Assembly (NCBI RefSeq): GCF_902497775.2
Contig: NZ_OZ024668.1
Span: forward strand, 4,448,326-4,512,325
Direction of reading: 5' to 3'
Origin: Pseudomonas fluorescens
Lineage (GTDB): Bacteria; Pseudomonadota; Gammaproteobacteria; Pseudomonadales; Pseudomonadaceae
Length of the DNA stretch: 64,000 nt
Below are positions 1 through 64,000 of this stretch, piece by piece (positions within the stretch are counted from its first letter, which is position 1; every line of letters starts with the position of its first letter). The notes below the pieces were generated by a model that saw nothing but the letters and a program-made list of their open reading frames with translations, had not been told where the DNA came from and did not search any database. Position numbers and translations under genes: made by a program.

Positions 1-1546
1 TCTGCAGGCTCGACTCGGTGCCTTCCTGATAGCGCAAGATCCGTCCACCAGTGTGCGGGTGCAGGTCGACCAGGCTGTAGCTACGAGGCGATCCACCGAA
101 GTAGGTCATGCGCGTGTAGTAGGTGATGTCCACCGCTTGCCACTGGCGAGCAACCTGATTGCCGACCTTGCGCAGGGCATTGCGACTGTCGACGATGGTA
201 GTCTGGCCTTCACCGGGTTGCGGTGCCGTCTTGCAGTAGAGCATGAACTTGCTCGCGCAAAACTTCGGATCACGCTGAACCTGGGTATCGCTGGCCGGCA
301 GCATGTTCAGGTCCCAGTGCAGCGGGGTTTTCTCCAAGGAGTGCACCACGCCCTCAGGTTTGTCTGCAGGCTTGACCACATGCACCTTGCCGAAGGCCCA
401 CTGGTAGATAGTGCCGAAACGTTCGCAGTCGCGGGCGAAACTGTCGCGATCCTCGAACTGGCAGCCTCGCAGGCAGACAAAGCCGAAGGCTTCTACCAGC
501 TTTTCCAGCAACTGCGTCGAGAAGCGCTCGAAGCCCAAGCCAAGCGGATCGCGTACCACCAGGCCGAACAATGGGCGCTTCTGCAGTTCGAACTCGAAAC
601 CCTGCAACGCTTCGCCCGCTGTTTCGTGATACAGCCAGGGCCTGCCCTGATACTGCACCAGCACATGCTTGTCGAGGTCCACTTCAGCATGGCCGCGCAA
701 GGTCTGGCTACCGTCCAACTGCCGCACCGGCACCGCATGCCAGGGGCTGGAAACCCGCGTCAGACCGTCCGCCAGGGCCAAGGTGAACTTCGGCCCGGCA
801 TTGTCATACTGATGCACCGACAGGCGGATGTCGTCGGGGAAAAAGCGATTGACCGCGGCATTCAGTGCGTGGCCGCGGAACATCATCTGGTAGGCCTTGT
901 AGCCGATCTGCAGCAGATGCTCGTCTTCGCTCTGCCCCGCTTCGCGGCACAGGCGCAGGTCGTTGTAGAGGTGGCTGCAGAGCTTGTCGTGGCCGTGGCT
1001 GAGGGTCTCGTCAGTACGGCTCTGCTCGATCAGCGCCTCGACGTTCTTCCACGGCAGGCGGGCCTGCTTGACCAGGGTGGCACGCACGGCGTCGGCACTG
1101 CTGGCCTGGGGGAACAGGTCTTCCATGCTCACCCAGTTGATCGTGTGGGTGGTGCACAACTCGCGCAACGCCTGGTTGTAGGCTTTGCGCACGTCGTCAG
1201 GCACACCGACGATGTCGTTGAAGGTGGTGCCGTCACTCAAGATCGACACCACGCAACCCGGGCTGTGCAGCGCGGCAATCTCCTGGCCCAGTTGATCGAG
1301 GCGTTCGATGGCCATGGCCTCGCCGTAGTCCGGCAGCGTGCCGAAGGTCTGGTCGCGGGCGTTCGGCGACTTGCACGGGAAGCCCGGCAGCACCAGGCGT
1401 ACCGGTGCCTGCTGCGCGTAGAAATGAGCAAGGCTTGCAGCGAGGTTGGCGCGACCTGCGGTGTCGAAGCGATCGTCGCGTTCCTTGAGCAGATAACCCG
1501 CCAGCACATCGCTGACCGCCTTGATCCAGGTGTCCTTGTGTTGCAT
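1..1546 (-). CDS. Fused isonitrile synthase / Fe(II)-2OG oxygenase (PvcA-TauD type), partial
   Basis: The gene runs off the left edge; 515 codons are visible with no stop. Residues 1 to about 320 match the DIT1/PvcA isonitrile synthase family, which converts the amino group of an aromatic amino acid to an isonitrile using ribulose 5-phosphate: FPCKSPN at 56-62, LPDYGE at 71-76 and LSDGTTFND at 103-111. From about 325 a TauD/PvcB-like oxygenase begins, with an HWD iron-binding motif at 410-412; the distal His should lie beyond the edge. PvcA and PvcB are usually separate proteins, so this is a natural fusion. The ATG has an AGGAAG ribosome site and lies 27 bp after the HAD gene, so it is the third gene of one operon. 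Family assignment is strong; substrate and product are unknown. Confidence 0.85.
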   Translation of the reverse strand, partial: MQHKDTWIKAVSDVLAGYLLKERDDRFDTAGRANLAASLAHFYAQQAPVRLVLPGFPCKSPNARDQTFGTLPDYGEAMAIERLDQLGQEIAALHSPGCVVSILSDGTTFNDIVGVPDDVRKAYNQALRELCTTHTINWVSMEDLFPQASSADAVRATLVKQARLPWKNVEALIEQSRTDETLSHGHDKLCSHLYNDLRLCREAGQSEDEHLLQIGYKAYQMMFRGHALNAAVNRFFPDDIRLSVHQYDNAGPKFTLALADGLTRVSSPWHAVPVRQLDGSQTLRGHAEVDLDKHVLVQYQGRPWLYHETAGEALQGFEFELQKRPLFGLVVRDPLGLGFERFSTQLLEKLVEAFGFVCLRGCQFEDRDSFARDCERFGTIYQWAFGKVHVVKPADKPEGVVHSLEKTPLHWDLNMLPASDTQVQRDPKFCASKFMLYCKTAPQPGEGQTTIVDSRNALRKVGNQVARQWQAVDITYYTRMTYFGGSPRSYSLVDLHPHTGGRILRYQEGTESSLQ

Positions 1547-1573
1547 GACCTTTCTTCCTTGAGAGGTGGTGTA

Positions 1574-2281
1574 TCAGAGCAGGCTGGCAACAGCGCCAGC
1601 CTCGCGAGCTTGGTTGGCTAAATGCAGGGCATGCAGCAGGTCTGCCGGCTGCTCGCAGTAAAAATCCGCAGCCTGAGCCTGCAGGGCAAAGACCCGGCCA
1701 TAGCCCCAGGTCACGGCAACGGCGCGCATGCCAGCGGCGCGCGCGGTCATTAGGTCGATGACGGTATCGCCGACAAACAGGCAACGGGACGGTTCGACTG
1801 CCAGATGGCGGGCCGCTTGCAGCGCCGCGTCAGGCTGAGGTTTGAGTGGGTAGCCACGGCGCTGGCCAAGCACGATCTCGAAGGTGTCCGCAGGGAACAA
1901 CCGGGCGGCGACCTGCAGGGCCATGTCATGGGCCTTGTTGGTGACGATGGCCATCGGCAGTTGCCACTGGCGGCAGCCCTCAAGCAGCTCCAGCACGCCG
2001 TCGAACGGTCGCGAGAACTGCACCAGGTGCTGCTGGTAGCAGGCGATGTACTGCTCATGCAGGGCCTTGTCGTCGGTAATCCCCAGGCGTGCGGCAACCC
2101 GCTCGAGCATCGCGCCGGTACCGCCGCCCACGTAGGCACTGATGGTTTCCAGCGCCAAGGCTGGGTGGCCTTGCTCGCGCAGCACCCGGTTCAGGCACCA
2201 GACGATATCGGGCAAGGTGTCGACCAGGGTGCCGTCAAGGTCGAAGATAACGGCATCCGCCGCTAACGCGACCGGCATCAT
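1574..2281 (-). CDS. HAD-superfamily phosphatase (phosphoglycolate phosphatase-like) in isonitrile operon
   Basis: This 235-residue protein carries all four HAD motifs: DLDGT at 14-18, VTN at 113-115, the Lys in PLKP near 147, and GDTVID at 171-176. It has the helical cap of the Gph/PGP subfamily between residues 20 and 85. It starts at an ATGATG that overlaps the stop of the upstream isonitrile synthase (ATGA), so the two are translationally coupled. Known HAD members hydrolyse small phosphate esters. Here the enzyme may act on a phosphorylated pathway intermediate or on a sugar phosphate released by the synthases, which use ribulose 5-phosphate; that role is inferred from position only. A house-keeping phosphoglycolate phosphatase is the alternative. 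Confidence 0.85.
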   Translation of the reverse strand: MMPVALAADAVIFDLDGTLVDTLPDIVWCLNRVLREQGHPALALETISAYVGGGTGAMLERVAARLGITDDKALHEQYIACYQQHLVQFSRPFDGVLELLEGCRQWQLPMAIVTNKAHDMALQVAARLFPADTFEIVLGQRRGYPLKPQPDAALQAARHLAVEPSRCLFVGDTVIDLMTARAAGMRAVAVTWGYGRVFALQAQAADFYCEQPADLLHALHLANQAREAGAVASLL

Positions 2282-3273
2282 TGCGCACTGGCGTAGTGAC
2301 AAGGGCGGCCCTGGCGGAACACCAGGCGGCTGTAGCGCTCGTCTATGTTGCTGCGTTTGTCGAGCATCACCACCCCGCTGCGCTTGATCGCCACCGAGTG
2401 CCAGGGCGTGCGCCACAGGTCGCTGGTGGGCACCAGGCGAATACCGATCTTCGCCGACACCGCCAGTTGCGGGTGAATCGACAGGCGCAGGCACTGTGGA
2501 TAACGCGCCTGCAGCAGCGCACTCCAGGCTTCACTGCGCTGGATCACCCGTTGCGAGGCCGGCTTGGCGATCTTCTTCACAGCGTTGAGACTCATGCCGG
2601 CGAACTCGGCAAGGCCCGAGTAATCCTCGGACAAAAAGCGGTGGATGCCGCAGTACATCAGCATCATGTGCGGCTCGTCCTGAAAGCGCTGGCCCAGCGC
2701 GATCAGCGACTGGCCGTACGCGATCATCAGTTCCTCGCGCATCGAATCCAGGCAGCCCAACTGCGGGTAGGCATCCTTGAGGTCGAACAGGGCGAAGCTG
2801 TGCGGATAGTGCTGCTGCGCGTAGCGCTGGATCTCGTCGGTGTAGGCCTTGACGTGGTCATCAGGCACCCGCACCAGGTCGGAAAACACGTAGCCGTCGG
2901 AGCAAATGTGAATCAACGCGCCCGGCGCATACAGGGCCTGGATTTCCGCGCACAGGTGCTGCAGCTCGTCGATGGCGTGGCGCTCGGCAAGGTCTGGCAA
3001 GTGGCTGAGGGTTTTTTGCCGGTTCGGCGACTTGCCCGGAAAGGCGGGCAAGACCATCTCGATACGCTGGCCGGCATCGATAGCCTTGAGGACTTTATCC
3101 AGATGCGGCTCGAGCACTTCGGCCGACAGCTCATCATCCTGCCCGGGCGCCAGGCTGCGGCGACGGAACAGGCAGTCGAGCACCTGCACGGCGGTATCGA
3201 GGTGCGGGGAGGTATGGCGTTCGCGCAGCAGCGCGAGGCACGCCCGTTGAGCAACGGCGTTAAGCTCGGTCAT
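2278..3273 (-). CDS. Isonitrile synthase, DIT1/PvcA family, stand-alone
   Basis: This 331-residue protein is of the PvcA/IsnA family. Visible family blocks are PAFPGKSPN at 76-84, LPDLAE at 92-97 and CSDGYVFSDL at 124-133, all in the usual order. The enzyme class builds an isonitrile on the alpha nitrogen of tyrosine or tryptophan. It is the first gene of a three-gene minus-strand operon with a HAD phosphatase and a PvcA-oxygenase fusion, so the cell encodes two divergent synthases side by side. The ATG at 3273 was chosen because upstream in-frame codons run through a REP element and show no family similarity. The amino-acid substrate cannot be read from sequence. Confidence 0.88.
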   Translation of the reverse strand: MTELNAVAQRACLALLRERHTSPHLDTAVQVLDCLFRRRSLAPGQDDELSAEVLEPHLDKVLKAIDAGQRIEMVLPAFPGKSPNRQKTLSHLPDLAERHAIDELQHLCAEIQALYAPGALIHICSDGYVFSDLVRVPDDHVKAYTDEIQRYAQQHYPHSFALFDLKDAYPQLGCLDSMREELMIAYGQSLIALGQRFQDEPHMMLMYCGIHRFLSEDYSGLAEFAGMSLNAVKKIAKPASQRVIQRSEAWSALLQARYPQCLRLSIHPQLAVSAKIGIRLVPTSDLWRTPWHSVAIKRSGVVMLDKRSNIDERYSRLVFRQGRPCHYASAQ

Positions 3274-3347
3274 GGACAATCCCTTGTGTGGTGAATCACG
3301 GCCAGCATCCTCTGGCCATGCGCAGATACTCCTTACCTGCGCGGCGA

Positions 3348-3378
3348 TAAAATCCGGCAAACCCGGGGTACTTGTCAA
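3348..3378 (-). promoter_or_regulatory. Candidate sigma-70 promoter of the isonitrile operon
   Basis: On the minus strand a perfect TTGACA (3378-3373) lies about 100 bp before the first isonitrile gene. The -10 is poor: GATTTT or ATTTTA at 18-19 bp spacing. No operator is obvious. Confidence 0.3.
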
Positions 3379-3394
3379 CAGCAGTTTCGGTCGT

Positions 3395-3419
3395 TGTGGG
3401 AGCGGGCTTGCCCCGCGAT
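3395..3419. repeat. Single REP element
   Basis: The sequence contains the Pseudomonas REP core GTGGGAGCGGGCTTGCCCCG followed by CGAT. It sits between the cyo terminator and the isonitrile operon, and the same core recurs at 49227-49293. Confidence 0.85.
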
Positions 3420-3433
3420 AAGGCCGCAGAGAC

Positions 3434-3473
3434 AAAAAAAAACGCCCCAGGCTCTGCAGCCTGGGGCGTTTTC
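3434..3473 (-). terminator. Rho-independent terminator of cyoABCDE
   Basis: A 13-bp perfect stem (3441-3453 with 3458-3470) has a CTGC loop. On the minus strand it is followed by a run of T, 17 bp downstream of the cyoE stop. Confidence 0.9.
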
Positions 3474-3489
3474 ATTACACGCTGATGAA

Positions 3490-4377
3490 TCAGTGCGCGT
3501 AAGTCAGCAACAGCTCGGTCGGCACTTTGGTGTCCAGCGACATCATCACGCTCAACGCAGTGATGGTGAAGATCGAGAACACGAACAGCTTGCGTGCCCA
3601 CAGGCGGTCATCGACAGCCTTGTAGCCGGTCCAGGCCATGTACAGCCAGTACATGCCCATGGCCGCGGCAACGGCCATGTAGCTCATGCCCGCGTAGCCA
3701 CCCAGAGTCAGCATCAGGGTCGCTACCAGGAACGCCACGATGTACCAGAGGATGTGCTTCTTGGCCACCAGAATCCCGCGCTTGACCGGCAGCACCGGAA
3801 TCGATGCGGCCAGGTAGTCGTTGAAGCGGAAGATCGCAATGGCGTAGGAGTGCGGCATCTGCCACAGGCTGAACATCACCAGCAGGGTCAGTGCAGCCAG
3901 GTCGAAGCTGTTGCTCACCGCGCAGTAGCCGATCACCGGAGGCATGGCACCGGACAGGCTGCCAACCAGGGTGCCGTGCACCGATTTGCGCTTGAGGTAC
4001 AGGCTGTAGAACCCGACGTAGATGACAAAGCCGATCAGGCCGAACAGCGCCGCCAGGGCATTGGCCTGCACGTACAGCAGGCCAAGGCCGGCCACCCCGA
4101 GCAGGGTGGCGTAGGCCAGCGCGACTTTCAGCGAGATCTGGCCCTGGACCATCGCACGGTTCTTGGTGCGCTCCATCTTGATGTCGATGTCACGGTCGAT
4201 GCAGTTGTTGAACACGCAACCGGACGCCACCACCAGCGAAGTGCCAATCACCGTGGCCAGGAACAGCATGAAGTCGACATGCCCTTGCGCGGCAAGGAAA
4301 AAACCGCCTGCCACAGAAAGCACGTTACCGAAAATGATCCCCGGTTTGGTGATTTGGATAAAGTGCTTAACGGACAT
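3490..4377 (-). CDS. cyoE: Heme O synthase (protoheme IX farnesyltransferase)
   Basis: CyoE is a membrane prenyltransferase of the UbiA superfamily that farnesylates heme b to heme O, the cofactor of the bo3 oxidase. The 295-residue protein begins [19 protein letters not shown]. It carries the NCIDRDID motif (the Asp-rich prenyl diphosphate site) near residue 58 and several hydrophobic helices throughout. Length is normal for the family. It is the last gene of the cyo operon, starting 11 bp after cyoD, and a strong terminator follows. Confidence 0.97.
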
Positions 4378-4388
4378 GTCGTCTTACC

Positions 4389-4721
4389 TCACTTCGCCAT
4401 CATGCTGGTGTGGATGCTGAACATGATCCACAGCGACAGGCCGACCAACAGTGCAATGACCATCACGGTAAACATGAAGGTCGACACGTTGGAGCGCTGC
4501 TCGGCGGAACGGTCCATGTGCAGGAAGTACACCAGGTGAACCACGACCTGGATGACCGCCAGGGCCACCACGACCATGATCGTGATGTCCTTCGGCATGC
4601 TCGGGAACATCACCAGGCCGAACGGAATCGCCGTCAGGATCACCGACAGGATGAAACCGATCACATAGGACTTGACGCTACCGTGGTTGCCCTCGGCGTG
4701 GCTGTTATGTGCGTTAGCCAT
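4389..4721 (-). CDS. cyoD: Cytochrome bo3 ubiquinol oxidase subunit IV
   Basis: The 110-residue small membrane subunit has an N-terminal His/Asn-rich stretch (MANAHNSHAEGNHG) and three hydrophobic helices, including the typical VVHLVYFLHMDRS segment near residues 60-73. CyoD helps assemble the CuB site of the oxidase. Its start codon abuts the cyoC stop with no gap, consistent with coupled translation inside cyoABCDE. Confidence 0.95.
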   Translation of the reverse strand: MANAHNSHAEGNHGSVKSYVIGFILSVILTAIPFGLVMFPSMPKDITIMVVVALAVIQVVVHLVYFLHMDRSAEQRSNVSTFMFTVMVIALLVGLSLWIMFSIHTSMMAK

Positions 4722-5351
4722 TTACAGAACCCCCAGCAGATACACGACGGTGAACACGCAGATCCAGACCACGTCCAGGAAGTGCCAGAACAGGCTCAGG
4801 CAGCTCATGCGGGTCTTGGCGGTGCCAGTGATACCGTGCTTGTTGATCTGGTACATCATCACCGCCATCCAGATCAGACCTGCGGTTACGTGCAGACCGT
4901 GGGTACCGACCAGCGCGAAGAACGCCGACAGGAAGCCACTGCGCTGCGGGCCGAAGCCCTCGGCGATCAGGTGATGGAACTCATAGACTTCCATCGCGAT
5001 GAAGCCGGCACCGAACAGGAAGGTCACAGCCAACCAGCCCAGCACGCCGCCCTTGTTGCCTTTGAACATCTGCAACATGGCGAAGCCGAAGGTGATACTC
5101 GAGAACAGCAGCAGTGCGGTTTCGACCGCGACAAAGTCCAGCTGGAAAATGTCGTGACCCGACGGGCCGCCGGCAAAACTGCCGGACAGCACCGCGTAGG
5201 TGGCGAAGAGCGACGCAAACAGGATGCAGTCGGTCATCAGGTACAGCCAGAAACCGAATACGGTCATCTGGCCCGAGTCGTGGTGGTGGTCGTCATGCCC
5301 ATGGTCGTGACCATGAGCATGAGTATCAGCGTTAATTACATGACTGGACAT
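4722..5351 (-). CDS. cyoC: Cytochrome bo3 ubiquinol oxidase subunit III
   Basis: This 209-residue, five-helix heme-copper oxidase subunit III has a His-rich N-terminus ([15 protein letters not shown], about residues 11-25) before the first helix. The segment [21 protein letters not shown] and the C-terminal [16 protein letters not shown] are typical of CyoC. It sits 3 bp after cyoB. The protein is structural and does not bind the redox metals. The unusually dense His cluster at the N-terminus might bind metal, but this is only suggested by composition. Confidence 0.96.
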
Positions 5352-5354
5352 TGA

Positions 5355-7373
5355 TTAAACCCGTTCAAACGATTCGACACGTGCGCCAACCGGAGTACCG
5401 GTAGCCAGGCCCAGGGACTTCATGCGCTCACCTTCGATGCGCGCCACTTCCTCGGCTGGAACCATGTAACCCTGGTCGTCACGTGCAGCGTGAGCGACGA
5501 AGACCGCGATGGTACCGATCAGGCTTGCGCCAACCAGCCACCAGATGTGCCAGATGAAGGCGAAACCGAATACGGTGAGCAAGGCACCCATGAACACACC
5601 GGTGGAGGTGTTGTTCGGCATGTGGATCGCTTCGTACTTGGCCGGAACCTTGTAGGCAACACCGGCTTCCTTGGCTTCGTGCCAGGCATCCAGGCCGACT
5701 TTCTCAGGCATGGTGGCGAAGTTGTAGAACGGTGGTGGCGACGAAGTCGACCATTCCAGGGTACGGCCACCCCATGGGTCGCCGGTCACGTCCATGTTGT
5801 CCTTGCGGTCGCGAATCGACACGTACAGCTGGATCAGCTGGCAAGCGATACCGAACAGGATCAGCACGGCGCCGAACACGGCTACGTACAGGTAGGGTTC
5901 CCACAGTGGGTTGTCGGAGTGGTTCAGACGACGGGTCATACCCATGAAGCCCAGTGCGTACAGTGGCATGAAGGCCACGTAGAAACCGGAGATCCAGAAC
6001 CAGAAGGCAGCTTTGCCCCACTTCTCGTTCAGGGTGAAACCGAAGGCTTTCGGGAACCAGAAGGCGAAGCCGGCAATGTAGCCGAACACCGCACCACCGA
6101 TGATCACGTTGTGGAAGTGAGCGATTACGAACAGGCTGTTGTGCAGAACGAAGTCAGCACCCGGAACAGCCAGCAGTACGCCGGTCATACCACCGATCGA
6201 GAAGGTCACCATGAAGCCCAGGGTCCACATGATCGGCGCGGTGAAGCGCAGACGGCCCTGGTAGATCGTGAACAGCCAGTTGAACAGCTTCACCCCGGTC
6301 GGGATCGAGATCAGCATGGTCGCCAGACCGAAGAAGGTGTTGACGCTGGCGCCCGAACCCATGGTGAAGAAGTGGTGCAGCCATACCGCAAAGCCCAGTA
6401 CCGCGATCGCGCCCGAAGCGTAGATCATCGACTTGTGGCCGAACAGGCGTTTGCCGGCGAAGGTCGAGGTGACTTCCGAGAACACACCGAAGGCCGGCAG
6501 GATCAGGATGTAAACCTCAGGGTGACCCCAGGCCCAGAACAGGTTGACGTACATCATCGGATTGCCACCAAGTTCGTTGGTGAAAATGTGGAAATCCATG
6601 TAACGGTCAAGCGTCAGCAGAGCCAGTGCAGCGGTCAGGATCGGGAACGAAGCGACGATCAGGACGTTGGCCCAGGTGCAGGTCCAGGTGAAGATCGGCA
6701 TGTCCATCAGCTTCATGCCAGGCGCGCGCATTTTCAGCACGGTGGCGAGGAAGTTGACACCCGTTAGCGTCGTACCCAGACCCGATAGCTGTAGCGCCCA
6801 GATGTAGTAGTCGACACCCACGCCAGGACTGTACTGGATACCCGCCAACGGTGGATAAGCGACCCAGCCGGTCTTGGCGAACTCACCAACACCCAGGGAG
6901 ACGTTGACCAGCACGACGCCGGACACCAGCAGCCAGAAGCTCAGGGAGTTGAGGAACGGGAAAGCAACGTCACGCGCACCGATCTGCAGAGGCAGGGCCA
7001 GGTTCATCAGGCCGGTGAAGAATGGCATTGCCATGAAGATGATCATGATCACACCGTGAGCGGTGAAGATCTGGTCATAGTGTTCGGGAGGCAGGTAGCC
7101 CTCGGAACCGCCGGTGGCCATGGCCAGCTGCGTGCGCATCATGATGGCGTCGGCAAAGCCGCGCAGCAGCATGATCATCGCGACGATGATGTACATCACC
7201 CCGATTTTCTTGTGGTCGACCGAAGTCAGCCACTCGGACCACAGGTAGGTCCACTTTTTGAAATAGGTGATAGCACCAACGAGCGCGAGACCGCCGAGCG
7301 CGATCATGGCAATGGTCACCATGACTATCGGCTCGTGATACGGAATCGCATCCAGACTTAGTTTACCGAACAT
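5355..7373 (-). CDS. cyoB: Cytochrome bo3 ubiquinol oxidase subunit I
   Basis: This is the catalytic subunit (672 aa) that binds heme b, heme o3 and CuB and reduces oxygen to water while pumping protons. The segment [17 protein letters not shown] carries the CuB His and the crosslinked Tyr. HHFFTMGSG, with its adjacent CuB histidines, and the later [10 protein letters not shown] heme-ligand region are also clear. The N-terminal [12 protein letters not shown] is the usual subunit I start. Spacing to cyoA and cyoC is 3 bp each. Confidence 0.98.
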
Positions 7374-7376
7374 CTC

Positions 7377-8321
7377 TTACTCCTCTGCCCCAGCAGCTGA
7401 ATGCATAGTCACGTCCATCCCTTCGGTACCGGCCGCTTCTTTGCTCTGCTCTTTTTCGTGGACCGGCCGACCGCGGTTCATGCCTTCGTACTTGTCGACG
7501 ATGGACTGGAACTGCTCAGGCGAGGCCACGCTGTACAGCGCGACTGGATTGTTTTCGCTAGTTTTGGCCAATGCCGCGTATTCAGCCGCATCCAGCTGTT
7601 TAGGCGATTGCTTGACTTCGTTCACCCATGCCTCGAAATCAGCCTGGGAGGTGGCGGTTGCCTTGAACTTCATACCGGTGAAACCAGCACCGCTGTAGTT
7701 GGCGGAGATACCGTCGAACTCACCGTTCTCGTTGGCGATCAGGTGCAGCTTGGTGGTCATGCCAGCCATTGCGTAGATCTGCCCGCCCAGGCCCGGGATG
7801 AAGAAGGAGTTCATCACAGAATCGGAGGTCACGCGGAAGTTGACCGGAGTGTTGGCCGGGAAGACGATCTTGTTGACCGTGGCAATGCCTTGTTCCGGGT
7901 AGATGAACAGCCATTTCCAGTCCAGGGCGACCACGTCGATCTGCACCGGCTTCACGTCGGAAACCAGCGGACGATACGGATCAAGCTCATGGGTGGTCTT
8001 GTAGGTCACGTAACCCAGGGCAATGATGATCAGAACCGGAATGGTCCAGACCGCCACTTCGATCTTGGTCGAGTGCGACCAGTCCGGAGTGTAGGTGGCT
8101 GCCTTGTTGGAAGCGCGATACTTCCAGGCAAACGCCAGGGTCATGAAAATGACAGGAATCACCACCAGCAACATCAAGCCGGTAGCGATCAGGATAAGGT
8201 TCTTTTGCTCAATGCCGACCTGGCCCTTCGGGTCGAGCAGGGTCCAGTTGCACCCACTGAGTAAAAGCATGCCTAAAAAGGGCAGAATGCCAAACAGTCT
8301 GGGGTAACGCTTTTTACTCAT
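7377..8321 (-). CDS. cyoA: Cytochrome bo3 ubiquinol oxidase subunit II (lipoprotein)
   Basis: Subunit II has 314 residues. The start at 8321 gives a lipoprotein signal with lipobox LLSGC near residues 18-22, then two transmembrane helices and a periplasmic cupredoxin domain (IDVVALDWKWLFIYPEQGIATVN, then VMNSFFIPGLGGQIYAM) without the CuA ligands, as expected for a quinol oxidase. A longer in-frame start 69 bp upstream would hide the signal peptide and was rejected. It is the first gene of the operon and has a long upstream leader. Confidence 0.97.
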   Translation of the reverse strand: MSKKRYPRLFGILPFLGMLLLSGCNWTLLDPKGQVGIEQKNLILIATGLMLLVVIPVIFMTLAFAWKYRASNKAATYTPDWSHSTKIEVAVWTIPVLIIIALGYVTYKTTHELDPYRPLVSDVKPVQIDVVALDWKWLFIYPEQGIATVNKIVFPANTPVNFRVTSDSVMNSFFIPGLGGQIYAMAGMTTKLHLIANENGEFDGISANYSGAGFTGMKFKATATSQADFEAWVNEVKQSPKQLDAAEYAALAKTSENNPVALYSVASPEQFQSIVDKYEGMNRGRPVHEKEQSKEAAGTEGMDVTMHSAAGAEE

Positions 8322-8886
8322 CTCACGACCTCTAGAGCAGCTTGCTTCAATGCAATTTGTGTTTTGGTCGCCAACACTTCGTCCTGCCAAGCGTTAGCAT
8401 TTATGGGATCGAATACGGTCATGCCTTGAGGCCAGCTGCGGCGGCTCGGCATAAACCGGGTATTGCGGTGTTTATTGTTTTGACTTCAGTAGGCAACAGG
8501 CCTGTGTTCAGACCAATTCCATTTGGTGCGGGAAATCACGGAGGGGGGTCAGCCCGGCATCGCCGCAGGCGATGCTCGTCAGAGTCAGCGAAAAGAGCCC
8601 TGAAGCTCCTTTAATCCTGCGACTCGCAAGCGGTGCCGAACGGAAATTGGGGGCGATTGTAGATAGGTAACCAATCGTTGACTATGACTTATTGAGCAAC
8701 AGTCCTTTACCAATTGTGTAACAATCGCGCCTTAAAAATCAGTTTCGCGACAGTTTGTCGCACCCCTTCCAATACCCCTGGAACGCCCGCTCTACAAGGG
8801 TTGAACCTTGATCAGGATCAAGGTCGGTGCGACAAACTTTGCAAATCTCATTGCACAACGGGCTTGCGTCAATACATGACTTTTGT
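8322..8886. other. 565-bp cyo upstream region without a gene
   Basis: No convincing coding sequence lies here; a 90-codon plus-strand frame (8342-8614) lacks a ribosome site and family similarity. The region holds an ANR/FNR-type box (8808-8821) and a GC-rich hairpin with arms GCATCGCC/GGCGATGC (8557-8575) that would sit in a long cyo leader transcript. It also holds AT-rich sequence at 8640-8720 where the cyo promoter may lie. Confidence 0.6.
8808..8821. promoter_or_regulatory. ANR/FNR-type box
   Basis: TTGATCAGGATCAA is a perfect match to the TTGAT-N4-ATCAA consensus bound by the oxygen-responsive regulators ANR/FNR. It is embedded in an 8-2-8 inverted repeat. It lies about 490 bp upstream of the cyoA start and just past the dsbB stop. 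Confidence 0.65.
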
Positions 8887-9393
8887 CTAAGCCTGACGGC
8901 GGTTGCGGTAGATGCCCAGGGGCACCAGCACGGCGGTCAGTATAAAGGCTACCAGTGCCCATTGCGCCAGAGACAGGCCCATGACTGGCGGGTATGGCGT
9001 TGAGCAAAAGCCATCGACCTGGAACACCAGTGGCAGTACCGAGGCCAGCGGCAGGCCGTCGACGATTGGTTGCAAGGTGTCGATGCCGCAACTGACCGCC
9101 GGGTTGGCGAGGATGTACACGTGGTTGCCGGCGGCGGCGATACCACCGATAGCGCTGAGCACCACCAGGCCCTCGAGCAGGGTCAGGCTGCGCTTGCCGG
9201 GCATCGCCGCACCAATGAAGGCAAACAGCGCGATCAGCAGCAAGGCATAGCGTTGCAGGATGCACAGCGGGCATGGCGCCTCGCCCAGCACGATCTGCAT
9301 GTACAGCGCCCCGCCGATCAGGGCAAGACAGATCCCCCCCAGCAGTACCAGAAAGCGCCGTTCCCGATTCAGGCGCGATGTTTGCTCGTTCAT
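8887..9393 (-). CDS. dsbB: Disulfide bond formation protein DsbB
   Basis: DsbB reoxidises DsbA using quinones in the inner membrane. The 168-residue protein has four hydrophobic helices, the first-loop redox pair CPLC at 41-44, and the second-loop cysteines at 102 and 130. The start at 9393 follows a GAAGGAAC ribosome site; a 15-codon longer frame has none. The gene is transcribed toward cyoA. Pseudomonads often carry two DsbB copies, so this may be either paralogue. Confidence 0.93.
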   Translation of the reverse strand: MNEQTSRLNRERRFLVLLGGICLALIGGALYMQIVLGEAPCPLCILQRYALLLIALFAFIGAAMPGKRSLTLLEGLVVLSAIGGIAAAGNHVYILANPAVSCGIDTLQPIVDGLPLASVLPLVFQVDGFCSTPYPPVMGLSLAQWALVAFILTAVLVPLGIYRNRRQA

Positions 9394-9564
9394 TGCTGTT
9401 CCTTCGTAGACTGGATTGGCTCGACTGCCGATGCGCAATTCTACACGCTGAAGCAGACCACAGAGAGCGGCAAAAGTGCCGCGCCAGGCCTTTGTGAAGA
9501 ACGGCGAGAAGCAGAATACTGATTTGCCACTATCTTAGTCCTGTGGATTACCCTATCATTAACA

Positions 9565-9580
9565 CTGTACAAATAAACAG
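9565..9580. promoter_or_regulatory. LexA (SOS) box upstream of yebG
   Basis: CTGTACAAATAAACAG matches CTGT-N8-ACAG, the gamma-proteobacterial LexA operator. It lies 40 bp upstream of the yebG start; SOS control of yebG is known in enterics. Confidence 0.75.
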
Positions 9581-9620
9581 TATCGAATACATCGATTACC
9601 AAAGGCATGTGAGGTGATGA

Positions 9621-9884
9621 ATGGCCGTCGAAGTGGTATACCGCAGCAGCCGCGACCTGGAGCGCTTGTTCATGGATAAAGCCGAAGCAGACCGTCACGA
9701 CAAGATGCTTGAGCTGGCCGAGCTGCTGGCCGAGGTCCTGAAAAAAGCCGTGCCGTCGCTGAGCGAACAGCAGGTCGAGGATGCCGGTATCTATATGGCG
9801 AAAAACCGCGATGTGTTCGCCAAGGCCTTCAAGAGCCAGCCTGACGCCCTCTCGGAGCTACTGAGCGACAGCGCCGCCGAGTAA
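9621..9884 (+). CDS. yebG: YebG family DNA damage-inducible protein
   Basis: This 87-residue protein begins MAVEVVYRSSRDLERLFMDKAEADRHDKMLE, the conserved YebG pattern, and continues with the helical LAELLAEVLKKAVP segment. YebG is a small SOS-regulated protein of unknown biochemical role. A LexA-type operator lies just upstream, which fits. It converges on the leucine dehydrogenase gene, with only 7 bp between the two stop codons. Confidence 0.92.
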   Translation: MAVEVVYRSSRDLERLFMDKAEADRHDKMLELAELLAEVLKKAVPSLSEQQVEDAGIYMAKNRDVFAKAFKSQPDALSELLSDSAAE

Positions 9885-9891
9885 CCGGCGC

Positions 9892-10911
9892 TCAGCTGTA
9901 GATAAGCCGTTCGGCGAGCATCTGCGCCACCCGCGCCGGCGAGCGTTTCTCGGCCTGGGCGTGGGCAAACACCTCGGTTAACCGCGAAGGTATCCGCGCC
10001 AGGTGCGCGGTAATGGTGCCCAGGTCCTCGCCACGGTGCTTGAGCGCCACGTAGATCAGCCCGCCAGCGTTGATCACATAATCCGGCGCATAGAGGATGC
10101 CGCGGCTTTCCAGCTGGTCGGCCACCTGCAAGGTGGTCAGCTGGTTGTTGGCCGCCCCCGCCACCGCTGCACAGCGCAACTGCATCACACTCTGGCCATT
10201 GAGCACCGGCCCTACCCCGCACGGTGCAAAAATGTCGCAAGGTGTACTGATCAACATCTCATTGGCTACCGGCCGGGCATTGAACTGCTCGATGGCCAGT
10301 TGCACCCGGCCAGGGTCATGGTCACTGACCAGCAACTCGGCGCCGGCGGCGTGCAGCTGCTCGGCCAGGGCATAGCCGACATTGCCCAGCCCCTGCACAG
10401 CGATACGCAAGCCTTCGAGGTTATCGCTGCCCAGACGCGCCATCGAGGTGGCGCGAATGCCGGCGAACACGCCCATGGCCGCATGGGGTGACGGGTCGCC
10501 GGCAGCGGTGGTGCTGGTGACGTGCTGGGTGGTCTGGGCGATGCAATCCATGTCCAGGGTCGAGGTGCCGCTGTCCACCGCGGTAATGAAGCGCCCCTGC
10601 AGGGTTTCGACAAAGCGCCCGAACGCCTCGAACAAGGCCGCGCGGTTTTCCACATGGGGGTTGCGAATGATCACCGCCTTGCCGCCGCCCAACGGCAGCC
10701 CTGCCAGGGCGGCCTTGTAGCTCATGCCCTGGGCCAGGCGAATGGCGTCGATCATGGCGCTGTCGTCGTCCGGGTAAGCCAGGTAGCGACAGCCTCCCAT
10801 GGCCGGGCCCAGGTGTTCGCTATGAATGGCGACCACTGCTTTGAGGCCGGTCGGTGGGTCGATGCACAGGTGCAGCGACTGCGTGCGGGTGCTTTGCATG
10901 AGAGCGAACAT
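9892..10911 (-). CDS. ldh: Leucine dehydrogenase (Glu/Leu/Phe/Val dehydrogenase family)
   Basis: This NAD-dependent oxidative deaminase acts on branched-chain amino acids. The 339-residue protein has the N-terminal substrate domain with GPAMGGCRY and the catalytic lysine in LPLGGGKAVI, followed by a Rossmann domain with GLGNVG. Length and order match bacterial leucine dehydrogenases. The ATG at 10911 has an AGGAG site 7-8 bp upstream. Phenylalanine or valine specificity cannot be excluded from sequence alone. Confidence 0.88.
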   Translation of the reverse strand: MFALMQSTRTQSLHLCIDPPTGLKAVVAIHSEHLGPAMGGCRYLAYPDDDSAMIDAIRLAQGMSYKAALAGLPLGGGKAVIIRNPHVENRAALFEAFGRFVETLQGRFITAVDSGTSTLDMDCIAQTTQHVTSTTAAGDPSPHAAMGVFAGIRATSMARLGSDNLEGLRIAVQGLGNVGYALAEQLHAAGAELLVSDHDPGRVQLAIEQFNARPVANEMLISTPCDIFAPCGVGPVLNGQSVMQLRCAAVAGAANNQLTTLQVADQLESRGILYAPDYVINAGGLIYVALKHRGEDLGTITAHLARIPSRLTEVFAHAQAEKRSPARVAQMLAERLIYS

Positions 10912-11036
10912 CGACAGGCTCCTCGATGAGGTGCTGATCCCAGTATAGGTCGCGCTTTGGCGCCCGATGACAACACTCGGACCACTGGACGAAAGGCCGC
11001 GCCAGCGCTACAACAGAAGCTTGAGCGGAGGTTGTC

Positions 11037-11843
11037 ATGAACCCACGTAGTGCCTGTCTGGCTTGCCTTGAGCGTGACCCGGTCGCCCTGCTGGAAGCGG
11101 CGCTGTGGATCGCCGCCGAACACGATGACAGCGTGGTGCCAGCGCAGGTACTGGCCGAGGTTCAGGCCCTGCAACAGGAGGTCAGCGCCGGGCTGCCGAT
11201 GCTGCCGCTCAGCGAGCTGGCCCAGCCTTTGCTGCGCCGCCTCAACGCCCTGGGCTTCCAGCAGGACGAGTACCACCCCCTGCGGCCCCAGGCGGCGCTG
11301 CTCGACAAGGTCATGCAGCGTCGTCGCGGCCAGCCACTGGCCCTGGCCCTGCTGACCCTGGAGCTGGCCCGCGGCCTGTCGATCCCCCTTGAAGGCGTGA
11401 ACTTCCCCGGGCACTTCCTCTTGCGCGTGCCGGGTGCCGATCACCTGCTCGATCCTTGTGGCGGCCGGCGCCTGTACCCGGCCGATTGCCGCGAGCTGTT
11501 GGGCCGTCAGTTCGGTCCGCAATTGGCCCTGAGTGCCGACCACCTGCTGACTGCCAGCCCGCTGCAAATGCTCCAGCGCCTGTCACGCAACCTGCGCCAG
11601 CTGCATGCCAGCCAAGACGATCACCTGGAAGCCCTGAAGGACGCCGAACGGGTGTTGCAGCTCGGCCCGGGCACCGCCGCCGACTACATGGCCCGTGCCA
11701 CCCTGTATCAGCACCTGGAGTGCCCCCAGGCCGAACGCTTCGACCTGGAGCACGCCTTGCTGCTCAGCGACGATCCAATCCAGCGCTTGCGCCTGACTGA
11801 ACGCCTGAGTCATCTGCCACCGGTGTCGCGGTCGGTGCACTGA
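11037..11843 (+). CDS. SirB1-family transglutaminase-like/TPR protein
   Basis: This 268-residue protein belongs to the SirB1/transglutaminase-like family with a C-terminal TPR-like region. Visible family features are RRGQPLALALLTLELARGLSIPLEGVNFPGHFLLRV (about residues 100-135) and the repeat-like LKDAERVLQLGPGTAADYMARATLYQHLEC near 200-230. The Cys expected of an active transglutaminase is not at the usual place, so the protein is probably non-catalytic. Its last 80 bp overlap the 3' end of the opposing MFS transporter gene. Function is unknown. Confidence 0.8.
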   Translation: MNPRSACLACLERDPVALLEAALWIAAEHDDSVVPAQVLAEVQALQQEVSAGLPMLPLSELAQPLLRRLNALGFQQDEYHPLRPQAALLDKVMQRRRGQPLALALLTLELARGLSIPLEGVNFPGHFLLRVPGADHLLDPCGGRRLYPADCRELLGRQFGPQLALSADHLLTASPLQMLQRLSRNLRQLHASQDDHLEALKDAERVLQLGPGTAADYMARATLYQHLECPQAERFDLEHALLLSDDPIQRLRLTERLSHLPPVSRSVH

Positions 11844-13158
11844 GAGCCTCGGCCGGGCTGCGTACCTGAATGATCAACAGCGCCGCCAGCACTGCCGGGA
11901 TCGCGCAAAAGAAGAATATCTGCTCGACCGGCAACTGCATGGCCAGCAGCAGGCTGCCGAACAGCGGCCCGAGAATCGAGCCGAAACGCCCTACCCCCAA
12001 CGCCCAGCCGGTGCCGGTGGCACGCACCTGGGCCGGGTAGAAGTTGCTGGTAAAAGCATTGAGCGTCAGCTGCCCACCGATGATGCAGAAGCCGGCGGCA
12101 AACACGCAGACTACCAGCCAGCGCGGGTTGTCGTGATTCAGGCCGACCAGCACGGTAAACACCGCCGCCGCCAGCAGCACGGCGCTGAGCAGGCGCACCT
12201 TGCGCTTCAGGCGGTCGGCGAACCAGGCCATGAACACCGCGCCGAGGGTGCCGGCAAAGAGGAACATCGAAGTCACCAGGTTAGCCTGGTTCAGGGCCAG
12301 GCCGCTTTCCAGCAACAGCGAGGGCAGCCAGCTGATCATGAAGTACAAGAGGATCAGGCTGACGAAGAAGGTCGACCAGATCAGCAGGGTCGGCCTGGCG
12401 TAGCCGTCACGAAACAGCGCCACCAGCGTAAGTTTGTTCTGGTTCTCTTCCAGCGCCTGCACACTGGCCGCAGGTGGCTGCCAGCCCGGTAGCATCTTGG
12501 CCGTGACCTTGAGCAGGCGCGCATAGGGCGGCGCATCACGCAGCAAGCGTGGCAAGGATTCTGGCAGGTACAGGGCCAGGAACGGAAACAGCAGCAACGG
12601 CGCCACACCGCCGGCAAGAAACACCGACTGCCAGCCGAAGCTGTCGATAAACCCAGCGGCAACGAAGCCACCTGCTGCGCCACCGAACGAGAAGCCACAC
12701 GCAGCCAGGGTCACCATCAAGGTGCGCAAGCGCGGCGGCGCATATTCGGACATCAGCGCCATGGCGCTGGGCATCGCCCCGCCCATGCCGATGCCGCAGA
12801 CAAACCGCGCCAGCATCAAGCTGTTGAGCGAGTTGGCGAACACCATCAGTACGGTCAGGCTGGAATACAACAGCACACAGCACAACAGCACCCGGCGCAC
12901 GCCAAAGCGATCCGCCAACGGCGTCACCGCCAGCGAACCCAAGGTCAGGCCCAGCAGGTTGGCGCTGAACACCGGCCCGAACGCGGCCTTCTCCAGGCCC
13001 CAGTCCTGGGCCAGAGAAGGAATCACATAGCCCAGCACCTGAGCATCATAACCATCGGTAACCAACAACAAGGCGAGTAACAACAACAGCAACCACTGAT
13101 AACGCGACACGGGCCGGGCATCCAGCGCCGAGCGAAAGCTGGCAATCTGATTGTGCAT
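11764..13158 (-). CDS. MFS transporter, aromatic acid:H+ symporter family
   Basis: This 464-residue, 12-helix major facilitator resembles the AAHS group (PcaK, BenK, MhpT). The TM1 motif LLVTDGYDAQVLGYVIPSLAQDWG and the loop 2-3 motif PLADRFGVRR are visible. It lies 51 bp after maiA and reads in the same direction as hmgA-hmgB-maiA, so it probably imports homogentisate or a related aromatic acid; the substrate is inferred. The start has an AAGG site. Its end overlaps the opposing SirB1-like gene by 80 bp. Confidence 0.85.
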   Translation of the reverse strand: MHNQIASFRSALDARPVSRYQWLLLLLLALLLVTDGYDAQVLGYVIPSLAQDWGLEKAAFGPVFSANLLGLTLGSLAVTPLADRFGVRRVLLCCVLLYSSLTVLMVFANSLNSLMLARFVCGIGMGGAMPSAMALMSEYAPPRLRTLMVTLAACGFSFGGAAGGFVAAGFIDSFGWQSVFLAGGVAPLLLFPFLALYLPESLPRLLRDAPPYARLLKVTAKMLPGWQPPAASVQALEENQNKLTLVALFRDGYARPTLLIWSTFFVSLILLYFMISWLPSLLLESGLALNQANLVTSMFLFAGTLGAVFMAWFADRLKRKVRLLSAVLLAAAVFTVLVGLNHDNPRWLVVCVFAAGFCIIGGQLTLNAFTSNFYPAQVRATGTGWALGVGRFGSILGPLFGSLLLAMQLPVEQIFFFCAIPAVLAALLIIQVRSPAEALSAPTATPVADDSGVQSGASAGLDRR

Positions 13159-13209
13159 CGCAAGGTACCTTTTATTGTTATGGGTATCAGGTGCGGGCAG
13201 CAGCGAGGT

Positions 13210-13836
13210 TTATGGCGTGTCGGGCTGCCTCGACGGGTGGGCCTGGGCAAACGCCGAATGCTCCTCGGCCAGGGCGGCGACCCGGCGGATGCGCGCAAAG
13301 CCACTAAGGTCGATGTTGAAGCGCTCGGCCGCGTACAGCTGCGGGATCAGGTAAACATCGGCCAACCCCGGCTCGTCGCCAAAGCAAAAGCCTTGATCAC
13401 CGATCAACTGCTCGACCGCAGCCAGGCCCAGGCTGATCCAGTGGCCAATCCACTGGTTGACCTGGGCGTCGTCATGGCCCAGGCCACGCAGCTGGTTGAG
13501 CACACTGACGTTGTGCAGCGGATGGATATCGCAGCCGATCAGCGCCGCCACGCCACGGGCCTGGGCCCGGCGAACCGGGTCCTGCGGCAACAGCGCCGGC
13601 TGTGGATAAACCTCTTCCAGGTACTCGATGATCGCCGGCGACTGCACCAGCAGCTCACCGGAATCGACCTTCAGCGCCGGCACCCGCCCTTGCGGGTTGA
13701 GGGCCAGGAAGTGTGCTTCGCGCTGCTCTCCCTTGAGCAGGTTGACCGGCAACTGCTGGACGTCCAGCTGCTTGAGCGCCAGGGCAATCCGCACCCGGTA
13801 GGATGAAGTCGAGCGGTAGTAGGTAAAGAGTTCCAT
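13210..13836 (-). CDS. maiA: Maleylacetoacetate isomerase
   Basis: This zeta-class glutathione transferase isomerises maleylacetoacetate to fumarylacetoacetate. The 208-residue protein starts MELFTYYRSTSSYRVRIALALKQL, whose SSYRVR motif is the zeta-class active site, and contains NPQGRVPAL and the QSPAIIEYLEE glutathione-binding turn. It lies 12 bp after fumarylacetoacetase in the hmg operon. It is also called hmgC in P. putida. Confidence 0.95.
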   Translation of the reverse strand: MELFTYYRSTSSYRVRIALALKQLDVQQLPVNLLKGEQREAHFLALNPQGRVPALKVDSGELLVQSPAIIEYLEEVYPQPALLPQDPVRRAQARGVAALIGCDIHPLHNVSVLNQLRGLGHDDAQVNQWIGHWISLGLAAVEQLIGDQGFCFGDEPGLADVYLIPQLYAAERFNIDLSGFARIRRVAALAEEHSAFAQAHPSRQPDTP

Positions 13837-13848
13837 GGCCCTGCCCTC

Positions 13849-15141
13849 TCAGCGTGCCGGAAGGATCTTGCCGCGGCACTCGCCGAAGCCGATCGAAGCC
13901 ACACCGTCGCGCTTGCAACGGGCGCGCAGGATGATCTCGTCGCCGTCTTCGAGGAACTTGCGCACCTCGCCGGACGCCAGCTCCACCGGCTCCTTGCCGC
14001 CCTGGGTGATTTCCAGCAGGCTGCCGAACTGGCCAGGCTGGGCACCCGACAAGGTGCCGGAACCGAACAGGTCGCCCGGCTGCAGTTGGCAACCGTTGAC
14101 GCTGTGGTGGGCAACCATCTGCGCCACGGTCCAGTACATGCTCAGGGTGTTGCTCAGGGTCAGGCGATGGGCTGGCAGGTTCTGCTCACGCATGCGCTCG
14201 GTCAGCAGCAGCACTTCCAGTTCGATATCAAAGGCGCCGTTGGCCTGGTCGTTGTTGTCGAGCAGGTACGACAGCGGCTGCGGGTCACCCTCCGGGCGCG
14301 CCGGCTGGGCGCAGCGGAACGGCTCCAGGGCTTCGGCGGTCACCACCCACGGGGAGATGGTGGAAATGAAGCTCTTGGACAGGAACGGGCCCAGTGGCTG
14401 GTATTCCCAGGCCTGGATATCGCGCGCAGACCAGTCGTTGAGCAGGCAGAAGCCGGCGATGTGTTCAGCGGCTTCGGCCACCGGAATCGAATCGCCCATG
14501 TCGTTGCCCTGACCAATCCAGATGCCCAGTTCCAGCTCGTAGTCCAGGCGCGCGCACGGGCCGAAGCTAGGCTCGGTCTGGCCGGCGGGCAGGGTCTGGC
14601 CTTTTGGCCGGCGCACATCGGTGCCCGATGGGCGAATGGTCGAGGCGCGGCCGTGATAGCCGATCGGCACGTACTTATAGTTGGGCAGCAACGGGTTGTC
14701 GGGGCGGAACAGCTTGCCGACGTTCTTGGCATGCTCGATGCCGACATAGAAGTCGGTGTAGTCGCCGATGCGCGCCGGCAGGTGCAACTGGCACTCGCTG
14801 ACCGGGTACAGCAGCGGCTTGAGCGCGGCCTGGTGTTGGCTGTGCTCACCGAGCAGCTCCAGCAGACGTTGGCGCAGGGCCACACGTGCACCACGGCCGA
14901 GGGCGAAGAAAGCATTCAGCGCGCCACCACGGGTGGCTTCGACTGCAGCACGGGCCTGGCCGTCGAACAGGCCGGCGGCCAGCACCGCTTCCAGGTCGAG
15001 AATGGCATCGCCGATGGCCACGCCACAGCGCGGCGCCTGGTCCTTGCGGCTGAAGATGCCCAGGGGCAGGTTCTGCAGCGGGAAGTCGCCGTGACCGTTG
15101 GCGTGTTCGACCCAACTGCGGGCAAGGGCGGACTGATTCAT
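13849..15141 (-). CDS. hmgB: Fumarylacetoacetase
   Basis: Fumarylacetoacetate hydrolase (fahA/hmgB, 430 aa) splits fumarylacetoacetate into fumarate and acetoacetate. It has the N-terminal SH3-like domain (FPLQNLPLGIFSR), DYTDFYVGIEHAKNVGKLFRP with the catalytic region, and the metal-binding ARLDYELELGIWIG segment. The gene starts 3 bp after hmgA, so translation is likely coupled. Family and pathway placement are firm. Confidence 0.97.
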   Translation of the reverse strand: MNQSALARSWVEHANGHGDFPLQNLPLGIFSRKDQAPRCGVAIGDAILDLEAVLAAGLFDGQARAAVEATRGGALNAFFALGRGARVALRQRLLELLGEHSQHQAALKPLLYPVSECQLHLPARIGDYTDFYVGIEHAKNVGKLFRPDNPLLPNYKYVPIGYHGRASTIRPSGTDVRRPKGQTLPAGQTEPSFGPCARLDYELELGIWIGQGNDMGDSIPVAEAAEHIAGFCLLNDWSARDIQAWEYQPLGPFLSKSFISTISPWVVTAEALEPFRCAQPARPEGDPQPLSYLLDNNDQANGAFDIELEVLLLTERMREQNLPAHRLTLSNTLSMYWTVAQMVAHHSVNGCQLQPGDLFGSGTLSGAQPGQFGSLLEITQGGKEPVELASGEVRKFLEDGDEIILRARCKRDGVASIGFGECRGKILPAR

Positions 15142-15144
15142 GGG

Positions 15145-16446
15145 TTATCTCCGATTCGGGGTAAAGGTGCTCGGCAACGAGGCCCAGCAACTATCGTAGT
15201 CGGCCTGCAATTGCGGGCATTCGAGCGCATGACGGCTCGGGCGCAGCACCTGGCTGGTTTCGAACATGAACGCCATGGTGTTGTCGATCTTGTTCGGTGC
15301 AAGCTCGGTGGCGATGGCCTTGCTGCAGGTCTCGGCATCCGGGCCGTGGGCGCTCATGCAGCTGTGCAGCGAGGCACCGCCGGGCAGGAAGCCTTCGGCC
15401 TTGGCGTCGTACTCGCCCTTGATCAGGCCCATGAACTCGTTCATCAGGTTGCGGTGGAACCACGGTGGACGGAAAGTGTTCTCGGCCACCATCCAGCGCG
15501 GCGGGAAGATCACGAAATCCAGGTTGGCCATGCCCGGCACGCTGGTCGGCGAGGTCAGAACAGTGAAGATCGACGGGTCCGGGTGGTCGAAGCTGACCGT
15601 ACCGATGGTGTTGAAGCGGCGCAGGTCATATTTGTACGGCACGTTGTTGCCGTGCCAGGCGACCACGTCCAGCGGCGAATGGTTGAGCTGACAGCCCCAC
15701 AGTTCGCCGAGGAACTTCTGAACCAGCTGCACCGAGCCGTCGATTTCCTCGTAATGGGCCACCGGCGTCAGAAAATCACGCGGGTTGGCCAGGCCGTTAC
15801 TGCCGATCGGCCCCAGGTCCGGGATGCGCAGTGGCGCACCGTGGTTCTCGGCCAGATAGCCACGGGCCTGGGCGTCGAGCAGTTCGACGCGAAACTTCAG
15901 GCCACGAGGCAGTACGGCGATTTCCAGCGGCTCGACGTCCAGCACGCCCAGCTCGGTGACGATGCGCAGGCGGCCCTGCTCGGGCACCAGCAGCAGTTCG
16001 CCATCGGCATTGAAGAACACCCGCTCCATGGAGCGGTTGGCGCAATAGGTATAGATACTGATGCCCGCCGGTTTTTCACCTGCCGAGTTGGCTGCCATGG
16101 CCACCCAGCCATCAATGAAGTCGGTTGGCTCGCTCGGGATCGGTTGCGGGCTCCAGCGCAGGCGGTTGGGCGTGACCGGGCCCAGCGGACCACCGGCCAG
16201 CTGCCGATCCAGGCGCTCGAAGCGCGGGTGCAGGGCCGAAGGGCGAATGCGGTACAGCCAGGTGCGGCGCAACTCGCTGCGGGCCATGGTAAAGGCCGTG
16301 CCGGAGAACAGTTCGGCATACAGGCCATAGGGGGCTTTTTGCGGCGAGTTCTGTCCGACCGGCAGGGCGCCGGGCAAGGCTTCGCTGGCGAATTCGTTGC
16401 CGAAACCGCTCTGGTAGCCGAGGACAGGGGTGTTATCGAGGTTCAT
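15145..16446 (-). CDS. hmgA: Homogentisate 1,2-dioxygenase
   Basis: HmgA (433 aa) opens the homogentisate ring to maleylacetoacetate with a non-heme iron. The protein starts [29 protein letters not shown], the standard family opening. It contains [14 protein letters not shown] and the [29 protein letters not shown] block holding the iron ligands. It is the first gene of the operon, divergent from hmgR across a 173-bp gap with overlapping palindromes that probably bind HmgR. Confidence 0.97.
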
Positions 16447-16531
16447 CGAGCCTCCGGGCCCAGTGCAGGCCGGTCAATGGCAGTGGGCTGCGGGCCTTGA
16501 AAGGGTGGCAGCGCTTCTGCGTTATTTTTAT

Positions 16532-16557
16532 CGTAATTACATTACGCATAACGTAAT
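16532..16557. promoter_or_regulatory. Overlapping palindromes, probable HmgR operator
   Basis: Three CGTAAT/ATTACG half-sites form two overlapping palindromes: CGTAAT-N3-ATTACG (16532-16546) and the 17-bp ATTACG-N5-CGTAAT (16541-16557). IclR-type HmgR of P. putida is reported to bind a 17-bp palindrome between hmgA and hmgR; the location fits. Confidence 0.7.
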
Positions 16558-16619
16558 TTGATTGGTGAAGACCGTCAAGCTATAAAGACGCCCATTGAAC
16601 TCCCCGGATCGACTCCCCC

Positions 16620-17411
16620 ATGGCCAAAGCCAGCTCCCCCGCCGACAGCTCCGGCAAACAGAAGGTCCGCTCGGCCGAGGTCGGCACCGACATCCTCAAG
16701 GCCCTGGCCCAACTGTCGCCATCTACCTCACTGTCACGCCTGGCCGAACACGTCGACATGCCGGCGAGCAAGGTTCACCGTTACCTGCAGGCCTTGATTG
16801 CCAGCGGCTTTGCCGAACAGAACCCGGCCACCAACCATTACGGGCTGGGTCGCGAAGCCCTGCGCGTGGGCTTGGCCGCACTGGGCGGGATGGACGTGTT
16901 GAAAGAGGCGACGCTGCCGCTGTCGCAACTGCGCGATGAGCTCAACGAAAGCTGCTTCATTGCCGTCTGGGGCAATCAGGGCGCGACCGTGGTCAATATC
17001 GAGCCGGCGGTGCGCGCAGTTACCGTGGTGACCCAGATCGGTTCGGTGTTGCCCTTGCTCACCTCCTCGACCGGCCTGGTGTTCGGCGCCTACCTGCCGG
17101 AGCGCGAAACCATCGAACTGCGCGAGCAGGAGCTGGCCGCTTCCGGCCACAGCTTCAGCGACTACCAAGCATTGTTTGCAACGATCCGCCAGCGCGGCCT
17201 GCACCATGTTCATGGCCTGCTGATGCCGGGCGTCGATGCGCTGTCGGCACCGGTGTTCAATGCGGTGGGCAAGATTGCCGCGGTGCTGACCGTGGTCGGG
17301 CCAACCTCGATCTTCCATGCCGACGAGCAGGGGCCGGCAGCGCAGCGGCTATTGGCAGCGACGAAGCTGATCAGCTGGCGCATGGGCTACGAAGAAGCAC
17401 CTGCCGAGTAA
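16620..17411 (+). CDS. hmgR: IclR-family repressor of homogentisate genes
   Basis: This 263-residue IclR-type regulator has a winged helix-turn-helix at about residues 20-85 (SLSRLAEHVDMPASKVHRYLQALIASGFAEQ) and the C-terminal effector domain with LTSSTGLVFGAYLPERE. Its position divergent from hmgA identifies it as HmgR, which in P. putida represses the hmg genes and is released by homogentisate. Ligand and targets here are inferred from that model. The start ATG at 16620 lies 60 bp after the palindromic operators. Confidence 0.92.
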   Translation: MAKASSPADSSGKQKVRSAEVGTDILKALAQLSPSTSLSRLAEHVDMPASKVHRYLQALIASGFAEQNPATNHYGLGREALRVGLAALGGMDVLKEATLPLSQLRDELNESCFIAVWGNQGATVVNIEPAVRAVTVVTQIGSVLPLLTSSTGLVFGAYLPERETIELREQELAASGHSFSDYQALFATIRQRGLHHVHGLLMPGVDALSAPVFNAVGKIAAVLTVVGPTSIFHADEQGPAAQRLLAATKLISWRMGYEEAPAE

Positions 17412-17469
17412 ACTTCTTCACAGACGATCACAGTCTTTCATCACGCCAGCACTTAAGCTAGCCAGCGGG

Positions 17470-17494
17470 CACTGTTACTAGAGTTGTAACAGTG
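17470..17494. promoter_or_regulatory. Perfect 25-bp inverted repeat, unknown operator
   Basis: Arms CACTGTTAC and GTAACAGTG are separated by 7 bp. The symmetry and AT-rich spacer suggest a dimeric regulator site. It lies 59 bp after the hmgR stop and upstream of the possible small RNA; the cognate protein is unknown. Confidence 0.5.
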
Positions 17495-17499
17495 AATGT

Positions 17500-17710
17500 C
17501 ACAATCGGCTATTTTTCCACACCGGTCAGCGGCTTATCCTGAACTCACTTGCACAGCACTGGCCAAACTCTCAAGCCAGCTGTCTAATCCGGGCCTTTTG
17601 AGCGTGAACACCCCGCCCCCTGCGACCGGCAAGACCAGGTTCACCGACGTTGATTTTGAAGCTCCTTGATCTGCGTCTTACTTGGCCGCTGCACTGCAGC
17701 GGCCTTTTTT
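17500..17710 (+). ncRNA. Candidate small RNA (unassigned)
   Basis: An intergenic stretch without a reading frame lies between a perfect operator-like repeat and a strong rho-independent terminator that is 270 bp past the hmgR stop. That is further than expected for hmgR itself. The -10-like TATCCT at 17535-17540 is weak and no sRNA family is recognised. The call rests on architecture only. Confidence 0.3.
17684..17710 (+). terminator. Rho-independent terminator
   Basis: The stem GGCCGCTGCA / TGCAGCGGCC (17684-17693 with 17695-17704) is followed by six T. It ends either hmgR transcription or an sRNA. Confidence 0.85.
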
Positions 17711-17715
17711 ATGGC

Positions 17716-17850
17716 TCTTCACGGAATCCAGGGTTGGGATGTTGAGGCTGCGAGTTTATCCATTCAGTGTGGGGCCAACAGCGGCGCCACACCGAATGGA
17801 TAAGCCCGCAACCCAACCCAAGAATCATAGCCCCCGGGATTCCGTGAAGA
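17716..17850. repeat. MITE-like element with 14-bp terminal inverted repeats
   Basis: The ends are perfect 14-bp inverted repeats (TCTTCACGGAATCC at 17716-17729 and its complement at 17837-17850). Inside is a second 17-bp inverted pair with one mismatch (17756-17772 with 17787-17803) and a GGGTTGGG/CCCAACCC pair. The 135-bp unit can fold into one long hairpin and carries no gene. It is not the REP family seen elsewhere in the window. Confidence 0.55.
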
Positions 17851-17869
17851 ACCTTTTTATGCCCGCGAT

Positions 17870-18220
17870 TCAGTCGCCATCATCGTCAAAGTGAAAACGG
17901 TGCAACAATCGGTGGGCAATGGGCGCCAGGATCAGGCCGATGCTGGCGACGAACACCAGGCCGACATACAAGCCGTAGCCGGCGAAAAACAGCTTGCCGC
18001 CGATCGTCTCGGGCAGGATCACCGGCCCTACCCCGCCCAGCAGCAAGGTGGCATTGAACACCGCATCGTGCCAGGGCACCTGCGGCTCGAAGTACAGATG
18101 GCCAACCACGCCAAACAGAATCGAGCCGATCAGCAACAGGCAGGCAGCAACACCATGCCACATCAGGCGAAAGCCAAACTGTCGGGTAGAGATGACAGCG
18201 TCCGTTCTGGATTCGTACAT
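17870..18220 (-). CDS. Small membrane protein, possibly ion-channel-like
   Basis: This 116-residue protein is predicted to have three membrane segments. The C-terminal half, FNATLLLGGVGPVILPETIGGKLFFAGYGLYVGLVFVASIGLILAP, has the layout of a two-TM ion-channel pore region, but the K+ selectivity motif TVGYG is replaced by GGVGP. The sequence ends HRLLHRFHFDDDGD. The start MYESRTDAV at 18220 was chosen over a codon 21 bp upstream because AGGAG lies 8 bp before it. Function is unknown. Confidence 0.65.
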   Translation of the reverse strand: MYESRTDAVISTRQFGFRLMWHGVAACLLLIGSILFGVVGHLYFEPQVPWHDAVFNATLLLGGVGPVILPETIGGKLFFAGYGLYVGLVFVASIGLILAPIAHRLLHRFHFDDDGD

Positions 18221-18295
18221 CCACTGTGCTCCTGCAACCAAGGTGGCCGCCCAGCATAGGCAACTTCAACGGGCGACCACAACCTTGCGGTAGGT

Positions 18296-19204
18296 TCAGC
18301 CCTGTGGGTACTTCTGCAGGTTGGCCATCATTTGCTGCAGGGCTTCGAGGCTGTCGTTGGGATGCACGGCATTGTCGAAGCTGCCGATTTGCTGCCAGTT
18401 GGCGGCGATATCTTCTGCTGTAAAGCCTTCGCGCGGGTCAAAGCCAACACCCAGGCTACGCTCCCAGCGCACCTTGCCGACCCAGCCGCCGCCCACTTCA
18501 TACAGACCGCCACTGTCCTGACAGTCGTCACTGCTCAGGTACACCACCAGCGGGCTGACCAGCTCCGGCTTGAGCTGTTCGAACACCTGCGGCGGAATCA
18601 GCCCTTCGGTCATGCGCGTGCCGCCGGTGGGAGCGATGGCATTGACCAGGATGCTGTTCTTGCGTCCTTCGATGGCCAGGGTGCGGGTCAGGCCGTACAG
18701 GCCGAGCTTGGCCGCGCCATAGTTGGCCTGGCCGAAGTTGCCATAGATGCCCGAGGTCGAGGCGGTGAAGATCACCCGCCCCCAGTTCTGTTCGCGCAGG
18801 TGCGGCCAGGCGGCGCGGGTGACCTTGTAGGCCCCCTGGAGGTGAACCTGATAGACCTGCTCCCAGTCGCTGTCCTCCATCTTGTGGAAAGTCTTGTCGC
18901 GCAGAATGCCAGCGTTGTTGATCAGCACATCGACACGGCCGAAGCTGTCCAGGGCCTGTTCGACAATGCGCTGGCCGTCGGTGACCGAGTCATGGTTGGC
19001 CACGGCAGTGCCGCCCGCTTTGCGAATCTGCGCCACCACCCGGTCGGCGGCCGAGGCGCTGGCGCCTTCGCCATGGGTTGAACCGCCCAGATCGTTGACC
19101 ACCACCCGGGCGCCATGCCGGGCAAACAGCAGGGCATGTGCGCGACCCAGGCCGCCACCGGCGCCGGTGACAATCACTACTTTATCGTCCAAGCGAATCG
19201 TCAT
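18296..19204 (-). CDS. Short-chain dehydrogenase (17-beta-HSD4-like)
   Basis: This is an SDR oxidoreductase of 302 residues with the cofactor motif TGAGGGLGRAH, NNAGILRDKTFHKM and the catalytic YGAAK following S-containing TASTSGIYGNFGQ. The pattern resembles the (3R)-hydroxyacyl-CoA dehydrogenase half of the peroxisomal multifunctional enzyme. The longer C-terminal tail (VGGGWVGKVRWERSLGVGF onward) supports this. The start at 19204 has a CAGGAG site. The substrate is probably a hydroxyacyl-CoA but is not proven. A same-strand alpha/beta hydrolase lies 129 bp upstream. Confidence 0.82.
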   Translation of the reverse strand: MTIRLDDKVVIVTGAGGGLGRAHALLFARHGARVVVNDLGGSTHGEGASASAADRVVAQIRKAGGTAVANHDSVTDGQRIVEQALDSFGRVDVLINNAGILRDKTFHKMEDSDWEQVYQVHLQGAYKVTRAAWPHLREQNWGRVIFTASTSGIYGNFGQANYGAAKLGLYGLTRTLAIEGRKNSILVNAIAPTGGTRMTEGLIPPQVFEQLKPELVSPLVVYLSSDDCQDSGGLYEVGGGWVGKVRWERSLGVGFDPREGFTAEDIAANWQQIGSFDNAVHPNDSLEALQQMMANLQKYPQG

Positions 19205-19333
19205 GCTCAGTTCTCCTGCAGAACAAGGGAGGGATGCCCGAGTGTCGGCCAGCGCTGGCTGGCACACAATCAAGCGGGCAGGCGCTGAATGGCAGGCGAT
19301 AAGGCCAGGCGATGATTGCGCACACCCGGTCGC

Positions 19334-20239
19334 TCAGGACCAGGCGACTTTCTGCGGCACACTCACCAGGGGTTGCGCACGAAACGCCAGGTAATGGCGC
19401 AGCACCTGTACCGGTGCTTCGGTGTGCGGATAGTGGCCGATCCCCTGGAGCATCACGGTATCGGCATTGGGTACCAGCTCCTGGTAGCGCTCAAGCATAT
19501 GGGCCCCGGAAATCGGGTCGACCGCGCCGTTGATCAGCCGCAGCGGCACACCTTCGACCTGCAGGGCGCCGACCCAGCGCTCGCGGTGGGCGACCCGCTC
19601 GGGCAGGTAGTTGATCAGCTTGTGCATGATCCGCGTCCCCCGGTTAGAGGCAATCAGGCTCCAGTAATCGTCCAGCGCGCTTTCGCTGGGATGGGTACAA
19701 GGGCCGTAGATCTGGGTGACGCTGCGTACCAGGTCATCACGCCCGAACGAGCGCCCGACCAGCCAGCCCAGGCGGCTGAGCAGCAGCTTCTGGATCAGCA
19801 GCGGTCGATGGCGCTCAGGGAACAGACCACCGTTGAGGAACACGCAACTGGCGATTTGCGCCCGGCCCTCATGGTGGCGGGCGAGCAACTCCTGGGCGAC
19901 GCTGCCGCCATAGTCATGCCCGAGCAGATGCACCGGCTGCTCGACCTGCAGGTGCGCCAGCAGCGCCTGCTGCAAGTCGGCCTGCTCCAGCAGGCTGTAT
20001 TCATGGTGCAGCGGCTTGGCCGAATCGCCAAAGCCGAGCATGTCGCAGGCAATGACCCGAAAACGCTGGGCCAGCGGCGCCCACAGGTAGTGCCAGTCCC
20101 AACTGGCGGTGGGAAAGCCATGGATGAGCAGGAGCGGTTCGCCCTGTCCTGCGGTCCAGTAGCGGATGGTCTGGCCGCGGAACGAGAAATTCAGGCCGCG
20201 GGTCCGCCAGACGCACAATGGAATTTCGGCCAAAGGCAT
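19334..20239 (-). CDS. Alpha/beta hydrolase
   Basis: This 301-residue hydrolase has the oxyanion motif LIHGFPTASWDWHYLW, the nucleophile elbow GHDYGGS (Asp as nucleophile, as in haloalkane dehalogenases and epoxide hydrolases), and a late catalytic His in GIGHYPHTE. An Asp nucleophile points away from a plain serine esterase. The start is uncertain; the ATG at 20239 follows GGGACCACTGTG. It lies just upstream of the SDR gene on the same strand, so the pair may share a catabolic role; the substrate is unknown. Confidence 0.8.
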   Translation of the reverse strand: MPLAEIPLCVWRTRGLNFSFRGQTIRYWTAGQGEPLLLIHGFPTASWDWHYLWAPLAQRFRVIACDMLGFGDSAKPLHHEYSLLEQADLQQALLAHLQVEQPVHLLGHDYGGSVAQELLARHHEGRAQIASCVFLNGGLFPERHRPLLIQKLLLSRLGWLVGRSFGRDDLVRSVTQIYGPCTHPSESALDDYWSLIASNRGTRIMHKLINYLPERVAHRERWVGALQVEGVPLRLINGAVDPISGAHMLERYQELVPNADTVMLQGIGHYPHTEAPVQVLRHYLAFRAQPLVSVPQKVAWS

Positions 20240-20419
20240 CACAGTGGTCCCGGTGGGTTGTTGGTCGTCGTGTTTGGCAAGGCTGCGATCATTGCAATCA
20301 CCTCGGCACATTCGTGTGCTCTATTGATCGACAGTCTAGTCAGCCAAGCCCCACCCGAGAGTTGCGTTGGCAGCCAGCTTATTGACCTTTGGAGTCAGTG
20401 CGCAAAATAGCGAAGTGAA

Positions 20420-21106
20420 TCACAGCAGCAAAGTCAGTAACGGCGCGGCAAACAGGTTGAGCAGGCCGGTCAGGACCATGACCAGACCGGCCACCGAACC
20501 TTCCTCGCCGCCCACCTCATGAGCACGACTAACGCCTGCCCCATGGGCGCCGACGCCAAACAGCGCACCGCGGGCCAGTGGCGTGCGCAGCGGCAGGTAC
20601 TTGAGCAGCACGCCACCGAACATCGCCCCGAGCACCCCGGTAAACATCACGAACACTGCGGTCAGCTCCGGCACGCCGCCCAGGTCCTTGGCCAGCGGCA
20701 TGGCAAAAGGCGTGGTGATCGAGCGCGGCACCAGCGACAGGCTGACCGAGCTGTCCAGCGCCAGCAGATGCGCCAGGCCCCAGGAACTGCCGATAGAGGC
20801 GGCACTGCCGACCAGCATGCCCAACGTCAGGGCTGGCCAGTGCCGGGCCAACAAGGCGCGCTGTTGCCAGATCGGCACGGCAAAGGCCACGGTGACCGGG
20901 CCCAGCACCGACATAAGCCAGTGGGTATTGCGCGCATATTCGGCATAGGCGGTATGCAGCGGCACGGCAATCGCCAGCAGCACAGCCGGCACCAGGATCA
21001 ACGGTGACAACAGGTAGCGCCCGGTGCGCCGGTACAACCAGCGGCTGGCCAGATAAGCCAGCAGGGTCAGGGCCAGCCAGAACAGCGGCATCGGCTCAAG
21101 CGTCAT
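20420..21106 (-). CDS. LrgB/CidB family membrane protein
   Basis: This 228-residue polytopic protein is of the LrgB family. It has LVPRSITTPFAMPLAKDLGGVPELTAVFVM and the C-terminal ARGALFGVGAHGAGVSRAHEVGGEEGSVAGL, the hallmark of the family. LrgB/CidB proteins work with a small holin-like partner in murein hydrolase control or in transport of small organic acids such as pyruvate or glycolate. The gene overlaps the end of the upstream CidA-like gene by 11 bp, so the two are co-translated. Confidence 0.92.
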   Translation of the reverse strand: MTLEPMPLFWLALTLLAYLASRWLYRRTGRYLLSPLILVPAVLLAIAVPLHTAYAEYARNTHWLMSVLGPVTVAFAVPIWQQRALLARHWPALTLGMLVGSAASIGSSWGLAHLLALDSSVSLSLVPRSITTPFAMPLAKDLGGVPELTAVFVMFTGVLGAMFGGVLLKYLPLRTPLARGALFGVGAHGAGVSRAHEVGGEEGSVAGLVMVLTGLLNLFAAPLLTLLL

Positions 21107-21482
21107 GGCGCAGCCTCCAGCGGCAGATCCACTCCACAGTCACCGCCGTCACCACCATCACCAGCAAGGTACTCAGGCCAATTACCAGCAGGATCCGCCA
21201 GCCTTCATCGCGCAGCAGGCTGCCGTAATCGAGCAGGCTCATCAGCGCCGGAATAAAGAACAGCAGCATCTCGGCCATCAGCACCCCGGCGCCCAGCTGC
21301 AACATGGCCGGCTTGAGCACGCCGGCGGCGAACAGCAGCAACAACAGCGCCATGCCGATGACCCCGCCGGGAATCGGCCAGGCCAACCAGGCGGCCAGCA
21401 AACCACCGACCTTATAAAGCGCAAGCAACACCGCAAGCTCGGCGAGCAGGCGGACAAATCGGTTTAACGCAGGGGGTTTCAT
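21096..21482 (-). CDS. CidA/LrgA family holin-like protein
   Basis: This 128-residue protein has four hydrophobic helices and the conserved WPIPGGVIGMALLLLL motif near residue 35, followed by MLLFFIPALMSLLDY, both typical of CidA/LrgA. It is the partner of the downstream LrgB-like protein. A LysR regulator is encoded divergently 96 bp away, the same arrangement as cidR-cidAB. Whether it acts as a holin or as part of a small-acid exporter is not decided by sequence. Confidence 0.92.
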   Translation of the reverse strand: MKPPALNRFVRLLAELAVLLALYKVGGLLAAWLAWPIPGGVIGMALLLLLFAAGVLKPAMLQLGAGVLMAEMLLFFIPALMSLLDYGSLLRDEGWRILLVIGLSTLLVMVVTAVTVEWICRWRLRHDA

Positions 21483-21556
21483 CGCGGGGGTCCTCTCAAG
21501 CCTTCATTTTAAGAGCCCGCTCCCCACGCCAAAAGCGAATTGTTAGACTGCCAACT

Positions 21557-21571
21557 ATTCCAGATTGGAAT
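21557..21571. promoter_or_regulatory. LysR-type T-N11-A inverted repeat
   Basis: ATTCC-AGATT-GGAAT is a perfect dyad 8 bp before the LysR gene start and facing the cidA-like gene. It is a plausible autoregulatory and activator site. Confidence 0.5.
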
Positions 21572-21578
21572 TCAGGCA

Positions 21579-22466
21579 ATGGAATTCAAACAGCTACGCA
21601 GTTTTCTCGAAGTGGTGCACCGTGGTGGCTTTACCCAGGCCGCGCAGACGTTGCACATCAGCCAGTCCGCCGTGAGCAAGCAGGTCGCGCAACTGGAACA
21701 GGACCTGGGCGTGCCGCTGCTGGAGCGTCAGGGTTCGCAACTGCACCTGACCGCCGCCGGCAAGATCGTGCTCGAACGCGGCGAAGCCATGTTGCGCTTG
21801 CGCCAGGAGTTGCTGAGCGAACTGGATGATCTGAGCCAGCTGGCGCGCGGCGAGCTGCGCCTGGGCCTGCCGCTGCTGGGCAGTGATGCGCTGTTCGCGC
21901 GGTTGTTCGCCGAGTACCGGCGGCGTTACCCGAACATCAGCATTCAGTTGTTTGAAGGCGGCAGTCGCAGTGTCGAGCAGGCCGTGCTCAGCGGTGAGCT
22001 GGAGCTGGGCGGCAGCCTGACGCCAAGCGACCCGGCCTTCGCCTGCCAGCCGTTTTGCAACGAACCGCTGGATGCCTTGTTGCCCATCGATCATCCACTG
22101 GCAACTGCCGGGCAGGTCAGCCTGGCGCAATTGGCCGACACGCCCTTCCTGCTCTATCAACGCAGCTTTGTACTTAATGACCGCTTGCTGGGTGCCTGCC
22201 AGCAACTGGGTTTTGTCCCCAAGGAAGGCGGGCGCAGCGGCCAGGCCGACTTTCTCGCCGCGCTGGTGGCGGCAGGCCAAGGGGTGGTGTTGTTGCCGAG
22301 TGTGGTTGCCCGAGGCCTGGAGCGGCCCGGGGTGGTGCGCCTGGCCTTGAGCGAACCGACAGACTTGCGCTGGGACATTGCCTTTATCTGGCGCCAGGGC
22401 GCCTACCTGTCGCGTGCCGCCCAGGCCTGGCTGCAGCTGCTGCGCGAGCAGCCACAGCCGCAGTGA
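21579..22466 (+). CDS. LysR-family regulator of the cidAB-like pair
   Basis: This 295-residue LysR-type regulator has its HTH at about residues 3-60 (MEFKQLRSFLEVVHRGGFTQAAQTLHISQSAVSKQVAQLEQDLG) and a periplasmic-binding-like effector domain. It is divergent from the cidA/lrgB-like genes. By analogy with CidR it probably activates them in response to an organic acid; the effector is unknown. The ATG at 21579 matches the family start; an in-frame codon 39 bp upstream was rejected. Confidence 0.88.
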   Translation: MEFKQLRSFLEVVHRGGFTQAAQTLHISQSAVSKQVAQLEQDLGVPLLERQGSQLHLTAAGKIVLERGEAMLRLRQELLSELDDLSQLARGELRLGLPLLGSDALFARLFAEYRRRYPNISIQLFEGGSRSVEQAVLSGELELGGSLTPSDPAFACQPFCNEPLDALLPIDHPLATAGQVSLAQLADTPFLLYQRSFVLNDRLLGACQQLGFVPKEGGRSGQADFLAALVAAGQGVVLLPSVVARGLERPGVVRLALSEPTDLRWDIAFIWRQGAYLSRAAQAWLQLLREQPQPQ

Positions 22467-22922
22467 TCAGCCGCGCAGTTTAGTCACAAGCTCGGCAATC
22501 CAGGGCTCGGCATCGGTTTGCGGGGTAACGGATTCGCTGGCATCCAGGCGCAGCATCGGCTGCACTTCGACCAGGCCCATCTCGGCGAACAGCTCGCGCA
22601 GTTGCTCGCCGCCGCCGCAAAAGGTATCGCCATAGCTGGAATCGCCCAGGCCGATCACCGCACCCTTGAGCCCGCGCCACTCGGCGGGCAGCACATCACG
22701 GATGGCACTGAACAGCGGCATGATGTTGTCCGGCAACTCGCCCATGCCAGTGGTCGAGGTCACCGCCAGAAACGCCTGCGGCGCAAAGCCCCGGACGTCT
22801 TGCAGGGTAGCCCGGTTAGCGTGCCAGGCCTCGAAACCTGCGGCGTTGAGTAACTTCTCGGCGTGCCGAGCAACTTCTTCGGCGGTGCCGTAGACCGAAC
22901 CGGAAAGGATGGCGACTTTCAT
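22467..22922 (-). CDS. Flavodoxin (MioC/YqcA-like)
   Basis: This 151-residue FMN-binding flavodoxin domain protein has the phosphate loop SGSVYGTAEEVA near residue 7, the STTGMGELPDN loop and the GDSSYGDTFCGGG loop. The length fits MioC or YqcA-type small flavodoxins, which donate electrons to partners such as biotin synthase. The start MKVAILSGSV was chosen at the family N-terminus. It converges on the upstream LysR gene, with adjacent stop codons, and is divergent from the LOV gene. Confidence 0.9.
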   Translation of the reverse strand: MKVAILSGSVYGTAEEVARHAEKLLNAAGFEAWHANRATLQDVRGFAPQAFLAVTSTTGMGELPDNIMPLFSAIRDVLPAEWRGLKGAVIGLGDSSYGDTFCGGGEQLRELFAEMGLVEVQPMLRLDASESVTPQTDAEPWIAELVTKLRG

Positions 22923-23064
22923 AGAGGTTTCCGAAACTGAGTAAAAACGTAGGATACTAGCATCAGGCACTGGCAAAAGGCCTTAATCTGCCGCTGTACA
23001 GCGACGGCCAATCCACTAGAATCAGCCAGCATGCCCGATCTACAGCCCTTGCGGACCTAACAAG

Positions 23065-23526
23065 ATGATCAATGCCACACTGCTGCAGCGCATGATTGAC
23101 GCCTCCAACGACGGGATCGTGGTGGCCGAACAGGAAGGCGACGATGACACCATCCTGATCTACGTGAACCCGGCGTTCGAGCGTCTGACCGGCTACGATG
23201 CCAACGACATCCTTTACCGTGACTGCCGCTTCCTGCAGAACGACGATCGCGACCAGAGCGCCCGGGCATTGATCCGCCAGGCGATCAAGGATGGCCTGCC
23301 GAGCCGGGAAATCCTGCGCAACTACCGCAAGGACGGCAGCGCGTTCTGGAACGAACTGTCGATCACCCCGGTGCTGAACGAAGCTGACAAGCGCAAGTAT
23401 TTCATCGGTATCCAGAAGAACGTCAGTCGCCAGGTCGAAGCCGAACAGCGGGTGATCGAGCTTGAGCGTCAACTGGCCGAAGCCCAGGCGCGCATCGCTG
23501 CACTGGAAGCCGACCAACGGTCTTAA
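23065..23526 (+). CDS. Short LOV-domain blue-light photoreceptor
   Basis: This 153-residue protein is a single PAS/LOV core with short flanking helices, like the P. putida SB1/SB2-LOV proteins. The flavin-binding motif YRDCRFLQNDDRDQ carries the photoactive Cys54. NYRKDGSAFWNELSITPV and YFIGIQKNVSRQ complete the LOV core. The C-terminal helix (about residues 120-150) is a likely coiled coil for dimerisation or partner contact, and no effector domain is fused. In P. putida KT2440 a LOV protein works with a class II LitR regulator; such a gene lies 670 bp away here. Confidence 0.93.
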   Translation: MINATLLQRMIDASNDGIVVAEQEGDDDTILIYVNPAFERLTGYDANDILYRDCRFLQNDDRDQSARALIRQAIKDGLPSREILRNYRKDGSAFWNELSITPVLNEADKRKYFIGIQKNVSRQVEAEQRVIELERQLAEAQARIAALEADQRS

Positions 23527-23594
23527 CAAACACGCCGTTTGATTGTCCATGACGGTGAAGAAACGCATTCACGATTGAAACTTCGAGTTCGACC

Positions 23595-24212
23595 ATGCAA
23601 GCAGATGCCCTTCTGACCCAGGATGAACTGGAGTTCATCCGGTCCATGCAGCACGCGCCCCAGCCCCTCCCGGCTGAACCGGCGCCGCACCTGATGGTCA
23701 ATGGCGGCAGCGAAATCAAGAACCTGCTGACCCGGCTGATCGCCGACGAGCAGGTGACCTTGCAGGCACAGTTCAACAATCAGCAGATGACCTTCCCGCT
23801 GCAACTGGTCGAAGACGAGTTCCATGCCCTGCACCTGCAGCTGGGTGCCCCGAACATCTATGAAGAAGGCGCGGTGGTCCGCCCCTGGCGCCTGACCCTG
23901 GAGCAACCGGTAGCCCTGGAAGACGAGCTGGGCCTGAGCACCGGTTTGTGGGTACGGGAAGTATCCTTCAAGGGTGTGCTGCTGGAAGTGCGTGAGCAAC
24001 CCGAACCGCCCAAGCACTTCGACCTGTGGTTCAGCCCCGACGGCGATGCCCCCATTGCCCTGCACGGCACCCTGCAACGGCGCACCGGCGAACGCCTGGC
24101 TGCCTATAACCTGGGCCAGAGCCTGCCAGCTGAAATCGAGCGGCTACGCGAGTACATCCTCCAGGCCCACCGCCGCGCCCACCCCGAGTTGCACCCTCAA
24201 GAATCCAGGTGA
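23595..24212 (+). CDS. Possible PilZ-like protein between LOV and LitR genes
   Basis: This 205-residue soluble protein follows the LOV gene by 68 bp in the same direction. It has a variable N-terminal part and a beta-rich C-terminal half. A degenerate RxxR (RPWR, 96-99) followed by REVSFKG (121-127) recalls the RxxxR...D/NxSxxG motif of PilZ c-di-GMP receptors, but spacing and residues are not canonical. The last 16 bp overlap the opposing MerR gene. It might couple light sensing to c-di-GMP output; this is inference. Identity as a PilZ protein is uncertain. Confidence 0.55.
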   Translation: MQADALLTQDELEFIRSMQHAPQPLPAEPAPHLMVNGGSEIKNLLTRLIADEQVTLQAQFNNQQMTFPLQLVEDEFHALHLQLGAPNIYEEGAVVRPWRLTLEQPVALEDELGLSTGLWVREVSFKGVLLEVREQPEPPKHFDLWFSPDGDAPIALHGTLQRRTGERLAAYNLGQSLPAEIERLREYILQAHRRAHPELHPQESR

Positions 24213-25147
24213 CCGGCCAGGTATTGCTGCAGCCGCCGGCGCATCAACCGCCCTTCACTGCCCAGACACGCGACTTGCGAACCGATCAGGCTGTCCTGAG
24301 CCAGATCTGCTGCTTCGCCTGCCAGCAATAACGGGCATTCCAGTGCCAGTGCCAGGCGCGCCAGGCGCTTGGGCAAGTCACTGGTCGGTGGATGATTGGA
24401 AAACAGCACCAGGGCGTGGGGCGTCATGCGCTCGCAGACCAGGCTCAACTCTTCCAGTGGCTGGCCCAGGCCGAGCACGCTGATGGCGGTTTCACTGGTG
24501 CCGAGCAACAGCGCCGCCACCAGCAACTCAAGCTCCCGGCATTGCCCGGGAATCGCCGCCAGCAGCACGCGCACTTCCTGCTGCTCACGCGTCAGTTGCA
24601 AACGCTGCAACACCCGTCCGCGCAGGAAACTATCGAGAAACAGCCATTCACTGGCCTGGCCGAAGGCTTCGTGGGTACTGCGCAGCTCCTGCCAGACCGG
24701 CATGAGGATGTCCTGGAACACCGCCAGCTGTGGATAACTGCTGAACACCTGGCCGTACACCTGCTCCAGGCGACGCTCGTCGAATGCCCTCACGGCCTGG
24801 CGCAACTGTGCTTGCCATTGGTTGAAATCGGCTTGGGATTCTTCGCTGCGCTGTGACTGGCTTTCGGCCTTGAGGTTCTGGCTTTTGGCCAGGATGCGCC
24901 CGACTTTGCTGACAGCGACACCGCGTTCGATCCAGCCGAGGATGCTGCGCACCTCATCGATATCGGCTTGCGAATACAAACGGTGCCCACTTTCGGTGCG
25001 CGTGGGCTGGATCAGCCCATAACGGCGCTCCCAGGCACGCAGGGTGACCGGGTTGATACCGGTCATGCGCGACACCTCGCGGATCGGGAACAGTTCTTCG
25101 TGGTCCAACTCACGCGTGCTCAATGAAGGCTGGTCAGGTTCGATCAT
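24197..25147 (-). CDS. MerR-family regulator, class II LitR-like (no B12 motif)
   Basis: This 316-residue protein has a MerR winged helix at about residues 20-85 (FPIREVSRMTGINPVTLRAWERRYGLI) and a CarH/LitR-type C-terminal region. The adenosylcobalamin motifs of CarH are missing: where W-x9-EH is expected the sequence reads ASEW, and there is no ExxxDxxH. This matches class II LitR proteins, reported in P. putida to pair with a short LOV protein for light-dependent transcription. Targets may include the divergent ABM membrane gene. Family assignment is good; the light role is inferred from neighbours. Confidence 0.82.
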   Translation of the reverse strand: MIEPDQPSLSTRELDHEELFPIREVSRMTGINPVTLRAWERRYGLIQPTRTESGHRLYSQADIDEVRSILGWIERGVAVSKVGRILAKSQNLKAESQSQRSEESQADFNQWQAQLRQAVRAFDERRLEQVYGQVFSSYPQLAVFQDILMPVWQELRSTHEAFGQASEWLFLDSFLRGRVLQRLQLTREQQEVRVLLAAIPGQCRELELLVAALLLGTSETAISVLGLGQPLEELSLVCERMTPHALVLFSNHPPTSDLPKRLARLALALECPLLLAGEAADLAQDSLIGSQVACLGSEGRLMRRRLQQYLAGHLDS

Positions 25148-25280
25148 TGTCGGGAAACCGCGGGTTTATGGGCCAATATCCATTCTACTCCGCCTATCAC
25201 CCACACGACCATTGGCATTTCTATCAGGTCGGCGACCGCCAGCACTGACGAGTCAGCTTATTTAAGGAATAATCCGCGCC

Positions 25281-25303
25281 CGATTCTTGCATCGATTCTT
25301 GCA
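25281..25303. repeat. Tandem 11-bp direct repeat in promoter region
   Basis: CGATTCTTGCA occurs twice (25281-25291 and 25293-25303), 12 bp apart, in the divergent gap between the LitR-like gene and the ABM membrane gene. It may be an operator or a duplicated promoter element. Confidence 0.45.
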
Positions 25304-25385
25304 AAGAAGCGAATACCGCCCACCACCCCGGGCGGCGTTCAAGGGGCAGGCCTACCCGCCACGCCCAGTTGCCAGGAGATTTACC

Positions 25386-25955
25386 ATGTCTACCCCACCC
25401 GTAACCCTGATGGTTACCCGCCGCGTCGCCGATGGTCGTTACCAGGACCTGATGGCCTGGTTGCACGAAGGCGAACAACTGGCCACCGACTTTCCCGGCT
25501 ACCTGGGCTCGGGTGTGCTCGCCCCGCCCCCGCAAGGCGACGAATTCCAGATCATCTTCCGCTTCACCAATGAACAAACCATGCATGCCTGGGAGCATTC
25601 GGCTTCGCGCAAGGCGTGGCTGGCGCGCGGCAATGGCCTGTTCGCCGAGCCGTCGGAACAGCGGGTCAGCGGCCTGGAAGGCTGGTTCGGCAACAACCCG
25701 GTACAGCGCCCGCCACGCTGGAAGCAGGCGGTGGCGATCTGGCTGGCGTTCTTTCCGGTGTCACTGCTGTTCAATGTGCTGTTCGGCCACTGGCTGGGCG
25801 CACTGGAGCTGGTGCCGCGCATTCTCCTCAGCACCCTGGGCCTGACGCCGTTGATGGTGTATTTGTTCATTCCGCTGTCGACCCGCCTGCTGGCCAACTG
25901 GCTGAACGCCAGCCCCGCCCGCCCGGGGCCGCAGGGCGCGCGCAATCCCGCCTAG
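25386..25955 (+). CDS. ABM-domain protein with C-terminal membrane segments
   Basis: This 189-residue protein has an antibiotic-biosynthesis-monooxygenase (ABM) fold domain at about residues 1-95 (VTLMVTRRVADGRYQDLMAWLHEGEQLATDFPGYLGSGVL), followed by two hydrophobic helices (AVAIWLAFFPVSLLFNVLFG and ILLSTLGLTPLMVYLFIPLS). An AGGAG site precedes the ATG at 25386. The gene is divergent from the LitR-like regulator, so it is a candidate light-regulated target. The enzymatic role of the ABM domain, if any, is unknown. Confidence 0.82.
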   Translation: MSTPPVTLMVTRRVADGRYQDLMAWLHEGEQLATDFPGYLGSGVLAPPPQGDEFQIIFRFTNEQTMHAWEHSASRKAWLARGNGLFAEPSEQRVSGLEGWFGNNPVQRPPRWKQAVAIWLAFFPVSLLFNVLFGHWLGALELVPRILLSTLGLTPLMVYLFIPLSTRLLANWLNASPARPGPQGARNPA

Positions 25956-26010
25956 TTCGGGTATGCTGGGGGTTATCCAAGCGAACCAGTAAAAGTTGAC
26001 CGCCCCCACC

Positions 26011-26709
26011 ATGAACAGCCCAATTCTTGTCACCGGAGCCAGCCAGCGAGTCGGGCTGGCGCTGGCCCTGAACCTGGCGCAGGCCGGCCATACCGTGGTC
26101 AGCGCCAGCCGCAGCAAAAGCCCCGAGGCCGAGCACCCGAACATCATCCAATTCCAGGCCGACCTGTGCCGGGAAGACGACCGCCTGGCCCTGATCGAGC
26201 ACCTGCAAGGCAGCTACGAAGGCTTGCGCGCCATCGTCCACAACGCCTCGTTGTGGCTCGACGATGACCTCGCCAACCTCAATACCATGTTCAAGCTGCA
26301 CGTCGAGGCGCCCTACCACCTGAACCTGGCCCTGGGTGCGCAACTGGCCAAAGTCGACAAAGCCGACATCATCCATATCTGCGACGAAACCTCCTCGCGT
26401 GGCAGCGGCAGCCATATCGGCTATGCCGCCACCAAGGCCGCCTTGCAGAACATGGTGCTGTCGTTCGCCGCCAAGTACGCGCCGAACATTCGCGTCAACG
26501 CGATCCTCCCGGGCTTGCTGATCCTCAAGGAAAACAGCGACGAGGCCTACCGCCAGCAAACCCTGAAAAAGGCCCTGCTGGAATTCGAACCCGGCGCCCA
26601 GCCGCTGATCGATGCCGTGCGTTTTCTGCTCGACAGCCAGTACAGCACCGGTAGCAGCCTGGTCATCAACGGTGGCCGCCACCTGAAAAACCGCATCGCG
26701 GTAGACTGA
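26011..26709 (+). CDS. folM: Dihydromonapterin reductase FolM
   Basis: This is a 232-residue SDR-type pterin reductase. It begins MNSPILVTGASQRVGLALALNL, has the cofactor motif GASQRVG and YAATKAAL with the catalytic Tyr-x3-Lys, and the Ser-rich TSSRGSGSH ahead of it. FolM reduces dihydromonapterin to tetrahydromonapterin, the cofactor of phenylalanine hydroxylase in pseudomonads, which links it to the Phe/Tyr-homogentisate route elsewhere in this window. The ATG at 26011 is preferred over a TTG 15 bp upstream. Confidence 0.85.
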   Translation: MNSPILVTGASQRVGLALALNLAQAGHTVVSASRSKSPEAEHPNIIQFQADLCREDDRLALIEHLQGSYEGLRAIVHNASLWLDDDLANLNTMFKLHVEAPYHLNLALGAQLAKVDKADIIHICDETSSRGSGSHIGYAATKAALQNMVLSFAAKYAPNIRVNAILPGLLILKENSDEAYRQQTLKKALLEFEPGAQPLIDAVRFLLDSQYSTGSSLVINGGRHLKNRIAVD

Positions 26710-26733
26710 TCTACCGCTGTCACGAGAACGTCC

Positions 26734-27030
26734 ATGAACGATCAACAGAAACTCGAACTTGAAGCCGCCGCCTTCCGCCGCCTGGTTGCCCACCTGGACA
26801 GCCGCAAGGACGTGCAGAACATCGACCTGATGAACCTCGCCGGCTTCTGCCGTAATTGCCTGTCCAAATGGTACAAGGCCGCCGCCGACGAGAAGCAGAT
26901 CGAGCTGAGCATGGATGAGGCCCGCGAAGTGGTCTACGGCATGCCTTACGCCGAATGGAAAGCCCTTTACCAGCAAGAAGCCAGCGCCGAACAACAAGCG
27001 GCGTTCGCCAAAGGAAAGCCCAATGACTGA
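26734..27030 (+). CDS. DUF1244 family protein
   Basis: This 98-residue protein of the DUF1244 family has the conserved block VAHLDSRKDVQNIDLMNLAGFCRNCLSKWYKAAADEK, including a Cys-x2-Cys pair, and the YGMPYAEWKALYQ segment. The function is unknown. The gene lies 24 bp after folM and overlaps the next gene by 8 bp, so the three form an operon. Confidence 0.9.
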   Translation: MNDQQKLELEAAAFRRLVAHLDSRKDVQNIDLMNLAGFCRNCLSKWYKAAADEKQIELSMDEAREVVYGMPYAEWKALYQQEASAEQQAAFAKGKPND

Positions 27031-27364
27031 TCTGAACACCCTGCGCGCCAGCCTGAAATCCGGCGAGCACGTCTTCGCCGACACCCTGGCCTTCATCGCC
27101 GCCAACTACAGCTATCAGCCACAAGCCTTCACCAACGGTGGCGTGGAAAACGCTGCCGGGCAGAACGAAGGTTCGTGCAAGACCCTGGGCCTGGCCCTGC
27201 TTGAAGGCCTGAGCGATGAAGAAGCCCTGCTGGCGTTCGGCGAGCACTACCGCTCGGTACTGGCCACCCCACAAGACAGCGACCACGGCAATATCCGCGC
27301 ACTGATCGCGCACGGCCTGGCTGGCGTCAATTTCGCCGAGCAGCCGCTCAAGCGTCTGGGCTGA
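27023..27364 (+). CDS. HopJ type III effector family protein
   Basis: This 113-residue protein resembles the HopJ family, named after a Pseudomonas syringae effector but common in non-pathogens. FADTLAFIAANYSYQPQAFTNGG and NAAGQNEGSCKTLGLALLEGL are conserved. It is translationally coupled to the DUF1244 gene by an 8-bp overlap. A secretion role is unlikely here, since no type III system is visible; the real function is unknown. Its 3' end overlaps the opposing hydrolase gene by 17 bp. Confidence 0.88.
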   Translation: MTDLNTLRASLKSGEHVFADTLAFIAANYSYQPQAFTNGGVENAAGQNEGSCKTLGLALLEGLSDEEALLAFGEHYRSVLATPQDSDHGNIRALIAHGLAGVNFAEQPLKRLG

Positions 27365-28292
27365 TCAAGCGCCCCGGCGTGCCTTCGGCCAGTTGCCCGT
27401 GCTGCAGCCAGTGCAGGGCAATTGGCCACAGCCTGGGCTGGAAGCGGCTGTGGAAGAAAGCGAAATGACCGATCCGGGTCTCGTCGATATCCCCTGGGGC
27501 GATGCGCAGATGGCTGCGCTCACTGGCCTCGAAGTACCCCAGTAAACGCTCGATGGCGGCCACCGTACCGAACGGGTCGTCGGTCAGGCTGATGGCCAGG
27601 GTTTGCGCCCTGACCCGGGCGAAGGGCAATCTGCTCAGTGCCCGGCCGCTTGGGCGTTGCTCATAAGCCGGCGTCAGCGTGCTCCAATCCTGTACCACCC
27701 CAGCCGGGGTGTCTTCCAGCCAGCCCAGGCGCTTGCCGGGGAAATAACCGAATACCCGCGTCAGCAGCGGCATCAGCACATGCCATTTGCCGAACAGTTG
27801 CCAGCGACTGTCGGCGGCGTAGTCGCGCCAGTAGGCAAACTGCGCGCCCACCGTGACCAGCCGACGCAGTTGATCGGCCGAAGGCGCCAGCCCTGCCGCG
27901 CAGCCACCAAAACTGTGCCCGACCACGTCGATGGGCTGGCCGGGAAACTCGCGCTGGGCGCGTTGCAGGATGGCTTCGAAATCCAGCGCGCCCCAGTCGG
28001 TCCAGGATGCCTGAAAATGGCGCATGGACACCGGGCGCGACTCACCAATGCCACGATAGTCATAGGTGATGACATCGAAACCATGAGCGAACAGGTAGTG
28101 GGCAAAACGGGCGTAATAGCTGCAGCACACCGACGTCGCGGCGTTGATGATCACCAGCGCTCGCGCGGTGTCCGACACCCGCTGGCGCCAACAGAAACCG
28201 CCGAGGGAGTAACCATCGGCGGTGGTCTCACGAAAGGCTTGGCCGCTGTTGCTGACAATAGGCAAAGCCGGGAATGCTTCGAGACTGCTCAT
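27348..28292 (-). CDS. Alpha/beta hydrolase
   Basis: This 314-residue serine hydrolase has the nucleophile elbow GHSFGG, preceded by YDYRGIGESRP, and a late His in RIGHFAFFH with Asp in DDPFG. It resembles membrane-proximal lipases or esterases of the YheT-like or UCP037442 type. It is encoded 9 bp after a GNAT acetyltransferase gene, so the two form an operon. The substrate is unknown. Confidence 0.82.
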   Translation of the reverse strand: MSSLEAFPALPIVSNSGQAFRETTADGYSLGGFCWRQRVSDTARALVIINAATSVCCSYYARFAHYLFAHGFDVITYDYRGIGESRPVSMRHFQASWTDWGALDFEAILQRAQREFPGQPIDVVGHSFGGCAAGLAPSADQLRRLVTVGAQFAYWRDYAADSRWQLFGKWHVLMPLLTRVFGYFPGKRLGWLEDTPAGVVQDWSTLTPAYEQRPSGRALSRLPFARVRAQTLAISLTDDPFGTVAAIERLLGYFEASERSHLRIAPGDIDETRIGHFAFFHSRFQPRLWPIALHWLQHGQLAEGTPGRLISPDA

Positions 28293-28301
28293 CGACCTCT
28301 G

Positions 28302-28988
28302 TCATGCCGACGCCGCTACCTGCGGTGCAGGGACCTTGCGCAAGCCGCTCAGTCGCGACCCATCGTAACGGGTTTCGCGGAACAGGCGCCAGCGTCCGAA
28401 CAATCCATACACGTGCATCACCCGGCCCTGCTCGTGATAGCCCATGCGTAAATGCAACTTGAGTGCCGGAATATTGTGGGTTTCGCAGACATCCACCACC
28501 GTGTGGCAGCCCTTGGCCCGCATGGCGTCCCAGAGGCTGATCTGGGCATCCACCGACAGCCGGGTGCCGAAGTAGGCGCGGGTCATTTCACCGCCGAATT
28601 CAAAGAACTCACCGGGCTTCACCGGGAAGGTGCAGCCGTAATAATGACGGTCGTAATAGTCGCGCATGCTGGCGAAGATGAACGCCACGGCGTCGCCCTG
28701 CTCATCCAGGTACATGTGCCCGGTATGGCCTTCGGCGGCCAGCTCACGCATGGTCTGCACGCGGTCGCCGAAATAGCGGGCAAAGGCGTCGGCGTTGTCC
28801 TCGGTGATCTCGACCAGGCGTACCGGGGGATGCTCGCGCTGGTTGTGCGGCGGTACCGGGCTGACCAGGTCGCGCTCCATCCACAGCAACTCCCAATGGA
28901 AGTAGATGTAACGCTCACACAGGGTTTTGAGGACCTTTTGCAGACCCTTTTGCCTGATCCGCTCTTTTAGTTTTTGTAGTCCACTCAT
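28302..28988 (-). CDS. GNAT-like N-acetyltransferase
   Basis: This 228-residue protein begins MSGLQKLKERIRQKGLQKVLKTLCERYIYFHWELLWMERDL and has a GNAT fold segment: MYLDEQGDAVAFIFASM, GEMTRAYFGTRLSVDAQISLWDAMRAKGCHTVVDVC and ALKLHLRMGYHEQGRVMHVYG. The last block is the usual acetyl-CoA C-terminal arm. It is upstream of, and 9 bp from, an alpha/beta hydrolase gene. The substrate is unknown. A 28-bp dyad lies about 100 bp upstream. Confidence 0.8.
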   Translation of the reverse strand: MSGLQKLKERIRQKGLQKVLKTLCERYIYFHWELLWMERDLVSPVPPHNQREHPPVRLVEITEDNADAFARYFGDRVQTMRELAAEGHTGHMYLDEQGDAVAFIFASMRDYYDRHYYGCTFPVKPGEFFEFGGEMTRAYFGTRLSVDAQISLWDAMRAKGCHTVVDVCETHNIPALKLHLRMGYHEQGRVMHVYGLFGRWRLFRETRYDGSRLSGLRKVPAPQVAASA

Positions 28989-29086
28989 GGTGCCTCCTGT
29001 CGAAACCTTGACGGTTTAAAGGGCATTTGAATGAGTGGTATAGATCAGCGCCGAGGAGGGGGTAGCAAAGGGCCACTGACTTAGTT

Positions 29087-29114
29087 GTTTCAAATTGTGT
29101 CTCAAGTTTGAAAC
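29087..29114. promoter_or_regulatory. Inverted repeat upstream of the GNAT-hydrolase operon
   Basis: Arms GTTTCAAA and TTTGAAAC are separated by 12 bp. It lies 99 bp before the GNAT start and 55 bp after the fabV stop; it could be an operator or part of the fabV terminator region. Confidence 0.4.
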
Positions 29115-29168
29115 TGTCACCGCACCCTAGGAAAACAGGTGCGGCAACAAGAGCTTAGCAACGGCTAA

Positions 29169-30383
29169 TTACAGCTCGATGCAGTCAAACCGTACGTCGG
29201 TAGCGACATCGGCGTCGTAGTCAACATCCTGACGCTCGAAACCGAACAGCTTGAGAAACTCTTTCTTGTAGCCGGTGTAGTCGGTCAGCTCAAACAGGTT
29301 TTCGGTGGTCACCTGCGGCCACAGGGCCTTGCAGGCATCCTGTACGTCGTCACGCAGTTCCCAGTCGTCCAGGCGCAGGCGGCCTTCTTCGTCCAGTGCC
29401 GCTGGCGCGCCGTCGGCGCGGTACAGACGGTCACGGAACAGACGGTCGAGCTGATCCTGGGTACCTTCGTGAACGCCCTTTTCCTGCATGATCTTGAAGA
29501 CCATCGACAGGTACAGCGGCATCACCGGGATAGCCGAGCTGGCCTGGGTAACCACGGACTTCAGCACCGCGACGTTGGCGCCGCCAGCGACCTTGCTTTG
29601 CAGGCGCTGGGCAGTTGCATCCAGGTCCATCTTGGCCTTGCCCAGCGCGCCGTGCCAGTAGATCGGCCAGGTGATTTCAGTACCGATGTAGCTGAAGGCC
29701 ACGGTGCGCGCTTGCGGTGCCAGAACACCGGCGGCGTCCAGCGCGTCGATCCACAGCTGCCAGTCCTGACCACCCATGACGGTGACGGTGTCGGCAATTT
29801 CCTGCTCGCTGGCAGGCTCGATGGACGCCTCAATGATGGTGTCCTTGTTGGTGTCGATGGCGGTCGACTTGTACGGCTGGCCGATTGGCTTGAGGGCCGA
29901 GCGGACCAGTTCGCCTGCGCGCTCGCCGGCAGAAGCAGGCAGCTTGCGTACCGGCGATGCCAGGGAGTAGACCACCAGGTCGACCTGGCCGCCCATTTCG
30001 TTCTTGATCAGCTCGATGACCTGGGCCCGCGCTTCGTCAGAGAAGGCGTCGCCATTGATCGACTTGCTGTACAGGCCTTCGGCCTTGGCGAATTTGTCGA
30101 AAGCGGCAGCGTTGTACCAGCCGGCAGTACCCGATTTAGTTTCAGTGCCTGGTTTTTCGAAGAATACGCCCAGGGTATCGGCCTTGAAACCGAACGCGGC
30201 GGTGATGCGCGCTGCCAGGCCGTAGCCGCTGGAAGCACCGATCACCAGTACCTTTTTCGGACCATCCTCGCGCACGCCCAGCTTGCGGGTGGCTTCGATC
30301 TGATCACGTACGTTCAGCTCGCAACCTTTGGGATGCGTAGTGGTGCAGATAAAACCGCGGACTTTGGGATGGATGATGGCCAA
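29169..30383 (-). CDS. fabV: Trans-2-enoyl-ACP/CoA reductase FabV
   Basis: FabV (404 aa) is a single-subunit enoyl reductase of fatty acid synthesis, insensitive to triclosan. It begins [25 protein letters not shown], carries the NADH motif [14 protein letters not shown], and has the family catalytic Y-x8-K in [10 protein letters not shown]. The length matches the family. It is a single gene; it is likely the main or accessory enoyl-ACP reductase besides any FabI. Confidence 0.97.
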
Positions 30384-30555
30384 TGTCTGTACCTCGTCAG
30401 TGAATTTGCTGAGGGAGCCGAATCGCGTGGACTCGAGGTTCCGTTTGCTGTGAGGGTGAGACTACACCCGCAGCGTTGCCGACACATCCGGCCCCCCTGG
30501 AATCCTTCAGGGCGCTACTTTGTCACAGCGCGGAAAACTTCAGCAACCGCTGATC

Positions 30556-32586
30556 TCAGACCCGGAACGCACCGATCAGGCGCTTGAGCTCCAGCACCTG
30601 GGTCGACAGCTGGCGACTGGCGTCCTCGGTCTGGTGGGCGCCCTGTGTGGTGTTTTCCGCCGCCCGGTTGATCTCGACGATGTTCTGATCGATGTCGTGG
30701 GCCACCGCCGTTTGCTGCTCCACCGCTGCAGCGATTTGCTGGTTCTGGTCGACGATGCTGCCGATGGCGCCGAGGATATTTTCCAGCGCCTGCTGCACCT
30801 GTTGCGACTCGCCAACCGTGCCCGAGGCCATCTGGTGACTGCTGTCCATGGCCTTGACTGCGGCCCCGACCCCACCTTGCAGACGCGAAATCATCTGCTC
30901 GATTTCTTCGGTGGACTGCTGGGTGCGCTTGGCCAGGGTACGCACCTCATCGGCGACCACGGCAAAGCCACGGCCCTGCTCGCCTGCCCGGGCCGCCTCG
31001 ATGGCGGCGTTAAGGGCCAGCAGGTTGGTCTGCTCGGCGATGCTCTTGATCACCTCCAGCACCCGGCTGATAGCCTGGCTGTCGCTGGCCAGCTGGTTGA
31101 TCACCGCCACCGACTGATCGATCTCGCCGGCCAGGCGGGCGATATTGCCCTGCTGAGTTTCCACCAGGCCGCGGCCGCTGACGGTTTCCTGATTGACGCT
31201 GTGGGCGCTATTGACCGCCGCTGCCGCGCTGCGCGCCACCTCCTGGGCGGTGGCCGACATCTGGTTCATGGCCGTGGCCACCTGCTCGATCTGCCCGCGC
31301 TGGCCGCTGACCGCCTGGTTGCTGCGCGCCGACACCGCGTGTACCTGTTCGGCTTGGCGCTCGACCTCGGCGACGGTATGGCCGACCTGCTCGATCAGGT
31401 CATGAATACGCCGCACGGTGCCGTTGAACACCTGGCCCAGCTCACCCAGCTCATCGCGGCTGCTGGCCTGGAAGTTCACCGTCATGTCGCCGGCAGCGAC
31501 TTTGTCCATCACCGCGCCAAGGCTCTTGAGGGTGTTGCGGGTCGAGGCGTAGAAGCCGCTGTAGAGATAGACGATCAGCAGAAACACCGCAGCCATTGCA
31601 CAGACCTGCAGGATCATGTGCGAGCGGTGCTCAGCCAGGCGTTGCTCCAACTGAAGGCCAAGAAATTCGCCAATCGCGGAGTTGAGCTTGTAGGTCTGCT
31701 CCATCAAGCCGGTAATCTGCTGATAGAACCCGGGCCAAGGCTTGTCGAGGGTATCAGCCACCACCACCTGTTCTTCGATCAGTTCGCTGGCCTGCTTGAG
31801 AGACGCCTGGCTGCTGTTGGCCAGGCTGCCGAGCCGGGCTTGCGCACCGGGCTCGGTGACCAGCGCCTCATCCAGGCGGATGGCATAGTCGGCGCCAAGC
31901 TTTTCCAGCTTCGCCAGCAGGTCATCGAAGCGCGCACTGGAGGCCGAATTGACGAAGCCCTGGCCCAGTGAATAGGCGCCGATTGCCCGTCCTTCACCGA
32001 GGGTCTGGGTCACCTGCGGGGTGACCGTGGTCATCAGCTCGCTGAGCTGGCGGATCGCCGAGTCGCTGTCCTGGCTAAGCCCGGCCTGGCTGGCAACCAC
32101 CTTGCTGAGCACCTGCGCCTGACCCAGCAGCTTGTCGAAAAACGCCACTTTGCTGGACAGCGACGTCTCACCCTGGGCGGCCTTGAGGGTCTCGAGCATC
32201 TCGCTGCGCTTGGTGTCGAAGGCCTTGGCCTGCGCCTCGTCGCCGGTCATTGCCGTCAAAGCGGACAGGCGGCTCTGCACCTGTTGCTCGACGCTGGCGA
32301 TCTGCGCCTCGACCTCAGCAGCTTTGCCCGACTGGCCCAGCACGGCGTTGATCTGCACCAGGTTGCCGAGGGTTTCCACCTCGCCGCGCAAGGCCAGGCT
32401 GCTGCCCAAAAGCTCCAGGCTCTGCAGCTCGGTGCGGGTGGCATGGAACTGCGCATAGGAATCGCGGACCAGGTAGAAGTTGGTCACCAGCATGGGCAGG
32501 AAAAACAGAATACTGATCAGGCTGAACTTCATGCCGAAGCTCAGTCGATTCATCAGCGCGACGGCCGGATACAACAGGCTCTTCAC
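30556..32586 (-). CDS. Methyl-accepting chemotaxis protein
   Basis: This transmembrane chemoreceptor has 676 residues. TM1 lies near residues 19-40 and is followed by a large, mainly helical periplasmic domain (about 40-290, rich in Gln/Ala/Leu). A second TM ([21 protein letters not shown], about 310) is followed by HAMP and a long signalling coiled coil with the hairpin tip [32 protein letters not shown]. The GTG at 32586 is chosen because GGAGGG lies 8 bp upstream; an ATG at 32553 is the alternative. The ligand is unknown. The gene adjoins ampDE. Confidence 0.93.
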
Positions 32587-32739
32587 GGGTGGTGCCCTCC
32601 GATTCTTATTGTTCTGCGCGCAGTAGCACAAGGCCACTCAGTGTATTCAGCAGCACCTGTATAGCGCATATCGGATCGGGGGTTTGTAACTTAAGGTTAA
32701 CCGCTGGCGGAGCGACCAACGGCCGCTCCGCGACAGGCT

Positions 32740-33573
32740 TTAGCCAAGCACGGTCCACAGGGCGAAACAGGCGTACCAGAGCACTGCCGAGCGCAGCAAC
32801 AACTCCCAGAGGTTATCCAACCCGAGCAAACCTTCGGGGCCGGCTGCGGTGCTGGCCGGCAAGTCCCCGGCGACACGACCGACCGCGCCGATCAGGCCGG
32901 CGGCGCTGATGTGCCAGTTGAGCAGCTCGTGCAGCATCACCCGGCTGACCGCCACGAAGTTGCCGACCAGGGCGAAACTTACACCGAGCACGCGCACCGG
33001 AGCCCAGTCGAAGGCGTGGCGCAGTTGCAAGGCATGGTCGCGCAGCGAAGGGGTACGCGCATGCTCCGCGGTCAGTGCCAGCAGCCGATAAGCCAGGGCC
33101 GCCGCTGGGCCGAGCAGGAAGTACCAGAAAATCACCGCGAAAAAGCTCTGGTAGGCCTGCCACAACAGGTTGCCCTGGACCCGTTCCAGCAGGGCCTGGG
33201 CCTCGTCGGCGGTCAAGCCCAGGTCACGCTCGGCGACATGCACCGCCGCTTGCTCGTCCCCGCGTCGCCAGGCATCGCGAAACGGTCCATGCGCCGCCTT
33301 GATATCACCACGGCCGAGGCTATAGATCAACACCAGCAGGTGCACCGGCAAAGCCAGCAAGCCATAGGCCACCGGCTCTAGCACGTACAGCAGCAAGGCC
33401 AGCAGCGCCACCGGCAGCAACACCAGGATGATCAGTACCCACCAGGGATGACGCCGACCGTCACGCTCCAACCGCGCAAGCTCGGTGGTAAAAAAACCAT
33501 CGCGTTGCAGACGCTGACGCAGAGCCGAGAACTTCTCGAACCACAGCACCAGCAACAGCACCAGAAAACTCAT
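32740..33573 (-). CDS. ampE: AmpE, membrane protein of the ampDE operon
   Basis: AmpE is a 277-residue inner-membrane protein that modulates beta-lactamase induction with AmpD. It starts MSFLVLLLVLWFEKFSALRQRLQRDGFF. It has several hydrophobic segments and the central loop DLGLTADEAQALLERVQGNLLWQAYQSFFAVIFWYFLLGPAAALAYRL, typical of the family. Its start overlaps the ampD stop (ATGA). Confidence 0.93.
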   Translation of the reverse strand: MSFLVLLLVLWFEKFSALRQRLQRDGFFTTELARLERDGRRHPWWVLIILVLLPVALLALLLYVLEPVAYGLLALPVHLLVLIYSLGRGDIKAAHGPFRDAWRRGDEQAAVHVAERDLGLTADEAQALLERVQGNLLWQAYQSFFAVIFWYFLLGPAAALAYRLLALTAEHARTPSLRDHALQLRHAFDWAPVRVLGVSFALVGNFVAVSRVMLHELLNWHISAAGLIGAVGRVAGDLPASTAAGPEGLLGLDNLWELLLRSAVLWYACFALWTVLG

Positions 33574-34136
33574 GTTTGATCCTCCTTGTCCTTGAGGCCG
33601 GCGCGGTAGCGTGGCCAGTCAAAAGCAACCCCGGGGTCGGTCTTGCGTCCCGGGGCGATATCGCTGTGGCCCTGAATCCGTTCAGTGCCAATGGCCGGCC
33701 AGGCATCCTGAATCTGCCGGGTCAATGTTTGCAACGCCTGATACTGTGCGTCGGTGAAAGGCAGCTCGTCGGTGCCTTCAAGCTCGATGCCGATGGAAAA
33801 GTCGTTGCACGCCTCGCGCCCCTCGAAACAGGAAACCCCGGCATGCCAGGCGCGGTCCAGACAAGAGACAAACTGAGTGACCTTGCCGTCACGCTCGATA
33901 AGAAAGTGCGCCGACACGCGCAGGTGCTGGATGTCTTCGAAATACGGGTGTTCGCTGGCATCCAGGCGGTTCTGGAAGAATTCCTGGACCTTGCCGGTAC
34001 CAAACTGCGCCGGGGGCAGGCTGATATTGTGGATAACCAGCAGAGAGATGACTTCACCCTCGGCGCGGGCATTGCAGTTGGGCGAAGGACAATGGCGGAC
34101 GCCGGCGAACCAGCCAGTAGCGCGGTCCAGTTGCAT
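33570..34136 (-). CDS. ampD: 1,6-anhydro-N-acetylmuramyl-L-alanine amidase AmpD
   Basis: AmpD (188 aa) is a zinc amidase that recycles anhydromuropeptides and so keeps AmpR-controlled beta-lactamase off. Zinc ligands and the catalytic layout are visible in LVIHNISLPP, the HAGVSCFEGREACNDFSIGIELEG block and GHSDIAPGRKTDPG. The start MQLDRATGWFAGVRHCPSPNCNAR is the family N-terminus. Loss of AmpD is a classic route to beta-lactam resistance in pseudomonads; this copy looks intact. Confidence 0.96.
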   Translation of the reverse strand: MQLDRATGWFAGVRHCPSPNCNARAEGEVISLLVIHNISLPPAQFGTGKVQEFFQNRLDASEHPYFEDIQHLRVSAHFLIERDGKVTQFVSCLDRAWHAGVSCFEGREACNDFSIGIELEGTDELPFTDAQYQALQTLTRQIQDAWPAIGTERIQGHSDIAPGRKTDPGVAFDWPRYRAGLKDKEDQT

Positions 34137-34215
34137 AGAAAATCCTGAGACACGGGGGCACGGGCTCAGTATGCCCCGTGGTGACGCTGGATGCATCGTT
34201 AAAACGCGTAGGAAC

Positions 34216-36414
34216 CTAGCGTGCTTGCGCCTGGCGCAACTGGCTGAGCACCGAGTCCAGGGCCCGGTCGAACAACAGGGTGTCGTCCAGCTGGCGCACA
34301 TGCCCGCGGCGCAAGGCCACGGCCAGCGCCATGCGCGACCATTCGCGGACCTTGAGGCCGGTGCGGTTGACGAAGATGAAGCGGTCGGTGCTGTCAATCT
34401 GGGCGATCAGCTTGCAGCGCTGCACTTCGTCTTCATCGAGCAACTCCACCCAGGCGCCGATGCGCAGGCGCTCGACCTGCAGCAATGCCGGGTCGTCATC
34501 GGCCAGGCGCACCTGGGGCGCTTGCGGCTCGCCGGCCTCGGGCGCGCGCAGGACGATTTCATCGAGCACCAGCACCCGCTCGCAGGCGTCGTTGTCGACA
34601 ACCCGCCCGCCCACTACCGGCGTATCGAACATCTGCACATGCAGGGCTTCGAGCCGGGCAAAAAACTCGCTGGTAGCAAAGGGATCGAACGCAGCGCTGG
34701 CCAGGCCGTCGCGCAAGGCCTTGAGCAGGCCCGGCACCAGCTCCAGCAGGCGCAGGCGCGCCTGATCTTCGGTGTGTGGCTGCACGCTCCAGATCAACTC
34801 GTCCATGGTCTCCAGGGCTTCAAGCCACTGGCTGGAAGTGTCGCCATGCTTGAGGCAAGCCAGCAGCAAAACCTGGCTCCAGGCCTCTTCGAGCAGGCGC
34901 ACCACTAAGCGCGGCAACGAACGCCCCAGCAGGCGCCGGTTGAGCTCTTGCTGCACCCGCTGGCGCGCCAGGGCGGTGCGCGCGCGGCCTTCTTCGGCGT
35001 CGCGGGTGCGTTGCTCGAGCAGTTCGTTACGACGGCGCTCATCACTGCTGAAGGCGAGAAATTCGGCAAGCAGTTCGGAGAAAATCGCCGGGTCGTCGAC
35101 AAAGTCGCTAAGCAGGCGCTGAACGATTTTCTCCACCCGCAGATACAGGCTGTCGCGCTGGCAGTCATCGCTGGCGCCCCAGCCCATGGCCGCCGTGGCA
35201 ATCTCGTTGAGCAGGCGCCGGGCCGGGTGGCTGCTGCGGCTGAAAAAGCTCTTGTCGAGGACTGCGACCTTGAGCATCGGGATCTGCATGCGGCCGATCA
35301 GGGCGCGCAGCGAAGGCGGCAGGTTGCGGTCGGCGAGGATGAACTCGAAGAGCATGGCGATCAAGTTGATGACATCTTCGTCGCCCACCTCGATCTTGCG
35401 ATAGGTACCGCTTTTGACGCTGACCCGGGTCAGCAGTTGTTCAAGCTGCTGGTGCAGGTCGAAGTCGTCGGTCTCAGGCGTCGGCGGCACGTAGTGCTGC
35501 AGGTGCGAGAGCAGGCGCAACAGGTCGCGGGTGCTGATCGCCTGCACCTGCTCGCACGCCTCCAGGCGCGGGGCTACACGCCCACGCACTGGCGATAGCA
35601 GGGCCTGCAACGCGGTAAATACCGCCTGGCCGTTGGCATCCAGCGGGTCATTGGGCGCTTCGTTGTCGGCGGCGCTGGCCCCAGCCTCGCGTTCAGCCTG
35701 CGGCCGGTCCTGGGCGCGGCGCCGCGGCACGGCCTTGAGTTCGGGCAGCACGCCGGTGGCAATCAGCAGCTGGTTGGCTTCGCCGTACAACTGGTCGGCA
35801 TCGTGCAGCACGTAGCGCTCGAACAGCTTGAGAATGATCAGCTTGACCTTGATCCCCACGCCCAGGCTGCGCCCGGCACGCAAAAAGTAATCGCAGAGCA
35901 TCGCCGGGCCCAACGGGTTGCGCGGATCGTCCAGGGCCTGGCCTACCAAGGCGCTGAAACGCAGGGTCAACTGATTGAGGGCAATGCCGTCGCGGGCCAG
36001 CACCCGCGCGACCATGGCATCCAGCGCCACGGTGCGTTCCAGTTCATCATTGACCACCAGCGCCAGGCGATCGTAGGCATAGCTGCGCAGGGCCGGCAAG
36101 GCATCGGCCTGACCGATCTGCACGAAGGCTTCATAGAAGTGGTCAAGATAGCCACGCTCGATGTTCTTGCGCTTGAGGCGCAGGTCACGCATGGCTTCGA
36201 AAAGGATGTTCTGTTCAACGTTGTTGGCGGCCTTGTCGGCCATCTCGAACAGGGTGTCGTCGGCATTGTCGAACAACGCCTGCAGGCCTTGGCGCAGTTG
36301 TAGCGCGGCCTTGTCACGTACCTGCAGAAGCACCACCGGCAGACGAGCGAGGGGCACATTGTGCGCCTGATCGGTGATGGCCTTGATCGGCACCACCTTC
36401 CCGTCGTTGTGCAT
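34216..36414 (-). CDS. DUF1631 family protein
   Basis: This 732-residue cytoplasmic protein of the DUF1631 family starts MHNDGKVVPIKAITDQAHNVPLARLPVVLLQVRDKAALQLRQGL. It is largely helical and has a C-terminal part (from about residue 620) resembling a beta-rich, PilZ-like fold (GAWVELLDEDEVQRCKLIAQID...FVNRTGLKVREWS). The function is unknown. An AGGAG ribosome site lies 7 bp before the ATG. The order DUF1631-ampD-ampE beside nadC is conserved in Pseudomonas. Confidence 0.85.
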   Translation of the reverse strand: MHNDGKVVPIKAITDQAHNVPLARLPVVLLQVRDKAALQLRQGLQALFDNADDTLFEMADKAANNVEQNILFEAMRDLRLKRKNIERGYLDHFYEAFVQIGQADALPALRSYAYDRLALVVNDELERTVALDAMVARVLARDGIALNQLTLRFSALVGQALDDPRNPLGPAMLCDYFLRAGRSLGVGIKVKLIILKLFERYVLHDADQLYGEANQLLIATGVLPELKAVPRRRAQDRPQAEREAGASAADNEAPNDPLDANGQAVFTALQALLSPVRGRVAPRLEACEQVQAISTRDLLRLLSHLQHYVPPTPETDDFDLHQQLEQLLTRVSVKSGTYRKIEVGDEDVINLIAMLFEFILADRNLPPSLRALIGRMQIPMLKVAVLDKSFFSRSSHPARRLLNEIATAAMGWGASDDCQRDSLYLRVEKIVQRLLSDFVDDPAIFSELLAEFLAFSSDERRRNELLEQRTRDAEEGRARTALARQRVQQELNRRLLGRSLPRLVVRLLEEAWSQVLLLACLKHGDTSSQWLEALETMDELIWSVQPHTEDQARLRLLELVPGLLKALRDGLASAAFDPFATSEFFARLEALHVQMFDTPVVGGRVVDNDACERVLVLDEIVLRAPEAGEPQAPQVRLADDDPALLQVERLRIGAWVELLDEDEVQRCKLIAQIDSTDRFIFVNRTGLKVREWSRMALAVALRRGHVRQLDDTLLFDRALDSVLSQLRQAQAR

Positions 36415-36669
36415 CCTGGTCTCCTTGCAGGTTCGGTTTTGAGCTCTTTAAAAGGGTCGTCAAAGCTATGACGCCAAATACAAGGCGCATTATCGAGTAA
36501 AAACACTTCAGTCGCCAGTGCGCACATGCCGCTGCTGATAGACCGACGCCTGGGCGAAAAGCTCATTCGGTCTGACCAAAGGTCAAGCTTTGGCCGCCAC
36601 TGCAGTGTTTGCTGCAAGCGCGGGCTGCCCTGCCCTATAATCGCCGGCACTTAGCTTGTGGAGCCCGCC

Positions 36670-37518
36670 ATGCCGAATTTACGCCTCGCCGACCTGACCG
36701 CCGAAATCGAAGCCAACGTGCGCCGTGCGTTGCTCGAAGACATCGGCAGCGGCGACATCACCGCCCAGTTGATCCCGGCCGAGCGCCTGGCCAAGGCCAC
36801 CATCATTACCCGCGATGACTGCGTGATTGCCGGCACGGCCTGGGTCGACGCGGTGTTCCGCCAGCTCGACCCACGGGTGGCGGTGCATTGGCAGGTCAAG
36901 GATGGCGACCGCGCCAGCGCCAACCAGGCGCTGTTCCACCTTGAAGGCCCGGCCCGCTCACTGCTCAGCGGCGAGCGCTCGGCACTGAACTTCCTGCAGA
37001 TGCTGTCGGGCGTCGCTACCCACGCGCAGTTCCTTGCCGACAAGGTTGCCGACACCCAGGTCAAGCTGCTCGACACCCGCAAGACCCTGCCCGGCCTGCG
37101 CCTGGCGCAGAAGTACGCGGTGACCTGCGGCGGCTGCCACAACCACCGCATCGGCCTGTACGACGCCTTTCTGATCAAGGAAAACCATATCGCCGCCAGC
37201 GGTGGCATCGCCGAGGCGATCACCGCAGCCCACCGCATTGCCCCGGGCAAGCCGGTGGAGATCGAAGTCGAGAGCTTGAGTGAGCTCAAAGAAGCGCTGG
37301 CTGCGGGCGCCGACATCATCATGCTCGATGAACTGAGCCTGGATGACATGCGCGAAGCGGTGCGCCTGAATGCCGGCAAGGCCAAGCTTGAAGCCAGTGG
37401 CGGCGTGACTGAAAGCACCCTGCGGGTGATCGCCGAGACAGGTGTGGACTACATCTCGATCGGGGCGATGACCAAGGATGTGAAGGCGGTGGACCTGTCC
37501 ATGCGCCTAAGCCTCTGA
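36670..37518 (+). CDS. nadC: Quinolinate phosphoribosyltransferase
   Basis: NadC (282 aa) converts quinolinate and PRPP to nicotinate mononucleotide in NAD synthesis. The family motifs [19 protein letters not shown] and [21 protein letters not shown] are present, with the later [27 protein letters not shown]. The ATG at 36670 was chosen; a GTG 12 bp upstream is possible. The gene is divergent from the DUF1631 gene across 255 bp that hold its promoter and show no other features. Confidence 0.97.
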
Positions 37519-37534
37519 GGCAGATTGCAGACAC

Positions 37535-37565
37535 AAAAAAACCGGCCATCAGGCCGGTTTTTTTT
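37535..37565. terminator. Bidirectional terminator between nadC and trxB
   Basis: The stem AAACCGGCC/GGCCGGTTT (37539-37547 with 37552-37560) has an ATCA loop, an A-run on the left and a T-run on the right. It serves nadC (plus) and, on the other strand, trxB (minus). Confidence 0.9.
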
Positions 37566-37593
37566 GGATCAGAACAGGGCTGCTGCGCAGCCC

Positions 37594-38580
<987 letters not shown>

Positions 38581-38624
38581 TCACTGGCCAGCATCGTTTC
38601 GCCGGGATCGCCGGCTGGAATAAA

Positions 38625-38672
38625 AAAGAACCTGCGAAGCACTTGGGGAAGGCTTTTGGCCGCAGGTCCTGA
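38625..38672 (-). terminator. Probable terminator of the peroxiredoxin gene
   Basis: On the minus strand ACCTGCG and CGCAGGT flank a long loop and are followed by TCTTTTTT, about 20-65 bp past the stop. The long loop makes it moderate evidence. Confidence 0.5.
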
Positions 38673-38691
38673 AAAGCGTTAAAGGGCAGCC

Positions 38692-39291
38692 TTACAGGCT
38701 GGCGGCGTTCTCGGCCAGGTAGTCGGCAACGCCCTTGGCGTCAGCCTTCATGCCTTTCTGGCCTTTGCGCCAGCCGGCCGGGCAGACTTCACCGTGCTGT
38801 TCGGTGAACTGCAGGGCTTCGACCAGGCGGATCATCTCGTCGACTTCACGGCCCAGCGGCAGGTTGTTGACCACCTGGTGCTGGACAACGCCTTGCTGGT
38901 CGATCAGGAACGAGGCACGCAGGGCCACGCCGTCATCGTGCTCGATGCCATAGGCACGGGTGATCTCGTGCTTGACGTCGGCGACCATGGTGAACTCCAC
39001 CGCACCGATCCCGCCCTTCTCGACCGGGGTGCTGCGCCAGGCATGGTGGGTGAATTGCGAGTCGATGGAAACACCGACCACTTCCACACCCAGCTCGCGG
39101 AACTTGTCCATGCGGTTGTTGTGGGCAATGATTTCCGACGGGCAGACAAAGGTGAAGTCCAGCGGCCAGAAGAACAGCACGACGTATTTGCCGCGCAGGG
39201 AAGAAAGCTTGAAGCTGTCGACGATCGAACCGTCGCCCAACACTGCCGCCGCATCGAAATCAGGGGCTTGCTTGTTGACCAGAATGCTCAT
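38692..39291 (-). CDS. 2-Cys peroxiredoxin (AhpC/TSA family)
   Basis: This 199-residue thioredoxin-fold peroxidase is of the typical 2-Cys group. The peroxidatic Cys50 lies in FTFVCPSE and the resolving Cys170 in GEVCPAGW. The C-terminal KADAKGVADYLAENAASL tail is typical of the AhpC/Prx1 group. It lies upstream of trxB on the same strand, suggesting a functional thioredoxin/peroxiredoxin pair. OxyR control is common in the family, but no clear OxyR site was seen. Confidence 0.92.
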   Translation of the reverse strand: MSILVNKQAPDFDAAAVLGDGSIVDSFKLSSLRGKYVVLFFWPLDFTFVCPSEIIAHNNRMDKFRELGVEVVGVSIDSQFTHHAWRSTPVEKGGIGAVEFTMVADVKHEITRAYGIEHDDGVALRASFLIDQQGVVQHQVVNNLPLGREVDEMIRLVEALQFTEQHGEVCPAGWRKGQKGMKADAKGVADYLAENAASL

Positions 39292-39361
39292 GGAAACTCC
39301 TTGAAAGTCAGAATTCGAAGGCGTTGAAAAGATGTGCGCACTTTAGCGAGGTGGCAGAGAT

Positions 39362-39377
39362 TAAGGAAATATCCTTA
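39362..39377. promoter_or_regulatory. Dyad in the peroxiredoxin promoter region
   Basis: TAAGGA-N4-TCCTTA lies 71 bp upstream of the peroxiredoxin start, in the divergent gap with cysZ. It is a candidate regulator site; no protein is assigned. Confidence 0.4.
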
Positions 39378-39562
39378 GACAATCCACCTTATAGGCCGGC
39401 TCTATTCATCAATAAAAGCACGCGCGGTTTATCTATGAAGCCCGGTTGCAGATGCTGCCGAGGTTTTGTTACAGCCCGTTTCTCGCTCTGCACCGCGCTT
39501 TCGCCCGGCGCGCAAACTCGGTAAGGTCAGCGCGTTTGCCCTTACCCGGAGCCTTCCCTTAT

Positions 39563-40291
39563 ATGCAAGCCCCTGTCCTCTCTGGCCCACAGTACCTGCG
39601 TGAAGGGCTGAAACTGGTCCTGAGTCCGAGCCTGCGCCTGTTCGTGTTGCTGCCGCTGGCGGTCAACCTGCTGCTGTTCGTCGGCCTGATCTACTTTGCC
39701 GGCCACCAGTTCAGCCTCTGGGTCGACTCGCTGATGCCCAGCCTGCCGAGCTGGCTGAACTTTCTCAACTACGTGCTATGGCCGCTGTTCGTGGTGCTGG
39801 TGGGGCTGATGGTGTTCTTCACCTTCACCATGCTGGCCAACATCATCGCGGCGCCGTTCAATGGCTTCCTGGCGGAAAAGGTCGAAGTGGTGGTACGCGG
39901 CACCGATGATTTCCCCGCCTTCAGCTGGGCCGAACTCACCGCCATGGTGCCACGCACCCTGGGCCGCGAGGCGCGCAAGCTGGGCTACTTCCTGCCGCGG
40001 GCGATCGGCCTGTTCATTCTTTCGCTGATCCCGGTGGTGAACATCATCGCCGCACCGCTGTGGCTGCTGTTCGGTATCTGGATGATGGCCATCCAGTACA
40101 TCGACTACCCAGCAGACAACCACAAGTTGAGCTGGCAGGACATGCTCGCCTGGCTGCGCGAAAAGCGCTGGCAGAGCCTGGGTTTTGGCGGCTCGGTGTA
40201 CCTGGTGTTGCTGGTGCCCTTCCTCAACATCCTGATGATGCCGGCGGCGGTGGCCGGTGCCACGCTGTTCTGGGTGCGCGAACGCACCTGA
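39563..40291 (+). CDS. cysZ: Sulfate transporter CysZ
   Basis: CysZ is an inner-membrane sulfate importer of the DUF540 family (242 aa). It shows hydrophobic helices at about 25-50 and 65-95, and the conserved [21 protein letters not shown] and [22 protein letters not shown] blocks. The start [19 protein letters not shown] at 39563 is the family N-terminus; a longer frame is unsupported. Confidence 0.93.
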
Positions 40292-40330
40292 GGTATTGCC
40301 GCGTAGCCGCCCGGCTATGCGGCATCTCCA

Positions 40331-41647
40331 TCAGTTCGACAGCTGGTTGGAGAACTGCCCCACCGCATTCACCACCTTCTGCGCACCGTCCTGAATCTCG
40401 ACGATTACCGTACCGGTCTGCCCGGCCAGTGACAGGCCCTGTTCGGCCTGGCGCTTGCTGCTGTCGATGATGTCCACCGCCGCCTTGGCCAGCTGTTCGT
40501 TCTGCTGCACCACCCGGGCGATTTCCTCGGTGGCGGTACTGGTGCGCGAGGCCAGTTGCCGAACCTCGTCGGCCACCACGGCGAAGCCCCGGCCTTGCTC
40601 GCCGGCACGCGCAGCCTCGATGGCGGCGTTAAGGGCCAGCAGGTTGGTCTGCCCGGCGATGTCACTGATGGTCTTGATGATCGAGCCAATCACCTGCGAC
40701 TGCTTGTCCAGTGCCTCGATGCCTTCGGCGGCTTCCTGCATGTAGGTTTCCAGGCCGCGCATCACGTCCACGGTCTGGGTCACTACCTCGGTGGCCTTGC
40801 GCGCACAGGCGTCGGTTTCCAGCGAGGTGGTGTAGGCGATGTCCGCAGCCTGGGCGACGGCCGCTTCCTGATTGACCTGATCGGTAATCACCGTGGCGAA
40901 CTTGACCACTTTGTAGAGCACGTCATGGGCGTCGATGATTGGGTTGTAGGACGCCTCCAGCCACACCACACGCCCGTGGGCATCGATACGTTTGAAGCGT
41001 TCGGCGACGAATTCACCGCGGCGCAGCTTGTCCCAGAAGGCCTGGTAGCCCACCGAGTTGTAATCCTCCGGCTCGCAGAACAAGCGGTGATGCTTGCCCA
41101 CGACCTGGTCGAGCTTGTAGCCCATGGTCTGCAGGAATCGGTCGTTGGCGGTCAGCACTTCACCGTTGAGGTTGAATTCAATCACCGCCGTGGAGCGCAT
41201 CAGCGCCTTGATCAGGCTCTCGTGCTCGCGAGAGGTTTCGATGGTGCGGGTCAGGTCGCTGGAGTGCAGCGAGAAGTACTTGATCCGCCCTTCATTGTTT
41301 TTTACCGGCTGCAGGATGGAGCGCAGCCAGGCTTCGTCGCCATTGCCACGCAGCAGACGGAAGGCACCATTAAGATGCTCGCCACGGGTGATGGCGTGCT
41401 TCATGCGCTGGTAAAAGTCGAGCTGCTTGACGTGGGGAGGGACGATTTCCTCGATGTTGCGGCCAATCAGCTGATGGCTGCTGTAAAGCATCTCTTTTTC
41501 AAAGTTGCCGTTGACCGATTCGATTCGCCCCTGCGGGTCGAGCTGCAGCACCAGCATCTCGCTGTCGAGGCTGCTCTTTACCTGCTCCACCAATTGCAGT
41601 TCTTCACGCAGCCGGAGGATTTCTTGCTTGAGTTTGCTGTTGAACAT
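40331..41647 (-). CDS. Soluble PAS-PAS methyl-accepting receptor (BdlA-like)
   Basis: This 438-residue cytoplasmic receptor has no membrane segment. Two PAS domains (about residues 25-140 and 145-265) are followed by a short MCP signalling region with [32 protein letters not shown]. The layout and length match BdlA of P. aeruginosa, which links redox or ligand sensing to biofilm dispersion and c-di-GMP. An Aer-like energy-taxis role is the alternative. The [17 protein letters not shown]-terminus forms a short coiled coil. Confidence 0.9.
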
Positions 41648-41824
41648 GACGCTCTCCCGGAGCGAAATCAGTCATTCGAATGCTTCTGCATCGGCTGATC
41701 AGCAGACAATCTTGAGTCGCGTGCTGGGAAATATTTGAGTGCGGCAAAACGCCGATAATCAGGCGTCATTGATCTGTCATTTAGCGGTCACAGAGTGGCA
41801 ATCCGGGCGGTCGACACTGGCTTC

Positions 41825-43042
41825 ATGAGCACACTGCCCCTGCATGTCACCCTGATCAGCGAAACCTTCCCACCGGAGATCAACGGCGTGGCCAATACCC
41901 TTGGCCGCCTCAGCGATGGCTTGCGTTCGCGCGGCCATCGGGTCGACCTGGTACGTCCCCGGCAAGCGGCTGAACAGCCCTCGGCCAGCGACGAAAACCT
42001 GCTGCTGTGCCGAGGCTGGCCGTTGCCGGGGTATCCGGGCTTGCAGTGGGGCCAGGTGTCGATGCACAAGTTGCTGCGCCGTTGGCGCCGGCAGCGGCCC
42101 GACGTGCTGTACATCGCCACCGAAGGCCCGCTGGGCCTGAGCGCCCTGCGTGCCGCGCGGCGCCTGGGGATCGCCGTGGTCAGCGGTTTTCACACCAATT
42201 TCCAGCAGTACTCCAGCGAGTACGGCCTGGGTCTGCTGGCACGCCTGCTGACCCACTACCTGCGCTGGTTCCACCGGCGCACCCACACCACCCTGGTGCC
42301 CAGCCTCAGCCAACGCCTGGAGCTGGAACGGCGCGGTTTCGACAACCTCAGTCTGATGGCCCGGGGGGTCGACAGCCAGCTGTTCACCCCGGCAAGGCGC
42401 AGTCAGGCCTTGCGTGAGCAATGGGGCCTGGGTGCTGAGGATATCGCCTTGCTGCATGTCGGGCGCCTGGCCGCAGAGAAGAACCTCGGTTTGCTGCAAC
42501 ACTGTCTGGACGCCCTGCAACAACACTACCCACAGCGGCGTATCAGGCTGATCGTGGTGGGTGACGGACCGCAGCGCAGCGCGCTCGAACAACGCCTGCC
42601 TGGCGCCGTATTCTGCGGCGCTCAGCGCGGCGAACGCCTGGCCGAGCACTATGCCTCGGGGGATATTTTTCTGTTTCCAAGCCTCACCGAAACCTTCGGC
42701 AACGTGGTGCTCGAAGCCCTGGCCTCAGGCCTGGGTGTGGTCGCCTACGATGAAGCCGCCGCAGCCCAGCACATCCGCCACGGTCACAGCGGTGCGCTGG
42801 CGATGCCGGGGGATGCGGCGGCGTTCATCGATGCTGCCTGCTGGTTGCTGGAAGAGCCGGAAACCCTGCGCCGGGTGCGCCTCAATGCCCGCCAACACGC
42901 CAGCCGCCAGGGCTGGCCGGCGATTGTCGAGCAGTTCGAAGCGCACCTGCAGGCAGCCTGTCGCCAGGGCCCGGGCAGCGTTGCGCGCCCAGCCCGGGCA
43001 ACACTTGCGATCAAACCAGGGTCGTCAACGCCTCGCGGCTGA
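41825..43042 (+). CDS. Glycosyltransferase family 4 (MgtA-like)
   Basis: This 405-residue GT-B glycosyltransferase starts MSTLPLHVTLISETFPPEINGVANTLGRL, the typical GT4 N-terminus. The C-terminal donor domain has LLHVGRLAAEKNLGLL and the EX7E-type block FLFPSLTETFGNVVLEALASGLGVVAYD. It resembles MgtA-type hexosyl or mannosyl transferases of lipids. The donor and acceptor sugars are not identifiable. The final 32 bp overlap the opposing oxidoreductase gene. Confidence 0.85.
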   Translation: MSTLPLHVTLISETFPPEINGVANTLGRLSDGLRSRGHRVDLVRPRQAAEQPSASDENLLLCRGWPLPGYPGLQWGQVSMHKLLRRWRRQRPDVLYIATEGPLGLSALRAARRLGIAVVSGFHTNFQQYSSEYGLGLLARLLTHYLRWFHRRTHTTLVPSLSQRLELERRGFDNLSLMARGVDSQLFTPARRSQALREQWGLGAEDIALLHVGRLAAEKNLGLLQHCLDALQQHYPQRRIRLIVVGDGPQRSALEQRLPGAVFCGAQRGERLAEHYASGDIFLFPSLTETFGNVVLEALASGLGVVAYDEAAAAQHIRHGHSGALAMPGDAAAFIDAACWLLEEPETLRRVRLNARQHASRQGWPAIVEQFEAHLQAACRQGPGSVARPARATLAIKPGSSTPRG

Positions 43043-44114
43043 ACGGCAGGATGTCCTGTTCACGGCCGTCGCGCACCTTGGCAGCCCATTCAGGGTCGAC
43101 CAGCAGCGCCCGGCCGACCGCCACCAGATCGAACTCGTCATTGTTCAGACGCTTGAGCAGGTTCTCAAGGCTGGCCGGCTGCGCCACCTTGTCGGTTGCC
43201 ACCATGAACTGCAGAAACTCGCCATCCAGGCCGACACTGCCGACGGTGATGGTTGGTTTGCCGGTGAGCTGACGGGTCCAGCCGGCCAGGTTGAGGTCCG
43301 AGCCTTCGAACTCCGGCTCCCAGAAGCGCCGGGTCGAGCAATGGAAGATATCCACACCGGCATCCACCAGTGGCTGCAGGAACGCACCGAGGGCGTCGGC
43401 GCTGTGCACCAGGCGTGCGCTGTAGTCCTGCTGCTTCCACTGCGAGAAGCGAAAAATGATCGGGAAGTCCGGCCCCACCGCTGCGCGCACCGCCTGGATC
43501 AGTTCGATGGCAAAACGCGAACGGCCTGCCAGATCGCCGCCGTACTCGTCCGTGCGCTGATTGCTGGCCTCCCAGAAGAACTGGTCGATCAGGTAGCCAT
43601 GGGCGCCGTGGATCTCGACGCCATCCATGCCAATGGCCTGGGCATCACGAGCGGCCTGGGCGAAAGCCTCGATCACTTCGCGAATATCCGCCTGACTCAT
43701 GCCGTGCACCACGACCTGGCCGTCCTTGAGCTTCTCGCTCGGGCCATGGCCCGGCACGCTGGCATCCGGCTCGGTGCCCAGGCGGCGCACACTGCCCACG
43801 TGCCAGAGCTGCGGCACGATGCGCCCGCCTTCGGCGTGAACGGCGTCGACGACGTTCTTCCAGCCGGCCAGAGCGTCTTCACCGTAAAAGCGTGGCACGT
43901 TCGGATAGCCGTTAGCGGCTTTGTGTCCGACGGTGGTGCCTTCGCTGATGATCAGCCCAACGCCTGCGGCCGCGCGGCGGCGGTAGTACTCGACCACTTG
44001 AGCATGGGGTACGCCGCCAGGGCAGAAGGTGCGGGTCATCGGTGCCATAACCACACGGCTTGGCAGTTCAAGGGTGCCCAGTTGGAAGGGAATGAACAGT
44101 GCGGTGGCGGACAT
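43011..44114 (-). CDS. NADH:flavin oxidoreductase (old yellow enzyme family)
   Basis: This 367-residue FMN protein of the OYE group starts with SRVVMAPMTRTF and has HGAHGYLIDQFFWEASNQRTDEYGG, the hallmark with the catalytic region. These enzymes reduce activated alkenes or nitro compounds (xenobiotic reductase, 2,4-dienoyl-like). The exact subclass is not clear. A CCAGGAG site precedes the ATG. It converges on the glycosyltransferase gene. Confidence 0.88.
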   Translation of the reverse strand: MSATALFIPFQLGTLELPSRVVMAPMTRTFCPGGVPHAQVVEYYRRRAAAGVGLIISEGTTVGHKAANGYPNVPRFYGEDALAGWKNVVDAVHAEGGRIVPQLWHVGSVRRLGTEPDASVPGHGPSEKLKDGQVVVHGMSQADIREVIEAFAQAARDAQAIGMDGVEIHGAHGYLIDQFFWEASNQRTDEYGGDLAGRSRFAIELIQAVRAAVGPDFPIIFRFSQWKQQDYSARLVHSADALGAFLQPLVDAGVDIFHCSTRRFWEPEFEGSDLNLAGWTRQLTGKPTITVGSVGLDGEFLQFMVATDKVAQPASLENLLKRLNNDEFDLVAVGRALLVDPEWAAKVRDGREQDILPFSREALTTLV

Positions 44115-44201
44115 GCGGCGCTCCTGGAAATAGGGAATGCGCCTGAGAATAGGGTGAGCCGTTCGGGTGGCCCAGTACTATTGATCTGGGTGATTGAACA
44201 G

Positions 44202-44257
44202 CATCGCGAGGCCAGCCCGCTCCTACAGAAGTGTAGGAGCGGGCTGGCCCCGCGATG
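44202..44257. repeat. REPIN (two inverted REPs)
   Basis: Two REP-like arms (CATCGCG...CCAGCCCGCTCCTACA and TGTAGGAGCGGGCTGG...CGCGATG) face each other around a 4-bp loop, downstream of the glutathione peroxidase gene. Confidence 0.85.
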
Positions 44258-44264
44258 GGGCCGA

Positions 44265-44747
44265 TCAGGCCAAAGCCTTCTCGATCGCCTGCACCACCGT
44301 CGGATCATCCGGCGCGGTACGTGGCGAGAAGCGCGCCAGTACCCGGCCGTCCTTGCCGACCAGGAACTTCTCGAAGTTCCAGGTGATATCGCCGGGGAAC
44401 TCGGCGCCTTCGCCGGCCAACAAGCGGTACAACTGATGGCGGTCGTGGCCATTGACCTCCAGCTTGCTGCCCAACGGAAAGGTCACGCCGTAGTTCAGGC
44501 TGCAGAACTTCTGGATGTCTTCTTCAGAGCCCGGCTCCTGCCCGGCAAACTGGTTGCACGGCAGGCCCAGCACGCTGAAGCCTTTGCCTTTGTACTGCTG
44601 ATGGAGGTTTTCCAGCGCCGCGTACTGCGGGGTCAGGCCACACTTGGAGGCGACATTGACCACCAGCACCACCTGGCCCTTGAACGGCGCCAGAGGCAAC
44701 TCCTGGCCATCCAGCGCTGTCAACTTCAGGTCGTGAAATGCACTCAT
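44265..44747 (-). CDS. Glutathione peroxidase
   Basis: This 160-residue thioredoxin-fold peroxidase has the catalytic Cys36 in NVASKCGLTPQY, the GLPCNQFAGQEPG motif and the conserved WNFEKFLV, which together supply the Cys/Gln/Trp/Asn tetrad. It uses Cys rather than Sec. Bacterial members mostly use thioredoxin as reductant, so it may join trxB in peroxide defence. The start at 44747 was chosen at the family N-terminus. Confidence 0.93.
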   Translation of the reverse strand: MSAFHDLKLTALDGQELPLAPFKGQVVLVVNVASKCGLTPQYAALENLHQQYKGKGFSVLGLPCNQFAGQEPGSEEDIQKFCSLNYGVTFPLGSKLEVNGHDRHQLYRLLAGEGAEFPGDITWNFEKFLVGKDGRVLARFSPRTAPDDPTVVQAIEKALA

Positions 44748-44903
44748 GACGTACTCCCCTTTCCAGATCCCGGTTGCCGCTGCGGGCTGCAATCAGTAAA
44801 ACCAGCCCATTAAAAAGGCGCCCCTGCCAAGCCGTCTTCCCCTGCTGGAGTGCGACGGACTTGCCCGGGCGCCTTCGCGACTCTCTGAGCTTAGCGCAGA
44901 AAA

Positions 44904-45389
44904 TCAGTGGTGATGGCCACCTTCGCCATGGACATGGCCATGGGCTACTTCTTCTTCGCTGGCGTCACGCACATTGACGACCTTGACCTTGAAGTTCAGG
45001 CGCTGGCCAGCCAGTGGGTGGTTACCGTCAACGGTGACATCGTCGCCGTCCAGGTCGCGAATGGTGACGATCTGCATCTGGCCGTCCGGCGCCGAAGCGT
45101 GGAACTGCATGCCCACTTCCAGCTCGTCGACACCTTCGAACATGCTGCGGTTCAGGGTGCTGACCAGCTCGGCCAGGTATTCGCCGTAGGCGTCTTCCGG
45201 CTCAACGGCAACTTCCAGCTCGTCACCGGTGGTTTTGCCTTCCAGGGCTTTTTCCAGGCCCGGGATGATGTTGCCTGCGCCATGCAGGTAGACCAGCGGA
45301 GCGCCGCCGGCGGAGCTGTCGATGACCTCACCAGCGTCGTTGGTCAGGGTATAGTCGATGGAGACAGCCTTGTTGGCGGCGATCAGCAT
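44904..45389 (-). CDS. slyD: FKBP-type peptidyl-prolyl isomerase SlyD
   Basis: SlyD (161 aa) is an FKBP-fold prolyl isomerase with an insert-in-flap chaperone domain and a metal-binding tail. Visible features are YTLTNDAGEVIDSS at the start and PLVYLHGAGNIIPGLEKALEG in the FKBP domain. The IF domain follows, and the C-terminal tail HGHVHGEGGHHH is His-rich for nickel. The tail is shorter than in E. coli. It is likely involved in Ni delivery and folding. Confidence 0.95.
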   Translation of the reverse strand: MLIAANKAVSIDYTLTNDAGEVIDSSAGGAPLVYLHGAGNIIPGLEKALEGKTTGDELEVAVEPEDAYGEYLAELVSTLNRSMFEGVDELEVGMQFHASAPDGQMQIVTIRDLDGDDVTVDGNHPLAGQRLNFKVKVVNVRDASEEEVAHGHVHGEGGHHH

Positions 45390-45567
45390 GGGGCGAGACC
45401 TTTTGCATAAGAATGTAGAACGAACAAGTGTAACCAAGGCATCGCCTGAAAGCGAACGCAACCCGGACAAACGGGTTGCCGGATATTTACCGCGGGTGCG
45501 CTCAGGGGGTCGATAGCGATACCCTTGGCAATTGATTCTTTTGCACAGCTCATTTCGAGACGCTCGC

Positions 45568-47664
45568 ATGCAGACATTTTTTATCGCGCCGACCGATTTT
45601 GGTGTCGGCCTGACTTCAATCAGCCTGGGCCTGGTGCGCACCCTGGAGCGCGCCGGGCTGAAGGTCGGTTTCTTCAAGCCGATTGCCCAGCCACACCCGG
45701 GCGATACCGGCCCGGAACGCTCCACCGAACTGGTTGCCCGCACCCACGGTCTCAAGCCGCCACAGCCGCTGAGCCTGGCCCATGTCGAGCGCATGCTCGG
45801 CGACGGCCAGCTGGATGAACTGCTCGAAGAAATCATCACCCTCTACCAGCAGGCCTGCATCGGCAAGGACGTGGTGGTGGTCGAAGGCATGGTCCCCACC
45901 CGCCACGCCAGCTACGCCGCACGGGTCAACCTGCACCTGGCCAAGAGCCTGGATGCCGAGGTGATCCTGGTGTCGGCGCCAGAAAACGAAGTGCTCACCG
46001 AGCTGTCCGGGCGTGTGGAGTTGCAGGCCCAGCTGTTCGGTGGCCCGCGCGACCCGAAAGTGCTCGGGGTCATCCTCAACAAGGTGCGCACCGACGAGGA
46101 CATGAACGCCTTTGCCGCACGCCTGACCGAGCATTCGCCGCTGCTGCGCGGCGGCGACTTCCGCCTGCTCGGCTGCATCCCGTTCCAGGCCGGCCTCAAC
46201 GACCCGCGCACGCGCGACGTGGCCGAACTGCTCGGTGCCCAGGTGCTCAATGCCGGCGACTACGAAACCCGGCGGATGAACAAGATCATCATCTGCGCCC
46301 GTACCGTGGCCAATACCGTGCCGCTGCTCAAGCCCGGCACCCTGGTGGTGACCCCGGGCGATCGTGACGACATCATCCTCGCCGTGAGCCTGGCAGCGAT
46401 CAACGGCGTGCCGCTGGCCGGCCTGCTGCTGACCAGCGACAGCAAGCCCGACCCGCGCATCCTCGAACTGTGCCAGGGCGCGCTGCTGGCCGGCTTGCCG
46501 ATCCTCTCGGTGAGCACCGGCTCCTACGACACCGCCAACCAGCTCAACGGCCTGAACAAGGAAATCCCGGTGGATGACCGCGAGCGCGCGGAGCTGATCA
46601 CCGATTTCGTCGCCGGCTACCTGGACGCCGACTGGCTGCACCAGCGCTGCGGCACGCCGCGCGAGTTGCGCCTGTCGCCGGCGGTGTTCCGCTACCAGTT
46701 GATCCAGCGCGCCCAGCAGGCCAACAAGCGCATCGTCCTGCCCGAAGGCGCCGAACCGATGACCGTGCAGGCCGCCGCCATCTGCCAGGCACGCGGCATT
46801 GCCCGCTGCGTGTTGCTGGCCAAGCCTGATGACGTTCAGGCCGTGGCCCGCGCCCAGGGCATCAGCCTGCCCGAAGGCCTGGAGATCCTTGACCCGGACC
46901 TGATCCGCGAGCGTTACGTCGAGCCGATGGTCAGCCTGCGCAAGAGCAAGAGCCTCAACGCACCGATGGCCGAACAGCAGCTGGAAGACCCGGTGGTGAT
47001 CGGCACCATGATGCTGGCCCTGGACGAGGTCGACGGCCTGGTCTCGGGCCTGGTGCATTCCACCGCCAACACCATCCGCCCGGCCCTGCAACTGATCAAG
47101 ACCGCGCCGGGTTGCAGCCTGGTGTCGTCGGTGTTCTTCATGCTGTTCCCCGAGCAGGTGCTGGTGTACGGCGACTGTGTGATGAACCCGCACCCGACGG
47201 CCAATGAACTGGCGGAAATCGCCCTGCAGAGCGCCGACTCCGCCGAAGCCTTCGGCATTGCCCCACGGGTGGCGATGATCAGCTACTCCAGCGGTGATTC
47301 GGCCAGCGGCGAAGAGGTCGAGAAGGTCCGCGAAGCCACCTTGCTGGCCCAGCAATCCCAGCGCAGCCTGCTGATCGACGGCCCGCTGCAATATGACGCC
47401 GCCGCCAACCTGGACATCGCCCGGCAACTGGCGCCCAACAGCCAGGTGGCCGGCCGCGCCACGGTGTTCGTGTTCCCCGACCTGAACACCGGCAACACCA
47501 CTCACAAGGCCGTGCAGCGCAGCGCCGATTGCGTCAGCCTGGGGCCGATGCTGCAAGGCCTGCGCAAGCCGGTCAACGACCTGCCGCGCGGCGCCCAGGT
47601 CGACGACATCGTCTACACCATCGCCCTGACCGCCATTCAGGCCAACCGCTCACTGGATAGCTGA
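45568..47664 (+). CDS. pta: Phosphate acetyltransferase
   Basis: Pta (698 aa) interconverts acetyl-CoA and acetyl phosphate. It has three regions: an N-terminal P-loop-like domain (MQTFFIAPTDFGVGLTSISLGLVRTLERAGLKVGFFKPIAQ), a central DRTGG-type regulatory domain, and the C-terminal catalytic PTA/PTB domain (from about 375, with VLPEGAEPMTVQAAAICQARGIARCVLL). The start ATG at 45568 matches the family. A plsC-like gene follows 2 bp later. Confidence 0.95.
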   Translation: MQTFFIAPTDFGVGLTSISLGLVRTLERAGLKVGFFKPIAQPHPGDTGPERSTELVARTHGLKPPQPLSLAHVERMLGDGQLDELLEEIITLYQQACIGKDVVVVEGMVPTRHASYAARVNLHLAKSLDAEVILVSAPENEVLTELSGRVELQAQLFGGPRDPKVLGVILNKVRTDEDMNAFAARLTEHSPLLRGGDFRLLGCIPFQAGLNDPRTRDVAELLGAQVLNAGDYETRRMNKIIICARTVANTVPLLKPGTLVVTPGDRDDIILAVSLAAINGVPLAGLLLTSDSKPDPRILELCQGALLAGLPILSVSTGSYDTANQLNGLNKEIPVDDRERAELITDFVAGYLDADWLHQRCGTPRELRLSPAVFRYQLIQRAQQANKRIVLPEGAEPMTVQAAAICQARGIARCVLLAKPDDVQAVARAQGISLPEGLEILDPDLIRERYVEPMVSLRKSKSLNAPMAEQQLEDPVVIGTMMLALDEVDGLVSGLVHSTANTIRPALQLIKTAPGCSLVSSVFFMLFPEQVLVYGDCVMNPHPTANELAEIALQSADSAEAFGIAPRVAMISYSSGDSASGEEVEKVREATLLAQQSQRSLLIDGPLQYDAAANLDIARQLAPNSQVAGRATVFVFPDLNTGNTTHKAVQRSADCVSLGPMLQGLRKPVNDLPRGAQVDDIVYTIALTAIQANRSLDS

Positions 47665-47666
47665 AC

Positions 47667-48569
47667 ATGCTCGGATTGCTTCCCGCGCCGCTGCGCGGGG
47701 TTATCGCCTCGCTGCTGCTGGCGCTCAACACCATCGTTTGCTGCACCCCGTTGTTCATCGTCAGCCTGTTCAAGCTGCTGTTGCCGTTCGCCGCGGCGCA
47801 GCGGCTTACCGATGAACTGATGCGCCACATCCACGAAGCCTGGATCAGCAACAACAATGCCTGGATCAACCTGCTGGGCAAGGCCCGCTGGCAGGTCGAG
47901 GGGCTGGCTGGGCTGGATTACCAGCACAGCTACCTGGTCACCAGCAACCACCAGAGCTGGGTCGATATCCTGGTGCTGCAGTACGTGCTCAACCGCCGTA
48001 TCCGCCCGCTGAAGTTCTTCCTCAAGCAGGTGCTGATCTGGGTGCCGGTAATCGGCCTGGCCTGGTGGGCACTGGGCTTCCCGTTCATGAAGCGCTACTC
48101 CAAGGCGTACCTGGCCAAGCACCCGGAAAAGGCCGGCAAGGACCTGGAAACCACGCGCCGTACCTGCGCCAAGTTTCGCGGCAAGCCGACGGCGATCTTC
48201 AACTTCGCCGAAGGCACGCGCTTCACCGAAGCCAAGCATCGCCAGCAGCAGTCACCGTTCAAGCACCTGCTCAAGCCCAAGGCCGGCGGCATTGCCTTTG
48301 TGCTCGATGCCATGGGCGAGCAGCTGCAATCGATCATCAACGTCACCATTCATTATCCAAACGGTGCGCCAGGTTTCTGGGATCTGCTGTGTGGGCGGGT
48401 GAAGCACTTCGTCGTGCACTTCGAGGAGTTGGCGATCCCTGCCGAGTTCCTGGGCAGGAACTACGACCAGGATGAGACCTATCGCCTGGCCTTCCAGCAA
48501 TGGATCAACCAGCTGTGGAGCGACAAGGACGCCTTGCTGGAACGGCTGCGACAAAACGCCGACGGGTAA
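47667..48569 (+). CDS. 1-acyl-glycerol-3-phosphate acyltransferase-like (PlsC family)
   Basis: This 300-residue membrane acyltransferase has an N-terminal TM (about 10-40), the H-x4-D motif in SNHQSWVD, and the family FNFAEGTRF motif. It resembles YihG-type accessory acyltransferases rather than the main PlsC. It begins 2 bp after pta, so it is coupled to it. The acyl acceptor is presumably lysophosphatidate or a related lipid. Confidence 0.88.
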   Translation: MLGLLPAPLRGVIASLLLALNTIVCCTPLFIVSLFKLLLPFAAAQRLTDELMRHIHEAWISNNNAWINLLGKARWQVEGLAGLDYQHSYLVTSNHQSWVDILVLQYVLNRRIRPLKFFLKQVLIWVPVIGLAWWALGFPFMKRYSKAYLAKHPEKAGKDLETTRRTCAKFRGKPTAIFNFAEGTRFTEAKHRQQQSPFKHLLKPKAGGIAFVLDAMGEQLQSIINVTIHYPNGAPGFWDLLCGRVKHFVVHFEELAIPAEFLGRNYDQDETYRLAFQQWINQLWSDKDALLERLRQNADG

Positions 48570-48637
48570 TTTACCGGACAGCATCTATGCTCACTTCCTA
48601 CGATGATTTCACTAGCAATCACAAGGAACGTAAGCCT

Positions 48638-49222
48638 ATGAAACCGCTGCGCCGCTTTGCCCATGCTTTTGCTGTTGTTTCACTTCTGTCTGCAGCCAGT
48701 TTCACGGTGCAGGCAGAAGAGAAACTGATCGACGCTATCGCCACTGAGGATGTGGTGGACACCAAAGTCCTTGCCATTGACCTCGACAAGCGCATCGTTA
48801 CCGTGGCAGGGCCTGAGAACTCTGAGGTGCCTATCCAGCTGAGCGACAAGGCCAAGGACCTGCATAACCTCAAGGTCGGTGACCTGGTCAAGATCACGGT
48901 CAACCGCTCGGTTGCTACCGTGCTCGATACCACCGTTGGCGGTGCACCTGGCGTGAGCAAGGAAGCCGGGGTAATCCGTGCCACTCAAGACAACCCTAAC
49001 CCTGGTGGCGAGGCGTTCCGTCAGATCAAGGTCACCTCGAAGATCACCAAGATTGACCTGAAAACCCACGAAGTCACGCTGATGCCACCTGAAGGCCCGC
49101 AAAAGGTCGTGAAGGTCGAAGACCCTGAACTTCAGGAGCGCATGAAGAACCTCAAAATCGGCCAGACTGTCGTCATCGTTTATACCGATGTGCTGACGAT
49201 CACCACCAGAAGCCCAAGCTAA
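48638..49222 (+). CDS. Exported hypothetical protein with two similar halves
   Basis: This 194-residue protein has a clear signal peptide (MKPLRRFAHAFAVVSLLSAASFTVQAEE, cleaved near residue 26). The mature part has two similar beta-rich halves (TKVLAIDLDKRIVTVAGPENSEVPI and SKITKIDLKTHEVTLMPPEGPQKVV), suggesting a repeated domain. I recognise no family function. Located after a PlsC-like gene but probably on its own promoter, it is likely periplasmic or attached to the outer membrane. Confidence 0.75.
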   Translation: MKPLRRFAHAFAVVSLLSAASFTVQAEEKLIDAIATEDVVDTKVLAIDLDKRIVTVAGPENSEVPIQLSDKAKDLHNLKVGDLVKITVNRSVATVLDTTVGGAPGVSKEAGVIRATQDNPNPGGEAFRQIKVTSKITKIDLKTHEVTLMPPEGPQKVVKVEDPELQERMKNLKIGQTVVIVYTDVLTITTRSPS

Positions 49223-49226
49223 GTAC

Positions 49227-49293
49227 ATCGCGGGTCAAGCCCGCTCCCACAGGATTTTGTGCTGTCTCTGTGGGAGCGGGCTTGCCCCGCGAT
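49227..49293. repeat. REPIN (two inverted REPs)
   Basis: Two REP cores (ATCGCGGGTCAAGCCCGCTC and GTGGGAGCGGGCTTGCCCCG) are in inverted orientation, between the exported protein and the DUF3077 gene. Confidence 0.85.
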
Positions 49294-49301
49294 CAGCCGC
49301 C

Positions 49302-49607
49302 TCAAGCCTTGATTGCCCGGCTCTCCAGCCCATCGAGCAACGCATCAATCAATGCCTTGGCCATTTCATGGGAATGCAGGGTCGCCTGAAGAAACCCTCG
49401 CCCCGGCTCACGGGTATGCTCAACCGCCAGCGGCCCGGTCAGGCTCGCGCATTTCAGATACAGCGACGCATGCACCAGCGCATCTTCGACATTGACCCCG
49501 GCGCGCACGGCGAATAACTGTGGATGACCGACATCGCAGAGGCCGAAGGGCGTCTCTGTGGTTTCGAGAAGGTGGAATTCAGGTGGATCTGGAACGATCT
49601 TTTTCAT
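49302..49607 (-). CDS. DUF3077 family protein
   Basis: This 101-residue small protein resembles the DUF3077 family common in Pseudomonas. The core FAVRAGVNVEDALVHASLYLKCA and the tail FLQATLHSHEMAKALIDALLDGLES are characteristic. An AAAAGGAG site sits 7 bp upstream of the ATG. The function is unknown. Confidence 0.8.
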   Translation of the reverse strand: MKKIVPDPPEFHLLETTETPFGLCDVGHPQLFAVRAGVNVEDALVHASLYLKCASLTGPLAVEHTREPGRGFLQATLHSHEMAKALIDALLDGLESRAIKA

Positions 49608-50021
49608 GATGGAGCTCCTTTTGGAATGGAGCAGCCACCAACTCGTCGCCAAACAAAGGGGTGGCGGCTGTACGCGGATTGGCGAACCGAGCCAAAAGGA
49701 AAACCCGGCAGGGCCGAAGCCCTCCCGCGCACAGCCACCATTAAGTGCTGTCAGCGCAACGTAACGCCGACAACCATTCACAATGGTGCAGTCTTTTGTT
49801 TGCTCCAGGTCGCCAAACCCGATCGCTGATACATCAGCGACCTGGTGAGCCTAGTGGCGTACTTCCCCCGGAGCAATCATCTGCAGGGCGACAGAGTTCG
49901 TAGGATAGGTCCTAGGAGACTTAAACTACCAGCCCAAGGCTGTTGCAGGATGCTAGCCAGGCCTCTTGGGAGCGGCGTTGCGGCGACCCGACTTGACCCG
50001 CGATGAGGCCACTGCAGGCAC
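49608..50021. other. About 400 bp without a gene
   Basis: A plus-strand frame (49524-49829) has no ribosome site and is rejected. The stretch probably holds the DUF3077 promoter. A degenerate REP is at 49966-50005. Nothing else was identified. Confidence 0.5.
49966..50005. repeat. Degenerate REP-like sequence
   Basis: TTGGGAGCGGCGTTGCGGCG followed by ACCCGACTTGACCCGCGATG resembles a decayed REP. Confidence 0.5.
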
Positions 50022-50050
50022 AAAAAAGGGGAGCCCGGCTCCCCTTTTTC
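50022..50050 (-). terminator. Terminator of the OmpA-like lipoprotein gene
   Basis: A near-perfect stem (AAAAAGGGGAGCC with GGCTCCCCTTTTT) lies just past the minus-strand stop, giving a T-run in that orientation. Confidence 0.85.
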
Positions 50051-50062
50051 ACATCCTGCAAC

Positions 50063-50758
50063 TTACTGGTACTGCTGCCCAGGAATCGGCTTGAGGTTGA
50101 CCTCTACCCGACGGTTCTGCGCGCGGCCGTTGGCGTCGGCGTTGCTGGCGATTGGCTGGTCCGGGCCCAGGCCGCGGGCGCTGACGCGGCTGCCATCGAC
50201 ACCCTGGGAGGTCAGGTAGGTGACCACCGATTGCGCCCGACGCTGGGACAGATCCATGTTGTGCTGGCGGCTGCCGGTGCTGTCGGTGTAGCCGACCACT
50301 TCAATGGTGTTCTGGTTGAACTGCTTGAAGGAGTTGGCCAGGTTGTTCAGCGGCGAGTAGAAGCTCGGGGCGATGTTGGCCGAGTCGGTGGCGAAGGTGA
50401 TGTTGCCCGGCATGATCAGTTTGATCTGGTCGCCCTGGCGTTGCACCTCGACACCGGTGTTGGCCATGCTTTCACGCAGCGCGGCTTCCTGCTTGTCGGC
50501 GTAGTAACCATAACCGGCAGCGGCGGCGCCCACGGCGGCAGCACCGATCAGCGCACCCTTGCCGCGGTTGTTGTGGTCGATGGCGGCACCGGCAATGGCA
50601 CCGGCCAGCGCGCCCAGGCCGCCGTACTTGGCGGTTTTGCTCATCCCTGTGGAGCCCTGCTGCGCCTGACCCTGGCTGTCATACGGGTTGGGGCTGGCAC
50701 AACCGGACATCAGCGCGGCAGCGGTAGCGACGATAATCAAACGACGCATGGTGAACAT
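50063..50758 (-). CDS. OmpA-family lipoprotein with glycine zipper
   Basis: This 231-residue outer-membrane lipoprotein has lipobox LMSGC near residues 14-18. A glycine-zipper segment (GGLGALAGAIAGAAIDHNNRGKGALIGAAAVGAAAAGYGYYA) is followed by a C-terminal OmpA domain with the murein-binding VVGYTDSTGSRQHNMDLSQRRAQSVVTYL. It resembles YiaD or PA-type OmpA lipoproteins. AGGAG lies 7 bp before the ATG at 50758. Confidence 0.9.
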   Translation of the reverse strand: MFTMRRLIIVATAAALMSGCASPNPYDSQGQAQQGSTGMSKTAKYGGLGALAGAIAGAAIDHNNRGKGALIGAAAVGAAAAGYGYYADKQEAALRESMANTGVEVQRQGDQIKLIMPGNITFATDSANIAPSFYSPLNNLANSFKQFNQNTIEVVGYTDSTGSRQHNMDLSQRRAQSVVTYLTSQGVDGSRVSARGLGPDQPIASNADANGRAQNRRVEVNLKPIPGQQYQ

Positions 50759-50853
50759 GGACAAGCTCCTACTGTAATTCGAAAGTGCAGCGGATCTGAT
50801 TCGGATCTATGCCAGCCTTGGATTGCAGCAAAGCAGAAAAATTCCCTTGCGCC

Positions 50854-51498
50854 TCAGGCGCGCACAAACGGGTTCTGGCGCATCTCATCGCCCAGGCGGG
50901 TGTCCGGACCATGGCCAGTCACCACCGTGGCCTCTTCATCCAGGCTGTACAGGCGCTGCTTGATCGAACGAACGATAGTCGCTTGATCGCCACCCCACAA
51001 ATCGGTGCGACCAATCCCACGTCGAAAAAGCGTATCGCCTGCAATCAGCAGCTTGGCATCAGCGAACCAGAAACTCATCGAGCCCGGCGTGTGCCCGGGG
51101 GTGTGCAAGGCCACGCCACAGCCGCAGGCCAGCTCTTCATCATCGGCCAGCCAGCGGTCCGGCGGCGGTACCGGGATGTAGGGCACACCGAACATCTGGC
51201 ACTGCATTTCCAGGTTGTCCCAGAGGAACTGGTCGTCCTTGTGCAGGTGCAGGGTGGCGCCGGTCTTTTCCTTCAACTGCCCGGAGGCGAGGAAGTGATC
51301 CAGATGCGCGTGGGTATGGATGATGCTCACCACCTTCAGGCCATGGGCATCGAGGCGGGCGAGGATTTGCTCAGGGTTGCCGCCCGGGTCGACGACGATG
51401 GCCTTTTTGCTGATCGGGTCGCCGATGATGGTGCAGTTGCACTGCAACGGACCGACGGGGAAGGTTTCGCGGATCAGGGCGGGGTTAGCCGGGTTCAT
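50854..51498 (-). CDS. Metallo-beta-lactamase-fold hydrolase (glyoxalase II-like)
   Basis: This 214-residue MBL-fold enzyme has the metal motif HTHAHLDH at 61-68, later HTPGHTPGS and the C-terminal VVTGHGPDT. It resembles hydroxyacylglutathione hydrolase-like enzymes of the YcbL type. The start MNPANPALIRETFPVGPLQCNC was chosen at the domain N-terminus. Substrate specificity is unknown. It lies 99 bp downstream of the histidine kinase gene on the same strand. Confidence 0.85.
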   Translation of the reverse strand: MNPANPALIRETFPVGPLQCNCTIIGDPISKKAIVVDPGGNPEQILARLDAHGLKVVSIIHTHAHLDHFLASGQLKEKTGATLHLHKDDQFLWDNLEMQCQMFGVPYIPVPPPDRWLADDEELACGCGVALHTPGHTPGSMSFWFADAKLLIAGDTLFRRGIGRTDLWGGDQATIVRSIKQRLYSLDEEATVVTGHGPDTRLGDEMRQNPFVRA

Positions 51499-51596
51499 CG
51501 GAGCAATCCTGAGGAGCAAATAACAGAGTGTCGCACAGGCGGGTAAGGCCTGCGACGACGCTCGTCACCTCACGCCTGAAACAGGCTCGACAAGCG

Positions 51597-52289
51597 TCAG
51601 GGCAGATAGAGCCGGAACAGCCCGCCGCCCAGAACCCCGCCATTGGCAATCTCGATCCGCCCCCTCACGCCGTTGCGCTCATGCAGCGCGGCGATCCGCG
51701 CGGCAAAGTACAGGCCAAGGCCGGTACTGCCGCTCTTGCCGTCGATACCCTGCACATACTCCTGCTGACGTTCGAGCATGCGCGCGGGGAAGCCCGGGCC
51801 ATCGTCGTTGATGCTCAGCACCAGTTGCTCGCCTTCGTCGCTGACGCTGATCAGCAAGGTGTGTCCGGCATAGCGAATGGCGTTGTTGAGGATGTTGGTA
51901 ACCACCGAGCCGACCAGTTCGCGGTCGAAAAAGCCCAACGGGCTGGCGGTTTCGATGCGCCAGCTGGCGAGGATGTCGCGGTGCTGCAGCAGGTTCTGCT
52001 GGGCGGCCAGCTGGGCTTCGATGAAGTCGTCAAGCTCGTGGTAGTCGGGGCACATGGGCAACTGGTTGACGCCCAGTTTATACAGGCCCAGCAACTGCAC
52101 CAGCATGCCGTTGAGGTGGCTGAACTCGTGCTCCATCACACCCTGCTCGCTGCCGCTGCGCAGGGCTTCGGGCAGGCGCGCCAGCCACTGGCTGTGGGCC
52201 TGGGTCAGGGCGGCGAGGGAGTTCTTCATGTCGTGTACGGTGGAGGCGATCACCGTGGAAAAATCCAGCCCCTGGTTGTCCTGGTTCAT
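51597..52289 (-). CDS. Soluble sensor histidine kinase
   Basis: This small kinase of 230 residues has no transmembrane segment. The H-box is STVHDMKNSLAALT with His19; the catalytic domain has the N-box NILNNAIRYAGH, the G1-box DDGPGFP and STGLGLYFAARIAALH. There is no sensing domain, so it must receive input from a partner. Its start overlaps the stop of the REC-TPR gene (ATGA), so the two are a coupled two-component pair. The signal is unknown. Confidence 0.85.
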   Translation of the reverse strand: MNQDNQGLDFSTVIASTVHDMKNSLAALTQAHSQWLARLPEALRSGSEQGVMEHEFSHLNGMLVQLLGLYKLGVNQLPMCPDYHELDDFIEAQLAAQQNLLQHRDILASWRIETASPLGFFDRELVGSVVTNILNNAIRYAGHTLLISVSDEGEQLVLSINDDGPGFPARMLERQQEYVQGIDGKSGSTGLGLYFAARIAALHERNGVRGRIEIANGGVLGGGLFRLYLP

Positions 52290-53893
52290 GCGCCAAAAGC
52301 CCGGATGTGCAGTTTGCGGTAGCGATCGTAACGGTTGTCGCTCTTCGGGATGCCGGTGACGCTGCCCAGGCAAGCGCGGCACTCGTCCATGATCGCCGGC
52401 GGCGGGGTCTCGCCACCGATGCGCAACAGCGCCTGGGCGGTGTTGAGGGCGATACTGATGTTCTTTGGCTGTAGCGTCAGGGCCCGGCGGAACTGCGCCA
52501 GCGCTTCGCTGAGCTGGCCAGCCTGGTAGCTGCGCACGCCCTGGCGGTTAAGATCGACCGCTTCGGTCACCGCGCCCAGCACGCTGGGGTCATCGGTCAA
52601 TTGCGCCACGCTCTGCATCACCTTGGGGTCGTCACCGTAGGTTTCTACACAGCCCTTGAGGATCGAGGTACCGGCCGACTCCTGGCCGAGTTTCTGCAGT
52701 TGCGTGGCCACTACCAGCGCCGCCTCAACCGAGAAGAACTGGTCCATTTTCTCCAGCCGGGCCATGGCCTGTTCGGTCAGTTTGGCGGCGGTTTCGGCGT
52801 CGCCGGCCTGCTGCAGGCTGGCGGCTTTCATCAGCCGCGCACGCACCTGCAAGCCCTGGTCTTCGACGTTCTCTTTGGCCACTTCGCTGAGCACGGTATT
52901 GATCTCGACCCGGGTGCGCGCATCCAGGCCGTTGCCGGCGTTCTTGTTCATCAGCGCCTGAACCAGCCCGAGGTTGCTTTCCGGGTCTTTGTAGCGCGAG
53001 CTCTGGCCCTGGTTGACGGCGTGGCGGTAGGCCTTGGACGAGGTGTCGTAGTCATCGTTGCTCAGGGCCAGCTTGCCCAGCATCATCTGCCGGCGCACAG
53101 CCAGGGGCGAGAGGCGCACGGCCTCTTCCAGCACGCCCTGGGCGCGCTTGCTTTCACCCTGGGCCACCAGCACTTCAGCCAGGCCGTCGTACAGGCCAGG
53201 CATCATCGGGAAGGCCTTGAGTGCCTGTTCGTACACACCCTGAGCCTGGGCCAACTGGTTGCGCTTGAACAGCAGGCTGCCCAGCGCCGCATAAGCCCAG
53301 GGCGTGGCACGGCTGGCGATGATGGTGGTGAGGAACTTCTCCAGTTCATCGAAGCGGTTCAGATCCCGCAGGGCATCGGCGCGGTAACGCAGGCACAGCG
53401 GGGCGAAGCGCGGGTCCTTCTTGCACAGCTCGGCGCAGGCCGCCAGCACTTCGGCCGGGCGGCCGCGGTCCAGGGCCTGGAGGATCGGCTTGAGCAGGGT
53501 CTTGCGCTGCACCAGCTTTTCCAGACGCTGGGCCAGGCCGATGCGGTTGAACGGCTTGGTCAGGTAGGCGTCGGGCTCGTGCTCCAGGGCACTGAGGACG
53601 ATGGCCTGGCTGCTTTCGGCGGTGACCATGAGGAACACGCACTCATGGCTGATCAGCTTGTCGAGGATCAGGTCTTCAAGCACCTGCTGGCCGTTCTTCT
53701 TGCCGTCGCCCAGGTGAAAGTCCTGGAGGATGAAGTCGTAGCGCTTCTGCGCGCACATGCGCAGCGCCTGCTCGCCGCTGTCGGCAGTGTCGACATCACG
53801 CACGCCCAGCTCGCGCAGCATCGAGCGGGCCGAGCTGCGAAAATCGGAGAAGTCATCGACGATCAGAAAGCTTTTTTGGCTGTAGACCTGCAT
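52286..53893 (-). CDS. Response regulator with TPR output domain
   Basis: This 535-residue response regulator begins with a REC domain (about 1-125; acidic DD at 13-14, phosphoacceptor Asp58 in LQDFH, Lys in YLTKPFN). The rest is TPR-like helical repeats instead of a DNA-binding domain, so the output is probably protein-protein interaction. It is encoded upstream of a soluble kinase in an ATGA-coupled operon. The target is unknown. Confidence 0.87.
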   Translation of the reverse strand: MQVYSQKSFLIVDDFSDFRSSARSMLRELGVRDVDTADSGEQALRMCAQKRYDFILQDFHLGDGKKNGQQVLEDLILDKLISHECVFLMVTAESSQAIVLSALEHEPDAYLTKPFNRIGLAQRLEKLVQRKTLLKPILQALDRGRPAEVLAACAELCKKDPRFAPLCLRYRADALRDLNRFDELEKFLTTIIASRATPWAYAALGSLLFKRNQLAQAQGVYEQALKAFPMMPGLYDGLAEVLVAQGESKRAQGVLEEAVRLSPLAVRRQMMLGKLALSNDDYDTSSKAYRHAVNQGQSSRYKDPESNLGLVQALMNKNAGNGLDARTRVEINTVLSEVAKENVEDQGLQVRARLMKAASLQQAGDAETAAKLTEQAMARLEKMDQFFSVEAALVVATQLQKLGQESAGTSILKGCVETYGDDPKVMQSVAQLTDDPSVLGAVTEAVDLNRQGVRSYQAGQLSEALAQFRRALTLQPKNISIALNTAQALLRIGGETPPPAIMDECRACLGSVTGIPKSDNRYDRYRKLHIRAFGA

Positions 53894-54166
53894 CCACGAA
53901 ACCTGTCATGGCAAATAAAAAAATAGACGCAGAGACACCTTCACGGACAGGCTCGGCTTCGCGGGAGATTCGCTGCGGCGATTAATCGGGCCGCACTCGC
54001 AGAGTATCGGCCACACAGGGCGATAGCTTGAGGCTTGCGCTGCGCATATTTGCTGGACGTTGGTAGCGGCAACGAAACAGATAATGGCATTAAGACATCA
54101 TCGTTCATGCCACACACCGAGTAAAGCGCCGCGGCCCAACGGCGGGCAACGGCGCTGGCGGCAAGT

Positions 54167-55285
54167 TCAGCGGGTAAACACCTGCGCCGTGGTGATTGCC
54201 ATGTCGCCGCCTGGCAACTTGATCTTGCCCAGTGGCTCAAGGCTGTCGGCATCGAATATCGCCACTTCGTTGTAGGTGCCGGCCAGGTAGATCTTGCTGC
54301 CTGCCTTGTTGAAGGAAATGCAGTAGTAGCTGTGCTCGAGGGTTGCGGCCTTGACCAGCTTCTTCTGCTTGATGTCGTACTTGGCCAGGCGATTGAGCAC
54401 GCCGTAGACAAGGTTGGGGTCCTTGGGCGAGATCATGCCGCTGAAGTAGACCTCGGTCAGCGGGCCGAAATCGACGGTTTGGGTCTTGCCGGTGGCAAGG
54501 TCAATGTTGAAGAAACCATAGAGGTTTTCTGCGCTGGCCGGGTCGCGCTTGTCATCCTTGAATTTCGCCGTGGTGTAGAGCAGCGAGAAGTCGTGGCGGT
54601 AGGTTTGCTGGTTCCACACGTAGAGCACGTCCGGCGCGCTGTACAGCGGCCGCTGCCAGTGGCGGCTGGGCACCAGCACGTCGAACTTGCCGGTCTGCAC
54701 GTTGACCTTGTAGAGGTCCGGCCCGGCCACGTACAGGCTGCCGTCGTCACCGCTCTGCATGATGGTCAGCTGGCGCGGCGCCGGGAAGCTGCGCAGCGGT
54801 TTGGCGTCCAGCCCGGCATTGCTGGCATAGACATCCAGGCGCGGCGGCTGCACCACGTAATGGTCGTTGAGCATGCGTGTCGGGTTGGCGACGGTGTAGA
54901 TCTCCTTGCCGTCATGGCTGACGGTGAAAGAGAACATCGAACGCGCCTTCTCGCCCGGCAGTTGGCTGATACTGGCGTGGAACACCTGTTTGCAACTGTC
55001 CAGTTCAACGCCGTAGATGTCGGCGTAGTGGTTATTGAGCACGTAGGCGATGCGCCGGTCCGGCGACAACTGCACGGTTCCGGGGCCGAAGGCGTCGGGC
55101 ATCTGGCAGGTCTTGTAGAGGCTGTCGTCGGCCAGGTCGAGAATGTGCAGGTTGTTCGGGTAGTTGGTGGTCACCAGATACTCGTGGCCCGGGTTCAGGG
55201 CTTTGCCCGGATCGGCGAGCGCCGCACCGGAACTCGCGGCGCACAGCGCCAGGGCGGCCAGGCCGCGGGTTGCAATCTGAAGCAT
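54167..55285 (-). CDS. qhpB: Quinohemoprotein amine dehydrogenase beta subunit
   Basis: The QHNDH beta subunit is a seven-bladed propeller that supports the small gamma subunit. The signal peptide is MLQIATRGLAALALCAASSGAALA (cleaved near 24). The mature part has propeller repeats such as VFHASISQLPGEKARSMFSFTVSHDGKEIYTVANPTR. A start 33 bp upstream overlaps the gamma stop; the ATG at 55285 was chosen because the signal peptide begins there and AGAGGG precedes it. The protein works in the periplasm. Confidence 0.9.
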   Translation of the reverse strand: MLQIATRGLAALALCAASSGAALADPGKALNPGHEYLVTTNYPNNLHILDLADDSLYKTCQMPDAFGPGTVQLSPDRRIAYVLNNHYADIYGVELDSCKQVFHASISQLPGEKARSMFSFTVSHDGKEIYTVANPTRMLNDHYVVQPPRLDVYASNAGLDAKPLRSFPAPRQLTIMQSGDDGSLYVAGPDLYKVNVQTGKFDVLVPSRHWQRPLYSAPDVLYVWNQQTYRHDFSLLYTTAKFKDDKRDPASAENLYGFFNIDLATGKTQTVDFGPLTEVYFSGMISPKDPNLVYGVLNRLAKYDIKQKKLVKAATLEHSYYCISFNKAGSKIYLAGTYNEVAIFDADSLEPLGKIKLPGGDMAITTAQVFTR

Positions 55286-55314
55286 GCGGATATCCCTCTT
55301 GTTCGGCTCGGGGC

Positions 55315-55638
55315 TCATTTGTCATCCGGGAACACGGTGCCCAGGTTGCGCCAATTGTCGTTGGACGCCTGGGCATCCTTGTTCCAGTCCGGGTAGGTGC
55401 TCATCATGTCCGGCACCTGGGCCGGCCACCAGCAAGGGTCGGAGCAGCCATACAGGTCGGCCTCCATCGGCTGGCACAACGACGAGACGCCACCGAAGGC
55501 GTCGATCTCCCACCCCGGGTCAGTGGTCGAGGCGCAGCCGGCCACGGAGTTCATCGCCAACACTTCTTCGATGCGGTTCTCGTCGGCAGCCTGTTCGAGC
55601 TTGAGCGCTTTATTGTTGATGGGCTTGAGATGCTTCAT
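55315..55638 (-). CDS. qhpC: Quinohemoprotein amine dehydrogenase gamma subunit (CTQ precursor)
   Basis: This 107-residue precursor of the catalytic subunit has a leader of about 28 residues ending near EEVLA. In the mature numbering of known QHNDH it has Cys7, Glu16, Cys27, Asp33, Cys37, Cys41, Trp43 and Asp49 in register. This predicts the three Cys-Asp/Glu thioether bridges and the Cys37-Trp43 CTQ cofactor. The protein is processed in the cytoplasm, then exported. All key residues are intact. It sits directly between qhpD and the beta gene. Confidence 0.95.
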
Positions 55639-55639
55639 G

Positions 55640-57070
55640 TCAGTGGACCTTGCGCGGGGTGATGTAGCGGTTGATGAACGCCGGATTGACGGCCATGATC
55701 CGGCTGTAGACCTCGATGCCGAAGTCCACCCAGTCACGCATCAGTTCGCAATAGTGGTAGGTCGGGTGGGCCGGGTCGCCGTAGCGGGCATAGCTCTCGT
55801 GGTAGCAGCCACCGGAGCACAGGTTGCGGATGCGACAGCTGTCGCAGCCGGTGTCGGTGCGGTCCAGGCGCTGGGACAAAAAGTCGTTGAGTTCGACCTG
55901 CTTGACCCCACTGTGGACGTTGCCAAAGGTCGGCAGGCTCGAACCGGTGAAACGATGGCACAGGTTCAGCTCGCCCTTGTGATCGACCGCCAGCATCTTC
56001 AACCCGGCGCCGCACGGCAGGGCTTTCTTGTGCCCTTCGTGGATATCGGTGATCAACTGGTGCAGGTTGGAGAAGCCGATATTGCGATGCTCCAGCGCCG
56101 CCTCCAGGTACTTGCGCCCCAGGGCTTTCATGTTGGCGAAGACCTCGATCAGCTCGTCACCACTGAGGTTGTAGTCGCTGATGTCGCCACTGGTGACCGG
56201 GGCAAAACCAACCTCGGCAAAGCCCATTTCGTTGAACAGGTGGTTCCAGATGGTCTCGACATCGGTGACGCCACGGGTCAGGGTCACCCGCGCGCCGACC
56301 GGGCGGCTGTCATAGCGCGCCAGCAGCATGTCGGCCTTGCGCCGTACCACATCGTAGGTGCCCTGGCCGCCGACAGTGATGCGGTTGCGATCGTGCACGG
56401 TCTTGGGCCCGTCAATGCTCACCGACAAACCAAAGCGGTGGGCGTTGAGGTAGTCGACGATTTCTTCGGTGAGCAGTGTGGCGTTGGTGGTCATGACGAA
56501 CTCCACGCGCTTGCCCGCGGCACTGAAGCGCTGCTCGCAGTAGTCGACCATGTACTCGATCAGCTTGCGGTTGCTCAACGGCTCGCCACCAAAAAACACC
56601 ACGGTGTAGACCGGCTCGTCGGGCGACTCCTTGAGCAGCATCTCCACCGAGGCCACCGCAGTCTCGACCTCCATGCGCTTGCCGGCCGAAGGCTTGTCCA
56701 GGTCCTCCTTGTAGCAGTAGGTGCAACTGAGGTTGCAGCCGGTGTTGACGTTGAGTACCACGGTGTTGAGCGCGGTACGCTCGACCCGCTTGAGTGCCAC
56801 CTCGGGGCTCAGCGGCGAGCCGTCGCTGACCAGCTCCAGGGCGATCAGCTCGCGCAAGGTTTCATTGACTTGTGTGCCGTCGAAGCGCGCGCCCAGGCGC
56901 TGCACCAAGTCCTCGCTGGAACAGCCTTCGGTACGTAGCGCATCGATGATTTCCCCGGTCAGGTCGTCGCTGGCAAACAGCGAACTGCTGGGGATATGGA
57001 ACAGCATGCGTGCAGCATCGACGTGCACCTCATGCAGATTACGTTCAACCAGATTCAGAATAACGCCCAT
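55640..57070 (-). CDS. qhpD: Radical SAM peptide maturase QhpD
   Basis: This 476-residue radical SAM enzyme installs the thioether crosslinks in the QHNDH gamma precursor. The cluster motif CNLSCTYC has Cys112, Cys116 and Cys119. C-terminal SPASM cysteines lie in CGAGLKM, CHRF and [18 protein letters not shown]. The N-terminal about 100 residues are a peptide-recognition region of the RRE-like type. The stop lies 1 bp upstream of qhpC, and the start is 46 bp from the alpha subunit end. Confidence 0.95.
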
Positions 57071-57116
57071 CGCAACCTCCTCGTGTACACCTGGTGGCCT
57101 GGATACTTCACCGCCC

Positions 57117-58694
57117 TTACGGGATGGGCGGGTTGTTCCAACGCTGCACGGTCACGATCATCTGGCCTTCACCGGTATGCGCCTTGCCGCCATCGCTGAC
57201 CGCAGCGATGACCTTGAGATTGCCGGCGTTATTGGTCGACATCTTGCGCGCCGGGTTCGGCCCGGCATCGCCCGGGGTGAAGACCCCGCTGTCAGCCTGC
57301 ATGGTGCCGGCGAACTTGACGTCCTGGTCTTCACGGGCACGTTCATCGAACGGTTCGACGCGCCATTTGGCCGGGAACAGGCCAATGCGATACGGCTTGC
57401 CATCGGCGCCCACCCCCCAGGCTTCGGCATCGAACCGGCCCTGGACCTTGGGCGTGGAACCGCCGCCCTCACCGATACGCGCCACCGAGAACGCCGGGAC
57501 CACCTTGACCTGCGCAATGTCGCGGTAGATCGCCAGTTGCGGGCCATCGAGCTTGCCGACAGCGACCGTCTGCACACCGGCCACCGCGCTGTCTGCGGCC
57601 TTGACCCTCACCTTGATGCGCTGCGGGCTCTGCTCAAGCACCTCGAGCACCTCGATGCCAGCGCCAAAGCGTGGCGTGCCGGACAAGCCGCTGCCGATCA
57701 GGCTGATCTGCGCTTCACTGCCGGCTTTGAGGTAGCCCGGCTGGACGGCCAGCAAGCGTGGCTGGTCCTGGCGCGCGGCGACAAAGTCCAGGCCGCGTTC
57801 GTCGTGAATCTTGTCGAACATCCGCCCTTTCATCTCACCGCCATTGACGCTGAACACCTGGCGCATGCTGACGCCATCGATGCTGACACTGCCGCGCCAT
57901 TCGTAGCCGCTGTACAGCACTGCGCTGCCCTGCCCCTTGAACGGCGTGCCGTCGGCGTACTGGCCGTCGACGCTGACCGTGAACCGGTCACCCGGCTGGG
58001 CGCTGACCTTCATCACCCCGTTGAGCTCACCCTTGCCCGGCAGGTGACCGCTGAAGCTCCAGTCGCCAGCCAGCGCGCCGGCCTTGGGCATCGCCTGCTG
58101 CCAGTCACGCCAGGCCGGGTTGTCCAGCGGATAACGCTTGGCCAGGAGCGGCACCATGTCCTTGAGGGCCAAATCGAGCCAGTCACGGTCGCGGGACAGC
58201 GCCTGGTATTCAAGCGAAGGCCATTGCCCCAGGTGGAAGTTCACCAGGTGCTGCCACTCCTGCGCCGGCCGCCGTTGCAAGGCCGGACGCGCACCAGAGT
58301 GGCAGCGGCCGCACATCTGTTTGGTCTGGTCGTCGAACTGCTCGACGGTGTTCAGGCGCCGCTCAAGGGCGTAGCGCACCCCCTCGGTTTCGCTCGGCGC
58401 CAGGCCCTGGGTATCGGCCAGGTACTTGACCAGGGTGCGACGGTCTTCGTCGTTGATCTGCACCTGGTGCATGGTCTGCATCCGCGCGATGGTCATCAGC
58501 CAGCCCTCGGGGGTCTTGCGCTGATGGCTGATGCGGCTATAGGCGTTGTCGCCCTCGGGCAGATGGCAACCCTGACAAGTTTCGCGCAGGATCGCCTGGG
58601 CCTCACGGGCCTGGCTCAACTGTGGCTGCAGGGCCAGCCCTGCAACCAGTGCCAGCAGGCCACTGGCACTGGCGACGCGGAGTGTTCTCTTCAT
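57117..58694 (-). CDS. qhpA: Quinohemoprotein amine dehydrogenase alpha subunit
   Basis: The alpha subunit (525 aa) is periplasmic and carries two c-type hemes, CQGCH at 40-44 and CGRCH at 127-131. The signal peptide is MKRTLRVASASGLLALVAGLALQPQLSQA. The C-terminal part is beta-rich with IPT-like and Ig-like repeats. The ATG at 58694 was preferred over a GTG 18 bp upstream because GGGAGGT is placed before it. Substrates are primary amines; the exact range is unknown. Confidence 0.94.
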   Translation of the reverse strand: MKRTLRVASASGLLALVAGLALQPQLSQAREAQAILRETCQGCHLPEGDNAYSRISHQRKTPEGWLMTIARMQTMHQVQINDEDRRTLVKYLADTQGLAPSETEGVRYALERRLNTVEQFDDQTKQMCGRCHSGARPALQRRPAQEWQHLVNFHLGQWPSLEYQALSRDRDWLDLALKDMVPLLAKRYPLDNPAWRDWQQAMPKAGALAGDWSFSGHLPGKGELNGVMKVSAQPGDRFTVSVDGQYADGTPFKGQGSAVLYSGYEWRGSVSIDGVSMRQVFSVNGGEMKGRMFDKIHDERGLDFVAARQDQPRLLAVQPGYLKAGSEAQISLIGSGLSGTPRFGAGIEVLEVLEQSPQRIKVRVKAADSAVAGVQTVAVGKLDGPQLAIYRDIAQVKVVPAFSVARIGEGGGSTPKVQGRFDAEAWGVGADGKPYRIGLFPAKWRVEPFDERAREDQDVKFAGTMQADSGVFTPGDAGPNPARKMSTNNAGNLKVIAAVSDGGKAHTGEGQMIVTVQRWNNPPIP

Positions 58695-58751
58695 CAATCT
58701 CTGACCTCCCACGGGATATTGTTCTTATCGTTATCGCGCTTGAGCAGACGA

Positions 58752-58767
58752 TACATATTGTGTGCCA
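58752..58767 (-). promoter_or_regulatory. Weak sigma-54-like promoter for qhpA
   Basis: On the minus strand the -24 element TTGGCAC is followed after 5 bp by ATGT, whose -12 is GT instead of GC. It is about 60 bp from the qhpA start. Confidence 0.35.
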
Positions 58768-58901
58768 AGACCCGGCAGCCTTGATTTCAGGGCTTTGCAC
58801 CGATCCCTGAGCAGTGACGGCGTTTAATTTCGCGACAGCTGTAACACTCTGCGACAGGCGTTTGGGCTCTACCCTTCATATCTCAGGTGCGTCTCAACGC
58901 T

Positions 58902-58916
58902 GTCTCAAAATGAGAC
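58902..58916. promoter_or_regulatory. Enhancer-like dyad GTCTCA-N3-TGAGAC
   Basis: A perfect dyad about 85 bp upstream of the sigma-54 -12 element, with a further half-site GTCTCA at 58891-58896. This fits an upstream activator site for a sigma-54-dependent regulator. Confidence 0.5.
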
Positions 58917-58981
58917 GCAGCCTCCCTTCCACCCCCTGCCATCCGGGCTCCTCGGCGCCTGAAAACAGGGACTTCGCCACC

Positions 58982-58997
58982 TTGGCACAAGCGTTGC
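58982..58997 (+). promoter_or_regulatory. Sigma-54 promoter of the aldehyde dehydrogenase gene
   Basis: TTGGCACAAGCGTTGC matches the TGGCAC-N5-TTGC consensus with exact GG/GC spacing. It is 38 bp upstream of the coding start. Confidence 0.8.
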
Positions 58998-59034
58998 GAA
59001 CACCCGGCACTCACTCACAACAACGAGGTTTGCC

Positions 59035-60528
59035 ATGTCCACCACTGCCCCCCTGCACCCTGACGTCGAAGCCTTCCTTCGCCGCGCCCCACGCATGCTG
59101 ATCGGCGCCGACTGGGTCGACTCCAGCGATGGCGCCCGCTTGACCCTGCGCAACCCAGCCACCGGCGAAAACCTCTGCGAGGTGCCCGCTGCCACCCCGG
59201 CCGATGTCGACCGCGCGGTACTCGCCGCACGCCAGGCCTTCGATGATTCCGCCTGGAGCCGAACCCGCCCACGCGAGCGGCAGAACCTGCTGTGGCGCCT
59301 GGCCGACCTGCTCGAGCGCGACGGCGAAATCCTCGCCCAGCTCGAATGCCTGAACAACGGCAAGAGTGCGGTAGTGGCCCGGGCCATGGACGTGCAGCTG
59401 TCGATCGACTTCCTGCGCTATATGGCCGGCTGGGCAACCAAGATCGAAGGCAGTACCGTCGAGGTGTCGATGCCGTTGATGCCCGCCGATCAGTTCCACG
59501 GTTTCGTCCGCCGTGAGGCGGTGGGCGTGGTCGGTGCCATCGTCGCCTGGAACTTCCCGCTGCTGCTGGCCTGCTGGAAACTCGGCCCGGCCCTGGCCAC
59601 CGGTTGCACCATGGTGCTCAAGCCGGCGGATGAAACCCCGTTGAGCGTACTCAAGCTGGCCGAGCTGGTCCTGGAAGCGGGCTACCCGGCGGGTGTGTTC
59701 AACGTGGTGACCGGCACCGGCCTGGTCGCCGGCGACGCCCTGACCCGCAACCCCCTGGTCGACAAGCTGACCTTCACCGGCTCCACCGCCGTGGGCAAGA
59801 CCATCGGCAAGATCGCCATGGACTCCATGACCCGGGTGACTCTGGAACTGGGCGGCAAATCACCGACCATCGTCATGGCCGACGCCGACCTGGCCACGGC
59901 TGCCGCCGGCGCCGCCAGCGCGATCTTCTTCAACCAGGGCCAGGTGTGCTGCGCCGGTTCGCGCCTGTACGTGCAGCGCAAGCACTTCGACAATGTGGTG
60001 GCCGATATCGCCGGCATCGCCAATGCCATGAAGCTCGGTAACGGCCTGGACCCAAGCGTGGACATGGGCCCGCTGATTTCCGCGCGCCAACAGAAACGCG
60101 TCTACGACTACATCGAGCAAGGCCGCAGCAGCGGTGCGACCATCGCCTGCGGTGGCGAACAGTTCGGCCCCGGTTATTTCGTCAAGCCGACAGTGATCGT
60201 CGATGTCGATCAGCGTCACTCGCTGGTGCAGGAAGAGATCTTCGGTCCGGTGCTGGTGGCCATTCCGTTCGATGACGAGGCTGATGCCATTCGCATGGCC
60301 AACGACAGCCCCTACGGCCTGGGTGCGAGTATCTGGTCCAACAACCTCGGCGCGGTGCACCGGATGATCCCGCAGATCCGTTCCGGCTCGGTGTGGGTCA
60401 ACTGCCACAGCGCCCTCGACCCGGCCCTGCCGTTCGGCGGCTACAAAATGTCCGGGGTGGGTCGGGAAATGGGCGCGGCAGCTATCGAGCACTACACCGA
60501 GCTCAAGTCGGTGCTGATCAAACTGTAA
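59035..60528 (+). CDS. peaE: Aldehyde dehydrogenase (phenylacetaldehyde dehydrogenase-like)
   Basis: This NAD-dependent aldehyde dehydrogenase of 497 residues has the catalytic Cys305 in FFNQGQVCCAG, Glu271 in LELGGKSPT and the GSTAVG cofactor loop near 249. It is the likely next step after QHNDH, oxidising the aldehyde formed from the amine, as phenylacetaldehyde dehydrogenase does in P. putida. It is transcribed divergently from the dehydrogenase, behind a sigma-54 promoter. Substrate is inferred. Confidence 0.85.
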   Translation: MSTTAPLHPDVEAFLRRAPRMLIGADWVDSSDGARLTLRNPATGENLCEVPAATPADVDRAVLAARQAFDDSAWSRTRPRERQNLLWRLADLLERDGEILAQLECLNNGKSAVVARAMDVQLSIDFLRYMAGWATKIEGSTVEVSMPLMPADQFHGFVRREAVGVVGAIVAWNFPLLLACWKLGPALATGCTMVLKPADETPLSVLKLAELVLEAGYPAGVFNVVTGTGLVAGDALTRNPLVDKLTFTGSTAVGKTIGKIAMDSMTRVTLELGGKSPTIVMADADLATAAAGAASAIFFNQGQVCCAGSRLYVQRKHFDNVVADIAGIANAMKLGNGLDPSVDMGPLISARQQKRVYDYIEQGRSSGATIACGGEQFGPGYFVKPTVIVDVDQRHSLVQEEIFGPVLVAIPFDDEADAIRMANDSPYGLGASIWSNNLGAVHRMIPQIRSGSVWVNCHSALDPALPFGGYKMSGVGREMGAAAIEHYTELKSVLIKL

Positions 60529-60531
60529 CCC

Positions 60532-61842
60532 TCAGGGCCGATAGCCCTGACTGAGCAGCCAGCGGCGCACCTGCTGCGCCTGCTCGGGCGCAAGGCCGGC
60601 CAGCACCTGCACGGCCGGCTCATGCCGCAGGCGGCTGAGCAGCGGCGCCAGCTCCACGCCCTGCAAGTGCCAGATGCCCAAGGGTTGATCGGGGCTGACC
60701 ACCACCTGCGCGCGGTCCACCAGGCCGTCGCGTAGCACCGGCGCCCATTGCACCTGCAAGGCAGCGAAATCGGTGGGCGGATGCAGCGGCTGGGCATCCG
60801 GCCAGCCACTTCGGGCTTGCCAGAATGGCTGCCCGCGCCAACGTTGCTCCTGGGCATAGAAGTCGCGGCCCATGCGCGCAAAACGCCAGAACAATTGCTC
60901 CACCCGCTGCTGATGAAACTGACGGGCCAAGACGGCACGCTCGGGCAGGCTGAGCAAGGTGTTGATCACCGCCGGGGCCTGCAAGGCCGACGACAATGAC
61001 TGGAAAATACCGTTACCCGACAAGGGGTCAACGGCCATGGCGGCATCGCCAACCCGAATCCAGCCATCGCCACAGCTGTGCCGCGACAAGATTGCCGTGC
61101 TGCTGCGGGCATGTAATTGCAGGTCGTGCTCTTGAGCGTCGGCAAAAAAGCGCTGGGCAAACTGCGACTGCTGGCGGCGCTGGCGACAGTAGTCGAGCAG
61201 CCCGTCTTTACCTGGCAATGCGCTGCTGGCGACATCCAGGGTCATCTGCCAGTAGCAACGCCCGTCGGCTTGCCGAGCCATCCACACCCAGCCATCGGCC
61301 ACACTCTCCAGCGCACTGACAGCAGCGCCGGGCGAGCCTTGCCAGCGGTTGAGCAAACTGAGGGTTTGCGGCCCGCGCCAGGCTTTGCCCTGGGCGTCTT
61401 TGTCCGCCTGCGGCGCCTGCCGGCCGCGCGCCTCGACGATAAAGTCAGCCGACAGTTCAGGCGCGCCATCGAGCTGCACAATTGAGCGCCCATGGTCACG
61501 CTGAACCGTCAGCACCCGCGCTTCTATCAAGGTGACACCGGCAGCATGCAGGTCAGCGCGCAGCCCGCGGTCGAATGTCGGTCGATCGAGCAGGTACTCA
61601 TGATTGCGTGCAGCAATCTCGCCATTCCAGCTCACCTGGCGCAATGAAGCGCCACTGGCGCACTGCAGTGCCTTTTGCAGCCCGGCACCACGCAGGCCTT
61701 CAAGCACCCGTTGCGACACCCCTTCCAGGGCCGCAAAGCGCCGCCACTCACTGACCACGCACACCTCATGGCCCAGCCGGCGCAAGCCCAGCGCCACGGC
61801 AGCACCCGCGGGACCGGCGCCTAGAATCAGCACCCGGCTCAT
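60532..61842 (-). CDS. qhpG: FAD-dependent monooxygenase QhpG
   Basis: This 436-residue flavoprotein monooxygenase has the FAD motif GAGPAGAAVALGL near residue 8 and later GDAAMAVDPLSGNGIFQSL. In the QHNDH system QhpG dihydroxylates the gamma-subunit Trp to prepare CTQ. It is coupled to qhpE by an ATGA overlap and converges on the aldehyde dehydrogenase gene with 3 bp between them. Context makes QhpG more likely than a generic halogenase-like enzyme. Confidence 0.88.
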   Translation of the reverse strand: MSRVLILGAGPAGAAVALGLRRLGHEVCVVSEWRRFAALEGVSQRVLEGLRGAGLQKALQCASGASLRQVSWNGEIAARNHEYLLDRPTFDRGLRADLHAAGVTLIEARVLTVQRDHGRSIVQLDGAPELSADFIVEARGRQAPQADKDAQGKAWRGPQTLSLLNRWQGSPGAAVSALESVADGWVWMARQADGRCYWQMTLDVASSALPGKDGLLDYCRQRRQQSQFAQRFFADAQEHDLQLHARSSTAILSRHSCGDGWIRVGDAAMAVDPLSGNGIFQSLSSALQAPAVINTLLSLPERAVLARQFHQQRVEQLFWRFARMGRDFYAQEQRWRGQPFWQARSGWPDAQPLHPPTDFAALQVQWAPVLRDGLVDRAQVVVSPDQPLGIWHLQGVELAPLLSRLRHEPAVQVLAGLAPEQAQQVRRWLLSQGYRP

Positions 61843-62513
61843 GGCTCGCCTCGGCGTTCGCTGCCGCGATAGCTGGCCTGCTCATGCAACCAGTCGAGCA
61901 GTTGTTGGTTATTGGCCGTCGGCTGCCGTTGCAGGTAGCCGGCGATATGCCCGGTCAATGCCGCACATCCAAGGCTGGCGCCAGACAAGCGTGCATCGGC
62001 GCTACGCACACAAGCGCCGAAATCAGCCTGAGGCGAGCCCAGCCACGACCATTGATCCAGCGCGCAGCGAGCGTCACCGGTGACCCGCACCACACCCGGA
62101 TAGGCCGCCGGAAACACCGGCGCGCCCTGGGCCGGGCTCGATGCACACACCAGCACCCCGGCGTCGACCGCCGCCAGGCAAGCCTGGCGCAAGGCCAGGC
62201 GATCTTCACGCAGGCCCAGACTGAGGTTGATCAGGCGTACTTTGCATTCCAGCAGCCAATCGATAGCCGCCGCGACCTGCAAGGCGCTGGTTACCCCGCG
62301 CTGATCGAACACCTGCGCGATGCACAAACCTGCCTCGCTCGCCCGTAAAGCGATGGCCGCGGCAACCGCCGAGCCATGGCCGAGGGCATCGGCAATGCTC
62401 TCACTGGCATCAACCCCCAGGCTACCCAGCTCGAAGCGGCACGAGGCAACAATGTTGGCCGTACCCGGCGCATGCCCACTGTCGACCACACCGACCAGCA
62501 GTTCAGGCTTCAT
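61839..62513 (-). CDS. qhpE: Subtilisin-like protease QhpE
   Basis: This 224-residue subtilase has Asp11 in VVDSGH, His46 in GHGSAV and Ser180 in GASLGCA, forming the Asp-His-Ser triad in the correct order. It is small, with no signal peptide, matching cytoplasmic QhpE that removes the gamma-subunit leader after crosslinking. The start at 62513 overlaps the end of qhpF by 11 bp. Confidence 0.88.
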   Translation of the reverse strand: MKPELLVGVVDSGHAPGTANIVASCRFELGSLGVDASESIADALGHGSAVAAAIALRASEAGLCIAQVFDQRGVTSALQVAAAIDWLLECKVRLINLSLGLREDRLALRQACLAAVDAGVLVCASSPAQGAPVFPAAYPGVVRVTGDARCALDQWSWLGSPQADFGACVRSADARLSGASLGCAALTGHIAGYLQRQPTANNQQLLDWLHEQASYRGSERRGEP

Positions 62514-64000
62514 CGGGCTGCCCCTGGCGCACGCGCAGTTGGCCGTCGCGCAGTTCCAGACGCACATCGGCATCGGCCAGGGTTGAAGGACGATGGCTGA
62601 TCAGGATGCGGGTACGCTGACTGAACAGGTCGTCGATGGCGGCGATGACTTCCCGCTCGGTGGCTTCATCGACTGCCGAGGTGGCCTCATCCAGCACCAG
62701 GATCAGCGGGTCCTGGAGCAACGCGCGGGCAATGGCGATGCGCTGTTTCTGACCACCGGACAACTGCTGGCCGCGCTCGCCCAAAGGGCTGTCGAGGCCT
62801 TCGGCCAAGCTCGCGATCAGGCTGTCCAGTTGCGCCAGGCGCGCCACTTCGCCAATCGCCTCGCGGCTGGCTTCGGGCACGCTATAGGCGATGTTGTCCG
62901 CCAGGCTGCCACGAAACAGCACGATGTCCTGGCTGACCACGGCCACCCGTCGACGCAGCTCGAACAGGTCCAGCTCGCGCAGGTCGCAACCGCCGAGCAG
63001 GATGCGCCCGGCCTGCGGGTCGTAGAAGCGCTGCAGCAGGTCGATCAATGTCGTCTTGCCGACCCCGGAAGCGCCACTCAAAGCCACCTTGCTGCCGTGG
63101 GGAATATCGGCCTGCACCTCGCACAGCAACGGCGGCCGCCCCGGATGGGCGAAGCTCACGCCTTGCAGCTGCAGATCCGCTCGCGCCGGCACCGCCAGCG
63201 GTTGCGCAGGGCTGCTGACCTGCGCCACTTCGCCGCGCAATTCCATGACCCGGCCAAGGCTGACGCTCATGCGCTGCATCGCCACATACAAGCCCAGCAG
63301 GCTCTGCACCGGCCCTACGGCCATGCCCAGGTAGGTGGAAAAAGCGATCAGCGCGCCCAGTTGCCAGGTGCCCTGCACGACCCAGTAGCCACCGACCAGA
63401 AAGGCACAGGCACGCGACAGCGAGGTCAGGGTGCCAGGCACCGCCTGGGTAAAGAACTCGGTGACCTGCACCCGCAGCAGCTGGTTCATGTAGCCCTGCC
63501 CCAGACCGTCCAGGCGTCGGGCCTCGCGTTGCTGCTGGCCAGCGGCCTGGATGAACTTCATCGCCGGCAAGGTCTCGACCAGAAACGAGGAAACATCCGC
63601 CGAACGCTCACGCAACTGGCGCACTTCCCGTTCGACCTTGCGCCGCATCCAGCGCAGCCACAAGACATCCAGGGGAATCAGCAACAGCGCCAGCAACGAC
63701 AGCTGCCACGACAGCGCCAGCAGCATCGCCAGGGCGCAGACCAGGCCAATGACACTGGACACGGCCGAGAACAACGAGTCGACGGCAAAGCGCTGGATCT
63801 CGGCGACATCGCCATCCAGGCGCGACATCAGGTCGCCAATCCGCCGCTTGCCGTAGAAGCTCGGCGACAGGCCCTGCAGGTGCCGGTAGATCTCGTCGCG
63901 CAAGGCAAACAGCATGCGCCCGGACAGGCGCGTATGCAGGTAACGGTTGAGCCCGGACAACAGGGTGCCGAGGATCCCGGCCACCACCATCAGGCCGGCA
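62503..64000 (-). CDS. qhpF: ABC transporter QhpF (fused permease-ATPase), partial
   Basis: This type I ABC exporter half-transporter is visible for about 499 codons and runs off the right edge. The membrane domain occupies the N-terminal part. The ATPase has Walker A GASGVGKTT, signature LSGGQ and Walker B LILVLDEATSAVD. In the QHNDH system it exports the processed gamma subunit to the periplasm. The first part of the gene lies beyond the window. Confidence 0.88.
   Translation of the reverse strand, partial: AGLMVVAGILGTLLSGLNRYLHTRLSGRMLFALRDEIYRHLQGLSPSFYGKRRIGDLMSRLDGDVAEIQRFAVDSLFSAVSSVIGLVCALAMLLALSWQLSLLALLLIPLDVLWLRWMRRKVEREVRQLRERSADVSSFLVETLPAMKFIQAAGQQQREARRLDGLGQGYMNQLLRVQVTEFFTQAVPGTLTSLSRACAFLVGGYWVVQGTWQLGALIAFSTYLGMAVGPVQSLLGLYVAMQRMSVSLGRVMELRGEVAQVSSPAQPLAVPARADLQLQGVSFAHPGRPPLLCEVQADIPHGSKVALSGASGVGKTTLIDLLQRFYDPQAGRILLGGCDLRELDLFELRRRVAVVSQDIVLFRGSLADNIAYSVPEASREAIGEVARLAQLDSLIASLAEGLDSPLGERGQQLSGGQKQRIAIARALLQDPLILVLDEATSAVDEATEREVIAAIDDLFSQRTRILISHRPSTLADADVRLELRDGQLRVRQGQPDEA

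Follow-up and report, generated by a model that had tools for sequence, protein, structure and literature searches.

The window, i.e. the whole stretch of 64,000 nucleotides analysed here, carries a cassette of three genes on the minus strand of its left end. From upstream to downstream these are as follows.

Window 2278..3273, minus strand: ICS1, a stand-alone PvcA-type isonitrile (isocyanide) synthase, 331 aa.
Window 1574..2281, minus strand: a HAD-family phosphatase, phosphoglycolate-phosphatase-like, 235 aa.
Window 1..1546, minus strand: ICS2-DOX, an ICS domain fused to a TauD/PvcB-type Fe/2OG oxygenase, 586 aa.

The start of the HAD gene overlapped the stop of ICS1 (ATGATG) and was followed, at the other end of that gene, by a gap of 27 nt before the fusion. 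ICS2-DOX formed a single open frame of 586 aa starting at window position 1546; its stop, read from the genome, was located at genome position 4448111, 215 nt beyond the left window edge. A sequence-only reading of this DNA had recognised two PvcA-type synthases and a TauD/PvcB-type oxygenase, with one synthase fused to the latter. This was confirmed here, as the genes were located and displayed Pfam matches above cut-offs: DIT1_PvcA (PF05141) scored 259.5 bits with ICS1 and 194.2 bits with the fusion (cut-off 26.4), and TauD scored 123.2 bits in the C-terminal half of the fusion (cut-off 27). A frameshift in the fusion, which would have refuted this reading, was not encountered. Its proposal of isonitrile biosynthesis by an operon with one fused synthase-oxygenase is likewise consistent with the sequence. 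In 18 comparisons, in which the three genes were set against their counterparts from six loci, dN/dS ranged from 0.04 to 0.20, the nine farther comparisons having dS values of 1.06–1.90, near saturation. All three cassette genes therefore look maintained.

The middle gene, left unnamed in the earlier reading, was a HAD phosphatase. Its membership in the HAD superfamily was indicated by Pfam HAD_2 (117.1 bits), and it remained below the NCBIfam equivalogs for phosphoglycolate phosphatase (148.6 against 225 for the best, PRK13222; 140 against 180 for another). It displayed the motifs DLDGT, VTNK and GDTxxD, which we take to be the functional motifs of the family, and these were also retained in 41 related sequences, some of which come from one and the same genome. 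The annotated stretch of the Burkholderia stagnalis cluster contained no HAD gene, and the phosphatase is therefore not universal to the synthase pair.

ICS1 matched the P. aeruginosa PvcA structure 3e59 with 209 bits. Judged by such scores it is PvcA-like, though far under the cut-off of the L-tyrosine isonitrile synthase PvcA equivalog (NCBIfam NF045653, cut-off 600), with which it scored 225.9 bits and the fusion 84.4 bits. Such values neither support nor contradict the mixed Tyr/Trp product suggested in the earlier reading. ICS1 and ICS2 shared 31 % identity over 266 aligned columns. Twenty-three positions were identical in 27 other ICS rows, a defining set to which the ICS1 rows themselves belonged, and 22 of them were retained by ICS2 in 13 out of 13 rows; the only one to vary was K87, replaced by Q in nine of the 13. 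Aromatic residues that are common among the other ICS rows are replaced in ICS2 (W250 to L228, W287 to V265 and F213 to H192), so that an activity other than isonitrile synthesis is conceivable for it. In a tree of 40 chosen ICS rows, ICS1 joined the stand-alone ICS of B. stagnalis (support 100/100), and ICS2 joined the fused ICS of the same cluster with a support of 91/78, below the usual threshold and with the Burkholderia row on a very long branch. Overall, this branching is easier to reconcile with an ancient pair of synthases than with a gene duplicated recently.

This divergence bears on the possibility that one synthase is redundant or accessory, the fusion alone making the product and ICS1 supporting it, in the manner of AmbI2, which duplicates the function of AmbI1. 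The hapalindole pathway offers a reported precedent, namely a conserved yet functionally redundant second synthase (PMC4236562), but its I1 and I2 proteins are at least 78 % identical, against the 31 % found here over 266 columns. Moreover, both ICS1 and ICS2 seem to be under purifying selection and nearly all invariant residues are retained in ICS2, which makes redundancy unlikely. Another conceivable outcome is a hydrated N-formyl compound as final product instead of an isonitrile, since PF05141 includes yeast Dit1, for which formyl tyrosine is reported as product (PMC7345447). This appears quite improbable: ICS1 fell into that half of the tree which holds the rows from pvcA-pvcB pairs (the tree being devoid of Dit1 rows), ICS2 is fused to a PvcB-type oxygenase, and tyrosine isonitrile was reported as a stable fungal product (PMC13005658).

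In the oxygenase domain, H410, D412, H566 and R582 of the fusion aligned with H101, D103, H250 and R265 of PIsnB, i.e. the 2-His-1-Asp site and the carboxylate arginine. The distal iron ligand, whose loss would have spoken against the sequence-only reading, was thus present. Residues at PIsnB positions H101, D103, H250 and W74 and at the carboxylate anchor R265, with roles as given in PMC9467999, were identical in 21 out of 21 oxygenase rows, among which were 10 of the Pseudomonas fusions. The PIsnB selectivity type, leading to a vinyl isonitrile, is reported to require K/R at position 107 and N/H at position 188 (PMC9467999); the PvcB type, leading to an isocyanoacrylate, has L and C at these positions. 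All 11 fusion rows (10 from Pseudomonas and the one from Burkholderia) displayed P and Q there. The PIsnB-type signature was consequently lacking, and Q at 188 argued against the PvcB type; the aligned letter at 107 was P, and L would occupy this position were it not for a one-residue insertion in the motif HWDLNMLP. As aligned, the fused oxygenase matches neither published selectivity signature cleanly. Two AlphaFold runs, supplied with 23 and 22 aligned close homologues, yielded unusable models (mean pLDDT 35.5 and 37.4), because these alignments were too shallow.

The three genes were found together in each of the 23 loci that were retrieved with the fusion by a contig scan reaching close relatives only, and in all 19 Pseudomonas genomes with two PF05141 matches (398 searched, the present one included); for one of these 19 (G355) the fusion was read for its first 236 residues only, within an open frame of 595. 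Of the 25 PF05141-positive genomes in the Pseudomonas sample, 19 carried the trio, more than any other arrangement; this corresponds to ~5 % of all genomes in that sample (19/398). In samples taken across the phylum and the class, PF05141 was present in 6/398 and 4/369 genomes, respectively, the present genome included in both, and no second genome with two matches was found in either. Phages displayed no match in 50,697 records. Plasmids gave 14 matching records, all below 60 % identity, and among the five fetched, one of which carries no annotation, only B. stagnalis plas2 harbored the synthase pair.

Flanking genes changed between lineages while the trio stayed: even the most frequent neighbouring ORF family was limited to at most 11 of the 24 loci (own included, within the fetched stretches), and neither an exporter nor a resistance gene was conserved beside the cassette in the fetched loci. 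Cyo oxidase genes were discarded as partners, being adjacent only here and in three of the 23 loci. An ORF of ~376 aa located behind the fusion in P. rubra, P. donghuensis and P. wadenswilerensis was likewise rejected as a fourth cassette gene: no such ORF was called at the present locus or at the other 20, and the one copy compared with Pfam gave no match.

The sequence-only reading had suggested a bis-isonitrile or mixed product, in which both synthases feed one covalent molecule or mixed dimer, like xanthocillin in fungi. Xanthocillin formation in fungi involves a dimerising P450. The co-encoding of two different synthases in 23/23 loci and 19/19 genomes is in line with such a product, but P450, NRPS, ligase and any other coupling enzyme are absent from the cassette. 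Since the cassette encodes no coupling enzyme, a bis-isonitrile made by it alone is unsupported; the variability of the neighbouring ORF families within the fetched stretches further argues against it. Covalent coupling is considered improbable, although a coupling enzyme might be encoded elsewhere.

The end of a siderophore-type TonB-dependent receptor gene on the opposite strand lies 50 nt away from that of the fusion, and reported copper binding by isonitriles (PMC5974471) would allow both to act together in chalkophore-like metal uptake. The receptor, however, resembles the pyoverdine receptor FpvA most closely, and its gene points in the opposite direction. It was rejected as a partner, as, apart from the present locus, it adjoins the cassette only in P. 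rubra and P. donghuensis, two of the 23 loci, with ~1.25 kb in between, and is absent from the other 21 stretches, which reach up to 8 kb past the fusion. A joint uptake system is accordingly very improbable. Genome searches with the receptor returned many weaker matches in relatives.

Upstream of ICS1, the following features were distinguished.

3438..3473, minus strand: terminator-like hairpin between cyoE and ICS1, with a stem of 16 pairs and a T run behind it.
3373..3378, minus strand: TTGACA box, putative -35 element for transcription of the operon, present in 33/33 distinct untrimmed leaders.
3322..3340, minus strand: leader hairpin SL1, GCAGGUA-AGGAG-UAUCUGC, 7 pairs, putative RsmA/RsmE site.
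3300..3317, minus strand: leader hairpin SL2, GGCCAG-AGGAUG-CUGGCC, with covariation.
3276..3287, minus strand: ACAA-GGGA-UUGU around the likely ICS1 ribosome-binding site, a weak hairpin SL3.

The terminator-like hairpin would set the operon apart from the cytochrome bo oxidase genes. No clear -10 was found near TTGACA, and a consensus promoter scan returned no promoter. Forty-two leaders were reduced to 33 distinct ones, of which 31 were aligned after trimming at TTGACA, so that the invariance of this box in the alignment is by construction. Leaders L061 and L053, in which TTGACA lies farther from the start codon, were lost at that step; inspected by eye, both displayed the SL1 hairpin with its GGA.

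SL1 was paired in 99.1 % of alignment cells over the 31 leaders, with one pair changed on both sides and one displaying three pair types, and GGA was in or at its loop in 26/31. SL2 was paired in 95.4 % of alignment cells, with two pairs changed on both sides, and GGA was encountered in only 11/31. The GGA of the ribosome-binding site was present in 31/31; SL3 pairs varied only through non-pairing cells, and covariation thus does not support SL3 pairing. The leader of the present locus displayed GGA at all three sites. Its fold was barely better than that of shuffled sequences (z -1.35; 18 out of 200 as good), and its sites, read by eye, matched only in part the full Rsm motif A/U-CANGGANG-U/A (quoted in PMC4353343). 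The conservation of the leader hairpins and the GGA found in most of their loops suggest Rsm control. No link between GacA and the operon was found among the literature matches listed. Three Rfam matches (E 0.09–0.65) were far under gathering scores, covered the terminator region instead of the leader, and were taken as chance.

The output of the cassette is probably one or two reactive isonitriles. On balance, we slightly favour a cassette that is sufficient in itself and in which both synthases are active, the product of one being desaturated by the fused oxygenase. ICS1 would convert an amino acid and ribulose-5-phosphate into an isonitrile amino acid, its substrate presumably being aromatic in view of its relation to PvcA. 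ICS2 would carry out the same reaction on a second substrate, or on the same substrate for its own use, and pass its product to the fused Fe/2OG oxygenase for Calpha-Cbeta desaturation. The HAD enzyme might hydrolyse a phosphate ester left by, or inhibiting, the synthase reaction, which is a guess. The product or products could be released by diffusion or through a general exporter, to serve as a regulated metal-binding or antimicrobial metabolite. No product of the trio was reported in the literature searched.

A more ambitious reading, doubtful at present, is that the fused oxygenase forms a third functional type of isonitrile desaturase, acting on a non-tyrosine isonitrile amino acid and leading to a new product class, and that, in the ~5 % of sampled Pseudomonas genomes that carry it, the conserved pair of deeply diverged synthases yields a mixture of two isonitriles and is controlled by Rsm. 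An oxygenase without a clean match to the published two-class product rule allows a direct test of that rule. In addition, a fixed three-gene make-up amid changing neighbours offers a small system for asking why bacteria retain two isonitrile synthases.

The closest described counterpart is the set DIT1_1, gph_2 and DIT1_2 of P. corrugata (Licciardello et al. 2018, PMC5890197). These genes lie next to each other and encode the domains of the present trio: PvcA-like, phosphoglycolate-phosphatase-like, and PvcA plus CAS-like oxygenase. No structural difference was seen as far as they are described. They were reported as controlled by PcoR and RfiA, with levels in the wild type exceeding those in the pcoR and rfiA mutants (logFC 3.15–3.57). 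From names, order and domains we infer that these genes correspond to the present trio; the locus compared here, that of P. corrugata DSM 7228, displayed 76 % identity for ICS1 and 79 % for the fusion. The earlier reading had asked whether the same three genes with a known product were already described: a matching trio is indeed in print, though without a product.

The B. stagnalis plas2 cluster (L073) also combines a stand-alone ICS (50.5 % identity) with a fused ICS-DOX (37.3 %), whose oxygenase motifs HWDLSMLP and RYQEG are close to those found here. It differs by an MFS transporter, a small PTP-like protein (a sub-threshold match of 26.1 of 27 bits) and a 53-aa ORF between the ICS genes, and by a glycosyltransferase-like gene after them. 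Paerucumarin-type pvcA-pvcB pairs comprise the same two enzyme families and the same invariant residues, but as separate genes with one synthase; the oxygenase motif was HWDGMY[K/L/R] in six aligned pairs from Pseudomonas and other gammaproteobacteria.

Other systems were compared by description. Hapalindole-type I1-I2-I3 sets likewise unite two synthases and one oxygenase, in contrast as separate genes with synthases at least 78 % identical, of which I2 is reported redundant (PMC4236562). The 4G cluster of Aspergillus fumigatus places an ICS-dioxygenase fusion beside a single-domain ICS (icsA and icsB), and XanB and Vibrio IsnAB are ICS-dioxygenase fusions too, so that bacterial fusions were already in print; fungal clusters differ by further genes such as P450s and transporters (all PMC5974471). 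In view of these precedents, the novelty claimed earlier relative to paerucumarin is weaker than that reading had put it. The cassette is not wholly new, being preceded by the P. corrugata trio, by bacterial fusions and by reported sets of two synthases plus oxygenase. By its sequence it is nevertheless set apart by synthases of only 31 % identity that both keep nearly all invariant residues, and by an oxygenase with no clean match to either selectivity signature.

A set of genes on the minus strand occupied the left end of the window, the last of them extending beyond it. The following features were recognized:

genome 4448111-4451598, minus strand: whole trio, read on from the genome beyond the window edge
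minus strand: ICS1, stand-alone isonitrile synthase, 331 aa, first gene
minus strand: HAD-family phosphatase, 235 aa, middle gene
minus strand: ICS2-DOX, isonitrile synthase fused to a TauD/PvcB-type oxygenase, 586 aa, last gene, exiting the window

Pfam assigned PF05141 (DIT1_PvcA) to both synthases and TauD to the C-terminal half of the fusion. The HAD start overlapped the ICS1 stop and a gap of 27 nt preceded the fusion. The synthase-oxygenase fusion proposed by the sequence-only reading stood when the full gene was read from the genome: its frame was unbroken and, in the alignment, the distal iron-ligand histidine was present. A terminator-like hairpin separated the trio from the cytochrome bo oxidase genes upstream of it, and a convergent TonB-dependent receptor gene followed the fusion 50 nt downstream. 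This FpvA/FauA-like receptor was located left of the window at 4445874-4448060 (L003:9875-12061 in the fetched locus) and had 21 matches in its own genome, itself counted.

The trio is a real, complete and conserved system. A contig scan with the fusion, which considered one genome per species and reached close relatives only, yielded 23 loci, all from Pseudomonas and 79-94 % identical; all 23 kept the order ICS1, HAD, fusion. PF05141 was present in 25 out of 398 sampled Pseudomonas genomes, P. fluorescens included, with two neighbouring matches in 19 and a single one in six. The HAD gene was also found in all 19 two-match genomes (18 fetched loci and the P. fluorescens one), and the fusion was read at full length in 18 of them; in genome G355 the reading reached residue 236, inside an open frame of 595. 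When the fusion served as query, full-length matches of at least 76 % identity were obtained in 15 of 298 genomes, again counting P. fluorescens. All three genes displayed dN/dS values of 0.04-0.20, mostly highest for HAD, with dS near saturation in the farther comparisons.

Flanking gene order varied by lineage. The cyo genes adjoined the trio in P. fluorescens, P. donghuensis, P. wadenswilerensis and P. rubra, and in the groups of P. corrugata and P. mandelii it was flanked by different gene sets. Computed ORF clusters, which include spurious reverse ORFs in this GC-rich DNA, revealed no neighbouring family common to more than 11 of 24 loci; for the three trio genes, tblastn served as the check. 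The conserved unit comprises three genes. In P. donghuensis, a 377-aa ORF without Pfam match followed the fusion (L026:9871-11004) and had relatives in P. wadenswilerensis and P. rubra; it was not called in P. fluorescens, where the receptor directly adjoins the cassette. One contig of P. frederiksbergensis 36C6 carried two cassettes in opposite orientation (fetched stretches ~130 kb apart, with identical ORF pattern and leader), which could represent a real duplication or a joined-assembly artefact.

According to passages of Kim et al. 2022 (PMC9467999), oxygenases forming vinyl isonitriles display K/R at position 107 and N/H at 188 (PIsnB numbering), those forming isocyanoacrylates display L and C, and single substitutions are not enough to convert one outcome into the other. 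Among 21 aligned oxygenases, six (including PIsnB) were of the first type and two of the second; the other 13 matched neither type, and were ten Pseudomonas fusions, a Burkholderia fusion, L063 (a different 618-aa Pseudomonas fusion, sole PF05141 match of genome G132) and a Hymenobacter protein. All 21 retained the iron ligands, W74 and R265. Trio fusions displayed the motifs HWDLN[M/L]LP and RYQEG, and the Burkholderia fusion HWDLSMLP and RYQEG. The trio oxygenase thus appears to fall outside both published types, an assignment dependent on alignment at 107, where HWDLN[M/L]LP holds a one-residue insertion that, placed elsewhere, would bring leucine to this position. L063 and the Hymenobacter protein also depart from the two-type rule, so that such departures are not unique to this clade.

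The two synthases were only 31 % identical. In a 40-row tree, ICS1 grouped with the stand-alone synthase of a Burkholderia stagnalis plasmid cluster (support 100/100), and ICS2 with the fused synthase of the same cluster, with support (91/78) below the program's threshold and a fused Burkholderia branch of 5.78 changes per column, flagged as long and unsure. The latter kinship was also favoured by the common oxygenase motifs and by full-length fusion identity, 37.3 % to the Burkholderia fusion versus 27 % to L063. The simplest reading would be that the pair is old and was inherited or moved as a unit, rather than having arisen by recent duplication. ICS2 retained 22 of 23 positions identical across 27 other synthases and lacked several aromatic residues common among them; it is therefore probably an active enzyme whose pocket differs. 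The B. stagnalis strain with this cluster harbored another synthase on plasmid plas1, adjoined by an oxygenase with PIsnB-type signature residues; neither carried annotation in the table consulted. Two Streptomyces plasmid clusters combined one synthase with a P450, an asparagine-synthase-like gene, an MFS transporter and an iron-type ABC transporter.

Most likely, each synthase would convert an amino acid and ribulose-5-phosphate into an isonitrile, a route named in the text available from PMC7949033; the fused oxygenase would desaturate what ICS2 makes, with the HAD enzyme removing a phosphate ester tied to the synthase reaction. The P. fluorescens genome contains six additional matches to this phosphatase (25-33 % identity), which makes the operon gene an extra copy. 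A covalent bis-isonitrile, considered in the sequence-only reading, is argued against as product of the cassette alone because there is no coupling enzyme.

A TTGACA box preceded ICS1 in all 33 distinct leaders, 31 of which were trimmed at this box and aligned. With a structure taken from the P. fluorescens leader, 96.5 % of cells were paired, against 27-38 % in slid versions, a control that favours structures derived from one aligned row. The covariation score was 0.130 against a shuffle value of 0.088, and none of 500 shuffles equalled it, a count that can arise among related sequences even without structure. Three pairs changed on both sides (equalled in 43 of 500 shuffles) and ten further pair types occurred (equalled in 35 of 500), taken alone weak evidence of structure. 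The most telling columns were 46-57 (GU 18, AU 8, GC 5) and 49-55 (AU 25, CG 5). The P. fluorescens leader did not fold markedly better than its shuffles (z -1.35). GGA was encountered in or at the loop of hairpin SL1 in 26 of 31 leaders (five lacked it in SL1), in hairpin SL2 in 11, and at the ribosome-binding site in all 31. Binding of RsmA/RsmE to GGA motifs, in leaders as well as close to ribosome-binding sites, is described in parts of PMC4353343 and PMC3684763; the full published motif was matched only partially, by eye. Rsm control of the trio is a good hypothesis rather than a result.

The enzyme families are known and a matching trio was already noticed. Adjacent genes gph_2, DIT1_2 and DIT1_1 of P. 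corrugata were reported with logFC of 3.15-3.57 in the wild type over pcoR and rfiA mutants by Licciardello et al. 2018 (PMC5890197), who remarked on PvcA kinship and an additional CAS-like domain; the sections available named no product, and none was found for the trio in rankings of open-licence papers, most of which covered the best 9-30. Bacterial and fungal synthase-dioxygenase fusions, together with the icsA/icsB cluster of A. fumigatus, appear in the accessible text of Lim et al. 2018 (PMC5974471). The hapalindole triad also includes two synthases, the second of which is described as redundant in the portion available of PMC4236562.
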